Assembly: GCA_963978905.1 (NCBI GenBank)
Contig: OZ022256.1
Location: 8,601,501-8,665,500 of the forward strand
Source: Trichostrongylus colubriformis
Lineage: Eukaryota > Nematoda > Chromadorea > Rhabditida > Trichostrongylidae
Length of the DNA: 64,000 bases
Reading direction: 5' to 3'
Shown one piece after another: positions 1 to 64,000 of the stretch. The notes beneath the pieces were generated by a model. The model did no database searches. It was not told the DNA's origin and saw only the letters and a list, made by a program, of their open reading frames with translations. Every line of letters begins with the position of its first letter. Position 1 is the stretch's first letter. A program made the position numbers and the translations under genes.

Positions 1-409
1 TGGCAGCACAAAAAAAGTGAGACCTGGACAGACCCCTGTATTTTCTGCCCCAGCGAGTTATGCAGCCGATCTGATTATCGCGGAGTGTGCCTTCGAACGG
101 CAGAAACTGGGTTGTCCTATATTTGACTCCTGCTATCGGGTGGTTCATTTATGAGATTAACGAGAAGACCGGACAGAGAGGCCGAGTACGACACACGGGA
201 GGAGAGCGACAAGCTAGAGTTACAAGAGAACCGCTTGGTTTCTGCTGCTCCTGCTATCCACATCCAATGATCAACTTCTTGCATAGAAAAAGCTCTGCGG
301 ATCAAGTGCAAAATAGGAAATGCGGCGTCCTTGATAGGTCATAGCCGGGCACATCTGGGGGTATTATAAAAAATAAAGGATAGAAGGATAAAGTCTGGGC
401 TTTATCTTT

Positions 410-665
410 CCCTTACCAGGATGCGCCGCTCATTGCGTTCTATGCAAGATGGTGGTGTAAAGTAAATGCTGTTCGGCCTATACAATGACTTACGGGTTAG
501 CCGTAAGTCATTGTACAACAAGTCTGGTACAAGTTACCCGAGGGTGTGGTATCAATTCATGGACTCTTAAGTAATGGAAGGCTTGGTTAGTCTGAGTGGG
601 CGTTGAGGCGGGATTTGCGCACCATGAGCGTGAGAGTGCGCCTCTGTCCCTACTTCACCTCCGCC
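410..665 (+). repeat. Dispersed repeat R1, copy near the window start
   Basis: Shares an ordered set of motifs with 33940-34400 and 39805-40068: ATGCGCCGC, TATACAATGACTT, GTGGGCGTTGA-GCGGGATTTG, then ACCATGAG and a TGTCCCTAC-TTCACCTCCGCC end. R1 is unassigned. It has no terminal repeats or intact ORF that I could find. Confidence 0.6.
481..515. repeat. Short perfect hairpin
   Basis: TACAATGACTTACGG, a five-base loop, then CCGTAAGTCATTGTA. The 15-bp arms lie inside an R1 copy that elsewhere lacks this hairpin. Confidence 0.7.
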
Positions 666-1539
666 AGTAAAAATGAAAAATGGGGCAAATAAAATATCTC
701 AAATACAAGCAATTCTAGCGTGGATGTTTATTTGGACTTGCATGAAAATCATTATATTAACAGATTTTCTGGGCGAATTTTTTGACACATCATGGTCAGC
801 ATCCCACCCTTTTCACTACTTCCACTATCTTCCGACCTTCAAACCGGAGTTTTGAACTTTTCTGTATCAAAAAACTTGAAAATAATGCAACTGTGTCCAT
901 TTCCTAGAGCACTAGCCTGCCTCGTAAAATATCGAATCAAAGTATTTTTCACTTAGCTACCTGTTCGTAAATGAATGTTTGCAATAAAGTGGCTATTTTA
1001 GTGAGTTATACACTATCTCCTTTGTCACGTCCTCAACATACGAGAACCAACTGCTGTGTAGCCATAGGCCCAATTTTCGCGCGACCTCTCGCGGTGACTA
1101 TGAGTTGTTCTTGCTCGTGTGCAATCCCTTTGAAGTGTTATGCCTGCAGTGATTATTCATGTATTGGGATCGTTATCATGCTAATTTTACTGTTTTTTTC
1201 CTTGTTATGCTACTATTGTCTATTTATTCACAGGAGTCTGTTTCTACATTGTTCAAAGTATTTCGATTGGTTCTTCTGTTTGAAGTATTTAAAGCGTTAT
1301 GTGTTTAAAGTATTTTTGTATATTTTAGGGGATATCGCAGTGAGGAAGCATCCTACTATGAATGCTGGTTTTACCTAAGTTTAAATGGGGAGGATTCTGT
1401 TTCCTTGTTGAAGCTTAGGCGAAAATATACGCTTGAGAATAATCACCTTAGAGATTCTTAAGTGTGCAGCTCTTCAAAAGATGCCCCATTCATTGCGACA
1501 GCACCATATCCCACTCTATTTGGAGTATTCGAGTATCAT

Positions 1540-1680
1540 TTTTAAAGTACTGCTACAGTGCGAGCCCATTACGTTCTGAGTGGAATGGATTGGTGTTGCG
1601 GTGGTCCTTCAGAACCGACTACGGCAACTCCCACAGGTGGCGCCGCCACTGAGAAGCCGCGAAGCGAAAGTTCGGCATAA
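1540..1680. mobile_element. Decayed hAT-like MITE fragment
   Basis: GAGCCCATTACGTTCTGAGTGGAAT and GCCGCGAAGCGAAAGTTCG resemble the centre and right arm of the element at 54782-55009. No ends are preserved. Confidence 0.4.
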
Positions 1681-2245
1681 CGATTTACATCCAGAGCCAA
1701 CGGAACCACTATAAACCGCTTATTCTTAGCCATGGAAAGGAAGGGTCTGCTGAAATGATCGTAGCATACCTTTTACCGTTATTCAAAGATTTTACCTATA
1801 AAGTTATATCTAACTGAGTTCGACCTATTTATTATGGAAAAACACTATGCGTATACATGCTCGCGTCATCGATTGTGTTGACGGTCACAGATAAAATGTA
1901 TTGCCTGATGAAGTTTCAGCTCGGAGACTTATTTAGGGGTCAGCAGAAGCTAAAATTCTAATGTGAAAGGACCGAATTTCATACAACGACCGTATCAAAT
2001 CGACAGTGAACAACAGGAAATTATTGAGAACTTGCTACAACGAAGAAATGCATGCATGTAAAGGGGAGGATGAGGGAAATTGCAGGGGGGAACTTATTAG
2101 ACGTGCCGTAAGGCAATGCTCAAAGAAGGGTTTGAATGCGCGCTTTGAAAAACATGGCGTAACAAAGACTTCAACAACCACTCCGTTCACTTTTTTGCAA
2201 CTAAATATTTTCCTTGCGTACACTTGAAATACATGCCATGTTATG

Positions 2246-2446
2246 TTAGTAATACATACAAAGGAGGAAATGCAACTTTGTTCGAACAGAGGAGCCTCGA
2301 ATGCTAAACACCGGTACGGCAACCGCAGCACCGCCTTCAAATTTTCTCCTTTTGAAGAGGTGTATGATGCTTTGTCGAAGATCCGATGAAAGGAGAGCAA
2401 GGGAGAGCGGTGGTATGCTCAGCATAGCGTCATTTATCCAGTAGAA
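2246..2446 (-). CDS. Receptor exon 6 (TM7, C-terminus, stop)
   Basis: The acceptor TATTTTACAG ends at 2447. The exon has 66 codons plus TAA at 2246-2248. It starts FYWINDAMLSIPPLSLALLS and continues with SDLRQSI and a basic tail (FKRRK), matching TM7 and the cytoplasmic end of nematode serpentine receptors. The nearest AATAAA seen on the minus strand is about 415 bp downstream, so the 3' end is unresolved. Confidence 0.8.
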   Translation of the reverse strand, partial: FYWINDAMLSIPPLSLALLSSDLRQSIIHLFKRRKFEGGAAVAVPVFSIRGSSVRTKLHFLLCMYY

Positions 2447-5400
2447 CTGTAAAATACAATTGAGGACGATATTTTCATCAAAAATTATTGAAAACAGTGG
2501 TTTTGCTTATGATCAAGAATTTCATGATCTGCCAAGTACAGCGATCGTTCTTATATCAGCATCGGTTTTTCTTTCGTAACTCCCTGTAATTAAGACTTAT
2601 GCATGCATTTATTGGATCTCACACATGAGTTTTATCTTGCGTGATTTGCAGGATGGAGGTGGTATAGCAAAATCGTCCAGGAGGCTTAGGCCGAGGATCT
2701 ATGCTCTTCTATTCTAAGAGAAACAGCAAACCATGGCGGGACAATGCTCTCGAAACAGAAACTCGCTAGTAAGGGTGTCTTGTAGGAGAAAACACCACGA
2801 CAATTTCTTTCGACTGTCCTGGCCCCGACTAACACAAAGCTCTGCGGCGTGTCATACCGGATAACCCAAATAGTGACTCATGCAGCTTTGACGGGTATAA
2901 TGGTGATCAGCTAAATCCAATCTCATTCAGTCAACTATGTAGTTATGTCGTGAAGTCCGCGGAACTTCCTGCATTATTTTCTATACCAAAACAAAAGTGA
3001 AGGAAACGTACTTGTTTACTCGCCCATAGATACAACACGTCATTATTACCGAGTGAAGCGATTCCTCTAATGAATTGTTGTGAACAGCTCAACATTGTGA
3101 AAATAAACACAAGGAGAGTGTACAATAAAAGGCCCTGAATGCATTTATTGGTGGCATGTGAAGTAATGATAGCGATAGCATCTTTTTTACCTTTTCCTTG
3201 TTTCGATTCGTTGAAAAATCGTTCACTCTGGGCAATCTGTGCCATTCGATAAGCATTCTCGCATTGAGAGCCACGCTTACTATCGAGTAAATTGCACAAA
3301 CTCCAATGTAAGTACACCTGATAAGCTGTAATTTCCCATATCTTAAGATTTTTGGTATGTGACATAACTTATATTAGGTTGATCGAGAAGTTTTGATAGA
3401 GTTGAGATTTTTTCCTTTTTTATTTTATATCTCAGCGAGCAAAGCAAGCTAATCAAGAATATTCTAACAATCGTTGGTTACTACAATGTCCTACCTAACG
3501 GGCAGGTCAGCGGTTCCCTTCTCCCTGAACTGGGAAGATTGGGAGCCAAAGAAGTCACAGACCACTTGTTCAAGGTGGCCATAGTTGACGAATTATTTTT
3601 TCTGGGGGAAAACCTTGAGGCGCCGGAGCAAGTGGTAATTAATGGGGGCAATATCAGGTGAATAGGGTGGGTGTGGAACCATGTCCCAACCTAGCTCCTC
3701 CAATTTTGCACGGATCACTATACCTATGAGCGAGACCCGTGCAAAATTGGAGGAGCTAGGTTGGGACATAGTTCTACATCCACCTTATTCACCTAATATT
3801 GCTCCCCCAGATTACCACTTGTTTTGGGCCCTCGAGGCTTTCCTAGCAAAAGAATAATTCGTCCTATGACCACCTTGAACAAGTGGTCGGTGACTTCTTT
3901 GACTCTCAATCTTCCCAGTTCTGGGAGAAGGGAATCGCTGATCTGCCCTTTAGGTGGGACAATGTTGTAAAGTACGATGGTTATTATACGGTTGATTAGC
4001 TTGCTTTGCTTGCTGAGTTATAAAATAAGACAGAAAAAAATCTCAAAATCTATCAAAACTTTCCGATAACCCTAATATTTTCTCACAGCACGGGAATAGT
4101 GCGCAACAGCAAACTTCCACGAATTATTGTTGTAAGTATTTTTGGCGTACAAATTACAGGCGAGACTAGCTCTACGTAATGAGTCTATCGAGCCTGAAAG
4201 TGAGACGAGATCAAAGTTTTCCCAGGAGCCAGAAATCATTCCCACCAATCCAAAAGTATTTACGAACTTTTGAATTGGTGGGAATAATCTCAATGTAGTT
4301 GGTGCCCTACAGCAGTCCTCACCAGTATAACAGTGCTATCAGCATTACAGCGAAGTGGGATTGCTCAGTCCTTCTCCATGCTGTTCAGTTAGCACTGAAC
4401 GTAAAGAAAAACCGCGTCACATTAGCATGTTGTATTTCTTTTTCCTTCGAGATGAGCTGTGCTTTATACTCCCATTTGCCGTCTTAGAGGCATCGACCTA
4501 GACTATCTAGCAGCAATTTTGCAGAAGCGTAACCCCTTGCAGTTAAGCAATAGGGGTAATGCGGTTATTGAGAAATCCCAAAGAAACCACTCACATGGAA
4601 ACTACAGGCTCAAGAAGACTATTTATGGCGAAATCCTCGTAGAAAAGCGCGCCCCCGATCTGTATAAATGGCGTAACTGTCAACAGCTGACGCCTTGGGA
4701 TGACGCACCCCGCCTCCAAGCGATGTGACTCCTACTGGCCACGGTGGGAGCGGCCGAGGAGATGCGAAAGAGTTGAAGGTATCGTGGCGCGCTTTCTCGT
4801 TTATGCCTGAAACTTACTTCAGAAAGCAGATTTTGCAGTATTTCCGAATATCTCCTTGTCTACGACCTGGTGACATGTCGAAGACTACCCGCCTCTTGGC
4901 GGAAACGCGTCGAGAACTAACGTCCTAGCTCACGGGTCTTCGGCCATTTTCTTCCGTTTTTTTATCGTCGTATTACTAGGCATTTCGACTTTCATATTCT
5001 CTACATTATTCATGATTGACTTGAATTTTCCCTATCGCCTCTACTGAAACACTCCAGTCCACTGACCACATCAACATGCTTTTCGTATCCTTTCAGTATG
5101 GTTGTTCCATCTTCATTATGAATATACACTAATTTTGTTGTTAATACATATACAGAGCAACAAATGCTCACAACATACTGAATCCCTATAGCGGTCCATA
5201 CGTTCCTCCTCATCCAGAGCTGCAAGAAACTAAGCAAATTTCGACTTTCTTTTCCATACCGAGCAAAATCACCATCAATCATTGTATGACCTCCAGTAAC
5301 CCCAAGAACCTTCCAAATTTTCGACAAATCACTGACTGTGTCGTATCTCTGCATGAGACAAACAGCGACATATCGATTGACTGTTATGAACATATTTCCA

Positions 5401-8400
5401 AGCATATGCGCAACGAAGCTCACACCACTTGCAAATGCCAAACATAACACGATGTATTGGAACTGTTCACCCAGACCCAATTCACGATTCAGTCGCAGAA
5501 GGACATTCGAGAGAAGCGAAGTTACGTCAGCTGTGCCTGAACAAAAACAAAAACCATCGCATAACAAGGTTCAGTGCTAGGAAGGTGTTGTGTACGCAGT
5601 GCTGTGTGGACTGCTTTATTGAGTTCGGAGACGGCAGGACAATGACTGAACCTTACTCCATTCTGGAGGCTTATATAACCGACTTGTTTTGAAAACAACA
5701 TTTGATACACATGTGATAGTGGAGGGATACAACACCTCCCTTTTTTTTTTTTAACAAACAACAACAAGTCTTATTGATCACATGGTATCACGCTGACGAT
5801 ACGTCTTCCGGTGTGGATCTATTTGAAGTTGTTCTGGAGGTCTCCGCATGCGTGTCGATCTTCGTGGTTCATTCCTGATGGTTGGATGTGTTGCTTGTTC
5901 ATCGGCCTCCTCTGAAGCTTGGAGAGCAGCTGATGATTGCCGCTGTGGGTGGAAAGTTTCCATGATTGCATCCGTGTCTTGGACTTGCACCTTTGTGTCA
6001 TCGTGGTAACGCAGCCGAAGTTGATTGGCGTGTCTGATCCATGTTGTATTTCCGAGAAGAACTTTGTAGAGTACTCGTCCTATCCGTCTGAGTACCTTTC
6101 CGTTGCACCATTTTGACTGATTTCCTTCGTACTGGCGTACCCAAACTGGATCTCCTGGATTGAATGTGCGTTTTCTGGCGCCGTACTGCTTGTTGAACTG
6201 CGATTCCATTGATGTGTTTGGTCTGGATTTTCTCTGTGGGGTTGGCTTAAGTAGAGAAAGATCGATCCTCAGTTTTCTACCGATGAAAAGTTCAGCTGGA
6301 GAGCTTCCCTTCAGTGTCGGGCACGGGGTTGACCTATATGTCAGGAGAAAATTCTGCAAATTTTCGGACATTGTTCCTTCTCCTTTGAGCTTCGACATGG
6401 TCCTTTTGAAAGTGTCGACGAATCTTTCCGCCTGCCCATTGGATTGTGGGTGATAGGGTGGTGAGAAGAGATGCTGGATACCGTGACTGGTGCAGAAAAT
6501 TTCGAACTGGGACGAAGCGAATTGGGTTCCATTGTCGGTGACAAGGGTTTCTGGCATCCCATATCTGGCGAATGTCTGTTGTAGTAGAGCAATTGTTGTT
6601 TCCGTCGTCGTGCGGTTTGTACTGAATATTTCTGGCCATTTCGAAAAGGCATCCACAATCACTAGGAAGTAGGTTCCTTCGAAGGGTCCGGCGAAATCGA
6701 CATGAATACGAGTCCAGGGTTTGTCTGGTTGGGACCATGAAGCGAGTGTGGTTTTGACTGGGAGTTTTGCGACAGTCGAGCATTTTGTGCAGTGGTGCAC
6801 AATATCTTCGATTTCTTTATCAATTCCTGGCCAGTAAGCATAGCTGCGAGCTAAAGCCTTCATTCGAACGATTCCAGGATGTCCACTGTGTAGTTGTGTG
6901 AGGACTCGTGACCGGAGAGATGCAGGAATTACCACTCTATCTGAGCATAAGAGGCATCCGTTCAGGGTTGAAAGGGCATAACGGCGATTGTAGAAGCTCA
7001 GCAAGTCGGGATCTGTTATTTCTGTGGGCCAAACTCCTTTGATATACCGAGTGACTTGCTGTAGGAGACGATCCTTAACTGTTGATTCCTTGATTTCATT
7101 AGCTGTGACTGGTAAGGCTTGAACTGAATTGGCGAATGTGTGTGCGATGTCTTCTTCAACAGAAATAGAGGCGATTACTTGATCTTCCTCTTGGACAGAC
7201 TGGGTTGCGATTAGACGTGAAAGAGCATCTGCTTGACCAAAGCTTGTGGTTGATCGGTATTGAATGCTGAAGTCGTAGGCTAGGAGTGTTGTTGCCCATC
7301 TTTGTAGTCGATTTGCAGTGTAGATGGGGATACCCTTCTTGGAGCCAAATATAGCCAGTAGAGGCTTATGATCCGTCAGCAGGATGAATTTCCTTCCGAG
7401 AAGCATTCTGTGGAACTTTTGCACAGCGAATACAAGCGCAAGCCCTTCTTTTTCAATTTGGCTGTAGTTTTTCTCTGCTGGTAGTAGTGAGCGAGAAGCA
7501 TGGGCAATTGCTTTCTCGGATCCATCTTTGTAGCGATGTGAGATAACTGCGCCCAAACCATAATTCGAAGCGTCGGCGGCCACGATGATATCCTGAGTTG
7601 GATCGTAATGGGCGAGCAGAAGATCAGATTCGAGGATTGCCTTTGCTCTATTGAAACTGTCTTCGCAGTCCTTGGTCCACTTGAATTTCGCATTCTTCGC
7701 TAGCAAAACGTCGAGTGGAGCACGGAGCCTCCTCATTTCTTTGACAAAATTGCCATAGTAGCTCAGAAGTCCTAGGAAAGATCGTAATTGCGACAGGTTC
7801 TTCGGAGCTGGCATCTTTTTGATGGCATCTATTTTCTTCGGATCGGGGCGTCGGCCGTGCTTGTCGATGATATAACCAAGATAAGTAACAGAAGGAGTTG
7901 CGAATTGACACTTCTCCAAGCGGACGTGGAGGCCACTTTCTGCAATTCGATTGAAGAAAGCGTTGAGGTTTCTCTGGTGTTCCTCCAGGGTGCGTCCTAC
8001 GATGATAACATCGTCCAGGTAGGCTATGACACCTTGTAAGCCACTTAGAGTAGTATCCATTATCTGTTGAAATATGGCTGGAGCGGATTTGACGCCAAAA
8101 GGTAGTCTGTTGTATTGATATAGTCCTCGGTGGGTGTTGATTGTTAGCAACTGTTTTGACTGTTGATCCATCTCAATTTGGAGGTAGGCGTCCGCAAAGT
8201 CGATGTGGGAAAAATACTGTCCACCCGTGAGTGTCGCGAAGATGTCTTCAGGCAGTGGTAGCGGGTACTGATGCAAATCTAAAGCATCGTTTAGCCCTGT
8301 GGAGAAATCGGCGCAGATTCGTAGTGATCCATTTGCCTTTTTCACAATAACTATTGGCGCAGCCCATTCAGAGTAGTTGGTTTTTGAAATCACTCCGTTT

Positions 8401-11400
8401 GCTTCGAGCCTATCAAGCTCTTTTTCCACTGCTGTAAGAGCTGCATATGGTACCGGTCGTTTTGGGCGGAATATTGGTTTAGTGCCAGGCTTGAGGTGAA
8501 GAGTAGCCTTTGAATGCTTGTATAGCCCAAGGCCACTATTGAAAACTCCTGGGTGAGTTTCTTGTAGTTTTCTAGCTATCTTGTCGCCGTTTAAGCACAA
8601 GCTATTGAAGTTGATGGCGGCGGATGCTTCTGGATCCGTGCGGGGAAGAGAATCCATAATGCTGTATATTCCCATCTTGGAAATCCATTCTGAGCCTAGT
8701 AGATTTGGCTGAGTGCGTCCGACGTAAAATACACCTTGAGCTGATGCAGAATTGAAACTGTAAGTGCATTTACGCTGACCAAGAAAGTGAATGCGATCTC
8801 CTGATGCACTGTGGGCTATCAGTGTTGCAGGCTGTAGCTGAGGCCTGCCCATAGATTTCCATGTCGATTCATTGATGATTGTGATGTCCGCTGCGGTGTC
8901 TACTTGGAAATGGATAGGCTTGTCATCCACCAGGATTGTTGCGAATCGCCGATATGAGCAATCTATCTTTGACACTTTGAAGACTGCATCGGATCGCGTG
9001 ATTGGCTTCGTTGAACGTTGTTTGGTGCATTTTGCTTGAATTCTGGATTGACAAAATCCATCTTTGTGACCTATCTTCTGACATTCGGAGCACTTGTGTC
9101 GTCTATATGAGCAGTGTCGCACGAAATGCATTGCTCCGCAAAGCCAGCATGGAGAGGGAGGGGGTTTCGATGAGAAACTCCAACGGTATTCGTTCTTGTT
9201 GTGGGCAAAACGAGAGGGTTTACTCGATTGAGGTTGCTTGTGTTGGCGTCTTGGGTTGGAATGATTGACTGCATGCACATTGGCTCTTCCGTCCTCGACC
9301 ATTTTGGTGTCCTGCTTCAGGTTTACGAGGCGCTTGCACTCTTCTGTAAGTGACTGAACCGTGCATTTGGGGTTGGCTTCGATCTTATCGAGTAATTTTA
9401 GCCGTATAAAAGCATCATCACTAGATTGTAAACCACTCACGAAGATGAGGCACTTGAACTGGTTGTCATCACATTCGGATAGCTTGAATTTTTCACATTC
9501 ACGATTGACACGTCCGGCGTAGGTGATGAAGTCGTCACTTGGATCCTTGGCTAGCTTCATGCAGGCGTAGCGACGGCTGAACAGCGACTGCTGTGGTCCG
9601 AACAGATCCGTTAGAGTGGAGACAGCTTCATCGAATTTGATATCCCTTGGTGTCTTCGGCAAAATGTAGTTCGCATACTTCTCATAGGCTGCAGGATTTA
9701 ACTTGTGCAGGAGAAGGCGAACCCGTGCTGGTTCATCGAGTACTTGCGCTTCCACTGTGAAGGTGTCCAGGTGCCTGCGGTACCATGCCTCGAAAGTGAG
9801 GTCCGCATCGGGATCATATGTGAACTCAGTGATTCGTCCTGCGAGCATGTCGAAGGTTCTGCTTGGATCGGCTGTTGCTGAGGTTCCTTGCTGTGCCTGC
9901 TTCAGTGCTTCCGTTAATGCCACCAAGAGCTGCTGGAACTGCTGCTCGGTCCTGGTAGTCATCCTGATCGCCACTGTTGTGTACGCAGTGCTGTGTGGAC
10001 TGCTTTATTGAGTTCGGAGACGGCAGGACAATGACTGAACCTTACTCCATTCTGGAGGCTTATATAACCGACTTGTTTTGAAAACAACATTTGATACACA
10101 TGTGATAGTGGAGGGATACAACAGAAGGTTGAAACGATCTGTCCAAGGAATTGATGGTGGGTCTCTTTATAAATTGTTCTAACACGTGCAGTTGCACTTG
10201 ACTTGCCGTGACAAATGGGTCATCTCCCGTTCACAAATCAGCAACTAGAGATTAAGAGAACGACGATGAGCTAAGCGAGCACTATGCTGTATGACGTTAG
10301 GCGCTGCCCCTTGCGGTCAGTTTGCCAATGTGGCGTATGGGTTTGAGCTGCCACCTAACGCGGACCATCGACGCATGTTTGGCGTAGGACAAGCCGTCGA
10401 CATCACCGAACCTTCAACATTTTCGTAACTGATGGTTACTACATAAACAGCCCTGTAGCTACACATTACAAATTACTGAGAAGTAGCTTCTATCACAACC
10501 TCGAATTAATTGTAATACAACCTCCCTCGAAGTGAACAAGCGGTGTTCCTCATGGTTCGAATTGTAGAAAAGACGAAAAAAGTAGAAGAAACAGAAAATT
10601 AGTCAAAACATACCCTTGATTCATCAGTCGAAGAGGAACAGGACCTCAAAAGGTTGTCCATTAAGGATCGAAAGACGTCTATCGTTTACGAAAATTTGAG
10701 GGTTTTGCGATGTGAACGGTTATTCGTCGCAGAAGATGCGTCGAAGCTACGGGCTATGCACCCCATTTGCATATTGACCGCAAGTGCTGGCGCCTTACGA
10801 TCGTCTCACACTCCATACATAACCACGCTCCACACTGCTCCTCCCGAATTTCTGTTCTAATGGCGCACATCTTTGCCGTAGCAAGGGTCAAGCCTCCGTC
10901 GAGGATCAAAAGTCAAGGGTCTCCGCTGAGGGTCAATAGTGTAGAGGGGAGATGTGGTAAGACTGACCAACTAGGTTTAAATCCAAAACTAATATTTAGC
11001 TTAATCTTCACCTAAAAATCTCGAAAACGTACAAAATGCGCTCCCCAACAAACAGGAATCAAAGTAAGGCATAACTTTTTGAAGACAAGTGCTCAAAACG
11101 ATATCGTGGAGAGGATAGTGCATGGGCATTGCAAAAGATAAACAGAGTCAAAGGGCACGCTGTTCCTGTGGTCCCCTCCGTACTGTGGACTGTGAACAAG
11201 GTGTCAAGCTTCCGCAACCAAACACGAATAACATATGCTGTGGTGAAAAGTCTATACCTGATACCTTGTTCATAGCTCATAATTCCAAGACGACCACGGG
11301 AATAGTGTACCCTTCACCATGACGAGTTGTCGATGGAACCCTCATGCATGGGCTTTCCACAACGAAGCCGGCTAGCTTTAATCCCCCGTCGGTTGATGCA

Positions 11401-13480
11401 CTGACACCAAAAACACGTGCAGAGGGGCCTTCCACATTATTCGATTGGGTCATGGAGCGCGTTATCTATCCATAGGTTACAGCATGGATGAAAAATTGAG
11501 AAGCTATGGGATGAAAACGAGAGATTAAATGATTTGGGCTTTTTCTTTATCCTACTATGATTGCAAGGCCGTAAACTGGTGCTAGCGAACCATTATGCGG
11601 ACCTAAAAAGAGTTTGCATTAATCTAAAATGTGAATGGAATCCTCATACACGGTGCATTCCACAGCGGGGCCGATCAATGTTGGTCATCGAAGCTCTGAA
11701 AGCAAAGGATGTGCACTGGAGGCCTTGCCGACACAATAAATCATTTTTTCCAAAAGATCATGGGAGGATCTCGCCACTTCGACAAAAAAAATTCTTCAAA
11801 AAATTTTTGCGAAATAACTTCCTCGTTTTTGAAGACGTGGTGTAGTGTAACGAGTCCTTAGAAATCGAGAACCCCATAGATTCCGTCCGCACTCACAACA
11901 TTAAGTTTGTAGGATGTCACGACCATTTGGTGAGACACTTCGAAAATTTACCAAATTTTCCTCGACTGGATTTACATATACAGAACTAAGCAGCCATTGA
12001 GGAAACCAGATGGCCTGTAGATTGAGCTAGGGGAGTTATTCCACATTACTTTGAACAGTCTACATTACATTGAAAGGTTGAGTTTTAGTAAAGTTGCAGG
12101 ATTTGAAGTGCTCACATTTACTACGGAGAGGATGCTGATCGCCGCGTCGCTACTGTAGCAGTAGTGGCATGGCTTCTATCTAATTTCCAACCTTCTTGAT
12201 CCTTCTTTTTTCATTCATTATCCATGCCGCATACGTTGGCTTGACTTTTACCCTTTTCCTCTGCCATCAAAAGACGAGTATATGACCCATGGTTGGCGAC
12301 GCTGTCGTTCCGGAATATAAGTATTGAATTTTGCTAGGATCTTATTTTTCTTATTTTGTTACGAGTTTGGTCTCAGGTACCCGTAGGCTCCTAATTTCCG
12401 TGACTTCACCGTGGCCGCGGAAGTTGACGATGTGAAAATTCAACGGCGATGTCACTGCAAAGCTCAGGTTTAGGGAGAATTTCGGAGAGTTCAAAATCGG
12501 CACGTTTCTCATTCGAGGTGAGAAGCTTCCTGAACGACATAATACGTTCCATTCGTCTACTGGTCAACTGTGTTGTGTTTCCTACACAACTCAATTCAGA
12601 GTCAGTTAGATACGTGTGAGAAGACCAAGTCTCCATACTACTAGGTTCTAAGAAAAGTTCTGGTTGGTATTGCGTATCTACAAGATAAAGCCATATTTGA
12701 AAACGCAACTTAAGGATTGTGCTCCTCAGACAGAAAAACGCTGTTCTCTCAGAATAACATAATGTCTTTGAATTGTTGGGGCAATTTTATTGCAAAATGA
12801 AAAGGAAACTTATTTGCCGACTTCATTCTTATTCGATTCGGCAACTACGTACAAAGTGAGCATTGCGATGGAAGACGGTAGCGCGTAGGATTAAGCGCTC
12901 TTTACGTGGTTCTCTATGTTGAAATGAGAACGAGTTGCTCGAAAAATCTAATGATCAAGACGCTTCATGCAACTGTGAAAACATCAAGGAGTGATGGATT
13001 TTCACATTCGAAGGTATTATCTAAAAACAAAGATCATCCCCATGCAGGTGTGGGTGACCATCTTACCATCTTACTAGCTTGGATTGATCCTAACTTGGCA
13101 AAACAAGCTGAAAGCCCTGACGCAATATTAACACGCGATTGCACACTTCAATGAATTCCCAACATCTGTATTAGTTGCAGACTGAGGCACTATCTCGTTC
13201 GCCATACTCGACAGAGCTAGCACTAACACACCCATATTTTCGAAAATATACAGATGCTTGCTTCTTCATATTTATTTTACTAGTATTTTTCATTCTCAAT
13301 CTCTACTTCGACAACCACAAAAGTCGATTAATATAACAAATGCATACCTGTTGCCACAAACATAACGAAGAATGCACTTTTGAATACCTTCATTTTAGAT
13401 GTTGCTATAACAAATAGAAGAAATATATAGAAAGAGGCCAGTAAAAGTTCTATCACAGTCTGCAATATGTTGACTGCCAT
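2246..13480 (-). CDS. Nematode serpentine chemoreceptor (srv-like 7TM GPCR), six exons
   Basis: Coding exons on the minus strand are 13348-13480, 5337-5536, 5067-5219, 3191-3325, 3012-3134 and 2246-2446, giving about 314 aa. All introns are GT-AG and keep the frame: intron 1 is phase 1 and the others are phase 0. Exon 1 carries TM1. Exon 2 carries TM2-TM3 and ends TM3 with NRYVAVC near residue 98. Exon 3 opens with LWMRRNVW and carries TM4. Exon 4 carries TM5 (YIGVCAIYSIVSVALN). Exon 5 carries TM6 (GLLLYTLLVFIFTML). Exon 6 carries TM7 with WIND, PP and an S-DLR motif before a basic tail. This layout fits the nematode Srv-type receptor families, probably plasma-membrane chemosensory receptors of sensory neurons. 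The class (srv rather than a sister class) is inferred. No stop or frameshift breaks the exons. Introns 2 and 3 use GTCAGT donors, which are less common. Introns 1 and 3 contain transposons. Confidence 0.85.
3012..3134 (-). CDS. Receptor exon 5 (TM6)
   Basis: The exon follows a 56-nt intron with acceptor TGCATTCAG and ends at donor GTACGT. The 41 codons start GLLLYTLLVFIFTMLSCSQQ, a TM6 segment, and continue through a loop ending LWASKQ. Phase is 0 on both sides. Confidence 0.8.
3191..3325 (-). CDS. Receptor exon 4 (TM5)
   Basis: The acceptor AAATTACAG ends at 3326 and the donor GTAAAA starts at 3190, phase 0. The 45 codons contain TYIGVCAIYSIVSVALNARM, a TM5-like segment ending in the LN-R pattern seen in Srv-type receptors. 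The frame differs from the longest ORF at this place, so an ORF scan would miss it. Confidence 0.8.
3374..4075. mobile_element. Fold-back mariner derivative in receptor intron 3
   Basis: Starts TTAGGTTGATCGAGAAG and ends in the degenerate inverse, with TA on both sides (3372-3373 and 4076-4077). Both halves carry the same 3' part of a mariner transposase in opposite orientations. The right half reads KLEELGWDIVLHPPYSP, then APPDYHLF, and after a stop and frameshift DFFDSQ. The left half is its inverted copy. It has no first or second catalytic Asp, so it is non-autonomous, and its RNA could fold into a long hairpin. Confidence 0.85.
4925..5000 (-). repeat. R1-associated segment in receptor intron 3
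   Basis: On the minus strand ATATGAAAGTCGAAATGCCTAGTAA, then AACGGAAGAAAATGGCC-AAGACCC. It matches the pattern at 43310-43490 and, more loosely, at 30640-30810. Confidence 0.5.
5067..5219 (-). CDS. Receptor exon 3 (TM4 and following loop)
   Basis: The acceptor TTTCTTGCAG ends at 5220, after a 117-nt intron. The exon has 51 codons, beginning LWMRRNVW and including IQYVVSICCSVYVLTTKLVY as TM4, then a loop with GTTILKGYEKH. The donor GTCAGT starts at 5066, phase 0. Confidence 0.8.
5337..5536 (-). CDS. Receptor exon 2 (TM2-TM3)
   Basis: The acceptor is TTTTTGTTCAG ending at 5537 and the donor is GTCAGT starting at 5336. The exon has 2 + 66x3 bases and contains the GNMFITVNRYVAVC segment typical of TM3 and its cytoplasmic end in nematode serpentine receptors. 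The ORF runs open past the donor, but splicing there gives YDT-LWMRRN, the expected cytoplasmic loop. Read-through would insert a polar stretch with no family resemblance. Confidence 0.85.
5586..5734 (-). repeat. 3' LTR of the Ty3/gypsy element
   Basis: Matches 9975-10123 base for base by eye. On the minus strand it contains a TATA-like GGTTATATAAGCC (5668-5680) and the poly(A) signal AATAAA (5615-5620). Its inner-gene edge lies 49 bp from the 3' splice site of receptor exon 2. Confidence 0.95.
5735..5752 (-). other. Polypurine tract of the retrotransposon
   Basis: On the minus strand a run of A followed by GGGAGG directly abuts the 3' LTR, as expected for the plus-strand primer of an LTR retrotransposon. 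Confidence 0.8.
5778..9962 (-). CDS. Ty3/gypsy Gag-Pol polyprotein
   Basis: Single ORF of 1394 aa from the ATG at 9962, beginning MTTRTEQ. A GTG 12 bp upstream is also in frame but is not needed. Order by approximate residue: Gag (1-265), two zinc knuckles CWLCGAMHFVRHC and CSECQKIGHKDGFC (270-305), aspartic protease with VDTAAD (about 355), reverse transcriptase with AYLDDV (about 648), RNase H (VAADASNYGLG near 795 and TDHKP near 865), integrase with an H-H-C-C zinc site (1025-1061), and D1089, D1143 and E1179 with D35E spacing. An SH3-like end follows (WVRQYEG). It encodes retrotransposon replication and integration. Gag and Pol share one frame with no frameshift. No chromodomain was seen. 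DTAA in place of DTG or DSG in the protease is unusual. A Mag-like clade is possible but not shown. Confidence 0.95.
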   Translation of the reverse strand: MTTRTEQQFQQLLVALTEALKQAQQGTSATADPSRTFDMLAGRITEFTYDPDADLTFEAWYRRHLDTFTVEAQVLDEPARVRLLLHKLNPAAYEKYANYILPKTPRDIKFDEAVSTLTDLFGPQQSLFSRRYACMKLAKDPSDDFITYAGRVNRECEKFKLSECDDNQFKCLIFVSGLQSSDDAFIRLKLLDKIEANPKCTVQSLTEECKRLVNLKQDTKMVEDGRANVHAVNHSNPRRQHKQPQSSKPSRFAHNKNEYRWSFSSKPPPSPCWLCGAMHFVRHCSYRRHKCSECQKIGHKDGFCQSRIQAKCTKQRSTKPITRSDAVFKVSKIDCSYRRFATILVDDKPIHFQVDTAADITIINESTWKSMGRPQLQPATLIAHSASGDRIHFLGQRKCTYSFNSASAQGVFYVGRTQPNLLGSEWISKMGIYSIMDSLPRTDPEASAAINFNSLCLNGDKIARKLQETHPGVFNSGLGLYKHSKATLHLKPGTKPIFRPKRPVPYAALTAVEKELDRLEANGVISKTNYSEWAAPIVIVKKANGSLRICADFSTGLNDALDLHQYPLPLPEDIFATLTGGQYFSHIDFADAYLQIEMDQQSKQLLTINTHRGLYQYNRLPFGVKSAPAIFQQIMDTTLSGLQGVIAYLDDVIIVGRTLEEHQRNLNAFFNRIAESGLHVRLEKCQFATPSVTYLGYIIDKHGRRPDPKKIDAIKKMPAPKNLSQLRSFLGLLSYYGNFVKEMRRLRAPLDVLLAKNAKFKWTKDCEDSFNRAKAILESDLLLAHYDPTQDIIVAADASNYGLGAVISHRYKDGSEKAIAHASRSLLPAEKNYSQIEKEGLALVFAVQKFHRMLLGRKFILLTDHKPLLAIFGSKKGIPIYTANRLQRWATTLLAYDFSIQYRSTTSFGQADALSRLIATQSVQEEDQVIASISVEEDIAHTFANSVQALPVTANEIKESTVKDRLLQQVTRYIKGVWPTEITDPDLLSFYNRRYALSTLNGCLLCSDRVVIPASLRSRVLTQLHSGHPGIVRMKALARSYAYWPGIDKEIEDIVHHCTKCSTVAKLPVKTTLASWSQPDKPWTRIHVDFAGPFEGTYFLVIVDAFSKWPEIFSTNRTTTETTIALLQQTFARYGMPETLVTDNGTQFASSQFEIFCTSHGIQHLFSPPYHPQSNGQAERFVDTFKRTMSKLKGEGTMSENLQNFLLTYRSTPCPTLKGSSPAELFIGRKLRIDLSLLKPTPQRKSRPNTSMESQFNKQYGARKRTFNPGDPVWVRQYEGNQSKWCNGKVLRRIGRVLYKVLLGNTTWIRHANQLRLRYHDDTKVQVQDTDAIMETFHPQRQSSAALQASEEADEQATHPTIRNEPRRSTRMRRPPEQLQIDPHRKTYRQRDTM
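9960..9973 (-). other. Putative primer-binding site
   Basis: TGGCGATCAGGATG begins two bases inside the 5' LTR. TGG is the complement of a tRNA CCA end. The primer tRNA was not identified. The ATG used for Gag lies at the end of this motif. Confidence 0.45.
9975..10123 (-). repeat. 5' LTR of the Ty3/gypsy element
   Basis: Same 149 bases as the other LTR, with the TATA-like box near 10057-10069 and AATAAA at 10004-10009 on the minus strand. The GAAGG duplication follows at 10124. Confidence 0.95.
10129..13347. other. Remainder of receptor intron 1
   Basis: Host intron sequence outside the retrotransposon. It includes R2 and two diverged similar blocks at about 11330-11440 and 11635-11740 (both with ATGGAA-CCTCAT and TTCCACA). 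No convincing exon was recognised. Without the insertion, intron 1 would be about 3.3 kb. Confidence 0.5.
10283..10450 (+). repeat. Dispersed repeat R2 (copy in receptor intron 1)
   Basis: GACGTTAGGCGCTGCCCCTTG through GAGCTGCCACCTAACGC to TTTTCGTAACT. Similar sequence occurs at 55085-55215 (same strand) and 55540-55620 (opposite strand). Family unknown. Confidence 0.5.
13348..13480 (-). CDS. Receptor exon 1 (start codon and TM1)
   Basis: The ATG is at 13478-13480. A hydrophobic run rich in L, F, I and V follows from about residue 8 to residue 29, then K-M-K-V-F-K-S. The exon ends after FVAT plus one base, at a GTATGC donor (intron starts at 13347). The leftover G joins GC from exon 2 to make a glycine codon, so the reading frame continues exactly into exon 2 despite the 7.8-kb intron. 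An upstream in-frame TTG was rejected as the start because the TTTCAG acceptor lies just before this ATG. Confidence 0.8.
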
Positions 13481-13485
13481 TTTTT

Positions 13486-13491
13486 CTGAAA
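13486..13491 (-). promoter_or_regulatory. Probable spliced-leader trans-splice acceptor
   Basis: The minus strand reads GTTTCAG followed by AAAAA and then the ATG of the receptor. TTTCAG a few bases before a start codon is the usual nematode acceptor for SL1 trans-splicing. An ordinary upstream 5' UTR exon is the alternative. Confidence 0.5.
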
Positions 13492-14216
13492 CTTGGAGAG
13501 TAATGTACGCTATGGATAGTGATTCCAAGGACTTTGTGAGGGCGGAACTAGTAATTTTTAGCTTAGCAATTCTCCTTCAATGGTATAGGACACATAACTG
13601 CTTCTTATGTGTTTTATTTGTCGATGACAAGGATAATTATAATTTAATGCTCTTAAATTGCGGGAATCTAGAGGCGATTATTAGCTGGTTTGAATTTACT
13701 CGTAAATGACGCTGACACACATCCCTTCCGATTTGTCCTATTTGACGATGACATGAATCGTTCCTCCCGGCTGTGTCACGTGAAATCATTGAGATGACTC
13801 AGTTACCAATAGTAGATACCCTTCCCCAGTACTGGAACCGCAAAACGGAGTCGCTGAGTCTGCCATCAAGATGGTGGTGGTGTAACACTGCCAAACCGTG
13901 GTACTAGAGTAAAAAGCAGCTCTAGTATCTTCGAGACTCAAACGAGTTACGCCTTTGACTGTAACGGATGATCCCGTTTCTCAAGTAGCAGAGAAATCCC
14001 TTGTCACAGTGGGTTTTATGTGCTAATTTTCACTGTTTTAATTTTTGTTAACACTGGTTTTCAAAGTCCGCAGTTCGAAAGTTGTTACAAGAATGCTGGC
14101 TCATTGGCGAGAGCTCTGTTTTCGTGCGAGATTCGAACTCACATACATACTATGCTTCACGAGCGACTGTGCTATTTCATTGTAACACCGTAACCCTTTT
14201 CAGCTTCACTAGCTTC
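13492..14216. other. Upstream region of the receptor gene
   Basis: No gene seen. Promoter elements cannot be assigned by eye. A tRNA-like motif on the minus strand near 14120-14180 is discussed among the rejected items. Confidence 0.4.
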
Positions 14217-14220
14217 TTAA

Positions 14221-14645
14221 AGGAATCGTCCACGGGAAATGAGTTTTTGTGTTACCCACGTATTTATGCTGTATTTGCCTAATGTTGGCCTCATGCAAAA
14301 TTTCACGCGAAAAAATGTGAATCTGGCTGAGATACAGCACCACAAAGTGCGGTCCCAGTGGGCGGGGCCTCCGTGTAAAAGCCTCGTACCGCGTCCGCCG
14401 TGGTCGGAGACGCATTGTAGGAACAGGAGGTCACGTAAACAGTCCTACTCTCCGTTCCCAACGGCAGCGGAAGGCGGGACGAGGCTTTTACACGGAGGCC
14501 CCGCCCACTGGGACCGCACTTTGTGGTGCTGTATCTCAGCCAGATTCACATTTTTTCGCGTGAAATTTTGCATGAGGCCAACATTAGGCAAATACAACAT
14601 AAACATATGGGTAACACAAAAACTCATTTTCCGTGGACGATTCCT
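14221..14645. mobile_element. 425-bp hairpin MITE at a TTAA site, copy 1
   Basis: Inverted ends AGGAATCGTCCACG with TTAA on both sides (14217-14220 and 14646-14649). The arms extend about 180 bp each (TGGGTAACACAAAAACTC, GAGATACAGCACCACAAAG and GCGGTCCCAGTGGGCGGGGC occur in both orientations). The TTAA target suggests a piggyBac-type origin. No transposase is encoded. Mirror ORFs in both strands are a by-product of the hairpin. Confidence 0.88.
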
Positions 14646-15101
14646 TTAATGGTATAGTTATCAAGGCTTGTCTGCAGTCACACGTATAAGCCGTTAAGCC
14701 GACTGAACGACATCGGCATCTAGTCGTGAAGTTGAAAGCTTGAGCAGTAGGTCATACCATTCAGAAATGTACACGATTTTTCGCGATTGTAGGACCTTTT
14801 TAGCTGAACATTGGTAGTGTTGGATGACGTTGGTGGTGTAGTACGCTATTGCTGGGCACCAATTTTAAGAAGACGAAGTACCTGGAGGCATCCTTCTTGA
14901 CCATCCTCAATTCTTTGAACACACCTCGGCTGACATCTGATTGAGGGGTGCCGTGCTCTCTCGAGCCTAAGGGCAAGTCCGCTCTAGGCAAATTAGCTAC
15001 AGCTGCTTCACGCACACACCTCACTCCAATGCATAAACTGCCCAGACAAGGATGCAGAATTCTAAGTCTTACGTGGGTCCGGAATCACGGCTGGATTACG
15101 A

Positions 15102-15130
15102 TATTTATTTATTTATTTATTTATTTATTT
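15102..15130. repeat. Microsatellite (ATTT)n
   Basis: About seven uninterrupted copies of a TTTA unit. Confidence 0.9.
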
Positions 15131-15210
15131 GATACACTGAGTGATGGCACAAGAGTAGTCAGAAAATCTCTGGGAATACAGACCATGACAAAACGATGCC
15201 GGCTAATTAA

Positions 15211-15538
15211 CCATCACGTGAAACCTGTGAATGCTACGAGGTACGGTTAATACATCAATAGCAAACTGAGAATCTGAGAAATAGGGCTGCGCTCATATTA
15301 AGAAGTTGCCAAAAAAACAAAATACCGAAAAAGAACACAGTTCCTAAAAATCCGTCTTCACGCTTTGAGAGGCCTTATTGATATCAGCCAATCAATTACA
15401 ACGTGAAACATGTGAATACCACGAGCTACGGTAAATATGTACATCAATAGCAAACAGAAGATCTGTTTGTGGGGGCTGCGCTCAAAACGAGAAGCTGTCA
15501 AAAAACAAAATCTCGAAAAGGAACAGAGTTCCCAATTG
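15211..15538. repeat. Diverged tandem duplication, about 178-bp period
   Basis: Two blocks share CACGTGAAAC-TGTGAAT-C-ACGAG-TACGGT, ACATCAATAGCAAAC, GGGCTGCGCTCA and AAACAAAAT-CCGAAAA-GAACA. The first is at about 15211-15350 and the second at about 15390-15538. No coding function was recognised. Confidence 0.65.
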
Positions 15539-15539
15539 C

Positions 15540-17250
15540 TGTCAGAAGCACAATTTTCGAAAAATATTGTCAGAATTAAAGTTTTCAAGAAATACTCTCT
15601 TCACGCTCCACAAGACATTATTAGTTTTAGTGATATTGGAGCATAGCCATACATGGGTATGGAAGAGAACAAGGTAGGGCAAATTGTGAGAAGTATTGCT
15701 CAGTACGGTAGTATTCCACTGCCCTCTTCATTGATAAAAATTTACGAAGATATTCGTAGCTTATAGGTTACTGCATATATTTTGTTTACCAGTGATTGTT
15801 TCTCAGTAAACACTTCTACTGGTAGCAACAAATATCATCGCGCGGAATAACGGAACGAGGTGATTCAGTGTTTATCAAAAAACTCTGTTGAGATGGGTTA
15901 GATCAATTTATCGGAAAACTTACGATTCTCTCAATATGATTCGGAAAAAATGCTTCATGACTCACGATCTTCATGGCCAAAGACGTCCACATTAGTTATT
16001 TGTTTTGTCATGAGTGAGTGAAAGTGGCTATTTTGTTCACATTTCTTATTCACTATTACAAATGGTTTTTTGGCCGCCTGTTCACCATGATGAAGACATG
16101 ATAATCATTGCTATGATAATGAAAAGCAGACACGAAACGCACAAAAAAAGCACAAAAAAAGTTAGATCCGATTTCGTCTGGAGGCCGTACGTGTTTTTCG
16201 GCCTGTCCCTACTGACGTCTTGGGACAGGCCCTAAGTATTCACGGAAGTCACGTCAATGTGTAATGTGAGAGCACGCCACATGGAGCGATGAATTTTTAG
16301 AAGAACACGCTCGCTGGGCTCGATGGCCAGCCCGGGGTTCCATTGAAGAGCTGCGGTGCTTCTTTCAACGCAGCGAAAATAATGCTATACAGTCTTCTCG
16401 GGCCCTTAGCGCTCTTTGAAATGAGTATATACACATTTATGTGAAACAGCTGTTCGGATAATGTCTCCCGCTTGTTGCTAGAAAACCGTTATGGTATCGA
16501 GGCTTTCACTTTTACACGTACAACATAGCAGAATTTTGAAGTGACCTTGCCGAACTGAACAAAACCTTCCTACTTCATATTTTCCTTTGAACACCTGTGG
16601 CATAGAGTTATTATTACATGAGTGGGTGAGAAATTCTTCCAATCTCAGAAGCAGCATTGTCTTATTAAGGTTTTTTGTTCGAACATACGCACTGGTCACA
16701 GCGCTTTCATATTGATGCAACCAAAGAAGACATGAAAAGGTCCACGCCACTTGATAATTTAATGATTTTTTCGAGCAAAACCAGCTTGTAACATGCCTCT
16801 ACCCAGTTTATGTTCCTTCTTGGTAGATCCTACACAATTTCATGAGTTTAGTCTGCTACGCTCTTCTCATACGTTATTAGGAACTGCTCTTAATAACGTA
16901 TGAGTGAAACATAATTGTAATAAGTTGAGTAATAAATAAGTAATAGAAGTAATGTTACACTCATTACATAAATCGTATGAGTAATAAACAATGCGAATAA
17001 TAACTATAATGATTATTGAGTGCACAGCATTCTCCTGGAGCGTCTGGAGTTCGGGTGCCGAGAGAACTGATAAATCAAATAGAATAGGATTTCGAGGAAT
17101 GTGTCTGAGTTGCTCTATTTGAGGTTCTAATTAAACTTTTCATGAAGCTGTAAATGTCATTGTATTTTTCATCTGATAGGAACTTATTGTTGAGGAAAAT
17201 ACATTTTTCCTTCAAAGTATCACAGAGCGATTTCGTCGTAAAGCATATAG
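15540..17250. other. AT-rich intergenic DNA
   Basis: No supported gene. It contains a hairpin at 16866-16904. The minus-strand ORFs at 16478-16750 and 17075-17260 match no family I recognise. Confidence 0.4.
16866..16904. repeat. 14-bp-arm hairpin
   Basis: CTCATACGTTATTA and its exact inverse, TAATAACGTATGAG, separated by 11 bases. Could be a decayed terminal-inverted-repeat element. Confidence 0.6.
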
Positions 17251-17555
17251 CCGTCAACAATAAGTTCCTGCTACGGTAAGCCTTTGATAGCCTGTCTTTC
17301 TCTGAACACGAGTTTATTTATCACTAGTTAATTAACAATAAGTTCCTGCTACGGTGGGCTTTTAATAGCCTGTCTTTCTCTGAACACGAGTTTATTTATC
17401 ACTAGTTAATTATTAATTAAACAATAACGAAAAATTACATGAGCCATTCAAGTTTTCCCGAGCAACAAGAGGAAGAATTAGTGTGTTCAGAAAAAACGAA
17501 TGGTTATTGTAACTAAGCGTTATGGTCCACTGTAGCAGGAACTTATTGTTGACGG
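17251..17555. mobile_element. Small inverted-repeat element with an internal tandem duplication
   Basis: The left end CCGTCAACAATAAGTTCCTG continues CTAC and is repeated inverted at the right end (GTAGCAGGAACTTATTGTTGACGG), giving 24-bp perfect terminal repeats. Just inside the left end a segment of about 77 bp is tandemly duplicated (17257-17332 and 17335-17410, both ending TTATCACTAGTTAATTA). It has no coding capacity. The target duplication was not resolved. Confidence 0.7.
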
Positions 17556-18737
17556 AAATGTTGTACGATGCAATATGCACCAAAAGGCGTACTCTAGCTT
17601 CTTCACAGAAACTTCGTGATTTTAATCCCTCTCAATATCATCCTTCTAGATAAAGTGCATATATAGAATTTAGGAAGGAACTAATTTCCTTTGATCCAAA
17701 GCAGAAATCGAAAAGAAGAGCAACTCGTTTGATTTCCTGCCACGCAGCATTTCAACTGCCTTCGGCGTAAAAAGCGCAGTTCAAATTTCTCTCCTAGTGT
17801 TTGACTGCTTCACACACTGCATCCCTCATCACTTCATCGTCACTCTTTCTACCTCAGCTCTCTAGCTTGCAGACCAGACGGACGCCGCACATCTGCCTGC
17901 CATCACTTTGAAGAACAGTATCTCAGTTGGATTCTTGTGTTTTCACGTGGAACTTTGCATGTGACCCTTAGTAAGCCAATATAACATAAATATATATGAA
18001 GTAAAAGAGAGTGCGATTCCGTTAGCGATTCGTAATCCAGTCCTTCGCAGACCGTCAAAACTCAGGGAGGGGTGTGACGCACCACGAGACGCCTGCGCGC
18101 AAGCGCAACTGTACTAGCTCAGTCCTGGAGCGATGACGTGCAGGACACCGATCGCTTTAGTTTTGTCCAGGTGAGGCTCCGTCGCTAGCTTGCACAACTC
18201 GTCGCACGGCGCACCTCGTGGAGAGAATTTTCTGTCCCAGTGGCACAGAGCTGAAGTACGGTGGCCTCACTCTTTCCATAAGCAAGCGCATAGTTTGACA
18301 GCGTACAAAGGTCTTCGTGGCTGCGACTGACGCTCAGTGAAGCGGTTATTGGCATCTCATTCAAAAACATCGAAATTCATGACCTGATCATCTTGCTAGG
18401 CAGTTTTATCTTCAGAAAGCCAGCCAGCAAATATGGGCCCCCATATTGTGTAGCGAAACTCGCGTTGAAGAAAGCGCCCTTAGGGCGTCATTGCAATTTA
18501 AGCGCGTTCACGAATTGCACGCTTTAGTGACCGAGTTGCCTGTGAGCGGTGGGCGGAGAAGGCGGGATTGATTTCGTTCATGGTAATTCACCACGTGAAG
18601 CGACTAGGGAAACAAGCAAGTGAATCAGTGAAAAGGAGAATGAGCGAAGAAATACCAGAAATGTTCTGTGGTGTAAATTATCTAATGTTTCACACCCGAC
18701 AACTCGGCAAAGGGTCGCCTGTGCAATCGCTGAACTA
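17556..18737. other. Intergenic DNA with a GC-rich block
   Basis: Apart from the MITE fragment at 17917-18020 nothing was recognised. 18020-18350 and 18420-18560 are more GC-rich than their surroundings, but no stable ORF or RNA gene was supported. Confidence 0.4.
17917..18020. mobile_element. Decayed fragment of the TTAA hairpin MITE
   Basis: Resembles the right arm of the 425-bp element: TATCTCAG-TGGATTC, TTTTCACGTGGAACTTTGCATG, AATATAACATAAATATATATG and GCGATTCCGTTAG. It is diverged and lacks a left arm. Confidence 0.55.
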
Positions 18738-20015
18738 TTAGGTTGGTAACTGAGTAATTGCTGATTTTTGTTAGGAAATCAAAGGCCTTTTTTCATAGAA
18801 CTAAATAACTTTATTCTGTAATATATTGCCCGTTTTTATCGATGACCTTTTGCCATCTTTCAGGTAGCATCATAATTTCGCATTCATAAAACTTCTGGTT
18901 TTTATCACTAAAAAACTGAGTCAGGTACGATTTGACCTCATCATCACTACTGAAATTTTTACCACTCAAAGAGTTCTGCAATGATAGAATTAAAAAGTAA
19001 TCTGACGGTCCATGGTAAGAACTATGGTGGATGTGACAAGACATCCCAACCAAGCTCCAGTAATTTTTGCCGAGTGGCCAAAGATGCGTGTGGCCTTGCA
19101 TTGTCATGATGGAATAAAGCACTTTTCCGGTTAATTAATTCGGGTTGCTTTTCTTGAACTGCATTGCTTAATTTTGTTAAATGGGCAATGTAGACATCAG
19201 AATGATCGTTCGGGGATGGTAGGAGTTCAAGGTAGACAATTCTTTCGTAATCCCACCAAACTGACAACAAAACCTTCTTTTGATGAATATCAGCTTTTGC
19301 TCTTCTTTGAGCTGGTTCACCTGGGCGGCTCCACGATCTTTTTCGCTGGACAATATTGTAATCAACCCATTTTTCATCGCCAGTGATCATTGGTTTTAAA
19401 AATGGATAATTTTCATTACGTTCCTCTAGCAAATCGCAGATGTTAATGCGTTGCCTTAGATGCGTTTCCTTCAGTTGGTGAGGAACCCACGTATCCAGTT
19501 TTGACACTTACCCAATATGTTTTAAATGGTTTCCAATGCAAGTATGTGATACCTGTAGCTTCTCTGCAATCTCACGTGTTGTACTGTGACGATCCGAATC
19601 AAGTATTGCCTTGATTAGGTCGTTGTCAACTTCAACTAGACGACCAGAGCAATACTCATCTTTGAGAGAAAGATCACTAGATCGAAATTTGGCAAACCAA
19701 TTTTGGCACTGTCGTCCTTTCGAGGCTTCGGCACCATAAACAGCACATAATTTGTGTGCTTGCGATGCGCTTTTCCCTTTACGTAAATAATAAAGCAAAA
19801 TATGACAAAAATGAATGTTTTGATTCTCCATTTTTCAGCACACGTCAAACGAAAATAACGCAACCGATCAAGAAAGTTCCTTTACTGATCGATAACAGGA
19901 TTGCCTACTATTAGATAACAGTATGTGTTTAACATTTGGGATACGGCAGTAAAGTTAAAAATTCAACTAAAGCCATCTGTGAGTGAAATCAGCAATAACT
20001 TAGTTGCCAACCTTA
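18738..20015 (-). mobile_element. Full-length mariner element (Hsmar1/cecropia-like)
   Basis: Inverted ends TTAGGTTGGTAACT and AGTTGCCAACCTTA, TA on both sides (18736-18737 and 20016-20017), 1278 bp. That is the usual size of an intact mariner. The minus strand carries the transposase relic described separately. The terminal sequence and protein resemble the Hsmar1/cecropia subfamily, to which the hookworm element bandit belongs. This assignment is from memory of the family. Confidence 0.93.
18811..19831 (-). pseudogene. Mariner transposase, broken by one stop and one frameshift
   Basis: Starts MENQNIHF at 19831. The N-terminal helix-turn-helix region includes WFAKFRSSDLSLKDE and VSHTCIGNHLKHIG. 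An in-frame TAA at 19508-19510 interrupts just before KLDTWVPHQL. The catalytic region follows: TGDEKWV (first Asp), HHDNARPH (second Asp) and, after a frameshift near 19030, GPSDYFL (third Asp, D34D-type). The C-terminus is WQKVIDKNGQYITE. About 340 aa in total, the normal mariner length. Only two visible lesions make it a recent copy. It cannot make a full transposase as read. Confidence 0.9.
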
Positions 20016-20044
20016 TATAAGTGGGTACTGTAGGCTAAAATAGA

Positions 20045-20180
20045 TCTCTCCAGGTGTCCTCAAAGCCCATTCAATGTGCTTGCAAAGTGAACACATAATC
20101 ATGCCTGTGAATAAAACTAATGAGAATGACAATTGAATGAAACTAAATAGAAACTGAAGAAGCGTGTCTACTGGCGGCAC
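20045..20180 (-). CDS. Possible serpentine-receptor first exon (TM1-like)
   Basis: The minus strand reads DTLLQFLFSFIQLSFSLVLF, continuing TGMIMCSLC and then HIEWALRTPGEIYFSLQ. A hydrophobic helix followed by a short basic/polar loop resembles the first exon of Srv-like receptors. It abuts the mariner at 18738-20015, and no matching downstream exons were found, so this may be the relic of a disrupted gene or a chance ORF. Boundaries are approximate. Confidence 0.28.
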
Positions 20181-20204
20181 GGAAGGATTGCCTCCCTCCA
20201 ACAA

Positions 20205-23200
20205 AAAAGGAGCTCGACGCTTTATAAGCCAGCGTTCAGCTGCTATATGGTAAAAAAATTCCTAAAAATTTATACACCTGTTGCCTCTAAGTTTCTGCGA
20301 AGCTGTGTGAGTGGCTGGTTGGCGTGAAGTTGAGGAGCTCGTATGGGTCTTCTGGGCGCAGTTTCTCTCCATATTTGGAAGATTGATTTCGGATGAGGTT
20401 TGCATGGTAGGGCAAGTCATGAAGCGTCGAGAAAAGTATTGACAATAAATCTAACCCTTAGCGACCTTGATTAGGCATTAGACTACCCTCAAGGAGTAAT
20501 CTAGATGGCTCTTCAAGAAAATCTGGACCTCGATATTTGAGCTCTACATTAGAGATATGTGCAATGGAGCTAGGCACCCACACGCACTACGGACGACAAA
20601 TGAAATGAAGTTGACATCACTGTAAGGCGCGGAGAAGAAGAATACTGCCACCCAATCGATAGTACTTCAATAGAAGGTGAATGGAGCCAAGGTGTGCGAG
20701 AGACTCCATTGTTGGGTGTGAGGTATGTTATAATGAACGTCAGCACTGAAATTGGTCCACGGAGCTTGACCATAATCAGGCATCTGAGGCTTGAAAGGAA
20801 GAAAAATTGCAAAGTGTCTCAACTGCGGCAGACTCCTAGGACAGAGTGACTAATGCTGAGAAAAAAGAAGGCCACTAAAGTGAAGTACTGAAGACAGTTA
20901 AAAGAGTCGAGGGGTTACCGCATGAAGGGCATCCCACTTCAAAGATTGTTTTTACCTGAATCTAGAAAGGAGAAGAAATCCCCTTTGCCTCCACTACGGC
21001 TTGGGCAAAAGCATACGTCTGAGTGCGCAGAACCTCTCGCAGATCTCAGTAAGATGCTCAGATTGCGGTTTTACAAAATACTCCCCCCCCCCCTCCTCCT
21101 CCTTCATTGCAATAGTACTAGAACTGCGTTCGTGAAAGCAAGACATAATTTCTGTCAAAGCATCGACCGCAGTGCTAAGAATCGAAATCCATCAATGAAA
21201 ACTGGTCAGATTAGGTGAGGAAGAGACTATGCAAACTGGGACTGCTGCTATACATCATCAGATGAGATTTGCTTGAATTTCTTTGTATGATGTCAACTCA
21301 TGTGGTAATGAAACGAGCCTGAACAACAAAATAAGTGAGCGAACAAACTCGAATTATAGCTTAACAACGTTAGTTGTAGTACCGCTTTTTTAAGCGTCAA
21401 TAAGAGTAGCTGAGAAAATAATAAAAGCGTGATGAGTACAGAGATTCTAGAAACGTAACGTGTTAGATTACTACAAAATTATTTAAAGGCCATCCTATGA
21501 GGCTTGAATGACGCAAACTATGTAGATCTCGCAGGAGGTATGCACCGCTTCGAAATGCCTAGATTCGGAAAGTCATACTTCTGTTCAGATGCACTTTTTT
21601 GCAATGAATTCCAGCTTCTCTTTTCATAGAACCTAGCCATCGTGAAATCGTTTATTACCTACACCACCTAAGAAACTTTTTGACATGAAAGAATAAGATT
21701 CGGTCGTGACGAAACAACTTTTTCACCAGTGAGGAAATCTCACTCATTCATTGGAAAGCTTATCCCATCGGAATCCAAGAAGGCGATTTTGTACCTTGAA
21801 ATGACAAAAGTAGTATTCCGTATCGGACACATCACAGATTGACAATGAGTACTGTAGAACTTCTGTACACGATATCTTACAGTTTTTGTCATGAATTACG
21901 TGTTCATGATGTCATCAGTTTCTCCGCCAACTGCCCCGCAGTGATACCGTCCGAAAGAGGCGGAGAACACGGGGGCTCCCCACTGGGCGTCGAACTGATC
22001 GCAAGCCGACGGGCATCAACCAATGGCTTCCTACCTTAGGGTCTTTGGCCACAGGCCGTCCGGGACCGGCGGACTCGAAACGTAAGCTGTCATCGAGGAG
22101 AAAGGTTCAGCCGCAGTCAAGGACGAAGAGTCAAGCAATGATCGTGTTAGGATCTTAGGCATGACGTGTGTAGAAACGGTTGTAAAGAGACAATAAACTA
22201 CGTATGGTCTGAAGTTTAATGTAGCTAGAGGCATGAACTACCAAACAGTCTTCATCTGAGGAGTGATGCCCTCAGAACAGTTGTGTGTGTGCGGTGAATT
22301 TACGCTGTACATTGAAGGAGAGCATTTTCTTTGCAATTCCTGATGAGATTTTTATAGTAGGGCTTCGCTGCTATGACAGAGCTGGGTTGTGGAGAATGTG
22401 GAAATTGTGTCAGAAAACGCTGAGATTGATCCATGGAAGACGACTGGAGGTTGCATCATTTTGGACCACTGTCTCTTTGAATGTTGAAGTTGCAGGGCCA
22501 CACTCCTACTAATCACGGCTCCGTAACATACCTTCCGAAACTGATCTTCATATTCCGAACAAGCCTTGACGCATTTCTAAAAGGCTCCAATGCACCTGAT
22601 ACCAACACCTGAAAACCGTGGTTTCCTGTGGTCTCAAATAACGACTAAAACAGCAATCTTTTGGAAAACGAGTCTGAGAATTTATAGCTAGAAAAAAAGC
22701 AGCATTTTCTCAAGTGGAACCCAAATGACGCAGAGAAGTGAGAGCAAAATTTACTGAAAAAATTACGAGGAAATACTTAGTGAGCATGGTGAAAACTTTT
22801 AGTCCGACCTAGTACACTATTACTGGTTGACTGGGACTTGCTAGTTCGATTTCTGCGTCTATTTCTGAACGCTTTCTTTCATTACATCTTCAGTGGCCCT
22901 CATGGTCATGTGAATAAGTAAACAAGAAATAAATAAGTAAATAAGCTGAATATGATATGACATAGCATATGACGTAGCACAATATAATATGTACAAAACA
23001 GAAACTAATATGAATACAACCGCGGTTCCAATTTTCAAGGAAATGTGTAGAAAAATCGAAGCGTAGCAATTCTGAGATACCAGGGACGGTAAACCTAAAT
23101 AAAATTACCGTCACATCTGATTAAGCCAAACGTATTGCATCTTTGAACAAATGAAATCTTTGAATTCGACACCTCTACTCCTTCGAAGACGGCTTTCACT

Positions 23201-23455
23201 GCGCATAAAGACTGGCACCAACAAAGACATTCAAAGATTCTTCTTTAAATAATTATAATAGCAATGCTCGATGGCTTGTGTTTTTTTTTACAATCGCGGT
23301 CAGAAGAACGACTTCGTTTCGACCGCAATCATATGCTTTTCTACAACCACTGCGGCCTCTGCACAAATGGAAAATCTGCCGGATGTAATCTACAACCGTG
23401 GAGATCACATAACATGTCTAGTCCATCATTTAGGATTAACTAAACAGGCTACAAC
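20205..23455. other. Long intergenic stretch
   Basis: No gene or transposon could be supported. Contents noted: a short poly-C tract near 21085-21095, a modestly GC-rich patch near 21940-22090, and an A-rich stretch near 22910-22990. ORFs here are short and lack domain signals. Confidence 0.4.
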
Positions 23456-23457
23456 TA

Positions 23458-24356
23458 TTAGGTTGATTCATAATAAATCGGACAAATAGTAGTGATGATT
23501 TCTAGAGATCATAACTCAGTAACGAATTAACGAAAATGGACGCGGGAGGTACCGTTGGAATGAGTATGAAAAGCTCTTCAAAGTACCGCAAAATAATCAC
23601 TCCAAAGTAAATTCATTCCGCCACAATGCCGCACGATTTCAAGCGGTCCAGAGACCACATCCGCAACGTCATACTATTTATATCGCTATCTGGCCAGGAA
23701 CCCGCGGATATCGGCAGACGTCTGATAGAAGTTCACAAGGAGCATGCCCCTGGCAGAAGTACACTGTAGTTGTAGCATTCGAAGTTTGCGTCAGGCGACT
23801 ATTCCATCGAAGACGAAAACCGCGGTTGGTGGAGCGTACACGGCGTAGAGTACTGGGAGCTGCTCGATGAAGGTACCACAGTATCCGCCGACGTCTACGT
23901 TCGTCAATTACGAGAATTGAAGGCCAATGTCCAAAGTTCGCTACGGCGGCGGTCACATGTCTACTTCCAGCACGACAACGTGTCTACTTCCACAGACCGC
24001 ACTTCGCAAGATCGACCAAGGCCGAGCTGCTGTCGTACAGTTGGACCGTACTTCTATACCCACCGTACTCCCCAGACGTGGCCCCTTCAGATTTCCACCT
24101 TTTCTCCCACAGCCAACGCCACCTGGACGGCCAAGACTTCAAAACTCGCGACGAGGTCAAGGCGGCACTCGGCAACTTCTTCGAGCTCCAGCTTCCGGCC
24201 TTCTGGAGCAAGGGCATCCATGATCTGCCTATACCGTGGCAGAAGGTCATCGATAAAGATGGAGTATATTTCAAGTGAATCCCTGTTGTCGTAAAAAAGT
24301 TGTACGACAATGATTAAAATTGGTCAATTTGTCCGATTTATTATGAATCAACCTAA
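23458..24356 (+). mobile_element. Internally deleted mariner
   Basis: 29-bp inverted ends beginning TTAGGTTGATTCATAATAAA, TA on both sides (23456-23457 and 24357-24358), 899 bp instead of about 1.3 kb. It encodes a fragmented transposase on the plus strand. The terminal repeats differ from those of the other mariners here, so it is a separate lineage. Confidence 0.92.
23612..24278 (+). pseudogene. Mariner transposase fragments
   Basis: Pieces in shifting frames: FASGDYSIEDENRGWW, then VHGVEYWELLDEGTTVSADV, RQLRELKA, QHDNV at the second-Asp position, and APSDFHLF at the third. The C-terminus is intact (WQKVIDKDGVYFK). The segment with the first catalytic Asp is missing and at least two frameshifts are present, so it is inactive. 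Confidence 0.85.
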
Positions 24357-24358
24357 TA

Positions 24359-26378
24359 GTAACTGTAGAATCAGATCTTTGAATCCTACAATGAACATGG
24401 CAAGCCCTCTTGAAACACATCACTCCACCACCGGAATAGAAGCACAGAAGACGGAAAAATATAAAACTGTAACGGTGAGTGGCAACCAATTCTTGTTCGT
24501 TACCGGTCGCTGTGTGAATGCCTATTCGACCCATTAGCTTGCTCTACACAGAGGAACGGTCCGAAAACCTTTGTACTAGCCCAAGCTAATTGGATTTTGA
24601 GCGACCACTACTACGTTAAGCTAGTGAGTCGTTATTTCTGTTCTCGAGAGGGGATGCCGTGTACCCCATCGTGTAAGGACCGGCTTGTCTGTAAAGCCGA
24701 CTTCCACAATGTCAGTACCAGTATAGCAAGAAGGGTCGACGGGATCGAGCTCATTTGTTGCCCATATATTTATTTGTATTTGCATACCAAGGGCCACATC
24801 CAAGTTCCACCCAAAAAAACGACAATTTTTTCCAGATACAGCCTCCCCGGAGTTACGTTCAACGAGGCTTGTTGTGCGGGGAAGCGGGGCGGCGAGCGCT
24901 TCAGATGCAAAAAGGAGACGGTCATGTGGTTAGGGACACAGAGCGAGAAGCAAATCAGCATTAAGCGGGAGAAGTTGAAGTGAGGTTTTCCCGCCGACAG
25001 TTGTTTAAATGTCGCTTGGCAGAAATTAAACGAGCGGCTGTTCTTTCTGCATTGGAATATAGAAATTTTCTTGGTTCTTCTCGTGTTTTTGTTCATGTAC
25101 TGTACTCAGAGTAACTTCAAAACTTGGACTATTCCTTCTAGTAAGTACTCATGCATCATAGGGGCCCTCTTAGCAGTGTTCATCCAAACATTGGCTTCTA
25201 CCCCTCATAACCTGAGCCACGATCGCGATTCGTCATCAACCAACCTGCTAGAGCAAAAGTCTATTGAGGAATTCAACTAGTTAGCCCTCGGAGTAGAACA
25301 AGAGTGCAGCTGGAGACTGCGCGTAAAAGGGTCTTCCGTTTACACTCGCCAACGTTGCTCCACCGCCTTCTTCTCACCGACGCCTTCTTTTCTTTATATT
25401 CATTAGTCTCTTTCTGCTTATCCCTCTTTCCTTTTCCACTCTATCCCTGCTTTTCATCTCTTGTTTGCATCATTCTTATTTGTCGCCTAACTCACCCAAA
25501 AGCATGCTTTCATCTCTCATTTATCGCATAAATATCCAATTATTTCGCATTTAGTTGTGAGTTGTCTGATTAGTTCGTACCTTTTGAGGTCGACTGGTGG
25601 GACATTTGTTAAAATGACCCAACGTTTCGACTAAATCGTCGTCTTAAGAGGCCTGAACGTGGTGTAAGGTTTACATCACGCAAGAAGAAAAGAGAAGCTG
25701 AAGAATTCAGCTCTTCCGGACCTAGTATTTTTTAGTTTTTCCTTGTTTATTAACCCAAGTCTGAGATCACAGTGAAGGCCTGGTTGAGTTTCTCGTTAGC
25801 GATGTGCATGTGAAGTTTCGATACGTAACCGTTTGGTTTGAGCTAAGTATCGCAGCAAGTTAAACGGTGATATCATCTTCAAGACAAGTGTGCTCGTCAA
25901 AATTCCGACAATACTTTATACTCTGTAAGAACGTTGCCCAGGGAACCAAGAATTAATCGGGAAGAGAGATGTATAATCCATACATTGATTTTGTGGGCAA
26001 TAAAAAGTCACACAAGTAACAGAGCTCATTCAGCGAAATTATCCAATCCAGGGCGTTCAGCTTCGCAACTCCCCGGGTCCTTTGCAATAGTATCACATGA
26101 TATGAATAGGCCAATTCTTTCTTTGACAGTGATTCTTTGACTGTTTATAAGAAAACATGACACAGGTACATATCTCCTCTATCGCTAGCCTGCGCCGACA
26201 CTCCCTATTTTTGCGGTGATCACAAAACTGAATTCTTCTCAGTTGTCATCTCACTGACGTAATGCGTTGCAGGGTCCGCAACCTTTGTCATACGTCGCTG
26301 TTTGTTCCTCTCCAAGACGAAATCCTTCCCACTCTCCAGTTAAGCACTCCGGTCAATACTTGCCATTTCCCAGGATAT
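24359..26378. other. Intergenic DNA
   Basis: No supported gene. Overlapping ORFs on both strands at 24597-25096 and a plus ORF at 25071-25280 with a hydrophobic segment (IIGALLAVFIQTLA) could not be linked to splice sites or a family. 25340-25560 is pyrimidine-rich. Confidence 0.35.
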
Positions 26379-26597
26379 GTACCCTAATGTCAGGATGCCG
26401 CACGATGGCGAGCGGCGTGCGACACAGTGTGTGCGAGCTATGCGCGTCGCGGTAGTTGGGTCTCAAAACGATTACAACGTAATGCTAGGAGTGCGATACG
26501 CAGTTGACTTCTAATCGCTTCGGGACCCAACAATTTAGCTCGTCCGCATTGCTTCGCTTGCGACATTCCGCAGTGCGGCATCCTGACATTAAGGTAC
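26379..26597. mobile_element. Small inverted-repeat MITE
   Basis: Left end GTACCCTAATGTCAGGATGCCGCAC is mirrored at the right by GTGCGGCATCCTGACATTAAGGTAC. The arms continue imperfectly inward (GCGTGCGACA; TGGGTCTCAAAACGATTA against TAATCGCTTCGGGACCCA). About 219 bp, non-coding. Confidence 0.75.
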
Positions 26598-26871
26598 ACA
26601 TCCCATTTCCCATCACCTTTCAAGTGCTTCAAATACTCTTCTCACGGCCTTCAGTTTCTCGCTGTGTAACCTATACTCCCTTATTCTGCCTTTTCACACC
26701 TTTTCCTTGCGTCCCTTATGCGTGGAACACAAAAAAACGAAGGCTGGACTTGTGGTCTTTTGAAGTTAAATCTAATCGAACGTGCTCCAAAATTAGGAAA
26801 TCTAGCTTTTTGTAACGCGGCCTAGTGACTTCAATGGATATTCTTCCTATACTTCAATGATTCTCTTTATA

Positions 26872-28438
26872 CAGTGCGTTTCATAATTATAAGGTCACCC
26901 CCAAACTTTCGGTTTTCAGAAGAGACAGCCAGCCGAAAATTTTTTGAGTATTTTTTATAGATTTCTCACTACACAAAACCCTCCTACACTAGTTTTGATG
27001 TCATCACCTTTTAGCCCGATATTTTTATGAGTATTTTTTGATTTTTGTGCCGTTTCATAATTATAAGGTCACCCCGAATAAACAGAAAATTTGCTAGAAT
27101 TAACAGCGCATGCGAAGGAGTTTGCAATCTATGGCTCCTTCCTGTTCAAGAACGACATTAACTAGTAGATTGGGTGAAGTAGAAACGAAGTTCTGAAGAG
27201 CCTCACCACAGATATTGTTCCAGTCTTCAGCGATTGCCTGTATCAGCAGTTTTGCTTCCCAGAATTGACGATTATTGGGGCGAATATTTGAGGCGATGTC
27301 TTCTGGATGTCCCTAGTAGAACTGAGGCCAAGAACACATATCTGTGGCTGGACGTCCGTATTTCGGAACTTCAACGGCAATTCCGTTGAATGACCTACTT
27401 GAACAACAGCATTGCCGTACCTTGAGACGCAATTATGAAGAGCCGGTCGGTTCCAAGAGGCAACCGATTTCTTCGTGAGATCTTCTAGCAGTCTCTGGAG
27501 TCCATTCTGCAGGTTTCGAAGTCAAGCTTCAATGCAACCTTCTTGCCGAAAACAACTTAGGTCATCACCCTTCTGTTTAAAAAAAACTGCCAAGGCTTCT
27601 GTAGATCGGCGCACTTCTCAGATCAAGCTAGTACTACCTCTACCCGTCAGCACCATACAAATAGGATATTTTCAGACTCAAAAAAACAATTCAGATGGAA
27701 TTACTTCCATGCAGGGTGCAACTGCTATGCAAATTCAGTTTCGTTCAATCCGTGCTCAAGAACAACTTTATGAATTGAAGTCGTGCCGCCCTATGGTGTG
27801 CTGTAGGCCTCGAAAACTACTTCATTATGTCTTTGGTGATGTTTCTGCTCTTCCTCGCCACTGTACACGCTGTGGTCCCAGACGAAGAATGGTTGGGCTC
27901 GAAACAATTCTGTTCCATGGAGGAGGTACTGTAGGAAGTAGTCCCCAAAATTCCTTTCTTGTTAATGACAATGATCTCACGTGGGAGTTCGGAGCAAGAA
28001 GAACATCTGAAGACACCGAATGACTCAAATGTTATCTATCTCAGCCCATTAATCTTGATATTTTTTGGAATGGCTCACAAACTGAGCCTAGCACCACGAA
28101 AATACCATATCTGGGCTTCTCTCTCGGAACATAGCAGCTAGCCATAAGATGACTGAGCATGTATCTCGAAGATGTATTCGGAAGACATATCCACCTTCAC
28201 AGATTTGCGGGAGCCCCGACTTTTTTTCTTTTTCAGGGTGACCTTATAATTACGAAACGGTGCAAAAAACGAAAAATACTTCTCAAAAACATAAGGTAAA
28301 CGAGACTGCAACCAGAAATCGGATACGGGGGTTAATTCAGGTGACGAATCCGCCTATGAGGCTGAAAAGATTCCTTAATGGGATGTTGTTGAGAAAAGCT
28401 GAAATTCAGGGGTGACCTTATAATTATGAAACGCACTG
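26872..28438 (-). mobile_element. Tc1-like transposon with duplicated terminal sites
   Basis: Ends CAGTGCGTTTCATAATTATA and its inverse (...GAAACGCACTG), TA on both sides (26870-26871 and 28439-28440), 1567 bp. The core TTTCATAATTATAAGGTCAC recurs about 175 bp inside the left end (27049-27075). Its inverse recurs about 178 bp inside the right end (28234-28260). This is the indirect/direct repeat (IR/DR) arrangement of some Tc1-like elements. The minus strand holds a decayed transposase C-terminus. Confidence 0.88.
27105..27315 (-). pseudogene. Tc1-like transposase C-terminal relic
   Basis: Minus-strand reading includes NNRQFWEAKLLIQAIAEDWN, then NICGEALQNFVSTSPN and a terminal EQEGAIDCK. The order W-N-I...S.P resembles the tail of Tc1 transposases (EEW-NIP, SMPRR, KG). 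The catalytic triad was not found in the remaining 0.9 kb, which is heavily decayed. Confidence 0.55.
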
Positions 28439-30379
28439 TATAATAGCCAGCTGTACGGCCTAGGAGTGAGTGAGCGCTGAAGTGACTTCAACGGGATTTG
28501 TTGGTCCATGACTTCAAATGCGCATCATGTGGGCGAAGATGTGGCCATGCACCCCTACCCACCACCTTCCTACGCTTACCAATTTGTTGAAGACTAATTG
28601 ATTCCCTTATTCGCGAATTTGATTTACTATCATTGAAGCACTGTGGGAAATTTTTGCAACATCAATCGATCACACATCCTTCTCCGGAAGTACTGTGCAA
28701 CGGCTGCTGAAAGCGAAAAATAGGTTCCTCTTCCTCATGTTTTCAGTAGTTGGGTTGCTCGAGTTTTCCCGCAAAGCCATTTTTTGCTAAACCAACAAAT
28801 TCAACATTCAAATTACGTTAGCATCAAAATCGAATGTTCCACCACATGCATTTTGTTTGTGTTTTTCAACATTTACTCAAGCAATGTGCCACCAAAACTA
28901 TTTGAAAATCAACTCATTCCACATCATCTAGCAATATTTATGCGCTTAGGCACGCAAATTTGCAGCTGATTCTCATAGCGCGATCCTGTATTGTATATTT
29001 GTCACCTTTGAAATGTCTGAACAAAAATGAAAAAAAATGAGAATGATTTTTTCAAAGCTAGACTTCAAAAGTAAATAAACAAGTTATGAAAGAATTTTGA
29101 TGATAGTAAGAAGACTTGGCCGAAATGAGTATGAACTCTCAATACCTCACTTCATCTTTTTCTAGAACTTCATTTTTACTAGACTTATTCATGCCACATC
29201 CACTTGCCACACGCAATTTTCGTTGAATTTCATTAAGCAGAAACGCAGTGCGATTCGTTGGTTCAATTATTTCAAAGGTTTCAAAGGAGAAGATTTTTCA
29301 GCTAATTTTGGACGTGTGGGCTGAGCACACAGGGCTGTCTGGTAAATGAATGTGACGTCAATGTGTGCACATTACTGTGAAATGCCTCTGGTATCAAGAA
29401 TGGGGAGACGGATCAATTGGGTTTAGCTGAGGTGGTTCAGCGACGGATGGCGAGCACTCCACTTTCATAGTGCAGAAAACATCCCGCTATGGCCAACCAA
29501 GCTTTCCATTCCTTCGCGGTGAATGAATTTGTTTTATATTTGCCTGAAAAGGTGAAAGCACCCCTATGTACATTGTCTGGCTCCCGAAATCAGTATAGGT
29601 CAAGTCGCATTCATCTAGTATCAGAATATGAGTGAAACTAGAATGCACGACTCTTCCCAAAAACAGCTTGATCGACCTAAGAACTTATCATCATTGATTT
29701 TCTGATTTGCTGGCACCTTTGCGCGCGCATTAGAATAAACGAAGTTTTGAAGAATTTGTGAGATTAGGCATGAAACAGCCATTACGTATAGAATATAGTT
29801 CAATTCACCATGAAACCGGCAAATGTTTCCGAAAGTGCACCCTCGCTAAATCAAAATTGCACAGTCGGTATCGATGAGCAAAAAATGGGGTTCGGGTATA
29901 TCGTATGTAGATGATCGATGCTACTGCAAATTTCTTCACAAAATCCACTTGTATCACCTGTCGTCCCGTTGCCCAACTAGAGTCTCGAGCGGATGTCAGC
30001 AACGTGTCCAGTTGTCTCAGCCGTGAGCAAGGGTAGTCCATTTAAAGCCTGCGGCTCCAAAGGCAAGCAGCCTCTTGTGTCCTCGCGCAGAGCTTTCGTG
30101 GAGAAGTCTGACCATCGGGCCATCGGTTGCCAGGTGTTCGTTTGACTTCCTGACGGACCTATTCAGATATCCGGGAATCGCGAGACTTGTCCGGCCATCT
30201 AATTTTCGATTCCCTGGCTAATACGACGGCATTCCTGATTTTCGATTGTCAGCGGAGCTCGATATTCATTATTTCCCTCTGCAGCTGCGTGTATTTGGAT
30301 ACGCGGAGCATCATCCTTTCGAAGGCTCGCTGGATGACGCCAACCGCATGCTCTTCCTGTCTGCGTAGAGTCTCCAGAA

Positions 30380-30441
30380 AATTACGGACAGCATCAATGC
30401 AGGATATTTTAATTACGGACAGCATCAATGCAGGATATTTT
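30380..30441. repeat. Tandem duplication, 2 x 31 bp
   Basis: AATTACGGACAGCATCAATG plus CAGGATATTTT occurs twice, head to tail and identical. Confidence 0.9.
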
Positions 30442-30639
30442 TTAAAAACTTTTTATTTCGAATGCATTTCGGATTAGGAGTTTTCAAAAACCCACTTCGA
30501 ATGCATTCAAATTAGGAACAAAATGTGGAGCAATCGGCTTCGATAAGCTCCTTTTTAGAATGCGCCACCTATTAATTTTTTGTCTTTTCAGATATATCGT
30601 GGCACTCGATGGAGAGTGGCTTAAAGGCAGTGATAGGGA

Positions 30640-30810
30640 CCGAATATGAAAGGATCATTGAATATAAAGGTCGAGATGCTCAATTGTACGGAAGTGAAGA
30701 AATAACCGAATGAAATGGTCAGAGACCCGAGAAATATAGCCCTGTTCCCGCCGTATGTTCTCAAAAGGGGCGAGCTGCCATGAAACAAGTAGTAGCTGTC
30801 GACGAAGGCA
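30640..30810 (-). repeat. R1-associated dispersed segment
   Basis: Plus-strand motifs ATATGAAA, GAAGTGAAGAAATAACCGAA, TGGTCAGAGACCCGAGAAAT and GTTCCCGCC-TATGTTCT recur with substitutions at 43310-43490 (AGTGGAGAAAAAACGAATGG, CCAAAAACCCAAGAAAT). Confidence 0.5.
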
Positions 30811-31055
30811 CCCCTTATAAAGCCCCGAGGCACTCTTTCCTTTTTAGAATTTTGGCTTTCATTTGCGTGACCCACTTCAGGAGCTCCTACTACCCACTTT
30901 ACCCCTATCACTCTCCCTAAACAAGGGGGCCAGGTCATGTACATTTCAGAGTTTTATCTTCCCTAACGAGTTTGCTTCCGATTCGCCGACCTGGAAAATT
31001 GAATCCTTGAGGTCTGGGCGGGCTCGACCCAGCAACTGTTTCTTGGTGCATTCTA

Positions 31056-31949
31056 TTAGGTTGTTCCAAAAGTCTTGTAGTATTTTTTTCGATTATCACT
31101 TTTTATTTTTTTTTCGTCCAACAAATAATAATTAGGCAACATCGTATTGACCATTGTTATCGGCAACCCTCTGCCCCCTCATAGGTAAATCGTTGATTCC
31201 CTCCTCCCAAAACTCTGGGTTCTGAGAATCGAAGAAGTCAGCGATCGCCTTAACAAGCATGTCATAATTAGCGAATTTTCTCTTGGTCAGGAAGGATTCA
31301 AGAGGATGGGTAAGATGGTGGTCAGAAGAGGCAATGTCTGGAGAGCATGGCCGGTGGGGCAGCACATCCCAGCCGAGCTCCAATAACTTGGCCTGGGAAC
31401 TTTTCACGAAATGGGGGCGAAATGGGAGCGGGCGTCGTCATGAAGAAGGATGATAGCGGACCCTTTTCGGCACTTTTCTCGAACAGCGACGGCGAGCTGC
31501 TGGAGCTGGTGGGTGCATACGGCAGCGATGACTGTCTCGCCTTGTACCAGCACCTCGCGGAAAAGCATTCCTTCCGCGTCCCAGAACCAGCACAGTCCCA
31601 AGCGTGGTTTGTCCTTCATGTCAATCTCGCCGTTGCTGAAGCTGATGAACCAGCGGCGCACGGTCACGTAGCTCACACATCCCTTGCCCAATGCAGCGCT
31701 GATGGAGTGGCAAGCTTCCGTCGTTTTGGTGCCGCAAGACCGCTCATAATAGATGACAACGCGAATTGGGTGGGTATCCACAACGGGCATTGTAGCTCTC
31801 TCCACGGAATCTGGTGGGTCAATATATATTTTCCTAGAAAGCTTAGGGAACGTTCTACCATATTCCTGAACCGCCTGGACCTGCCTCGAAGTGAACAAGA
31901 GTTACTGATTTTTTTGGAAAAATACTACAAGACTTTTGGAACAACCTAA
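31056..31949 (-). mobile_element. Internally deleted mariner, copy 1
   Basis: Inverted ends TTAGGTTGTTCCAAAAGTCT continuing TGTAGTATTTTT, 894 bp. TA precedes the left end; the right flank is TG, so one target copy has mutated. Its closest relative in the window is 59269-60092, which has the same ends and the same internal deletion. Confidence 0.92.
31132..31898 (-). pseudogene. Mariner transposase lacking the first catalytic region
   Basis: The first ORF (31404-31898) starts FTSRQVQAVQEYGRTF and includes VRRWFISFSNGEIDMKDKPR. It then jumps directly to FREVLVQGETVIAAV and LLHDDARSH (second Asp). The second ORF (31132-31407), in another frame, holds LLELGWDVLPHRPCSPD, SSDHHL (third Asp) and the tail. 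The TGDEKW region is absent. The deletion joins the HTH domain to the middle of the catalytic domain. Confidence 0.88.
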
Positions 31950-31950
31950 T

Positions 31951-33939
31951 GCCTAGTGGAAGTGCCAGCAATTGTAACAACATGACGACCACCCTCCTCC
32001 AGTTTTAATCGACGCTTTTTTACTAACACCGTTTTATTGTGCACAGTTCAGCTGGTTATACATCGAAATTCGTTTATTGCCTAATATCTCAGCTTGACAT
32101 CGTTACCGCTGCTATGTCCCATTGCAAATATTTTTGACAACATCATGCTACTTTGTCCCATGCAAGCAAGAAACTTTTTTTCCTATCAACATCTCGGAGC
32201 TGGACTAGCCTGATAAAAAATCCATGACTCGATCATGGCACGGCGATAGCCTTTATACCCCACGACACATTCATCTGACTCGAGAACGATGCTGCTGCGT
32301 GCGCTCCTTTGATATATATTTATTACACGAGGTAGAGCTCATGTGGGATGTGAGTTAAACAGAACCGTAGTACTAACTATCCAATGAATGAACGAAAAAA
32401 AAACCTTCAATGTAGAACAAAGAAAGACAAAAAATGGAACATTGCAATCACAAAGGAAGTGAGAACTGCGAGAAAAAAAAAAGAAAAAAACAGGTAGAAA
32501 CGTGAAGCTGAATCAAGGTAGCATAACAAGATACTCTACGGAACCAAGTGACGGTCGACTGAATTTTTGAAAGCTTGTACACTCACTGGAAGGGCTACAG
32601 ATCTGGCAAGTTTAAAATAGTCCCTGCCAGCTCTTAATGTAAAGAAATGGTACTTTAAATTGCGTTTAGCTCGCGGAATCAGACGTTTAATGGGATCACC
32701 TCTGGTAACAGTGGACCGTGCAGTACAAAACTGATCAGGATTGAGACCGCAATAACCGTGAATAATTTTAAAATCTCCGATTTTCTGAGTTTCTTTTTCT
32801 CTCCGAAAAATTTCTGAATTCCGGATCTTTTAATGATGTTGCAACAAGACGTTTCTTCATTTTTCCTGTGAATTTACGCCATAAACTTCATATCTTCCGA
32901 CAACCTATCATTATCACACCTCCCATCATTCTCAGCAATTTCCATCCCCTCTCGCAGTTTTGCTGATTGTCACCACTCGAAACCGAGTCTATAGTCTAGA
33001 CAGCAGGAAACTCAAATTGTCCCTCAACCGATACAGGCCTAATTTCATTTTAGCTTCCATAAATTGCTGTGTCTCACATTATCACATCGTCCCCCCCCCC
33101 CTCTCCCATTATTAATGAATGCGGAAGTGAGATATCGACATTTGATGGTTCCCCCCTTTGATGTCAACGTGAGAGAAATGATAACGGAACCTTTTCGAAG
33201 CCTCACATTAAGGTTTTTTGTGAATCATTCTAATTATTCCATTCTATTGGACCAATGGCATCGTCCTTCGTCTATTGAACATTATGGGTTGTCACCTCCA
33301 CAGAATGGATCCATACAAGCTCTGAGAATGGGGCAAGTGTTCTGGTGATTGGTATGGGCTCAGGTCACCCATGATTGGGATTGTTCACAAGGCGCTTGAT
33401 TTACTACTTCTCATCTCGGAACTGGCTACGCAGCTGGTGTACTTCTGTCAATAATGAAGGTCAAAGCATGTGGTCAGATAATTTTGAACTTAAATTTCCA
33501 ATAAAGCTAGATGTATATTATAAATAGTTAAGTTGTAACATCTCCCATTAAATATAAGCTCGAGCTGGAAGCAAATAATATTTTTAGAAAAGTTGCAAAC
33601 TAGTTATTGTAAAAATAAATAGTAAGTCTGATCATAATGTGAATTTCCTCGTGCCCATAGTAGATTTTCCGCCACGCAACACTGCTGACCTGACTATCGA
33701 ACACTGGTCGGAGCACTTGCACATCACCGGGAGTGGACCTATGTCATGCCTCTACAGATAACGGAAGTGGGGTAATGAAGATGAGCAGGACTGGCAACGA
33801 TGTTTTCTGCAAATGAAAAGATTAGTCATGAACAGATAATCTGTAGCGAAATTCGCATCAGAAAGCGGGCGTTCGCGGTCTTCGTCGCGATCTCATCGAA
33901 CTACAGCTTATCGCTGGGCGAGTTGCTGCGACGGCAGGG
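31951..33939. other. Intergenic DNA
   Basis: No supported gene. It includes A-rich stretches near 32395-32490 and a poly-C run near 33090-33100. Confidence 0.4.
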
Positions 33940-34400
33940 CAAGGTTCGTGTATGGGTGGCAAAGACCCCCGCCATCTGCGTCTACCCTTTAGAGCGGTCA
34001 TGATGCAGAGAGGTGATGAAAGTTCTCAAAATTCTTTAAGAAACTGCTTTCGGCGTCAATCAATCCCTTCTCGGGATGCGCCGCACATTCTATTTCCATT
34101 CATAATCGTGGTAGCTGGTGATTGTAATGTGGCATATATGTATTGTACAATGACTTGCAGTGGCCAGCTGATGTACAAGTCAGTGCCTTTATCCTCCCAG
34201 ACGAGTCTGGTACCAATTTATCGACCCCGAAGGGATGAAAAGTCTGTGTTGGCCTGGGTGGGCGTTGATGCGGGATTTGATCCCCGCAACATGAGAGAGG
34301 GGTGGCGCCACCTGTCACTACACCATCTCCGCCCTTGCAAGAAATGTAGTGAACAGACATTTCTTTTCTCAGCGTTTTCGGGTGTTTCATCCAGTTTTTT
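33940..34400 (+). repeat. Dispersed repeat R1, longest copy
   Basis: Ordered motifs: CATCTGCGTCTACCC, GATGCAGAGAGGTGATGAAAG, GGGATGCGCCGC, CATTCATAATCGTGGTAGC, TGTACAATGACTTGC, GACGAGTCTGGTACCAATTT, GGGCGTTGATGCGGGATTTG, GTCACTACACCATCTCCGCC, then TTTCTTTTCTCAGCGTTTTC. This gives the best view of the R1 consensus order. The ORFs it generates are not conserved in the other copies. Confidence 0.65.
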
Positions 34401-34548
34401 CGCTACCTGCCGTACATAGCTGCTCGTTCCTATTTGCTACAATCGGGAAAAATTATCTCTACTCCACAGAAAAAGTAAAACTAGACCGAAAATCTCCTTT
34501 TACGCAACACTTATAGATTACGAGTCATCATATGGTAAATAATCTCTA

Positions 34549-36274
34549 ATGTCTACGTACGGCCCAATAGAGTGCTTGAATCCCAGGGATGTAGCCTTAA
34601 ATATACCCCTACAGCGTCAGCGACAAATATGTCGTGGGAATCAGCTGATAAACGTCAATCATCAAATTACCCAGCCGTGTGTTTTTGAATTTACACGACG
34701 GCCGCTTTGTGATACAAAGCACACAGGAACGGAGGCTATTACCAATAAAGGAAAAACGACGTCGAAAGACCCGAAAGCAGTGGTCCATTGTGCGAGGGTA
34801 GCCTCGCTTTTGGACGAGTTTTCCGGTTACTGCCTTCGTTCAAATAAGGTATTGTTCAGATTTGGCGATTCAGGCGGAAGGAAAATAATATCGACGCGCG
34901 ATTCGTATCATTCGCCCAGTTTCATCCTTTTCGCCTGAATCACGTTCTATGAACATCGTCTAATTATGCACCTATCAATGCAGCCATCATATATTACATA
35001 ATTTTATTTTATTTTATTTCAAGCCACTATAGAACCACCAACCACTTAAGCATAGGTGGCACTATTTTCACTTGCTGCTTAATTTTCTTATTTTCGTTAA
35101 TTCTGATGCCTGGGGGCTGCTGACACTTATGCTCTAGTGAGTAAACCAACAGTCATGTTCTTTTCGAGAGTTTTCTCGACCTGATCGCATGAAGTGAACT
35201 TGGCAATAAAACAATTTTGCACTTCTTAATCGCTCTAGGCTATGTAATTGCCACATTTTCCCTTGCATTTCAAAGAAGGAAACATTAGAAAGCATCCTGA
35301 CGTTGAGTGACACTGTCAGCTAGTTAGTGAGCAACTCTCCTCTTATGGAGCAGTAAAGGTGGTGATGAAATAATCGAACCCATTAGGAGAAGTGGTCGAG
35401 ATGGTAGAAAAGGGAAGTCACTTCAATTGTTTGATGAAATTCCTGATATCCTCCTTCGGTTTGCGAAAAAGAAGAAACACTCTTCATTCACTGTGCGGTA
35501 TGATGTGATTTTCAGTGTGCTATTTCTGTTCGGATCCGAATACTCAACTAGGAATATGGGCGATTCATCACGCGATATACGGTGAATGAGAAACCGAGGA
35601 AGTTTTTCAAAAACCAAGACAATTCCTTTTCCCGATAACGAGCAACAGTCACGCAATTTGGAGATAAAAAAGAGAGATGTTGCAATTTTGAAAGAGCCTT
35701 ATTTAAAAGAAAAATATCAGGCCGCTTGAAAGCTCACGCAGCCTCGAATGCTTCACTTTCTGAACTACTTTTTTACTACTTCCTTAGGGTCACCTATACC
35801 GTAGTGAAGCACTCTTCTCCTCTCTCCTCGTTCTATCCAAACATGGTAACAATTGTGCCCCAGAAGTAAATCTGCTCTACATCATCTCTCTATCTTCTTC
35901 TGCGGCACACAAACGATGAAAATGAAAATAGCGGCTGTATTATGTCCGTCCGTGGTTGCTTTGATTCAGCATGGCTTCGTAGATCCCGGCCAAAACAATA
36001 CGGTTGCAAAGTACTGTAAGGAGCTTGCGACATCCAAACTGCAGATCATGAGCTCAGTATTGGCTAATGGGAACGAAACTATTTTTTTCACCATAATACA
36101 TGCGCAACAAATCTCAAAAACTGGAATGAGCGGCCTACGAAACTTTGCAGGATCCGCCATGCTCATCTGATCTCGTTGTTTCAGTTACCATTTTTTTCAA
36201 GAGCAGGACAACTTGTCTCGGAGATACTTCAAGACCCAACACGATCCTGAAGTAATTCGCAACGAATTCATCGT
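34549..36274. other. Intergenic DNA with unassigned ORFs
   Basis: Holds plus-strand ORFs of 129 aa (34549-34938) and 105 aa (35853-36170) without recognisable domains, and a TTTTA-rich patch near 35000-35020. Neither has supporting splice or start context, so neither is called as a gene. Confidence 0.35.
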
Positions 36275-36430
36275 CTCTAGATCCTATACCTATATATATC
36301 TTAATCTATGTATCATGTATATCTATATCTATGTATATATATATCTACATCTATGTATCATGTATATCTATATCTATGTATATCTATATCTATCTATGTA
36401 TATCTATATCTATGTATCTACATATATCTG
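36275..36430. repeat. Interrupted (TATC/TATG)n microsatellite
   Basis: TATATCTATATCTATGTATA-type units dominate. The longer block ATCTATGTATCATGTATATC recurs, giving a higher-order repeat of roughly 55-60 bp. Confidence 0.9.
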
Positions 36431-38034
36431 GGTAACCAGAACAATCATTAGATCCACATAGTTCTGAGTAACCGGAATGTTCACTTGATCAATACTTGTT
36501 GATGGAAAAAACTGTTAATTATTGCGGTTCTTAATGATTGATGAAAATTCGTGTGAGCCGAGATATGTACAATTGAGGTCAAAGGTCGGAAACTGCAAGA
36601 ACTTTCCTCGCTTTCAATACTTGTTACCGTTTTTGGAAACCGACTACGTCCCACGGTCCTTATTGTTCAGTGTAAAAAAGGCTATTCGGCATCCAAAAGT
36701 GAAGCTGTCAAAATAGCTGGAAGTTCCTAGGCGCTGCCGTTCGCTATAAGCTCGTCATCCCATCGTTTTTCAATAGAAGCGATTTCCTCCTGTTCATCAT
36801 TTATGCCATCGCTGGCAGCCTGAATCTACAAGAGAGAAATTCGGAGTCCGTGATGGGGAGCAGTATTTACTTTTGAATACTTTATAGAGCACTGCTGACC
36901 TTCATTCTGTGGTCACTCGTTGCGATTTCTACTCTTCCTTTGAAATTGCATCACCTATTCCACGTACCGTATGCTCTACCACATAGGCGACAATCCAGCG
37001 CTCTTGAAAAATATTCCAGAATTCACGCATGATATGAATTCGCGACCATTTCTGTGGTGTGTACCGTAAGCCAAAAAGAAAGAAGCCTTCCACTCACATA
37101 GCAAATTAAAAAATCCACTTTCCGTGAAGGACTCCTTTAGCTGCTCCGGAAGATGTAGCGACGAAGAAAAGCAGAGCTGGAAACGATATTTTCCGTATGC
37201 CACAAAAAGATAATTTAGGGTAATATACTTTTTAAAAATCGCTCCGTTGGAGTTTCTATCGGGAATCCATATCTCTTCACTTCGAGATACAGCATTAGTG
37301 GCCGACCTGCTGCAATGGCGAGACAACGTCTACGGTCTACAGCACTAGTCACTGGGAGGTAGGTGCAGACAGTGAAAGGTTATGCTGGCTGGCTAGCTCA
37401 ACTTTTGTGCCTGCGTCTACCTCCCAGTGGCTAGTGATGTAGAGGGGTAAAAGGGCAATGGCGAAAATGGGGTCCTACTTCTCAGGTTTCTAACCGTTTT
37501 ATCCAGTTCTTTCTTTGCTGTCCCATTGCCTTTGTAGCGCTTAAATCTTCATATTCCACGACCATACAAAATAGCCGTGCCCTCTCCTGGTCCTTGAGTG
37601 AACCGATCACCAGTCACATCAATATTCCTTAGCCGTATGTTTTATTGCTCTCATCCTGACGGAAACGCCATTACTGCTTACCATTCTATGAAGGTCACAT
37701 TATAAGGTGAGCAACGTTGCTAGGCATGAGACCACTTACATATATCATTTATATATTTATTCCCTAACAATGTTTGACAGTATTAGACAACATGGCACTC
37801 TTTTCCACTACCAATTTCGAAGTCGCTTTTTAACACAAATGTATCGCTCTCATTTGTACCAAACATGATGTGAATGGAGCACATTAACCGTGCGTCTATG
37901 ACCTGAAATCGCAAATGGTGGATCCACCCTCACCACGAAGTTTTACGACTTCTACATCAAGTAGGCGTGCATAGCTCCTATAAAATTCTTCCGCAAGAAG
38001 TATGAAAAGCACCTTGTGTTTATTTTTTCCTCAG
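36431..38034. other. Intergenic DNA
   Basis: Includes a hairpin repeat at 37333-37441 and an R1-related segment at about 37395-37520 (TGCGTCTACCTCCCAGTGG, then TCCTACTTCTCAGGTTTCTA). No gene supported. Confidence 0.4.
37333..37441. repeat. Imperfect inverted repeat
   Basis: CTACAGCACTAGTCACTGGG-AGGTAG at the left is mirrored by CTACCTCCCAGTGGCTAGTGATGTAG at the right. The loop (37360-37415) contains GGCTGGCTAGCTCAAC. The right half belongs to R1. Confidence 0.6.
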
Positions 38035-38622
38035 TAATTTCAGACGATTCCATAGCGTACATTTCAGAAGGAGAACGACCGTGCCATGTAATTGCCGTCT
38101 CCGCTGGAGCGTTCGTCGTGAGTTACAGGCTACCATCCTGGTTGGAAACACCTTTTTGGTATGATATCTCGAAGTTAATCTGCCAACCAAACACCATGTC
38201 GTAAGAAATCGCGGCTTTCTGATTCATTTAAGACTGAATAAGTACCGGCCCTCATTTTTAAGGCGTCCTGTAGTCTCTGCCATGACTACAATGCGATGAT
38301 TACATTGAGCATAGTATCGTGGAATGTATTTCATATTAATGCGGTGGTTTCAGTGTCGCATGGCTATCCTATGGAAATGAATTGCCTACATTTGAATTAC
38401 TTTCGTTTCGGTAAAGTTTTTATTTGATTAATGCTCCGCCCATGAGAGCTGTGCACATGCCATCCACGATTAAGTGATGACACGTCCTGCCCGATATCTC
38501 TGCTGTAAGTTTTAACTCAAATTCGAATTCATCCATGTATTTCTTCAGAATGTGGCTGAAATCATTTCAGAACACTTTACATGCATTGAACAGTGGAAGT
38601 TATTGCAAGTTGCGGGACCTTC
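38035..38622 (+). CDS. Two possible exons of an unidentified gene
   Basis: Exon A (38035-38117) follows a strong acceptor (TATTTTTTCCTCAG) and ends at GTGAGT. It reads DSIAYISEGERPCHVIAVSA followed by GAFV. Exon B (38549-38622) follows TTTCTTCAG and ends at GTAAAT. It reads NVAEIISEHFTCIEQWKLLQ followed by VAGP. The A-B junction is phase 0 on both sides. No family was recognised and no other exons were found. A 425-bp MITE lies 250 bp downstream. Confidence 0.3.
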
Positions 38623-38868
38623 GTAAATTTCAGGATGAACTTTATGTACATGCTTACCGTTTCCTGCCTATACAGCGATAGGAGCGGAATCGGTGGAGAA
38701 AATTCAAAGCTTGCTGCTGAGCCTTTCTAGAGTAAAAGCACCTGCACAGCCAGTAGCAATAGATCCCGCCCGTCATCTGTAATATATGTACACCCTAAGA
38801 AAATTTCTTTTTAGCTTGCAATTTTCCGCATTCTTTGGAAAATCGTGATTCAGAAATTCATGCCTTAA

Positions 38869-39293
38869 AGGAATCGTCCACGGAAAATGAGTTTTTGTGT
38901 TACCCATATGTTTATGTTGTATTTGCTTAATGTTGGTCTCATGCAAAATTTCACGCGAAAAAATGTGAATGTGGCTGAGATACAGCACCACAAAGTGCGG
39001 TCCCAGTGGGCGGGGCCTCCGTGTAAAAGCCTCGTCCCGTCTTCCGCCGCCGTTGGGAACGGAGAGTGGGACTGTTTACGAAACTTTCTGGTCCTACAAT
39101 GCGTCTCCGACCACGGCGGACGACGGAACGAGGCTTTTCTCTTAGGCCCCGCCCACTGGGACCGCACTTTGTGGTGCTGTATCTCAGCCAGATCCGCATT
39201 TTTTCGCGTGAAATTTTGCATGAGGCCCACATTAGGCAAATACAACATAAACGTATGGGTAACACAAAAACTCATTTTCCGTGGACGATTCCT
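38869..39293. mobile_element. 425-bp hairpin MITE at a TTAA site, copy 2
   Basis: Same length, ends and TTAA flanks (38865-38868 and 39294-39297) as the element at 14221-14645. The arms are highly similar and the GC-rich centre differs. Two equally long copies show that this is a defined mobile family, not random palindromes. Confidence 0.88.
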
Positions 39294-39804
39294 TTAAGGG
39301 ATGAATGGTGACTATTGCACACCATTCGTCCCTTTACTCTTGATAGTTCATGCAATATTTTACAAGCTTAAAATGTTCGAGCACTAAGGAAAAACTATAT
39401 TTGACAAAAAACGGCGTAACTATGTACTCACTTAAATAACCAGTCGGAGAAGGGTTTTGACTCCAAAAATGTTTGCGACAGCTTAGCGCTCACTTTAGGC
39501 TGGGAGAAGAAGGCGAACTCCTGTACTCTGTGGAAACTAGGATGCAATGAATAAGCCAGCGTCGACAGCATTTGCGCCGGAGCATTGTAGGTGCAATGGC
39601 AAATGTGTACCGCTACTATTTGTGATATCTTTGAGTTTTTCTTTGTCAGTGTGAGAGAATTGTATGTGGGATGGTGAATAACTGGACGCACAAACTTCAT
39701 AGTTGGACCTGTAAACCTACAGTTTTATCAGGGATTTCAATATTCTTGACCGTAGTATTGATATCAAATCAAAAAACAGAGATAAAGTTTCTGGCGCAAA
39801 TCAA

Positions 39805-40068
39805 TTTCTCGTAGGGATGCACCGTTCTTGTTCCATTCAGAATCGTGGTAGCAGGGGAACGCGATTGGGCCTATATAACGACTTGCGGGAGCCAGCCGAT
39901 GTAAATGTCGGTGCTTTTGTCATCCTAAACAAATTAGGTACCAATTCACCTACCCTGCAGGCATGGAGAGCTCGCTTCGTCTGCTGGGGGCATTGATGCG
40001 AGATTGATCCCATACCATGAGGGAGAAAATGCGCGCCACCTGTCCCTACACCAACTCCGCCCATTAGC
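39805..40068 (+). repeat. Dispersed repeat R1, copy
   Basis: GGGATGCACCGTTCTTG, TTCAGAATCGTGGTAGC, CTATATAACGACTTGCGGGAG, GTACCAATTCACC, GGGCATTGATGCGAGATTGATCC and CTGTCCCTACACCAACTCCGCCC appear in the same order as in 33940-34400. Confidence 0.6.
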
Positions 40069-40689
40069 GGCCTTAATACTAGTTTGATATTGTTTTTAGT
40101 GATACTTGAATTTTACTGCACATTTGGTCTTTCATGGACAATATCTAAGTGAAAAAAATTTCAGTGGAGAAGTTTTATTTTGCGACCGTTCACTGGGCTT
40201 TTATTATGCTATTAACTAGTAATTTCCTTATCCATTAGGCTATTTTTGGAATTCGCTGCCGTGTAATACTCATTTATGATGAGGAGTGATCAATGAGGCA
40301 GGTAACCTGAAATAGCTACGTATAATCAATGCTAATAATAGGGGATCAAACTCAAATTGCCACTTCAAAAATACTGATAAACACACATGAAGTGCCATGT
40401 TTACATGCACGTAGGTGATTTCCAGCGAACTCACTAAGAACCTTTGAGAGGTCGACATATTATACTGTGATCGTAATCATCGACTTTTGTGTGGAGGGCT
40501 GTAAATGGGTAATGGAACACCGACGGTTGGGTGGTGCTTCAGAGTGAAAATTCATAGAGCCACTGGTAAAGCCGATGATGACCAGCGATGTTTTATTCAG
40601 TGGTAGTGGGTACCGAATAGTTCACAGAAAAAGCAATGGACGGACGACCTGCACATTAGAGGCGCTATATGTACTTGACCTCTAAAACA

Positions 40690-41190
40690 TCTCCTTTCAG
40701 AGGATATCCAGGACACACTTACATACATACGATGTCCTCAGCTCGCGCGTCGCAACGAAAAACCGTGCCCCAACGCTATGAAGCCTATTCACTACTGTTC
40801 AACTGCAAGGTTAACTATTCTACAGATACCAAATAAAGCATCTCCTCACGGAAGAATGACTCTTGTGAGTATATCTTTCAAGACCCATTTACACATGACA
40901 TCCTTAGCTCGTGAGCCGCAACGCAAAATCCTGTCCTAATGCTATAGAGCCTATTCACTATTCAGCTGCGAACTGTTCACAGTTCTACAGATACGGACCA
41001 TTCCTCATTCCTATTGAGCTGCGAAAAGCTCACAATTTTGCAGATAAGAAACCATCTCCTCACAGAAGATGTGCGCCGCAGGGCATAATCCTGTCCTAAT
41101 GCTATAATCCCTATTCACCCAGCCGGGAAAGGATCACAATCTCTGCGGATGCCAATTGAACAACCTCCTCACAGAAGCATTGCCTGTTGT
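40690..41190. repeat. Diverged tandem array, roughly 160-170-bp period
   Basis: GCAACG(C)AAAA-CCGTGCC-CAACGCTAT near 40750, GCAACGCAAAATCCTGTCCTAATGCTAT near 40918 and GGGCATAATCCTGTCCTAATGCTAT near 41080 mark three units. CATCTCCTCAC-GAAGA-TG and CCTATTCAC recur in register. Confidence 0.75.
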
Positions 41191-41559
41191 GAGTATATGG
41201 AGCGGCTTGTAGGTAAACAAGGCAGTGACGGAGCAGTTTCATCACCTGAGTAATGCCGTGCAAAGCAATGCTCAGTGATCCAGCAGCCTTTATGGGAAAG
41301 GTGTTTATCACTGAGTGTCGCTTTTTCGTATGGTTCAGTGGACACCCACGCAGCTCATGATCGTGACGTCAACATCAAAAATGAACGATTTCACATCGTC
41401 GCACCTGTCTGATATGCGTCAGAGGCGTGGTCACAAGGATAGAGTCATGACAAGGGACCAACTTCCCTCCTTTTTCTCCCTGGCGTTAACTTCGTGCAGT
41501 CATATAGCCCGCGAATTTTGTCATACGTCACCATTTCTTCCTGTCTGGAAGGAGGGGGG

Positions 41560-41595
41560 GACGGGGGAGGGGGGGGGGAAGGAGGAGGGAGATTC
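41560..41595. repeat. G-rich tract
   Basis: GGAGGGGGGGACGGGGGAGGGGGGGGGAAGG-type purine run in a larger plus-strand ORF that it helps keep open. Confidence 0.8.
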
Positions 41596-42054
41596 ACCGC
41601 TGTGGCTCGGTATCAGTTAGAACTTCTCGATGACATCCTTCTATTTCTCCTTTGGACTTTCTAAGGTAGCCTGTCAGAAGCTTCGTACTCTAGAGCTTCT
41701 CTCATCGGACCATCTAGCCTTCTAGGCTCGTGCATCCTCCCATGCTCCCTCACCTTCAGCTGGAAGGGAGACGATTGCATGACCGCTCCCACGTCTTCTG
41801 TCCTGACCATGTCGAGCCCTGCCTAGCATGCTCATTTCAGCATCCATTTTTCAACTGGGTGAGTTGCCTTCCATGTATCCTTTTATGGATCGGCATTCGC
41901 TCACGTACAGGACTGCGTGCCTTACCATCGATCAGTATACCTTGTGCTCGAGCGTTCTTGAGCACTGCGACGGATGGTTTGCAGAAGTCTCTCTTCATTT
42001 TTACTTTGCCTCATTTATTCGAGACTTCACTCTCCGATCCACAGCACAAACCTA

Positions 42055-42172
42055 ATCAGGAGGGATGGAAGGCTTGGTTGTTGGACGGGCATTGATAGGA
42101 GATGTGATCCGCGAACCAAGAGATTGGGAGTGCGCGCCGCTAGCCACTCCATCACCTATGTATGTGATCCGC
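42055..42172 (+). repeat. Dispersed repeat R1, partial copy
   Basis: GGAGGGATGGAAGGCTTGGTTG, GACGGGCATTGATAGGAGATGTGATCC, GGGAGTGCGCGCC and CACTCCATCACC correspond to the 3' half of R1. Confidence 0.5.
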
Positions 42173-42174
42173 CG

Positions 42175-43309
42175 TGAAACGTTTCAGTTCCTACTTTGCA
42201 GCAGCCCTCTACTTGCTCCTTTGCCTTAGCTACCTGTCTGGGACCTGCAGGATGCATCTCTGACTGGCTTTCTGAAAATTGCTCAGCAAACTCCCCCCCC
42301 CCTCTCCTCTTTCTTGCACCCGTTGACTAAAAATTGGTTCAGTAAATTCAGCCAAGGAATTCCTTGGACATTTCTTGCCTTTTACCAAACTTGATATCCC
42401 GCCCTTTCCAAATGCAACTCGGGGTTGTGTCGCTTCGATCCTCTGCGCAGCGCGGAATCGTTGCGTTAAAATTTAAGATCGAAATCAGTCTTGCAGTAAC
42501 AAATAATGACTCCCGTACGGTCTCGCATTGTCGCACATGTGTTCGTAACTGAGCAGTTGCTGCAGGCTCTGAATGTATTATATGCGTTCCCCTCTCCCCA
42601 AATGGCTGCCAAGAGTTGGGCTGTTCTCCCCGGGTTCGAGCTTGTTTTCAAGGGAAATCTTTGGAAAAGCGATTCCCCCTTCAGAGGGATTTTCCTTGAC
42701 ACAATGTTTGACCGTAGTGCCGACACTCCATCCCTTGGCCGCTCTGGATTTTCCTTGACACTTCAAAAGGAAGATCGATTTTCACGAATTCCCCTCGATA
42801 CCAAGCTCCGGAAAAAGGAAAGTGGTATTTTTCTTGGAATTTCCAAGTTACATAATTTCCGGTACCACTCTTTCCCCTTTGAAATTACATGAAAGTTACG
42901 GCTTCCCCTTCTCGGAAACTGTCGTCCTTGATTGTGCTATACCAGATCCATATCCCCCAAAAAAGTTCGGTAATAGATGACAATCATACCACTGCAATCC
43001 AGCACAAAGTATGAGAAAATATTGACGACTTTTTTTAGTCCGCCCCACAATTTCCTCTGCAGTGCATGGGTTCGCTTCAAAGGTGAGCTAATGTCGAGGA
43101 TCTGCGAGAAAATCTCTGAAATATGGAACCCCTCGAACCTCAAAAACGACCATCCACTCTCTAAGCCTAAATACAACCCCCTCCTGCTGTTTTGACGATT
43201 TTCTGGACCTGCTTTGCACTCTAGCTGTAGCCGCTCTTAAAAAGTTGATGCTGTAATTCTGCAATTGCACTTTTAAAGGCAGCTTTCGGGAAAATTCGGA
43301 CGAAAAGTA
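42175..43309. other. Intergenic DNA with local inverted repeats
   Basis: A poly-C run lies near 42293-42303 and a small hairpin at about 42815-42880 (GGAAAGTGGTA against TACCACTCTTTCC). The 128-aa plus ORF at 42506-42892 shows no domain and overlaps these repeats. Confidence 0.35.
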
Positions 43310-43490
43310 TAAGAAGTAGTGAATATGAAAGCCAAGACGCCTAGTAACAGGAAAGTGGAGAAAAAACGAATGGAAGTGGCCAAAAACCCAAGAAATAGAA
43401 CCCCTTCCCACCATTGGTTCTGGGCGCGGACGACCTTTCCGTCAAGACGCGGGTAGTCCGCATAGGTTTTCCACTGGCATTACCAAGACG
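43310..43490 (-). repeat. R1-associated dispersed segment
   Basis: ATATGAAAGCCAAGACGCCTAGTAA, then AACGAATGGAAGTGGCC-AAAACCCAAGAAATAG and CCTTCCCACC. Closely parallels the minus-strand sequence at 4925-5000. Confidence 0.55.
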
Positions 43491-43559
43491 TAAGCATGAA
43501 GGGATGTTCGGAAATGCGACAGCATCTATTTTCATGTGGTCAGTTTCAAGCTAAAAGTG

Positions 43560-45600
43560 AGAAAGCGCGCTCGATACATTCAATCCTGCCGATCTCCTTG
43601 ACCAACCGCACCGTGACCAACCCCTAATCACGTCGCCTGGAGGCGGGCTGTCCTTGTCCAAGGCGGCTTGTCCTGACGAGGCCGCCTCCGCCACAGCTCA
43701 AGGGGGCGCCTACCGCGGGGGATTTCGCCATGCATAGGCCTTCCAGACCCGTAGTTTTTCACTCAATGCCTCCTTATGGGATTCCCTGTCACCCACATTA
43801 TCCCGAACACTGTCTTTAAGATGGTTGCACTGATTGCCACTGCCTCATAAAAAACTTATAAAAAGCTGTTTTCAAAGGTTTTTATTAGTCTAGGTGCTGG
43901 AAGTATGGCCGATTCCTGATCGGAAGTAAATTTTTGAAAAACTCGTTTTCCTAAAGACCCTACTAATGGGCTCTAAGAGGCTCTTCAATGCCTGTTTGGT
44001 TGCTATATGGATGCTATAGGGGCCCTGCTCGGGACAGGCGAAGGAGCTTTTGGGTGGAGGATCAACCGTAAATATAGTGCATACTATCTCTCTCCTTACA
44101 TATAAGTGAATTGTTTGATGAGCTCTTTCCTCACCACACTTGAGGGCACCAGTAGGGGTAAGGGAAAACTGAGATCTGGGAGCACATGTTCTCTGAAAAC
44201 AAACCTTCTACTTCAGAAGACGTCATGGGTGGCGAAAATCTCATTAAAACGCGGCTTGGGGTCTTATGACGACCCCGCAGCACGGCATGTCGTTATGCGG
44301 TTATGCCACCAGGGCACTCGCCGTGAAGGGGCGAGATAACAATCGCGGCCGGCTGGTTCAGACTCTGCCCCGTCTTCAATCCACTACGGCTAGAGACGCA
44401 GAGGACGAGAGAGAGAAGAGGGATTTTCGGGTTCCTATTTCTCTGTTTTTTTTTCGACGTTTTATGTCGCTCTTTCACTACTTTTATATTGCTGTGCACC
44501 TCTACTTTCGTAGTACCCCAATTTGTCAAATTTGCCCCTACCGGTGTTTATGAGTAAAAGCCTTTTTTATATAATTAAAACTACTTCTCAGTGCAATTTA
44601 TAATCGCACGACTTCTGTCACCACTTCACATCTGAAACACCAACGCGACGATCCCTATTCGTGTTCTGAGCACTGTAGAGGATAGCAGGAAAAGCTCATG
44701 CAATAGCAACTCAGTCAGCCTCGGACTGCCAAATGATATTTTATTTATTTGTTTACTCATTTATATTTATGCGTACCATTATACGCGCCAGAACAGTCAG
44801 CAGAAAATGAACAATAACTGTACTAATTAGTCAAAAGGAAGATAGTGCAATCCTACAGCTTCATACAAAAGCGTCCAAACCAAGAATGAAAAGCATCATC
44901 AACTTAATAGGTAGGTCAAAGAGTAAAACCATTTATGTTGTTATAGAATTTGCGCTCTTCATTACCCATCAATCACCTACACTATCTTCTATTCTATGAG
45001 ATTCTACAGGTGCCGGTATCGTATTAGGACACTTGCACGTCAGACTGGTTCGTAGTGCACAGGGGTTATGGGAAAGCGGGCTGATATGGAGAGAAAGGGA
45101 TATGTAGCTTTATGTCGAAATTCACCTTGCGGCGTCGCACTCGCGGCACCATCAGCACAAATTGCCGCGGTCAGTTGGAATTCCGCTCAGGATGCAAAGG
45201 ACTGGTATCATGGAGTTTCTTTTAAGAAGTTAGCTTATTATCTCATTATTATCTGCATGCAACATTTTATGTACCCTAAAAAGGCAAGATAGTAGCATAA
45301 AAACTAAAAGAAACATTAACATTACATGATGACAATCCTAATCAAGGAACAATTAATTCGGGCGTGAAGCTCCAATGGGAGTGTACGCAATGTACGCAAT
45401 CACACATGAAGAAATCTGCCGCGCGGGACCTCGCCAAAATTCGACATAAGGCCACACACCCCTCAGAAAGAGTTGTTCGGAGGCATTATCGTAACTATGC
45501 CTATCATTTTTGTTCTCATAGGCATTCCAAGTAGATGCGCATTTTAATTCCAATGAAGAGCTAGGCCCATAGTGCAGGTGCCAGGCTTGCTAGCAGCTGT
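43560..45600. other. Intergenic DNA with GC-rich repeat-like blocks
   Basis: GC-rich blocks at about 43600-43730 and 44265-44420 stand out. 44415-44480 ends in the R1-like TTCCTATTTCTCTG-TTTTCGACGTTTTAT. 45115-45200 resembles the left arm of the 8-bp-duplication MITE (TTGCGGCGTCGCACTCGCGGC). No gene supported. Confidence 0.4.
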
Positions 45601-47752
45601 ATGCAATGGGGGTGGCTTGTGAGCATTGCTCACTGGAATGCTCATTATATTGATGTGCCGTCTTTTCACCGTCCCCCCCCCTTCTTTTTTTAGAGATTAC
45701 AAGTAATCTTTACAAGGAATTTAAAATGAAAGCCACATATCTCTCCCTTCCGTCAAAAGAACGACTACGGAATCCCATTAGTGTAAAGGGTGCATCAGAA
45801 GATACCTCTGAATGTTGATTGATGAAAAGAGGAATCCAGCGGAAATACTCTCCAGTTTCATTTAATATTCTCATTTTTGTCATTGAATCGATGACCCATT
45901 ATCTCTTCAAGTTCACCTCATTTCCCAGAGCTATTATGCCTTAGTTTCCTACGTTTTTCACTTGCCTTCATGAATTGAAAATGAAATGAGGTTGCACTTC
46001 ATGATGGCCGCCCTGTGCTTTCGATACTTGCACTCACCTCATTCAACGGCTCGGTTATATAAGTTTACAAGTCCCTTCCTCGAAACCACTTTATCAGACG
46101 TTCAATACCGACCTGCCCCAGACATAATTAATAAGACGAAGCTTTAAATATTTTTTTTTGTTGATGGTAAGCAATACCCGTCCCATAACACAATTGGATT
46201 CTCATGGAAGATGAATCTCATAAACTGCAGCAATCGCATGCTTGGAAGCATTTAATTTCCTGTTCAAATAATTTGCCAGAATTGCTTGCATAATATGTCT
46301 TCATGATATCTTCTAGCATGCCATGATGAAATGCATTTATTTTTGGAATTCATCCGATATGGGTGTTCTCGACACCTGACTCACATGCCATTCAAAAAGT
46401 CTTTTTCGGTTCCATCGAATTGAGTATCTTGACCCCTTCACCGTGAAATATCAGAAAGTTTTCTGCACTCCCAACCAGAGTCAAGCGGGATTTCTCGCGC
46501 AGCGTGCCGTATTCTGACTGAAAAGTAACGGGAGCGTATTTTTGAAATTCCTCGAGAATTCCTTGACGACCACCCCATTTTGAGATATATTTGGAACAAC
46601 GAAGCGATCAAATAGTCGTCTGTCAATGGCCGTCGTCAACCGTTAAGCGGGCGGGAGTCCCATTCTCACGCCGTCCCCTCGAAACAAGGTTTGTTCCGCT
46701 CTCAATTCCAGCACTCATTTACCCACCCTATGGAGTCCTTCCATGGTGTTTTCTGAAACTCCCTTTAGTGGCCGTATCTATTTCCACTGACAGGGGCCTA
46801 CGGCATTTTTGTCGAATAGTTTGGAAGGACACCTAGAGAGAAGCTTCTTCGGCAGTAAAACTCACCGTTTCTGTTTACTTCTACCTCTGAACTTCTTGAC
46901 CTCCCTTCTCCCTTCCGATTCGTGCACAATTATGATTTAGTGTGTTTTCATTCATTTCTGGCTTTTTTTTCACCTTCTCTCAAGTATTAACTGTTAACTT
47001 GTGATTATTGATTATGAGCTTTTGGTAACAATTCATCCTTTCAGATATAAAAACGCATAGCTGCACGAGCACGAGATGGGCTGGGGTGAAGTCAACTGCA
47101 TGATGGTAAAAGCGAAAGTGCAACACCATGCGACCTCTGGGTCGGTGTAATCCTCGATCCGACGCTATGAGCCTCTGAAAAAAAATGGTCGCTTTTTTGT
47201 CTTGATTTTTAGAGCGATATGATGTATAACGAGCTTAGCGAATTTTTTCGCTTTATGTCGCTAATTTCTCATCAGCCAAAGGTAGACTTTTAACAAACTA
47301 TCAATCGTTCTGTAGTATTAAGGAAGTGTTTGTGTTCGCTTTTTTTTCGGATGATCGCGCACATCAAATGACCCCACCCTCTGAATAGCCTCTTCCACCA
47401 CAGAGAGCCCCGCCCCAAAGGTCTCATTCATCAGGTAGTGGCGCCAATCCAATGGTTACTATCCCCCAGAGCTCTACTCACCGGATATCCCCGCCTACCA
47501 AATAGTTTCGCCCGTTGCATAGTTCCGCGCTCCGTCTCTTATTGCCTTGTGGTGATATTCGCTGCTGTCAACGAAATCTTGTGTGAAGGACTATTCTACA
47601 GTTAGGCGTCTCCTATAGCCCATAAAAATCAACTCTCTCGACAATAATGTTCCCGATTTTGCATTTCAAGCATTTGCTCTGCTCCTTGCTTGAAAATGTA
47701 GGAGGATAAATTTTTGATAATCACGCTCATGCGGGCAAAGGTGTGCTATTTA
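45600..47752. other. Intergenic DNA
   Basis: No supported gene or complete transposon. A poly-C run lies near 45673-45681. Confidence 0.4.
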
Positions 47753-47754
47753 TA

Positions 47755-48205
47755 CAGTAGCGGTCAAATATATACGGTTATGCGGTTTTCGATTCTAATC
47801 ATAACTTTGGTCGGCGTTTGCATTGCTCATTAAGAATTTTTTCGTGTTCTGGGGGCAGTTGGTACTCAATGAAGCTGAGCATATCAGCAAAAACTCATAT
47901 ATTCCTGACCGCTACTGTGTGGTGCCAGGGTGAAGGGTGAAAATGTATTCAACAGAAAATTCTGAGAGTGACGAACTACGTGCATCTGTGCTGTAAAGTA
48001 ATGTCATGATCCAAATGACGTTAACAAAGTCCCAGCCTTATTCCTTGTCACTTTCTGCACACCTGTTCTTTCCGATAACTTATAAGGTTTTAGTGCTCGT
48101 TGAATTTTAGAAAGGTCCTCCAAAACACAAAAAATTGAATGAGATGTAAACGTCGACCAAAGTCATGGTTACAATCCAGAACGCATATATTCCTGACCGC
48201 TACTG
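47755..48205. mobile_element. Small Tc1/mariner-type inverted-repeat element
   Basis: The left end CAGTAGCGGTCAAATATATA follows a TA. The inverse CATATATTCCTGACCGCTACTG occurs twice on the right, ending at 47917 and at 48205. Either a 163-bp element is followed by a second end, or a 451-bp element has an internal copy of its right end. TA is not preserved on the right. Confidence 0.55.
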
Positions 48206-49722
48206 TTGATGTTCCCGCTGCGTTTTTTTTCTTTGCTAGGGAAATCAGATGCTGGAAAAAATGTGTCATTTGGGCCTTATGGACAGGTGACACCTTTTTT
48301 ACCTCGTAATGCATGAATAATGATGATGTGCGTCAGACTTCAGACGGATTACTGGCAACAAATCCCACGGCCGCTTCTTGAAAAGATAAATGACTTGCTT
48401 GCCAAGGATAGGAAATGTCATCGAGTGCACAAGTGAGACGAAAAGTGGCTTTGAAATCATTTGTAGTGCCTGAGTTGTATTTCACGTCGTGACCAAATCT
48501 ATCGCGAAGATGACGATTACAGAAATTGATAGGATAGCCTTTTTTTCTCCGTCCAAAAACTTTGCGAACTCCTATAACACCTTTCTAATGGCAAACTATT
48601 TTTCTTTTGTAAGCACGGTCCCGTATTCTTTTGACTTGATCGAAGCTTTTAACAGAGTAAGAAGTTTATTCTTTTTTTTTTGCCCAAGTTACATGAACCT
48701 CACACAACAGCTGCGAGAGGAAAGTATGCGCTGACAGGTTGTTGGAGAATTTTGTTTCACACTTAGTAAATCTGTCTGAAATTTGAGCGGAAGCCGAGAA
48801 GTATGCACCAGGTTATCTGATTTCCATTCCTATGAACACACGATTTTTTCGAAATTCTTTATTGCAAAATACCATTCGGAGATCGAAGACAACCGAGAGT
48901 ACTTGGATTACGCAAAGCATTCGCACAAAAATCACCTCATTCAACCCCTGATTCACACGACATTCAAAACCGTCCCACTATTATATTCATTTAATTCCTT
49001 GCCACAGCCTTTCACTGAGACTGTTACTACCCTCCCACGGCCGCGTTCATACTTTGCGGTGCCGGCGACAGGGCGTGACTGCATGTCTCTGCTTCCCTGC
49101 CTGTTACGTCAAGTCTCGTTGCCTGCGTCGCCTCTACATCTCTCTTGTGCTACTCTGCTCGCTGCCTGGGAACGTAGCCACATGTGAACAAACAGAAAGG
49201 CGCAAATCCGTTTCCATGGATTTAATGGCTCTTTTGAAAAGGTCATTCAATTTATCCCATCTTTGATGTCCGTTATGTCCGGAGCATTCCGTGAAGCCCA
49301 TTTTTATTCATCAACCCGTTTTCATGCTTGAAATGTTTTCACAAGGTAATCTGTGGAAGCTTGAAGCTGACAAGTGCCGATAACCCATACAAGATTTGAG
49401 GATAACCTCCTCTCCCGTTCTGATTAAGACGAGCCCATCTTGAGATAAATAGCGCTGGCACTGCAATAGGCGTTGAAAACATTCAGTAGACGGCAGAGAA
49501 TGAGAAGCAGAGAGTTATGAAACTTGGCCTTGTCGGTATAACACTCCTCTATCCCGACACCTTGAGAGCTTACTGTATGCCCCATAAAATTGTGGGGGGG
49601 GGGGGGAGGGGAAGAGAGAAAGTATTTTAGAAAAGCTCTCAAATGATGGAATCATCAAAAATTACAGTAAGCGGCGTAGCAATTTCATTTCCAATCTCAA
49701 TCTATTCCCGACACTCCTCACA
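48206..49722. other. Intergenic or intronic DNA
   Basis: No supported gene. 49034-49165 is similar to the left arm of the MITE at 56344-56522 (GGCCGCGTTCATACTTTGCG, then GGTGCCGGCGACAGGGCGTG). A poly-G tract lies near 49592-49605. Confidence 0.4.
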
Positions 49723-49723
49723 G

Positions 49724-50246
49724 TACGATCTTCAATTCCCTGACTCGAGCTGCACTCCTGACACTGGAACATTCAACAGCCCAAATACGACCCCTCTGGA
49801 AAACCCGCGTTTAAGGCTTGATGCGGTAAGTGGGCACATCGAAGCCCTACAAATGACACCCGTTTTTGATGCCTCCTTTAGCTCTTTTCTCAATAGCAGA
49901 AGCTATAGAGCCTAGTATAGTCTGTGTAGGTCGTGGAGTCTATATGAAAATGTTTCAGTTCGACATAGAGATGAGCGGGAGAAAGCAGCTTTAGGGGATC
50001 CCTCATCACTTACGGGAATTCGAGAAGCTTCTACTGGCATTGCACTCATCATTAATCACCAATCGTGTGCTCCATGATAAGCTTGATAAATCTCTGCTTT
50101 CGGAGTCAACGACTACGATCGGAGATCGGATCCGCTCTGCGTCGAGAAACAGGCAGGAGCAAGTAGACCATATTCGCCGCATCACAGGCTTTCAGACTGG
50201 CAAGCTAGGACTGGGACAAGCGCTAATTTATGCAAACCGAAAATGA
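49724..50246 (+). CDS. Possible last two exons of an unidentified gene
   Basis: Exon 49724-49825 follows the acceptor CACTCCTCACAG and ends at a strong donor, GCG|GTAAGT. It has 34 codons and reads YDLQFPDSSCTPDTGTFNSP and onward. Only this frame is open. The next exon, 49995-50246, follows GCAGCTTTAG. It has 84 codons ending in TGA, with a hydrophilic, helix-prone sequence (HDKLDKSLLSESTTT, RNRQEQVDHIRRITG, LGLGQALIYANRK). Both junctions are phase 0. No family was recognised and upstream exons were not found. The acceptor of the last exon is only moderate. Confidence 0.4.
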
Positions 50247-50443
50247 AGGGTAGAATGGCAGAGGACTTGAGGTGGAATCCGTTATACCATCTTAGGAAGG
50301 CAACACCAGTGGTAAGGAGGATGAGCACTAGGAAGCTAATTGGTCATCATTTGAATATGCTCAATGCTTAATTACTTTGAGCCGTTTGAGTTCAGCTGCT
50401 CCCGCCATTCCAGCTACCGGATTTTCAAGGGAAGGATGCACTA

Positions 50444-50650
50444 AGACAGCTTGTCTCCTTTTTGCACTTCTGCGCCCACCCTGAAATTGTGCATCCAATT
50501 CTTCGCTATTCTCATTGCAAATTTGAGTGGCAGATTTTTGTTATATGATGCTATATTTGATAATTCTCCGTTGTTGCCCGGTATCGAAAAATCTTTCGAG
50601 TCTCTGCATATTTCATTTGCAGCCACCTCGGCCAAATGGGACCGTTGCTA
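50444..50650 (-). CDS. Possible terminal exon of a convergent gene
   Basis: Minus-strand ORF of about 65 codons ending in TAG, hydrophilic with mixed charge (AEVAANEICRDSKDFSIPGN, LPLKFAMRIAKNWMHNF, EVQKGDKLS). A weak acceptor-like ACTAG precedes it. It would converge with the plus-strand exons ending at 50246. No domain was recognised. Chance cannot be excluded. Confidence 0.25.
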
Positions 50651-50859
50651 GTTGTACCAGCTTAGAATCAAAACCAAGGCGGAGGCCATGGCCCGATTAC
50701 TTTTCACAACAGCCCTATGTGTTCGTGCAGGTTTAAATGGGTGACTCAATACATTCTATGTGGAGGAACATTTCAGTCCAAAAGGGATGACCTTCGGGGG
50801 GTCGAATTTTCAATGAAAAAGACACCTTGACAATCAATACCCCGAGCTGCTGCCAGGGT

Positions 50860-51010
50860 GTGGCAACGTTCATGGCTGGCTGACTTAGCCTCTCACCCAT
50901 CTGCATCTACCTCCACCAGTGGTGCAGAGAGGATGAAAGGGAGAACTAGGTTTGCGGATTCCTATTTTTCGATTTCAATCGTTTTATTTCTCTCTTTGTC
51001 TACTGCCACA
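50860..51010 (+). repeat. R1-related segment
   Basis: CATGGCTGGCTGACTTAGCC, CATCTGCATCTACCTCC, GTGGTGCAGAGAGGATGAAAG and GGATTCCTATTTTTCGATTTC. This joins the 5' block of R1 to the TTCCTATTTCT block seen elsewhere. Confidence 0.5.
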
Positions 51011-51673
51011 GAACTGAGCCCTCCGCCTCCATATTCCACAGTTCACAACTTGCAGGCCAAAAATACCCATAACGTTGAATTCAAGGGAGATGGCCAATAG
51101 TGCTACGAAATTCTTTTTGTATTTCTATTTCGTGAAGCATTGTGCCACATAAAAATTTTGACCGCTTACGAAGGTTTTAACAATAGTTTCAAGTATTTAG
51201 GACATATAGTACAGTACCCGCTACAATCTACTGACTGCTCTGACAACTTCCACGTCGTACCTATTCGCTCTTGTCGATCAGAAAAGGTGATGCGCTTTTT
51301 CCGCTGCATAGCTCAGTTTTTTACCTGCCGGAAATAAGTGTCAAGGCTACCATCCAACAGTGGGCTATACCTCCGGACAAGCGTTTCTGAACTACCCCTG
51401 CTCTGAGGTTTCCGGCAAGAAAAGGACAGTTGTGCAAAAGTACCACCATGACTCCCAAGGGGCAATCCCTGTCTGTGGTCAAGTATCCGACATCGAATGA
51501 ATAAGTACATAATCTTTGTGCGTCCATCATTTAATTGTATGATCACTGTTTTCAAGAGGTATTTTTCCGATTTCTTCGAATTCGATTTTGTGACGTTGTT
51601 TGTCCACTCATGTCTGATGTCGTCAGATCCTAACCGCCCGGTAATGAGGTTACGATCGTTTTACAGGTACATT

Positions 51674-51753
51674 ATGCACGACAGCAAACGGTCGCTATTG
51701 CTGGTCATAGTTGTTCTGCTCTTGTTAGCTGTACAGTCCTACGCGAGTCGTGG
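51674..51753 (+). CDS. Possible first exon encoding a signal peptide
   Basis: TTTTACAG lies 7 bp before the ATG, like a nematode splice or SL acceptor. The exon reads MHDSKRSLLLVIVVLLLLAV and then QSYASRG, a basic start plus a hydrophobic core with an A-S-R cleavage-like end. It stops at a GTGAGT donor (phase 2). The protein would enter the secretory pathway. Downstream exons were not identified. Confidence 0.35.
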
Positions 51754-53329
51754 GTGAGTGATTACATCCAAAGCTGGAGAACAACTGCATATTGACAAGA
51801 TATTATAGCACAAAACTGGCGTGATTACAAATGTACGCCCAAACTATTCTGAGACTGGCACTGCGGCTGTGAATAAGTTGTGAAATATTTCCGAAGACTT
51901 GCCATAGGATGTCGTTAGAGCGCTTCAAGCCCATTTGTTTAATACAGGAGTGAATGAACCGGCTAGGAACAGCACAAATAGGACACCCCGCATGGTTCCA
52001 GTTACATGTTATACTACAACGTCATGGCGATACATAAATTATCTACTACACCTGAACTATAGCTACAGTAACTCAAGCGTGAAATAATTTGTATGTCACT
52101 GTCACTGCACACATCCACTGTACTGCATCTATAAGCCACGCATCGCTCCCGCTTCCTCCATCTACTACCAACCAATGCAAAATTCTAGGCTCTATTGCCC
52201 AATCGAACGTTTCCGAATTCGTACTAAGGGACGCTACGCCCACCTAACCACAGGCATTGGCGGAGAAGGGGATATACTCCCGCCGTCTGATTCTTGAAAG
52301 AAGACTTCTGATGAAGTATCGTAGCTTCCTTAGCAGTAGTGCGGCGTACATTCAGTACAGGCTCTGCATAGGTCTATGCCGTGGAGAGTGCAGAGAAAAG
52401 CTATGGCAGTGGTTCCTGTAGCTGCTGTGTAGCTGTGCTGTACCGTGTATAATTTTGCGCCGAGTCGCCTTATAAATTCAGAGGTATTCAATGATAGCGA
52501 TTTCTCAGCGAAGAAAATCATTTGGAGAGCAATGAAAGCAACCCGTTTCAGCAAATGTATGTGATCATTCTTCGACGATTATTATACATAATGAAGGTTG
52601 AAGTGACTAAGCGATAAAACTGCTACTCTGTTGGTAACTGTGTCATTAGTTTATCGAATGACAAGGAGCTCACTAGTAGTTTACCGCCTTCTTCCCCACG
52701 TTGCAAAAAAGAGGGACTTACTTGTCCTGAATCCGTAATTTTGAAACGCATTCACAGATTCAGGAAAGCAGAGTTAGCAATTCACAGCCAACAGGTCACA
52801 CCGAACAAGTGTCATTTTGACAAAATTATCATCAATTACCAATCACCACCAAATCATTAGAATTATGTAAACACACTGCAAAAACTTGTTTTGGTTGAGA
52901 GTCTCCTTTTTACTCTATTCCGTGAAAACAATTAGAAATATTTCATTTTAGCATTCGATTGTAGATAATTCTACGTTTATGTACATATAATAATTATTAT
53001 CCCTACATGGGAGGTAGCTAGGTTTAAAAACAGACATATGGCAGAAGAATTGAATTGAGTCATCAGATAAGGCGTCAGTAATCATTAATCAAAGACCAAT
53101 ATATCCCGAAACAAAAATAATGGGACGTTACATAGAAAGTCTCGTGTTCCTTGCGATTACGTACATTTGTGAAGTAATCTGTTGATCTGTAGAGATGTGA
53201 ATCTTGAAGCCACATAGGAATTTCCATGCGGGTAAATGGAAATTGCAACGTAGGTAATCTGAGCTACTCATCCATTTTTACACTCAGGCAAATCCGATAA
53301 CCGACAACAACAAACCGGCCATTGGCAAA

Positions 53330-53530
53330 GGGTGTCCCTATCTTCATGGTTGGGTCATTGTCGCTCTAACCAACGCTACCCTTCCGGGAGTCGTAAAATA
53401 TTAGAACGGTTGAAATCAAAAAGTAAAGTTTTTGGCATTGATCAATCCTTTCTCCGGCATGCGCCGCGCATTCTACTTTCACTCCAAATCGTGGTGGAAG
53501 TGAATGCGATCTGGCCTACACAATGTGCTG
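53330..53530 (+). repeat. Dispersed repeat R1, partial copy
   Basis: TCTTCATGGTTGGGTCATTG, TTTTTGGCATTGATCAATCC, GCGCCGCGCATTCTACTTTC and AATCGTGGTGG match the 5' and middle parts of R1. Confidence 0.5.
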
Positions 53531-53979
53531 AGAGGCCCACTGGTTTCCGAAAGTAAATAATAAAAATTCAATTAAATAATGCGCAGTCTTTGTAGGATTA
53601 ATTCTGCACTTTTGAGGCACGCTGTTTGGTTCTTCTATTCCTCCACGTTAAAAGAACCGGAATGGGTCCGAAACGAGAGGAAGATGCAAAGAAATGAGCA
53701 TTTTGTAATGAACACTGAAGGTTAGAAGCGACAATCGGTGAAAAAACCCGGATTCAAAAGCGCGACGCTGCGGTGTGTATTCGCATCCCATTCGCATCCA
53801 CGCATCCCTTTCCGAGTTGTCCGCTGTAGGAGACGGGCCGCGGGCCAACGTTGGTTGTAGCACCTGACTCCCAGCGCAGTGGAGTGGCCATTGCCAGCTA
53901 CATTAGCATTTATGTAAGTACATCTAGAAACATAAGAAAGAACAAAGTAAAAAGTAAAAGGAACAAAACCAATTTCAGA

Positions 53980-54037
53980 AACATCTCCTTTTGGCACCAT
54001 GCCAAGGCAACATCTCCTTTTGGCACCATGCCAAGGC
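53980..54037. repeat. Tandem duplication, 2 x 29 bp
   Basis: AACATCTCCTTTTGGCACCA plus TGCCAAGGC occurs twice in a row, identical. Each unit contains a TTGGCACCATGCCAA palindrome. Confidence 0.9.
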
Positions 54038-54225
54038 GTGAAATTAGCGAGTTTGTGCAATTGCGGCCACTTAAACTCGTCCACACTACGTCTGTTCTAC
54101 CGTAGGCCAAAATTACCCTCTGTTACAGTCGTTCAGTGGTAGATATTTATTGAATCTTTCAATGCTACATTGCCGGTTTATATACCGTGACAATCGATGC
54201 AGATGGTACAGTACTGACAGATGTT

Positions 54226-54410
54226 ATACAAAAACAGACACCAGAAGCTACTTTAAGGAGTGAATCTACAGCTTCTGCACTAGAGGAGATAACTATTGCA
54301 TTAAGTAGAGGGTCGTGTTTTACCACGACACCCTCTTCCGGTGTCTTTAAGAAGACAAAGTCACAGATGGCCCGTACTCTCAGTAGTACCAAGCCGGGAT
54401 CAAGTCGGGG
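54226..54410 (+). CDS. Possible exon of an unidentified gene
   Basis: Open frame ending at a GTAAAT donor (54411). It is Ser/Thr-rich and ends with basic residues: QTPEATLRSESTASALEEIT, FTTTPSSGVFKKTKSQ, ARTLSSTKPGSSRG. The acceptor is not certain (several CAG options at 54203-54242). It could belong with the signal-peptide exon at 51674, but phases could not be matched. Confidence 0.22.
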
Positions 54411-54781
54411 GTAAATGTTTGTGCAGGCCAGTTAGCCCATTCATTCTTCGGGGTAGGTGAACTGGTACCAGACTCGACTAGAGGCTTAAAAGCCATGGCA
54501 GAAATATCGGCTGACCCTACTAAGTCATTATTTAAGTCAAATCGCATTTATCTGTTTCTAAGATACCGAACTGAAGTAGAATACATAGCGCTGATAAAAA
54601 AAAATCACAGTCAAAATTTCATGCTCAAGCCCATCATCGAGCAGAAACACTTTGAAGAATCATCGAGTGGCTTACGAAGATCGTGGAGGTCAAGTATACT
54701 TCCGAATACTTCTGCTGCGATATTGAGCATGGTGGCGCATTTGATACCGACAGAATGCTGACATCCCCTGTTGCTTTCCAC

Positions 54782-55009
54782 GGGTGAGGGTCGATTGGTC
54801 GAGCTTTCGCTTTGCGGCGTCGCACTCGCGGCGACGTCAGTACGAGCTTCAGTGATAGGCGAACTCCTGAAGCTTGCAACTTGGAATCTTTAGAGGTCTC
54901 TCACGGTACCAGCCCATTGCTTCTTGAGCGGAACTCCAAACGACTCGTACTGACGGCGCTGCGAGTGCAACGCCGCGAAGCGAAAATTAGACCAATCGAC
55001 CCTCACCCC
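54782..55009. mobile_element. hAT-like MITE, copy 1
   Basis: Ends GGGTGAGGGTCGATTGGTC and its inverse GACCAATCGACCCTCACCC. The arms extend through GCGGCGTCGCACTCGCGGCG and GACGTCAGTACGAG. The flanks CTTTCCAC (54774-54781) and TTTTCCAC (55010-55017) form a 7/8 target duplication. It carries no transposase. The 8-bp duplication suggests the hAT superfamily. Confidence 0.78.
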
Positions 55010-55084
55010 TTTTCCACATATGTACCTCTTTGCGAAAAGCCATGGAGAGCGTTCTATTCAGAAAGCGCATCAATAAAGGAGACG

Positions 55085-55620
55085 GCCCTTAGGAGCGGCC
55101 CTTGCAGCTAACTACGACGGAGCGCATGGGCCGTAGCTGCCACTCTAACGCCGACCATCCGACGCATCTTCTGCGTCGGATATCTCGTTTACACCCTTAG
55201 ATTTTCGTAACTCATAATGACCTTAAAGGACCGTATAATTCAAACACTGCAAGTTACTCACTTTTGCGAGTCGGATTCTATTCGACTCATGGATTCTGAC
55301 TATTTTCTTCTCTTCCGGCTTTTTACTGTCTCCTGTACATCAACAGGAGGAAACACTATTTGTTTGCTCCTGTGTGGTTGTGTTACAATTATTTTGGAGT
55401 TGTGATATAAGCTATTTCTTAGTGATTTGCAGTGTTCTGTAACAAGATTCCTCATGCGGTAATTATCAATTATGAAAATAATAGGATTCGATGATGTGGG
55501 TGAGCTGTCCGAAGCAGAAAATGCGTTGGATGGTCGGTACTACGGGGAGGGGGCCGCTACGGCCCATGCGCCCCACTGGCAAACTAGCTGCAAGGGAGCC
55601 GCGCCTAACGACATACACCT
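55085..55620. repeat. Dispersed repeat R2, two copies in opposite orientation
   Basis: 55085-55215 reads GGCCCTTGCAGCTAACTACG to TTTTCGTAACT. 55540-55620 carries the inverse (GGGCCGCTACGGCCCATGCG, then CAAGGGAGCCGCGCCTAACG). Both match 10283-10450. Confidence 0.5.
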
Positions 55621-56343
55621 CAACTAATCCTTTCCAAGCCTCGTCTCCTGATAAAGTCAGGCATGAAAATTTCAGAGGCTTTGATCATTTCACGGAAAAA
55701 TCTCCTTCATAGAATCAGATTATGATTAAAGAACATTTGTTATACATTTTGTGAATACTGCAGCTCTCATTTTGTTTGTTCCAGAGAGCTTGATCGAGTA
55801 CTTGGTGCACGAATAGATCGAAACTGTTTCTTCTCTCCGATGGGCTGTATGTTCTTGCCGAACATGAAATTTGCCCGAGTTCGACGACTGCTTCCTACAC
55901 GTGAAGAACAACCAGAACAATCACCTTTGTTCTGGCTTCGCTAAGATTCAAAATAAAATTGGCTGCAGACAGGAAACCAAATGCGATCCGGACCCCAATG
56001 ACAACAGCAGCACTTCCGGCAGACGATGTTTATGCGTTTATTGTCACGTATATGTAGTTTGTAGATACGTTTTCTTTCCTTATATGCTGTTGCTACTACG
56101 GTTTATAAGGGCATTGCAGCATTCAACAGATTCATGAATTTGATCTCATCAATTTTAGCATAGTTCCTAAGTGTACACCTCACTACAAAGGCAACACCCA
56201 ATAATTTGTATTATTTGTATATTCGAATTGGCTTTGTTCCAGGAAAACCAGTTCCACAAGAGCAGCAAGAACGTAATAAAACTTCTTTTTCATGTGATTG
56301 TGATGCCGTTACCGTTCGCGGTGAAGCGTTTGCTAGCGCAAAC
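55621..56343. other. Intergenic DNA
   Basis: No supported gene. A plus-strand reading at about 55930-56048 is Cys-rich (GCRQETKCDPDPN, RRCLCVYC) and ends near a GTATAT donor-like site. It may be an exon, but no acceptor was identified. Confidence 0.3.
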
Positions 56344-56522
56344 TAAGGCCGCGTTCGTATTTTGTGGTGCCGGCGGCAGGGCGTGGCTGCGTGTTTCTGG
56401 GTCTCCGCTTTGCCACCCTCTTTCGTTTCCTGCGTCTACTCCGCACCTTCTCCGTTCCACACTGTCTTGATGTCTGTTAACGCAGCCACGCCCTGCCGGC
56501 GCGAAGTATGAAGGCTGCTTAA
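56344..56522. mobile_element. Small GC-rich inverted-repeat MITE
   Basis: The left arm TAAGGCCGCGTTCGTATTTT and GCCGGCGGCAGGGCGTGGCTGCG is mirrored at the right by CGCAGCCACGCCCTGCCGGC and GAAGTATGAAGGCTGCTTAA. About 179 bp. The left arm alone recurs at 49034-49165. Confidence 0.7.
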
Positions 56523-56812
56523 CGGATTGTAGACGGAAATCGGGAATCGGATTCTATGCATTAGGGGGGGGAGGGGAGGGGGGATGATGAAGCTTCTGAA
56601 TATTGCTTACTCCGTATCATTCTTGGAGTGTCGTGCTGTGTGATTTCATTCACAAATAAATACTTGCACATGCAGCAGTCAAGGGAGCTGGAGCAGCTAT
56701 CCGGGCATAAGACACTCACTGTACGGTCGCTTTTCCGTACCGTGAGTGGCTCATCCAAAGGTACGTAATGGCCATGCTCTTCCACTGCCGTCAACCTTAT
56801 TATTAGGTTGTG

Positions 56813-57735
56813 AGGAAAGTTCTGGCCGCTTTTTCGCGTTCACAAGATAAATTCAAATATCAGAGCGCGTCAACATGAATCAGCTGACATATGGTGCTCG
56901 TTAGATAGACAAAAAGTTGCTTTTTTAGAATATATGTTTTATTTGGAATGTCCCAAGGTTTTCGAATTATTAGGGAAATTTTAAAGTGCTGCGAAAATGG
57001 CACTTTTGAGATGACTTCACTTCACGAGTTCTTGTTTAGCAGAGTCCCAGCGAAGAGAACCACAAATGTGAATACTGCAAGAGCAGGGGGTGGATCACTG
57101 GATGGAACACATTGTCTCCGGTTTCAGAAGTGCAGAAATGAGGACGAGCTGCTCGAATTTTCAATTGATCAAATCGCTTTAACTAAAACGGCAGAAGGCG
57201 ATGAGCGTCCATATTTGCAGGGGATATCCATAAGTATTGGCCCTCAACAAGCAACCTCAGTTGACCACCTCAGTGGCCTTGATTTGGAAAAATCCAAAAA
57301 ATAGGTGCCGCGGGATCCTCACGGCAGTCATGCGCAAGCGCATTTTTCACAAATTTTTCATTTTTTCCATTTTTTTCCACTTTTTTTTCCACATTTTTCC
57401 ACTAATTGAAGCAGCTGCAGGGTAAGGCCCTTACTCGACTATCATTTTCATCAGATCTAGCGCTAACTATGCCCCACTTCCCAAAACATCTTGCCAGCTC
57501 CTTCAGTAGCAGTGTGTTTAGAAAGAGTGACGATTTGGAGTAGACTTTTTTCATTTCGCGCAATATAAATCATCAGCCCTTTATCATATTGAGATATGTA
57601 GGTATGCATAGTGTTGCCAAGAGTGTAGCGAATCTAATGGTGCTCACACTGTGAGAAAAGATGCATTCTGAGCCGAGTTATGATCTTTCGAAGTTGAAAT
57701 TTCAAAAACCGGCCAGAACTTTCCTTACAACCTAA
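56813..57735 (+). mobile_element. Mariner element with only an N-terminal remnant
   Basis: Ends TTAGGTTGTGAGGAAAGTTC continuing TGGCCG, inverted at the right, TA on both sides (56811-56812 and 57736-57737), 923 bp. The terminal repeats are distinct from the other mariners here. The catalytic half of the transposase is missing. Confidence 0.9.
56948..57304 (+). pseudogene. Decayed mariner transposase N-terminal domain
   Basis: 118-aa ORF. Motif order resembles the mariner helix-turn-helix region: KRTTNVNTAR, RFQKCRNEDELLEF (normally W-F-KFR-GD-LED), then GDERPYLQ and VDHLSGLDLEKSKK (normally V-HL-LGK-KKL). Identity is weak, and the call rests on its position between mariner ends. Confidence 0.5.
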
Positions 57736-57737
57736 TA

Positions 57738-59266
57738 TTTCCCATTATGTTGGACATATGGAACTTCCGGACCTCCTTGCCAAGCTTTGTTTTCGATTTT
57801 TCTTGTTATTTCACCTTTCCATTCATTCAACGTGAGATGCCTCCCCACTATCTACGAGATCTTGTCAAAACATAGGCGACTGCTCAGTTTCCCTGAAAAC
57901 CACAGACTTCTGGTCGAAGAAGGATTGTAGGTTGATTCTGGGATTGCCCTGGTTGGCTTGTCATTGCTAGTCAGCCACAGAACAATATATGCTCGTTAAC
58001 GTGAGATTAAAGTTATACGATGGCTAAGGAAGATGTCCGAGCAGAAGTATTCGATTTTTCTTGAATTCTCTCCGCAGAAGGGATTAAGCCCTACCATGCA
58101 AAAAATGAAATTCATCACCTCGTTTCTTCATCTTAATGACTGCACGAGCAAGCCCTATACGATGAAATTTCGCTTCAACATTGACATCGGAAAGTAGAAG
58201 GTACTAGCGCACAGCTCTCTTTCTTTTCCATTAAAAATCGGCGGAACCCTTTCCGTGGGCATAGAATTTGACTGTAGGAACTCTCCAAATCGGTGAGTAG
58301 ATCCTCCACCGTTTTTTCGATGACTAACATCCAATCGCTCCTCAATACCCTCGTCGTGGACTGATGATAAATCAAGAGGTTTAAGTGAAATCCAAATACC
58401 GGTGAGGCTGCCGCATGCTCAGCGGATGTTGGAAGCAATCTCTACATTTTCAGAGCTTCCCAACTTCGGGGGCATGTTTAATGCTCAGCGGGAGTACGTA
58501 TCGTATGATCACAGATGTACCTAAAAATCCTATCGAGCTTGAGGTAAGGCATCTGTAGTGAATCTCGTGGAAATGTCAATGTATTCATAACCCTTAGAAG
58601 AAAAAGTACCATTTCTGAATGAATGGTGTTAGCGCTGCCCTCAAACTTCATCGTTGTATGGCTAATCAGCATACTACGTGGCTCATGGAAGATTTTAAGC
58701 AGTGCTCATGAAAAGTTATCCTTTGAAGACGAATTCGTAGAATTAAAATTTGTGAAAAAGCTAACAATAGTACAAGTAGTGGACAATTGAGATGTTCAGC
58801 TAATTGGAACGTTTAAGGTTAGTAACACATGCTAACACATGCTATTATGCTACGTAAGCGGTAGTCGAGTGTGATTGCTTATTCTATACGAGACTATCAT
58901 GGTGATCATTGGTGCAGAGATGACGAAGAGCTGTTCGATCTCTGTTCAACCTCTATTTAGTGGAGAAACTCTCGTCCTTTTCAACCATAATGGCACGTCT
59001 TAAACTGCAAGGAACCACCGAACTTGGAAGCTCTATTGTGCACATTGATGTAGGCACTGCCTCGTAAGTTTTGAATAATCGGGTGTAGCCTAAAATTCGT
59101 TGCACTAGTCATGAATCACCTGGTTGAAGCACCCGTTGTCTTGAATGTGATGCATGGAATTGGCCGAATCGAAGTCCGACTTTCAGTAGACGAAGGGAAA
59201 TATGATGGGGTTCAAATTTTGGCTTTTTTCTGAAGTTTTTCCAATACTGATTAATATTGGTTCTTT
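57738..59266. other. Intergenic DNA
   Basis: No supported gene. Minus-strand ORFs at 58175-58438 and 58478-58672 look moderately protein-like, but show no recognisable domain and no clear splice context. Confidence 0.35.
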
Positions 59267-59268
59267 TA

Positions 59269-60092
59269 TTAGGTTGTTCCAAAAGTCTTGTAGTATTTTT
59301 CCAAAAAAAATCAGTAACTCTTGTTCACTTCGAGGCAGGTCCAGGCGGTTCAGGAATATGGTAAAACGTTCCCTAAGCTTTCTAGGAAAATATATATTGA
59401 CCTACCAGATTCCGTGGAGAGAGCTACAATGCCCGTTGTGGATACCCACCCAATTCGCGGTGTCATCTATTATGAGCGGTCTTGCGGCACCAAAACGACG
59501 GAAGCTTGCCACTCCATCAGCGCTACATTGGGCAAGGGATGTGTCAGCTAGGAGACCGTGCGCCGCTGGTTCATCAGCTTCAGCAACGGCGAGATTGACA
59601 TGAAAGACAAACCACGCTTGGGACTGTGCTGGTTCTGGGACGCGGAAGGAACGCTTTTCCGCGAGGTGCTGGTACAAGGCGAGACAGTCACCGCTACCGT
59701 ATGCACCCACCAGCTCCAGCAGCTCGCTGTCGCTGTTTGAGAAAAACTCCAAAAAAGGTCCGCGGTCAAGGTCCGCGGTCACGCTTGGCTGGGATGTCCT
59801 GCCCTAAGGCCATACTCTCCAGACATTGCCCCTTCTGACTATCACCTTCCCCATCCTCTTGAATCCTTCCTGGCCAAGAGAAAATTCACTGATTATGATT
59901 TGCATGCGAAGTCGATCGCTTCTTCGACTCTCAGAACCCAGAATTTTGGGAGAAGGGAATCAACGATTTTCCTATGAGGTGGCAGAGTGTTGTCGATAAC
60001 AATGGTCAATACGTTGTTACCTAATTCTTATTTGTTGGACGAAAAAAAAAACAAATCGAAAAAAATACTACAAGGCTTTTGGAACAACCTAA
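59269..60092 (+). mobile_element. Internally deleted mariner, copy 2
   Basis: Same TTAGGTTGTTCCAAAAGTCT ends as 31056-31949, TA on both sides (59267-59268 and 60093-60094), 824 bp, opposite orientation. It carries the same HTH-to-catalytic-domain deletion plus an extra deletion around the second Asp. Confidence 0.93.
59318..59990 (+). pseudogene. Mariner transposase relic, copy 2
   Basis: Begins with the same FTSRQVQAVQEYGKTF segment. An in-frame stop follows GKGCVS and a second follows LQQLAVAV. The tail reads LRPYSPDIAPSD with the third Asp and then shifts frame. The junction DKPRLGLCWFWDAEG is shared with 31056-31949, showing that the deletion predates their separation. Confidence 0.88.
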
Positions 60093-60479
60093 TAATATCA
60101 CCCTTTTTACATCAACCACGACTTCATGCTGATGATCCCTTTATTCCTGTTCTGTTCACTTTTATGAGAGGCGATTCCATTCCGCTATCACACCTTTATA
60201 AGTCACGAAAGGAGTTGTAATCCAAATCCGTTGAAGCGGATTTCGCTGAGAATAGCATAAGTGTGGGATAGCAAGCACGAGATACGATGTTTGATACTTA
60301 CTCGAATAAAGAGAAAAGATCATCTATAACAGATAGTATGCACGAGAGGTTTATTATGGGCTTAGACTTGCTAATTATAGTTTCGAGAAGTGTAAACACA
60401 TGGAAAACCATAAATAAGTGGCTAAGGGTTCAATAATTGGCTTCGAAGCGCTATGACTACGCTATATTGCTACCAAGTT

Positions 60480-60549
60480 GGTCTGAGAGGAACGGAAAAT
60501 TTTGCCGCTTTCACGGTCCGAGAGGAACGGAAAATTTTGCCGCTTTCAC
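60480..60549. repeat. Tandem duplication, 2 x 35 bp
   Basis: GGTC(T/C)GAGAGGAACGG plus AAAATTTTGCCGCTTTCAC occurs twice with one base difference. Confidence 0.9.
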
Positions 60550-60760
60550 TAAGATTTTACTTGAAGGCACATTCAAGGATTACCTCGAGTGGGTTGAAGC
60601 GTTAAATTAAGGAATTAGAGGTGCTATGGAATACGCTGATAAAGAAAAATTCAAAAAAGTCCCCGAAAAGGGCAAAAAAAGACTTCCTGTCCCATCTGAC
60701 CTTGGACGAGATTACCGCGTGAAAAGGAGCTTTCAAATCAATTTTCGCTGTACGGTATCA

Positions 60761-60802
60761 TAAATAAATAAATAAATAAATAAAAAAAATAAATAAATAA
60801 AC
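60761..60802. repeat. Microsatellite (AAAT)n
   Basis: TAAATAAATAAATAAATAAA with a short poly-A interruption, then more AAAT units. Confidence 0.9.
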
Positions 60803-61165
60803 GTTAGCAAAGAAACCAAGTTAAGGAAAAAATTTTTTTAGGGGGGAAAAGCAAAGAAGTAGTTAAACCTCCGTTTCGCACCGGCCCTTAGACGGAGGTT
60901 GAACCAAGAGATAACCTCCCTCTGTGCTCATCAGTAAGGGAAGGGAGGTAGACATGTTTTACATAATATTTGAACATGAAGAAAAGCATCAGGTACAATC
61001 ATTAAAAGGAATCAAATACTAAGTTCTTGTTTTATATGTATAAGTGTTGTGGAACTCTAATATTTTTACTAGGTTGTTTAATGTAATAGTTTGGAAAAAG
61101 AATCAACTCACCATAAGTAACTGCTTCTTACTTCCAAGAGTGTGTATGAAAAATGAAACATGTTT

Positions 61166-61493
61166 TGACCATGGGATGTTATCATACGTTATCAACCGAT
61201 GCTCGAATTAGTATTATCATTCAACTCTAGTCATTTTCGACTACTCATAGGTGTAGGTAGGTTGTTAACGTTCTTTGCTAGTAACTACCTTACTTCATGA
61301 TCTAAGTATATGTTAGTCGTTTTTTTTTTTTAAAAAAAACGACTAACATATACTTAGATCATGAAGTAAGGTAGTTACTAGCAAAGAACGTTAACAACCT
61401 ACCTACACCTATGAGTAGTCGAAAATGACTAGAGTTGAATGATAATACTAATTCGAGCATCGGTTGATAACGTATGATAACATCCCATGGTCA
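61166..61493. repeat. Perfect 328-bp palindrome
   Basis: Starts TGACCATGGGATGTTATCAT and ends with its exact inverse. The two arms of about 162 bp match at every base by eye and meet at a T12-A8 junction (61320-61339) with essentially no loop. There is no target duplication, no terminal motif and no coding content. It is either a fold-back sequence or an inverted-duplication artefact of sequencing or assembly. Confidence 0.95.
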
Positions 61494-62599
61494 TAAGTAG
61501 CTCTGAGAATCACCTCTTCCCACATGTCAACGTCTCCTTTATCATTGGCATCTCTTCCTTATCTTATGTTATCACACAAATCATAAGCCTCGTTTGCCAC
61601 GTTGTTGCCATCATTGCCACCGTCTTTGCCAACAATCACGTCTCGGGTGAGCTGCTGGGCGGAGTCGCGCTTGCTTCTTTCAATCTAAAAGCTCCAGAAA
61701 CTGACACCCACTCCTCGGTAAAGGTACAGTCTACTGACTGTGGGAAGCTATGCGACCGCGGCAAGAGCTGTAACACCCCAATGATTCTGGAATGTGCCTT
61801 TAACGAAACGATAAAATACACTTTTTTCGTGGGAGTGCACGGTCTACATTTCACTGAAATGAGACCGTCGAGGTTGTGCCGCCCCGCCTTTTTTCAGGCT
61901 AGGGGTGGGGCAAAAACGCTTTCCAGTGACTTACTCACCATTGACTGATATGGCCTTCTCTTGACTCACAGTGTCAGTGTGAAATGTGCCTTTGAGACAG
62001 GTTTCGTTTAGATCTTGCAAATGCCACTCAAAACCTCCCACTTCTTCTCCTCACCATCACCTCAAGGTATTTAATGAAATCTTGAATCTAGGAAACGGGA
62101 CAACGGGAGCATTTTCATTTGAGTTACTCTGGAATCGCCTCCATTGCTATCTCCTATGCTTGGTTCAAACAACAACAACAAAGCTTCCTTTCTGTCATTC
62201 CCAAATAAACTAATTGTACTCGCCAATAACTGTCTATGCTCGGTTTTTTGCTTGTTCTCCAAGAGCTCTGCTGCTTTATTCACGAGGCCCAATCAAGAGA
62301 AGCCGCACATTTCGCCATACCTCATTTCCGATGAGCAAAACGACCAATCATCACATGGACCGTACCGATTCTACCTCAGTTTATCATGCTTTCGCTGAAA
62401 TTTTGTAAGAGTCAGACGACTATAAGGCCCTTGACAGCTTCAGAATTGTCATAAAACTCAGCTCTGTAAGTAGCATTTTCATTTCTTTCTCTGGAGGTCG
62501 TCTTGTTGCTTCTACTGCATGATAAACTGTATTAAAGACACTGTGTGACAGCTAGCTATGCTAAAGAGCACTCAACTTCTTCCTCGAAAGTGTTTGTGC
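61494..62599. other. Intergenic DNA with unassigned ORFs
   Basis: The plus ORF at 61487-61948 starts in the palindrome arm and shows no domain. The minus ORF at 62071-62292 is hydrophilic (GNDRKEALLLLFEPS) but has no start codon or acceptor that I can defend. Confidence 0.35.
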
Positions 62600-62607
62600 A
62601 TTCACTT

Positions 62608-62833
62608 GGGTGAGGGTCGACTTGTCGAATTTTCGTTTCGCGGCGTCGCCCTCGCGGCGCCGTCAGTACGAGTCGTTTGAAATTCCGCTCAAGGCACAAT
62701 GGGCTGTTGCCGTAAGAGACCTTCAAAGATCGCAGGCTGAAAGATTCGAAATTCGCCTATCCTGATGGTCTTGCGCGAGACTCGCACTCGACGCGGGCGG
62801 CCGTGCGAAAATTCGACCAATCGACACCCATCC
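62608..62833. mobile_element. hAT-like MITE, copy 2
   Basis: Same GGGTGAGGGTCGACTTGTCG start and internal GCGGCGTCGCCCTCGCGGCG arms as 54782-55009. It has a perfect 8-bp target duplication, ATTCACTT (62600-62607 and 62834-62841). Confidence 0.82.
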
Positions 62834-62841
62834 ATTCACTT

Positions 62842-64000
62842 CAGTGCCATTCGCACGTATCCATAGCTTTTTCCTGAATCATTAACTTTAAAAACTCTTA
62901 AGCAAATTGTTCAGTTGCGCATAACTTCGTGAGCCCAGAATAGAATATTATGGTGGTTGCGATTTTGAAACCACTCGAGTCCTTCCGGATATAGCGCCAC
63001 TGAACAATGAGGCATCTGAACAATTGTCCAATTGGCATCTGAACAACGAACTCTTGTCCTACATTCCCCTATGTGTGCACTGATGGTGAAAACACATTAT
63101 CTGCACGCTCTTGTTGAAAAGCTGTAGCAATCCGCGACCGGTTAGTCGCACTTGCTCCATTGTATTGTCAAAGCTGAGCAAGCACTCAGTGCTGGTGGAA
63201 CCAAGGCGAGCAGACCGATGTTGGAGTTTCGACCTCGTTCACGTTTCTTCGGTTTGAATAGTATCATCGCAAGCCTTATCTAAAGAAGAAGTTATGAAAT
63301 GCTTTTAGATTTCGGAAACGTGCAGTTTGACGAAACGTCGGACACCATAAAAATTCTACTAGAAATTTTACAGCAGAAAACAAACACAATTATATAGACT
63401 GAGAAACGCTCAGGTTTGAAGAATGGCAGACATGGAGTCTGCTGAAAGTTTTCAATTGTTACTTGATCTCTGAAGTGGAATCTGGAAATTGAATTTTATC
63501 GGATTTAATTCTCTACATAATCCGCAGCTATCTAAACCGGAAATAACTCTTTAGATCACAAGCATCATCCTCCTCCGCTGTTAGAAAAAACGAGCGGCCC
63601 ACGTTAAACATACACGAAATTCTGCGTGGTTTTAATCACTTATTCCGATGCACGCTTCTGCATTTCTCGTTTCCTGGAGCATTCAACAATTAATCCGCAT
63701 CCGCACATATAAAGCGCCCACTTGTCGAGTATATCACTGACCCTAAACCTCCTCTCTATATATATGCAATATTCCCCTGATTTCATTCCGTGAAAATATC
63801 CATTCAAGCCTTGCATCGCTGATCATCTTCAGCATACAGGGCTGGCAGGAATGGTGGAGCAGGAACCGGCGTGGTCTTAATAATCCTAAAGGCAGGTGGC
63901 TGGAAAAATGTGTCGTATTGGATAGGGATCCGAAATATTCAAGGAATCCTTAATAGGTCTCAGAAAGATATGTTATCTTTCATATTTGAGAACACATGGT
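62842..64000. other. Intergenic DNA
   Basis: No gene, transposon end or strong repeat recognised. Confidence 0.4.

What the first reader, a model, noticed from the sequence alone, without database searches (positions are those of the whole stretch)
5537..10128. Fresh sense-oriented LTR retrotransposon 49 bp from a receptor splice site
The element has identical LTRs, a perfect GAAGG duplication and an intact ORF, so it inserted recently. It lies in the gene's orientation inside intron 1, leaving only 49 bp before exon 2. Each LTR carries AATAAA and a TATA-like box in the sense direction. It could therefore end receptor transcripts in intron 1 or start new ones from exon 2 onward.
Basis: partly seen in the sequence, partly recalled or inferred. 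Interest (0 to 1): 0.75.

Follow-up and report, generated by a model that had tools for sequence, protein, structure and literature searches.

The report
Young retrotransposon in worm receptor intron
A complete, fairly young copy of a common kind of jumping gene sits, facing the same way as the gene, in the first intron of an intact-looking nematode smell-type receptor gene; the facts are as reported, any effect on the receptor is untested, and such insertions are ordinary.

Summary
On the minus strand lies a complete 4,538-bp Ty3-type LTR retrotransposon: two identical 149-bp LTRs, GAAGG target duplications and one intact Gag-Pol ORF with motifs in Ty3 order. The host gene holds up: I modelled a six-exon, 314-aa Srv chemoreceptor without stop or frameshift. 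Exon 1 (13480-13348) joins exon 2 (from 5536) in phase, so the element lies in intron 1, sense-oriented, 49 bp before exon 2.

TATA and AATAAA are standard LTR parts. The 49 bp need not be damaging: another modelled intron of this gene is 56 nt in all. "Fresh" is loosely bounded: identical 149-bp LTRs alone allow millions of generations; LTRs and ORF together about a million, under assumed rates. Most likely it is a selfish insertion that lowers receptor mRNA partly, through cleavage at the 5' LTR, or not at all. RNA started in the 3' LTR would lack the first 88 of 314 residues and, in a nematode, could be SL1 trans-spliced at exon 2, a testable twist. Host species, empty sites, other copies and RNA could not be examined; the whole-genome search did not complete. 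Ordinary; low interest.

The parts
10124..10128 (.). target-site duplication GAAGG, copy at the 5' LTR
5581..5585 (.). target-site duplication GAAGG, copy at the 3' LTR
9975..10123 (-). 5' LTR, 149 bp; TATATAA from 10066, Inr-like TCAGTC from 10038, AATAAA from 10009
5586..5734 (-). 3' LTR, identical to the 5' LTR; TATATAA from 5677, predicted start of transcription 5647 (inferred), AATAAA from 5620
9962..9973 (-). putative primer-binding site TGGCGATCAGGA, one base after the LTR, touching the start codon (tRNA not identified)
   Evidence: sequence; inference
5735..5752 (-). putative polypurine tract A12GGGAGG directly before the 3' LTR
   Evidence: sequence; inference
5778..9962 (-). single intact Gag-Pol ORF, 1,394 codons plus stop
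9594..9851 (-). Gag domain DUF7083 (PF23309)
   Evidence: E 2.1e-24
7866..8291 (-). reverse transcriptase RVT_1, with YLDD
7275..7679 (-). RNase H domains (PF17919 and PF17917 together)
6447..6719 (-). integrase core (PF00665); H2C2 zinc finger upstream; D..D(35)E spacing
13348..13480 (-). Srv receptor exon 1 (start codon 13480, donor G|GTATGC)
   Evidence: tblastn by 3 of 4 relatives
5537..13347 (-). intron 1, 7,811 bp with the element, 3,268 bp without element and one duplication
5337..5536 (-). Srv receptor exon 2
   Evidence: 4 of 4 relatives
5067..5219 (-). Srv receptor exon 3
   Evidence: same tblastn stretches as exon 2
3191..3325 (-). Srv receptor exon 4
   Evidence: 2 of 4 relatives clearly (E 7e-12, 6e-7), a third at E 0.58
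3012..3134 (-). Srv receptor exon 5
   Evidence: one relative, P0122, E 6e-8
2246..2446 (-). Srv receptor exon 6 to stop TAA
   Evidence: one relative, P0122, E 1e-6

Best explanation
A complete, probably autonomous Ty3-type LTR retrotransposon inserted by ordinary integrase action (5-bp duplication) into intron 1 of an intact-looking Srv chemoreceptor gene of a strongylid-like nematode, in the gene's orientation, and shows no decay since. It was not selected for any role there. Its most likely effect on the gene is a partial loss: some pre-mRNAs are cleaved and polyadenylated at the AATAAA of the 5' LTR (for a transcript from the receptor promoter this signal is far from the cap, so it is not hidden as it would be in the element's own RNA), giving an RNA with exon 1 and part of intron 1 that could code for 50 aa, while the rest splice exon 1 to exon 2 normally because the native 49 nt hold the 3' splice site. 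Shown: structure, orientation, gene model by homology. Inferred: polyadenylation, splicing, partial loss.
For: LTRs, duplication, ORF and motifs. LTR ends fit TGTTRNR...YNYAACA and the Inr-like site fits TCAKTY (against PMC3601003, passages). Gene model: six exons, 314 aa, Pfam Srv over profile positions 6-282 of 283, E 1.6e-18. Unspliced exon 1 reads 50 aa to a stop. The native 49 nt end in TTTTTGTTTTTGTTCAG, and intron 4 of the model is only 56 nt. [quoted passage not shown] the element's orientation was not in the passages seen). Endogenous retroviruses and LTRs in human introns show an antisense bias, read there as selection against sense ones (PMC1794541, start of the text in the listing).
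Against: No RNA was seen. PMC1794541 (passages) stresses a splice acceptor in the element as the step that starts disruption, with polyadenylation completing it; here the element has 3 sense acceptor-like sites with one mismatch and none perfect, no more than 300 mononucleotide shuffles give (mean 3.3, 194 of 300 at least as many), against 9 in the 3,268 bp of native intron. Two native sense AATAAA (13276, 12791) and one ATTAAA (11382) would be met before the LTR. No clear GT-rich stretch, listed as a conserved LTR feature in PMC3601003, follows the LTR AATAAA. After setting these against my reading I lowered its confidence from 0.5 to 0.45 and raised the silent passenger from 0.3 to 0.35.
Confidence: 0.45

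Rival explanations
1. Silent passenger: the whole element is spliced out with intron 1 and receptor expression is unchanged.
For: The last 49 nt before exon 2 are native and hold the acceptor; the element has no excess of acceptor-like sites over shuffles. In C. elegans 1,131 of 2,246 classified genic TE insertions (50.4%; genic there includes promoters and UTRs) lie in introns, and the authors read most insertions as not harmful, often in families with redundancy (PMC5850821, passages). A soybean copia in intron 1 of the Rhg1 alpha-SNAP gene splices out, although that one is antisense (PMC6712407, passages).
Against: Sense orientation with an AATAAA in each LTR; sense LTR elements are the under-represented class in human introns (PMC1794541, listing).
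Confidence: 0.35
2. LTR-driven trans-spliced receptor RNA: the 3' LTR promoter starts RNA at about 5647; with no consensus 5' splice site of its own the 111-nt leader acts as an outron and SL1 is joined to exon 2, giving a capped RNA that can code at best for residues 89-314.
For: TATATAA at 58 and the A of an Inr-like TCAGTC at 88 of the LTR, then 111 nt to exon 2; 0 GTRAGT donors in the leader. A synthetic outron (named OU141/OU145; its length was not stated in the passages) makes a reporter an SL1 substrate in C. elegans (PMC5737717, passages). The spliced mRNA of Cer1, a Ty3-type element of C. elegans, was found with and without SL1 (PMC3315495, passages).
Against: Out-of-frame ATGs at 30 and 91 nt into exon 2, the second opening 70 codons across the first in-frame ATG at 131, make even a truncated receptor unlikely. 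The 8-kb unspliced Cer1 RNA was not trans-spliced (PMC3315495). The start site is only predicted, and 9 GT dinucleotides, one GTACAC, lie in the leader. LTR activity unknown.
Confidence: 0.1
3. Silencing: small RNAs and heterochromatin against the element spread over the receptor and turn it down, whatever the LTR signals do.
For: Nematodes silence LTR elements through small RNAs (general knowledge; only the listing of PMC13195028 was seen). H3K9me2 on an intronic element bears on receptor output in RPP7, there by promoting full-length RNA (PMC7529245).
Against: Nothing in the sequence tests it, and the RPP7 case runs the other way.
Confidence: 0.07
4. Assembly artefact: a repeat copy was placed here wrongly.
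For: Identical LTRs of a possible multi-copy family can mislead assemblers; no reads were available.
Against: A perfect 5-bp duplication flanks exactly the LTR ends, and removing the element and one copy leaves a continuous intron.
Confidence: 0.03

Closest known systems
Ty3-type LTR retrotransposons, many annotated 'K02A2.6-like' and with DUF7083 Gag, in nematodes, flatworms and insects
   Same: Same domains, often as one ORF of about 1,400 codons; RT-RNase H 82% identical to an Ancylostoma ceylanicum protein over 363 residues, 72-75% to the next four (two unnamed, Gnathostoma, Trichuris muris)
   Different: No near-identical protein among the 240 listed. Over at least 80% of each piece the best identities among 120 relatives are Gag 48%, integrase 71%, C-terminus 44%
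Cer1 of C. elegans inserted in plg-1
   Same: Ty3-type element with one long Gag-Pol ORF and identical LTRs in a host gene (PMC3315495 and PMC10309623, passages)
   Different: Cer1 inactivates plg-1; here the element lies in an intron and no effect is shown; Cer1 makes an RNA of about 8 kb, this element is 4.5 kb
COPIA-R7 in intron 1 of the Arabidopsis receptor gene RPP7
   Same: LTR element in intron 1 of a receptor gene, with the 5' LTR as polyadenylation site there and as candidate here (PMC7529245, abstract and passages)
   Different: Plant, copia element, and a regulatory use through EDM2 and H3K9me2; none of this is shown here
white-apricot (copia in a white intron of Drosophila), recalled
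   Same: Intronic LTR element that ends transcripts in its LTR (recalled; 0 of the 12 papers listed, of 107 found, hold the name)
   Different: A mutant phenotype is known there; not here

Membership tests
Ty3-type (Metaviridae) LTR retrotransposon | Direct LTRs with TG...CA ends | tested here: met
   149 bp, identical, TGTTGTA...CACAACA
Ty3-type (Metaviridae) LTR retrotransposon | Domain order protease - RT - RNase H - integrase | tested here: met
   DTAAD 355, YLDD 648, DAS 797, H2C2 1025, integrase D..D(35)E ending at 1179; Pfam RT, RNase H, integrase above cut-off, protease models below theirs
Ty3-type (Metaviridae) LTR retrotransposon | Short target-site duplication | tested here: met
   GAAGG on both sides
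Ty3-type (Metaviridae) LTR retrotransposon | tRNA primer site after the 5' LTR and polypurine tract before the 3' LTR | tested here: inconclusive
   TGGCGATCAGGA and A12GGGAGG present; no tRNA gene in the window and no host tRNA set to match
Mag lineage within Ty3-type elements | RT clusters with Mag reference sequences | not tested
   No Mag reference was among the rows. The tree joins the element to A. ceylanicum P0009 (SH-aLRT 100) and, at 80 and 82, to Trichuris, Gnathostoma and unnamed rows. Mag is my recalled label for K02A2.6-like elements; PMC3601003 gives its Mag A clade a clear AATAAA but no conserved TATA box, and this LTR has a TATATAA
Active (mobile) element | New insertions or polymorphism | not testable with these tools
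   Host genome search unanswered; intact ORF and identical LTRs only make it possible
Srv chemoreceptor (PF10323) | Full-length match to the Srv 7TM profile above its cut-off | tested here: met
   67.6 bits against cut-off 21, profile 6-282 of 283; Srg also matches at 38.8 bits against 22
Intronic LTR that terminates host transcripts (as RPP7/COPIA-R7) | RNA 3' ends in the 5' LTR | not testable with these tools
   Sense AATAAA at 10009 present; no RNA
SL1 outron | SL1 joined to the 3' splice site | not testable with these tools
   Predicted 111-nt outron only

The most novel reading that the evidence does not exclude
The 3' LTR turns the exon 2 acceptor of the receptor, normally a cis-splice site, into an SL1 trans-splice site, so that a retrotransposon promoter makes spliced-leader-capped, N-truncated chemoreceptor RNAs: a way for an intronic LTR to capture a downstream gene that only trans-splicing animals offer.
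Probability: 0.1. Interest if true: 0.4.

Novelty: new member of a known kind. Interest (0 to 1): 0.2.

Why it matters
By itself it is one more young intronic insertion in a kind of gene in which losses are common: C. elegans has about 1,300 genes and 400 pseudogenes in its 19 largest chemoreceptor families (PMC2576165, abstract passage). If polymorphic, it would offer a natural empty/occupied pair for asking how nematode genes cope with a sense LTR in an intron, and whether an LTR promoter plus a lone 3' splice site recruits SL1.

Tried and rejected
Rejected: (a) the worry that 49 bp is too little room: intron 4 of the model is 56 nt in all. (b) Exon trapping as the main route: sense acceptor-like sites in the element are at the level of mononucleotide shuffles and none is perfect. 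(c) Receptor already a pseudogene: six exons join in phase without stop; exons 5 and 6 rest on one relative. (d) A second exon 1 or exon 2 in the window to which the element could belong: tblastn with 4 Srv relatives gave one strong place for exon 1 (3 of 4) and for exon 2 (4 of 4). (e) Horizontal transfer to explain relatives in Trichuris and Gnathostoma: the forks that join them to this element have SH-aLRT 80 and 82, and several branches are long; not claimed.

Led nowhere: relatives in viral contigs, 3 pattern matches, 0 confirmed. Papers on Mag with K02A2.6: 0 of the 20 listed, of 23 found, hold the name K02A2.6. Papers holding both 'outron' and 'retrotransposon': 4 in all; passages of one, PMC5832876, report SL inside 32 Schistosoma genes, 6 of them transposable or retrotransposable elements, possibly an assembly chimera; the other three were seen as listings only. 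One search (LTR retrotransposon with spliced leader terms) listed 10 of 169; only PMC3315495 of these was opened for its passages on SL1. Host species not identified: the Srv search gave 4 hits, Cooperia 52%, Trichostrongylus 44%, Haemonchus 40% and 45%, so a strongylid is likely.
Full report
What is there. On the minus strand of the window lies a complete LTR retrotransposon. The LTRs are 5586-5734 and 9975-10123, 149 of 149 positions identical, bounded by GAAGG at 5581-5585 and 10124-10128. A 25-nt LTR-end pattern with up to three mismatches finds 2 places in the window, these two. One ORF runs from ATG 9962 to 5778, 1,394 codons. Pfam finds DUF7083 (Gag), reverse transcriptase, RNase H, H2C2 and integrase core above cut-off, and aspartic protease models below theirs. 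Motifs come in the order of Ty3-type elements: two zinc knuckles, DTAAD, YLDD, RNase H DAS, H2C2 finger, integrase D..D(35)E. A putative primer site and a polypurine tract sit where they should, but the tRNA is unidentified.

The receptor. The exon 2 frame matched Pfam Srv. With four relatives from Cooperia, Trichostrongylus and Haemonchus I located the exons by tblastn and chose splice sites by reading. Exon 1 was hit by 3 of 4 relatives, exons 2-3 by 4 of 4, exon 4 clearly by 2 of 4, exons 5 and 6 by one, P0122. The model has exons 13480-13348, 5536-5337, 5219-5067, 3325-3191, 3134-3012 and 2446-2246, all joins in phase, 314 aa, no stop. The joined protein matches Srv over profile 6-282 of 283 (E 1.6e-18) and more weakly Srg. 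Two donors read GTCAGT, which is unusual, so introns 2 and 3 deserve RNA proof. Intron 1 is 7,811 bp, of which 4,543 are element plus one duplication. The element is therefore in intron 1 and in the gene's orientation, as claimed.

How young. Identical 149-bp LTRs alone give a 95% upper bound of 0.010 changes per site. Adding the absence of stops and frameshifts in the ORF, with assumed indel rates of 0.1 to 0.3 of the substitution rate and four fifths of indels shifting the frame, gives 0.0037 to 0.0020. At a recalled C. elegans rate of 2.7e-9 per generation these are 3.7 million, and 1.35 to 0.75 million generations. So 'not old' is supported; 'fresh' in the sense of polymorphic is not shown. 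The calculation assumes neutral decay after insertion.

What the LTR signals mean. The LTR has TATATAA at 58, TCAGTC at 86 and AATAAA at 115. PMC3601003 (passages) lists ends TGTTRNR...YNYAACA, AATAAA, a GT-rich stretch after it, a less conserved TATA box and an optional TCAKTY Inr as parts of Ty3-type LTRs. This LTR fits all but the GT-rich stretch, which is not clear here. They are thus evidence of an intact LTR, not of an effect on the gene. Intron 1 has 4 sense AATAAA, 2 of them native.

Effect on the gene. Shown: nothing at the RNA level. Expected: splicing can still work, since the 49 nt before exon 2 are native and end in a T-rich acceptor, and a whole intron of this model is 56 nt. Cleavage at the 5' LTR is plausible because the receptor's transcript reaches that AATAAA far from its cap, unlike the element's own RNA (inference). 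Unspliced exon 1 would give 50 aa. The closest described case is RPP7 with COPIA-R7 (PMC7529245, abstract and passages). LTR elements in human introns show an antisense bias (PMC1794541, listing), but the same paper stresses an acceptor within the element as the start of disruption (passages), and this element has only 3 one-mismatch acceptor-like sites, as shuffles do. In C. elegans half of the classified genic TE insertions are intronic and most insertions are read as harmless (PMC5850821, passages). A small Drosophila table also lists sense intronic LTR elements (PMC10745035, passages). I therefore favour a partial loss, with no effect close behind.

A nematode twist. RNA started in the 3' LTR at about 5647 would meet the exon 2 acceptor after 111 nt with no consensus donor before it, which fits the description of an outron (PMC9303266, passages). 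A synthetic outron suffices for SL1 trans-splicing of a reporter in C. elegans (PMC5737717, passages), and the spliced Cer1 mRNA carries SL1 in part, the unspliced 8-kb RNA not (PMC3315495, passages). Its first in-frame ATG is codon 89 of 314, so it lacks the residues of TM1-TM2 (inference; no membrane prediction was run), and out-of-frame ATGs at 30 and 91 nt precede that ATG at 131.

Relatives. RT-RNase H is closest to A. ceylanicum P0009 (82% over 363 residues; sister in the tree, SH-aLRT 100). Shorter proteins from H. contortus (P0178, 82% over 67% of the query) and A. duodenale (P0194, 80% over 65%) are as near. Of the 240 proteins listed none is near-identical. Each search scored only about 8,000 candidates and listed 120, so absence of closer copies is not proven. 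Relatives are widespread in nematodes, flatworms and insects, many under the label K02A2.6-like.

Verdict. Observation confirmed, interpretation partly supported, a new member of a known kind, low interest unless RNA shows an effect.

Noticed in passing
window 3371-4078: Long fold-back element in receptor intron 3: arms 3402-3584/3864-4046 (86%), 3587-3716/3734-3863 (82%), 3371-3403/4046-4078 (85%); by eye, from recalled mariner motifs, it carries transposase-like remnants in the frames.
   Followed up: partly
window 10295-10384 and 10728-10799: Diverged inverted repeats (72-75%) in intron 1 beside the insertion, perhaps an old MITE.
   Followed up: no
window 19025-19507 (-), 23776-24291 (+), 31407-31901 (-): Mos1/mariner-like transposase ORFs (Transposase_1, one with HTH_48): 3 of 10 ORFs tested; the other 7 matched no Pfam family.
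   Followed up: partly
window 792-872 (+): Fragment like the last Srv exon (48% to P0122, E 0.001) on the opposite strand, perhaps part of a second Srv gene or pseudogene.
   Followed up: no
window 5336 and 5066 (-): Two donors of the receptor model read GTCAGT, unusual for a nematode (recalled); could be real or a sign of a different exon border.
   Followed up: no
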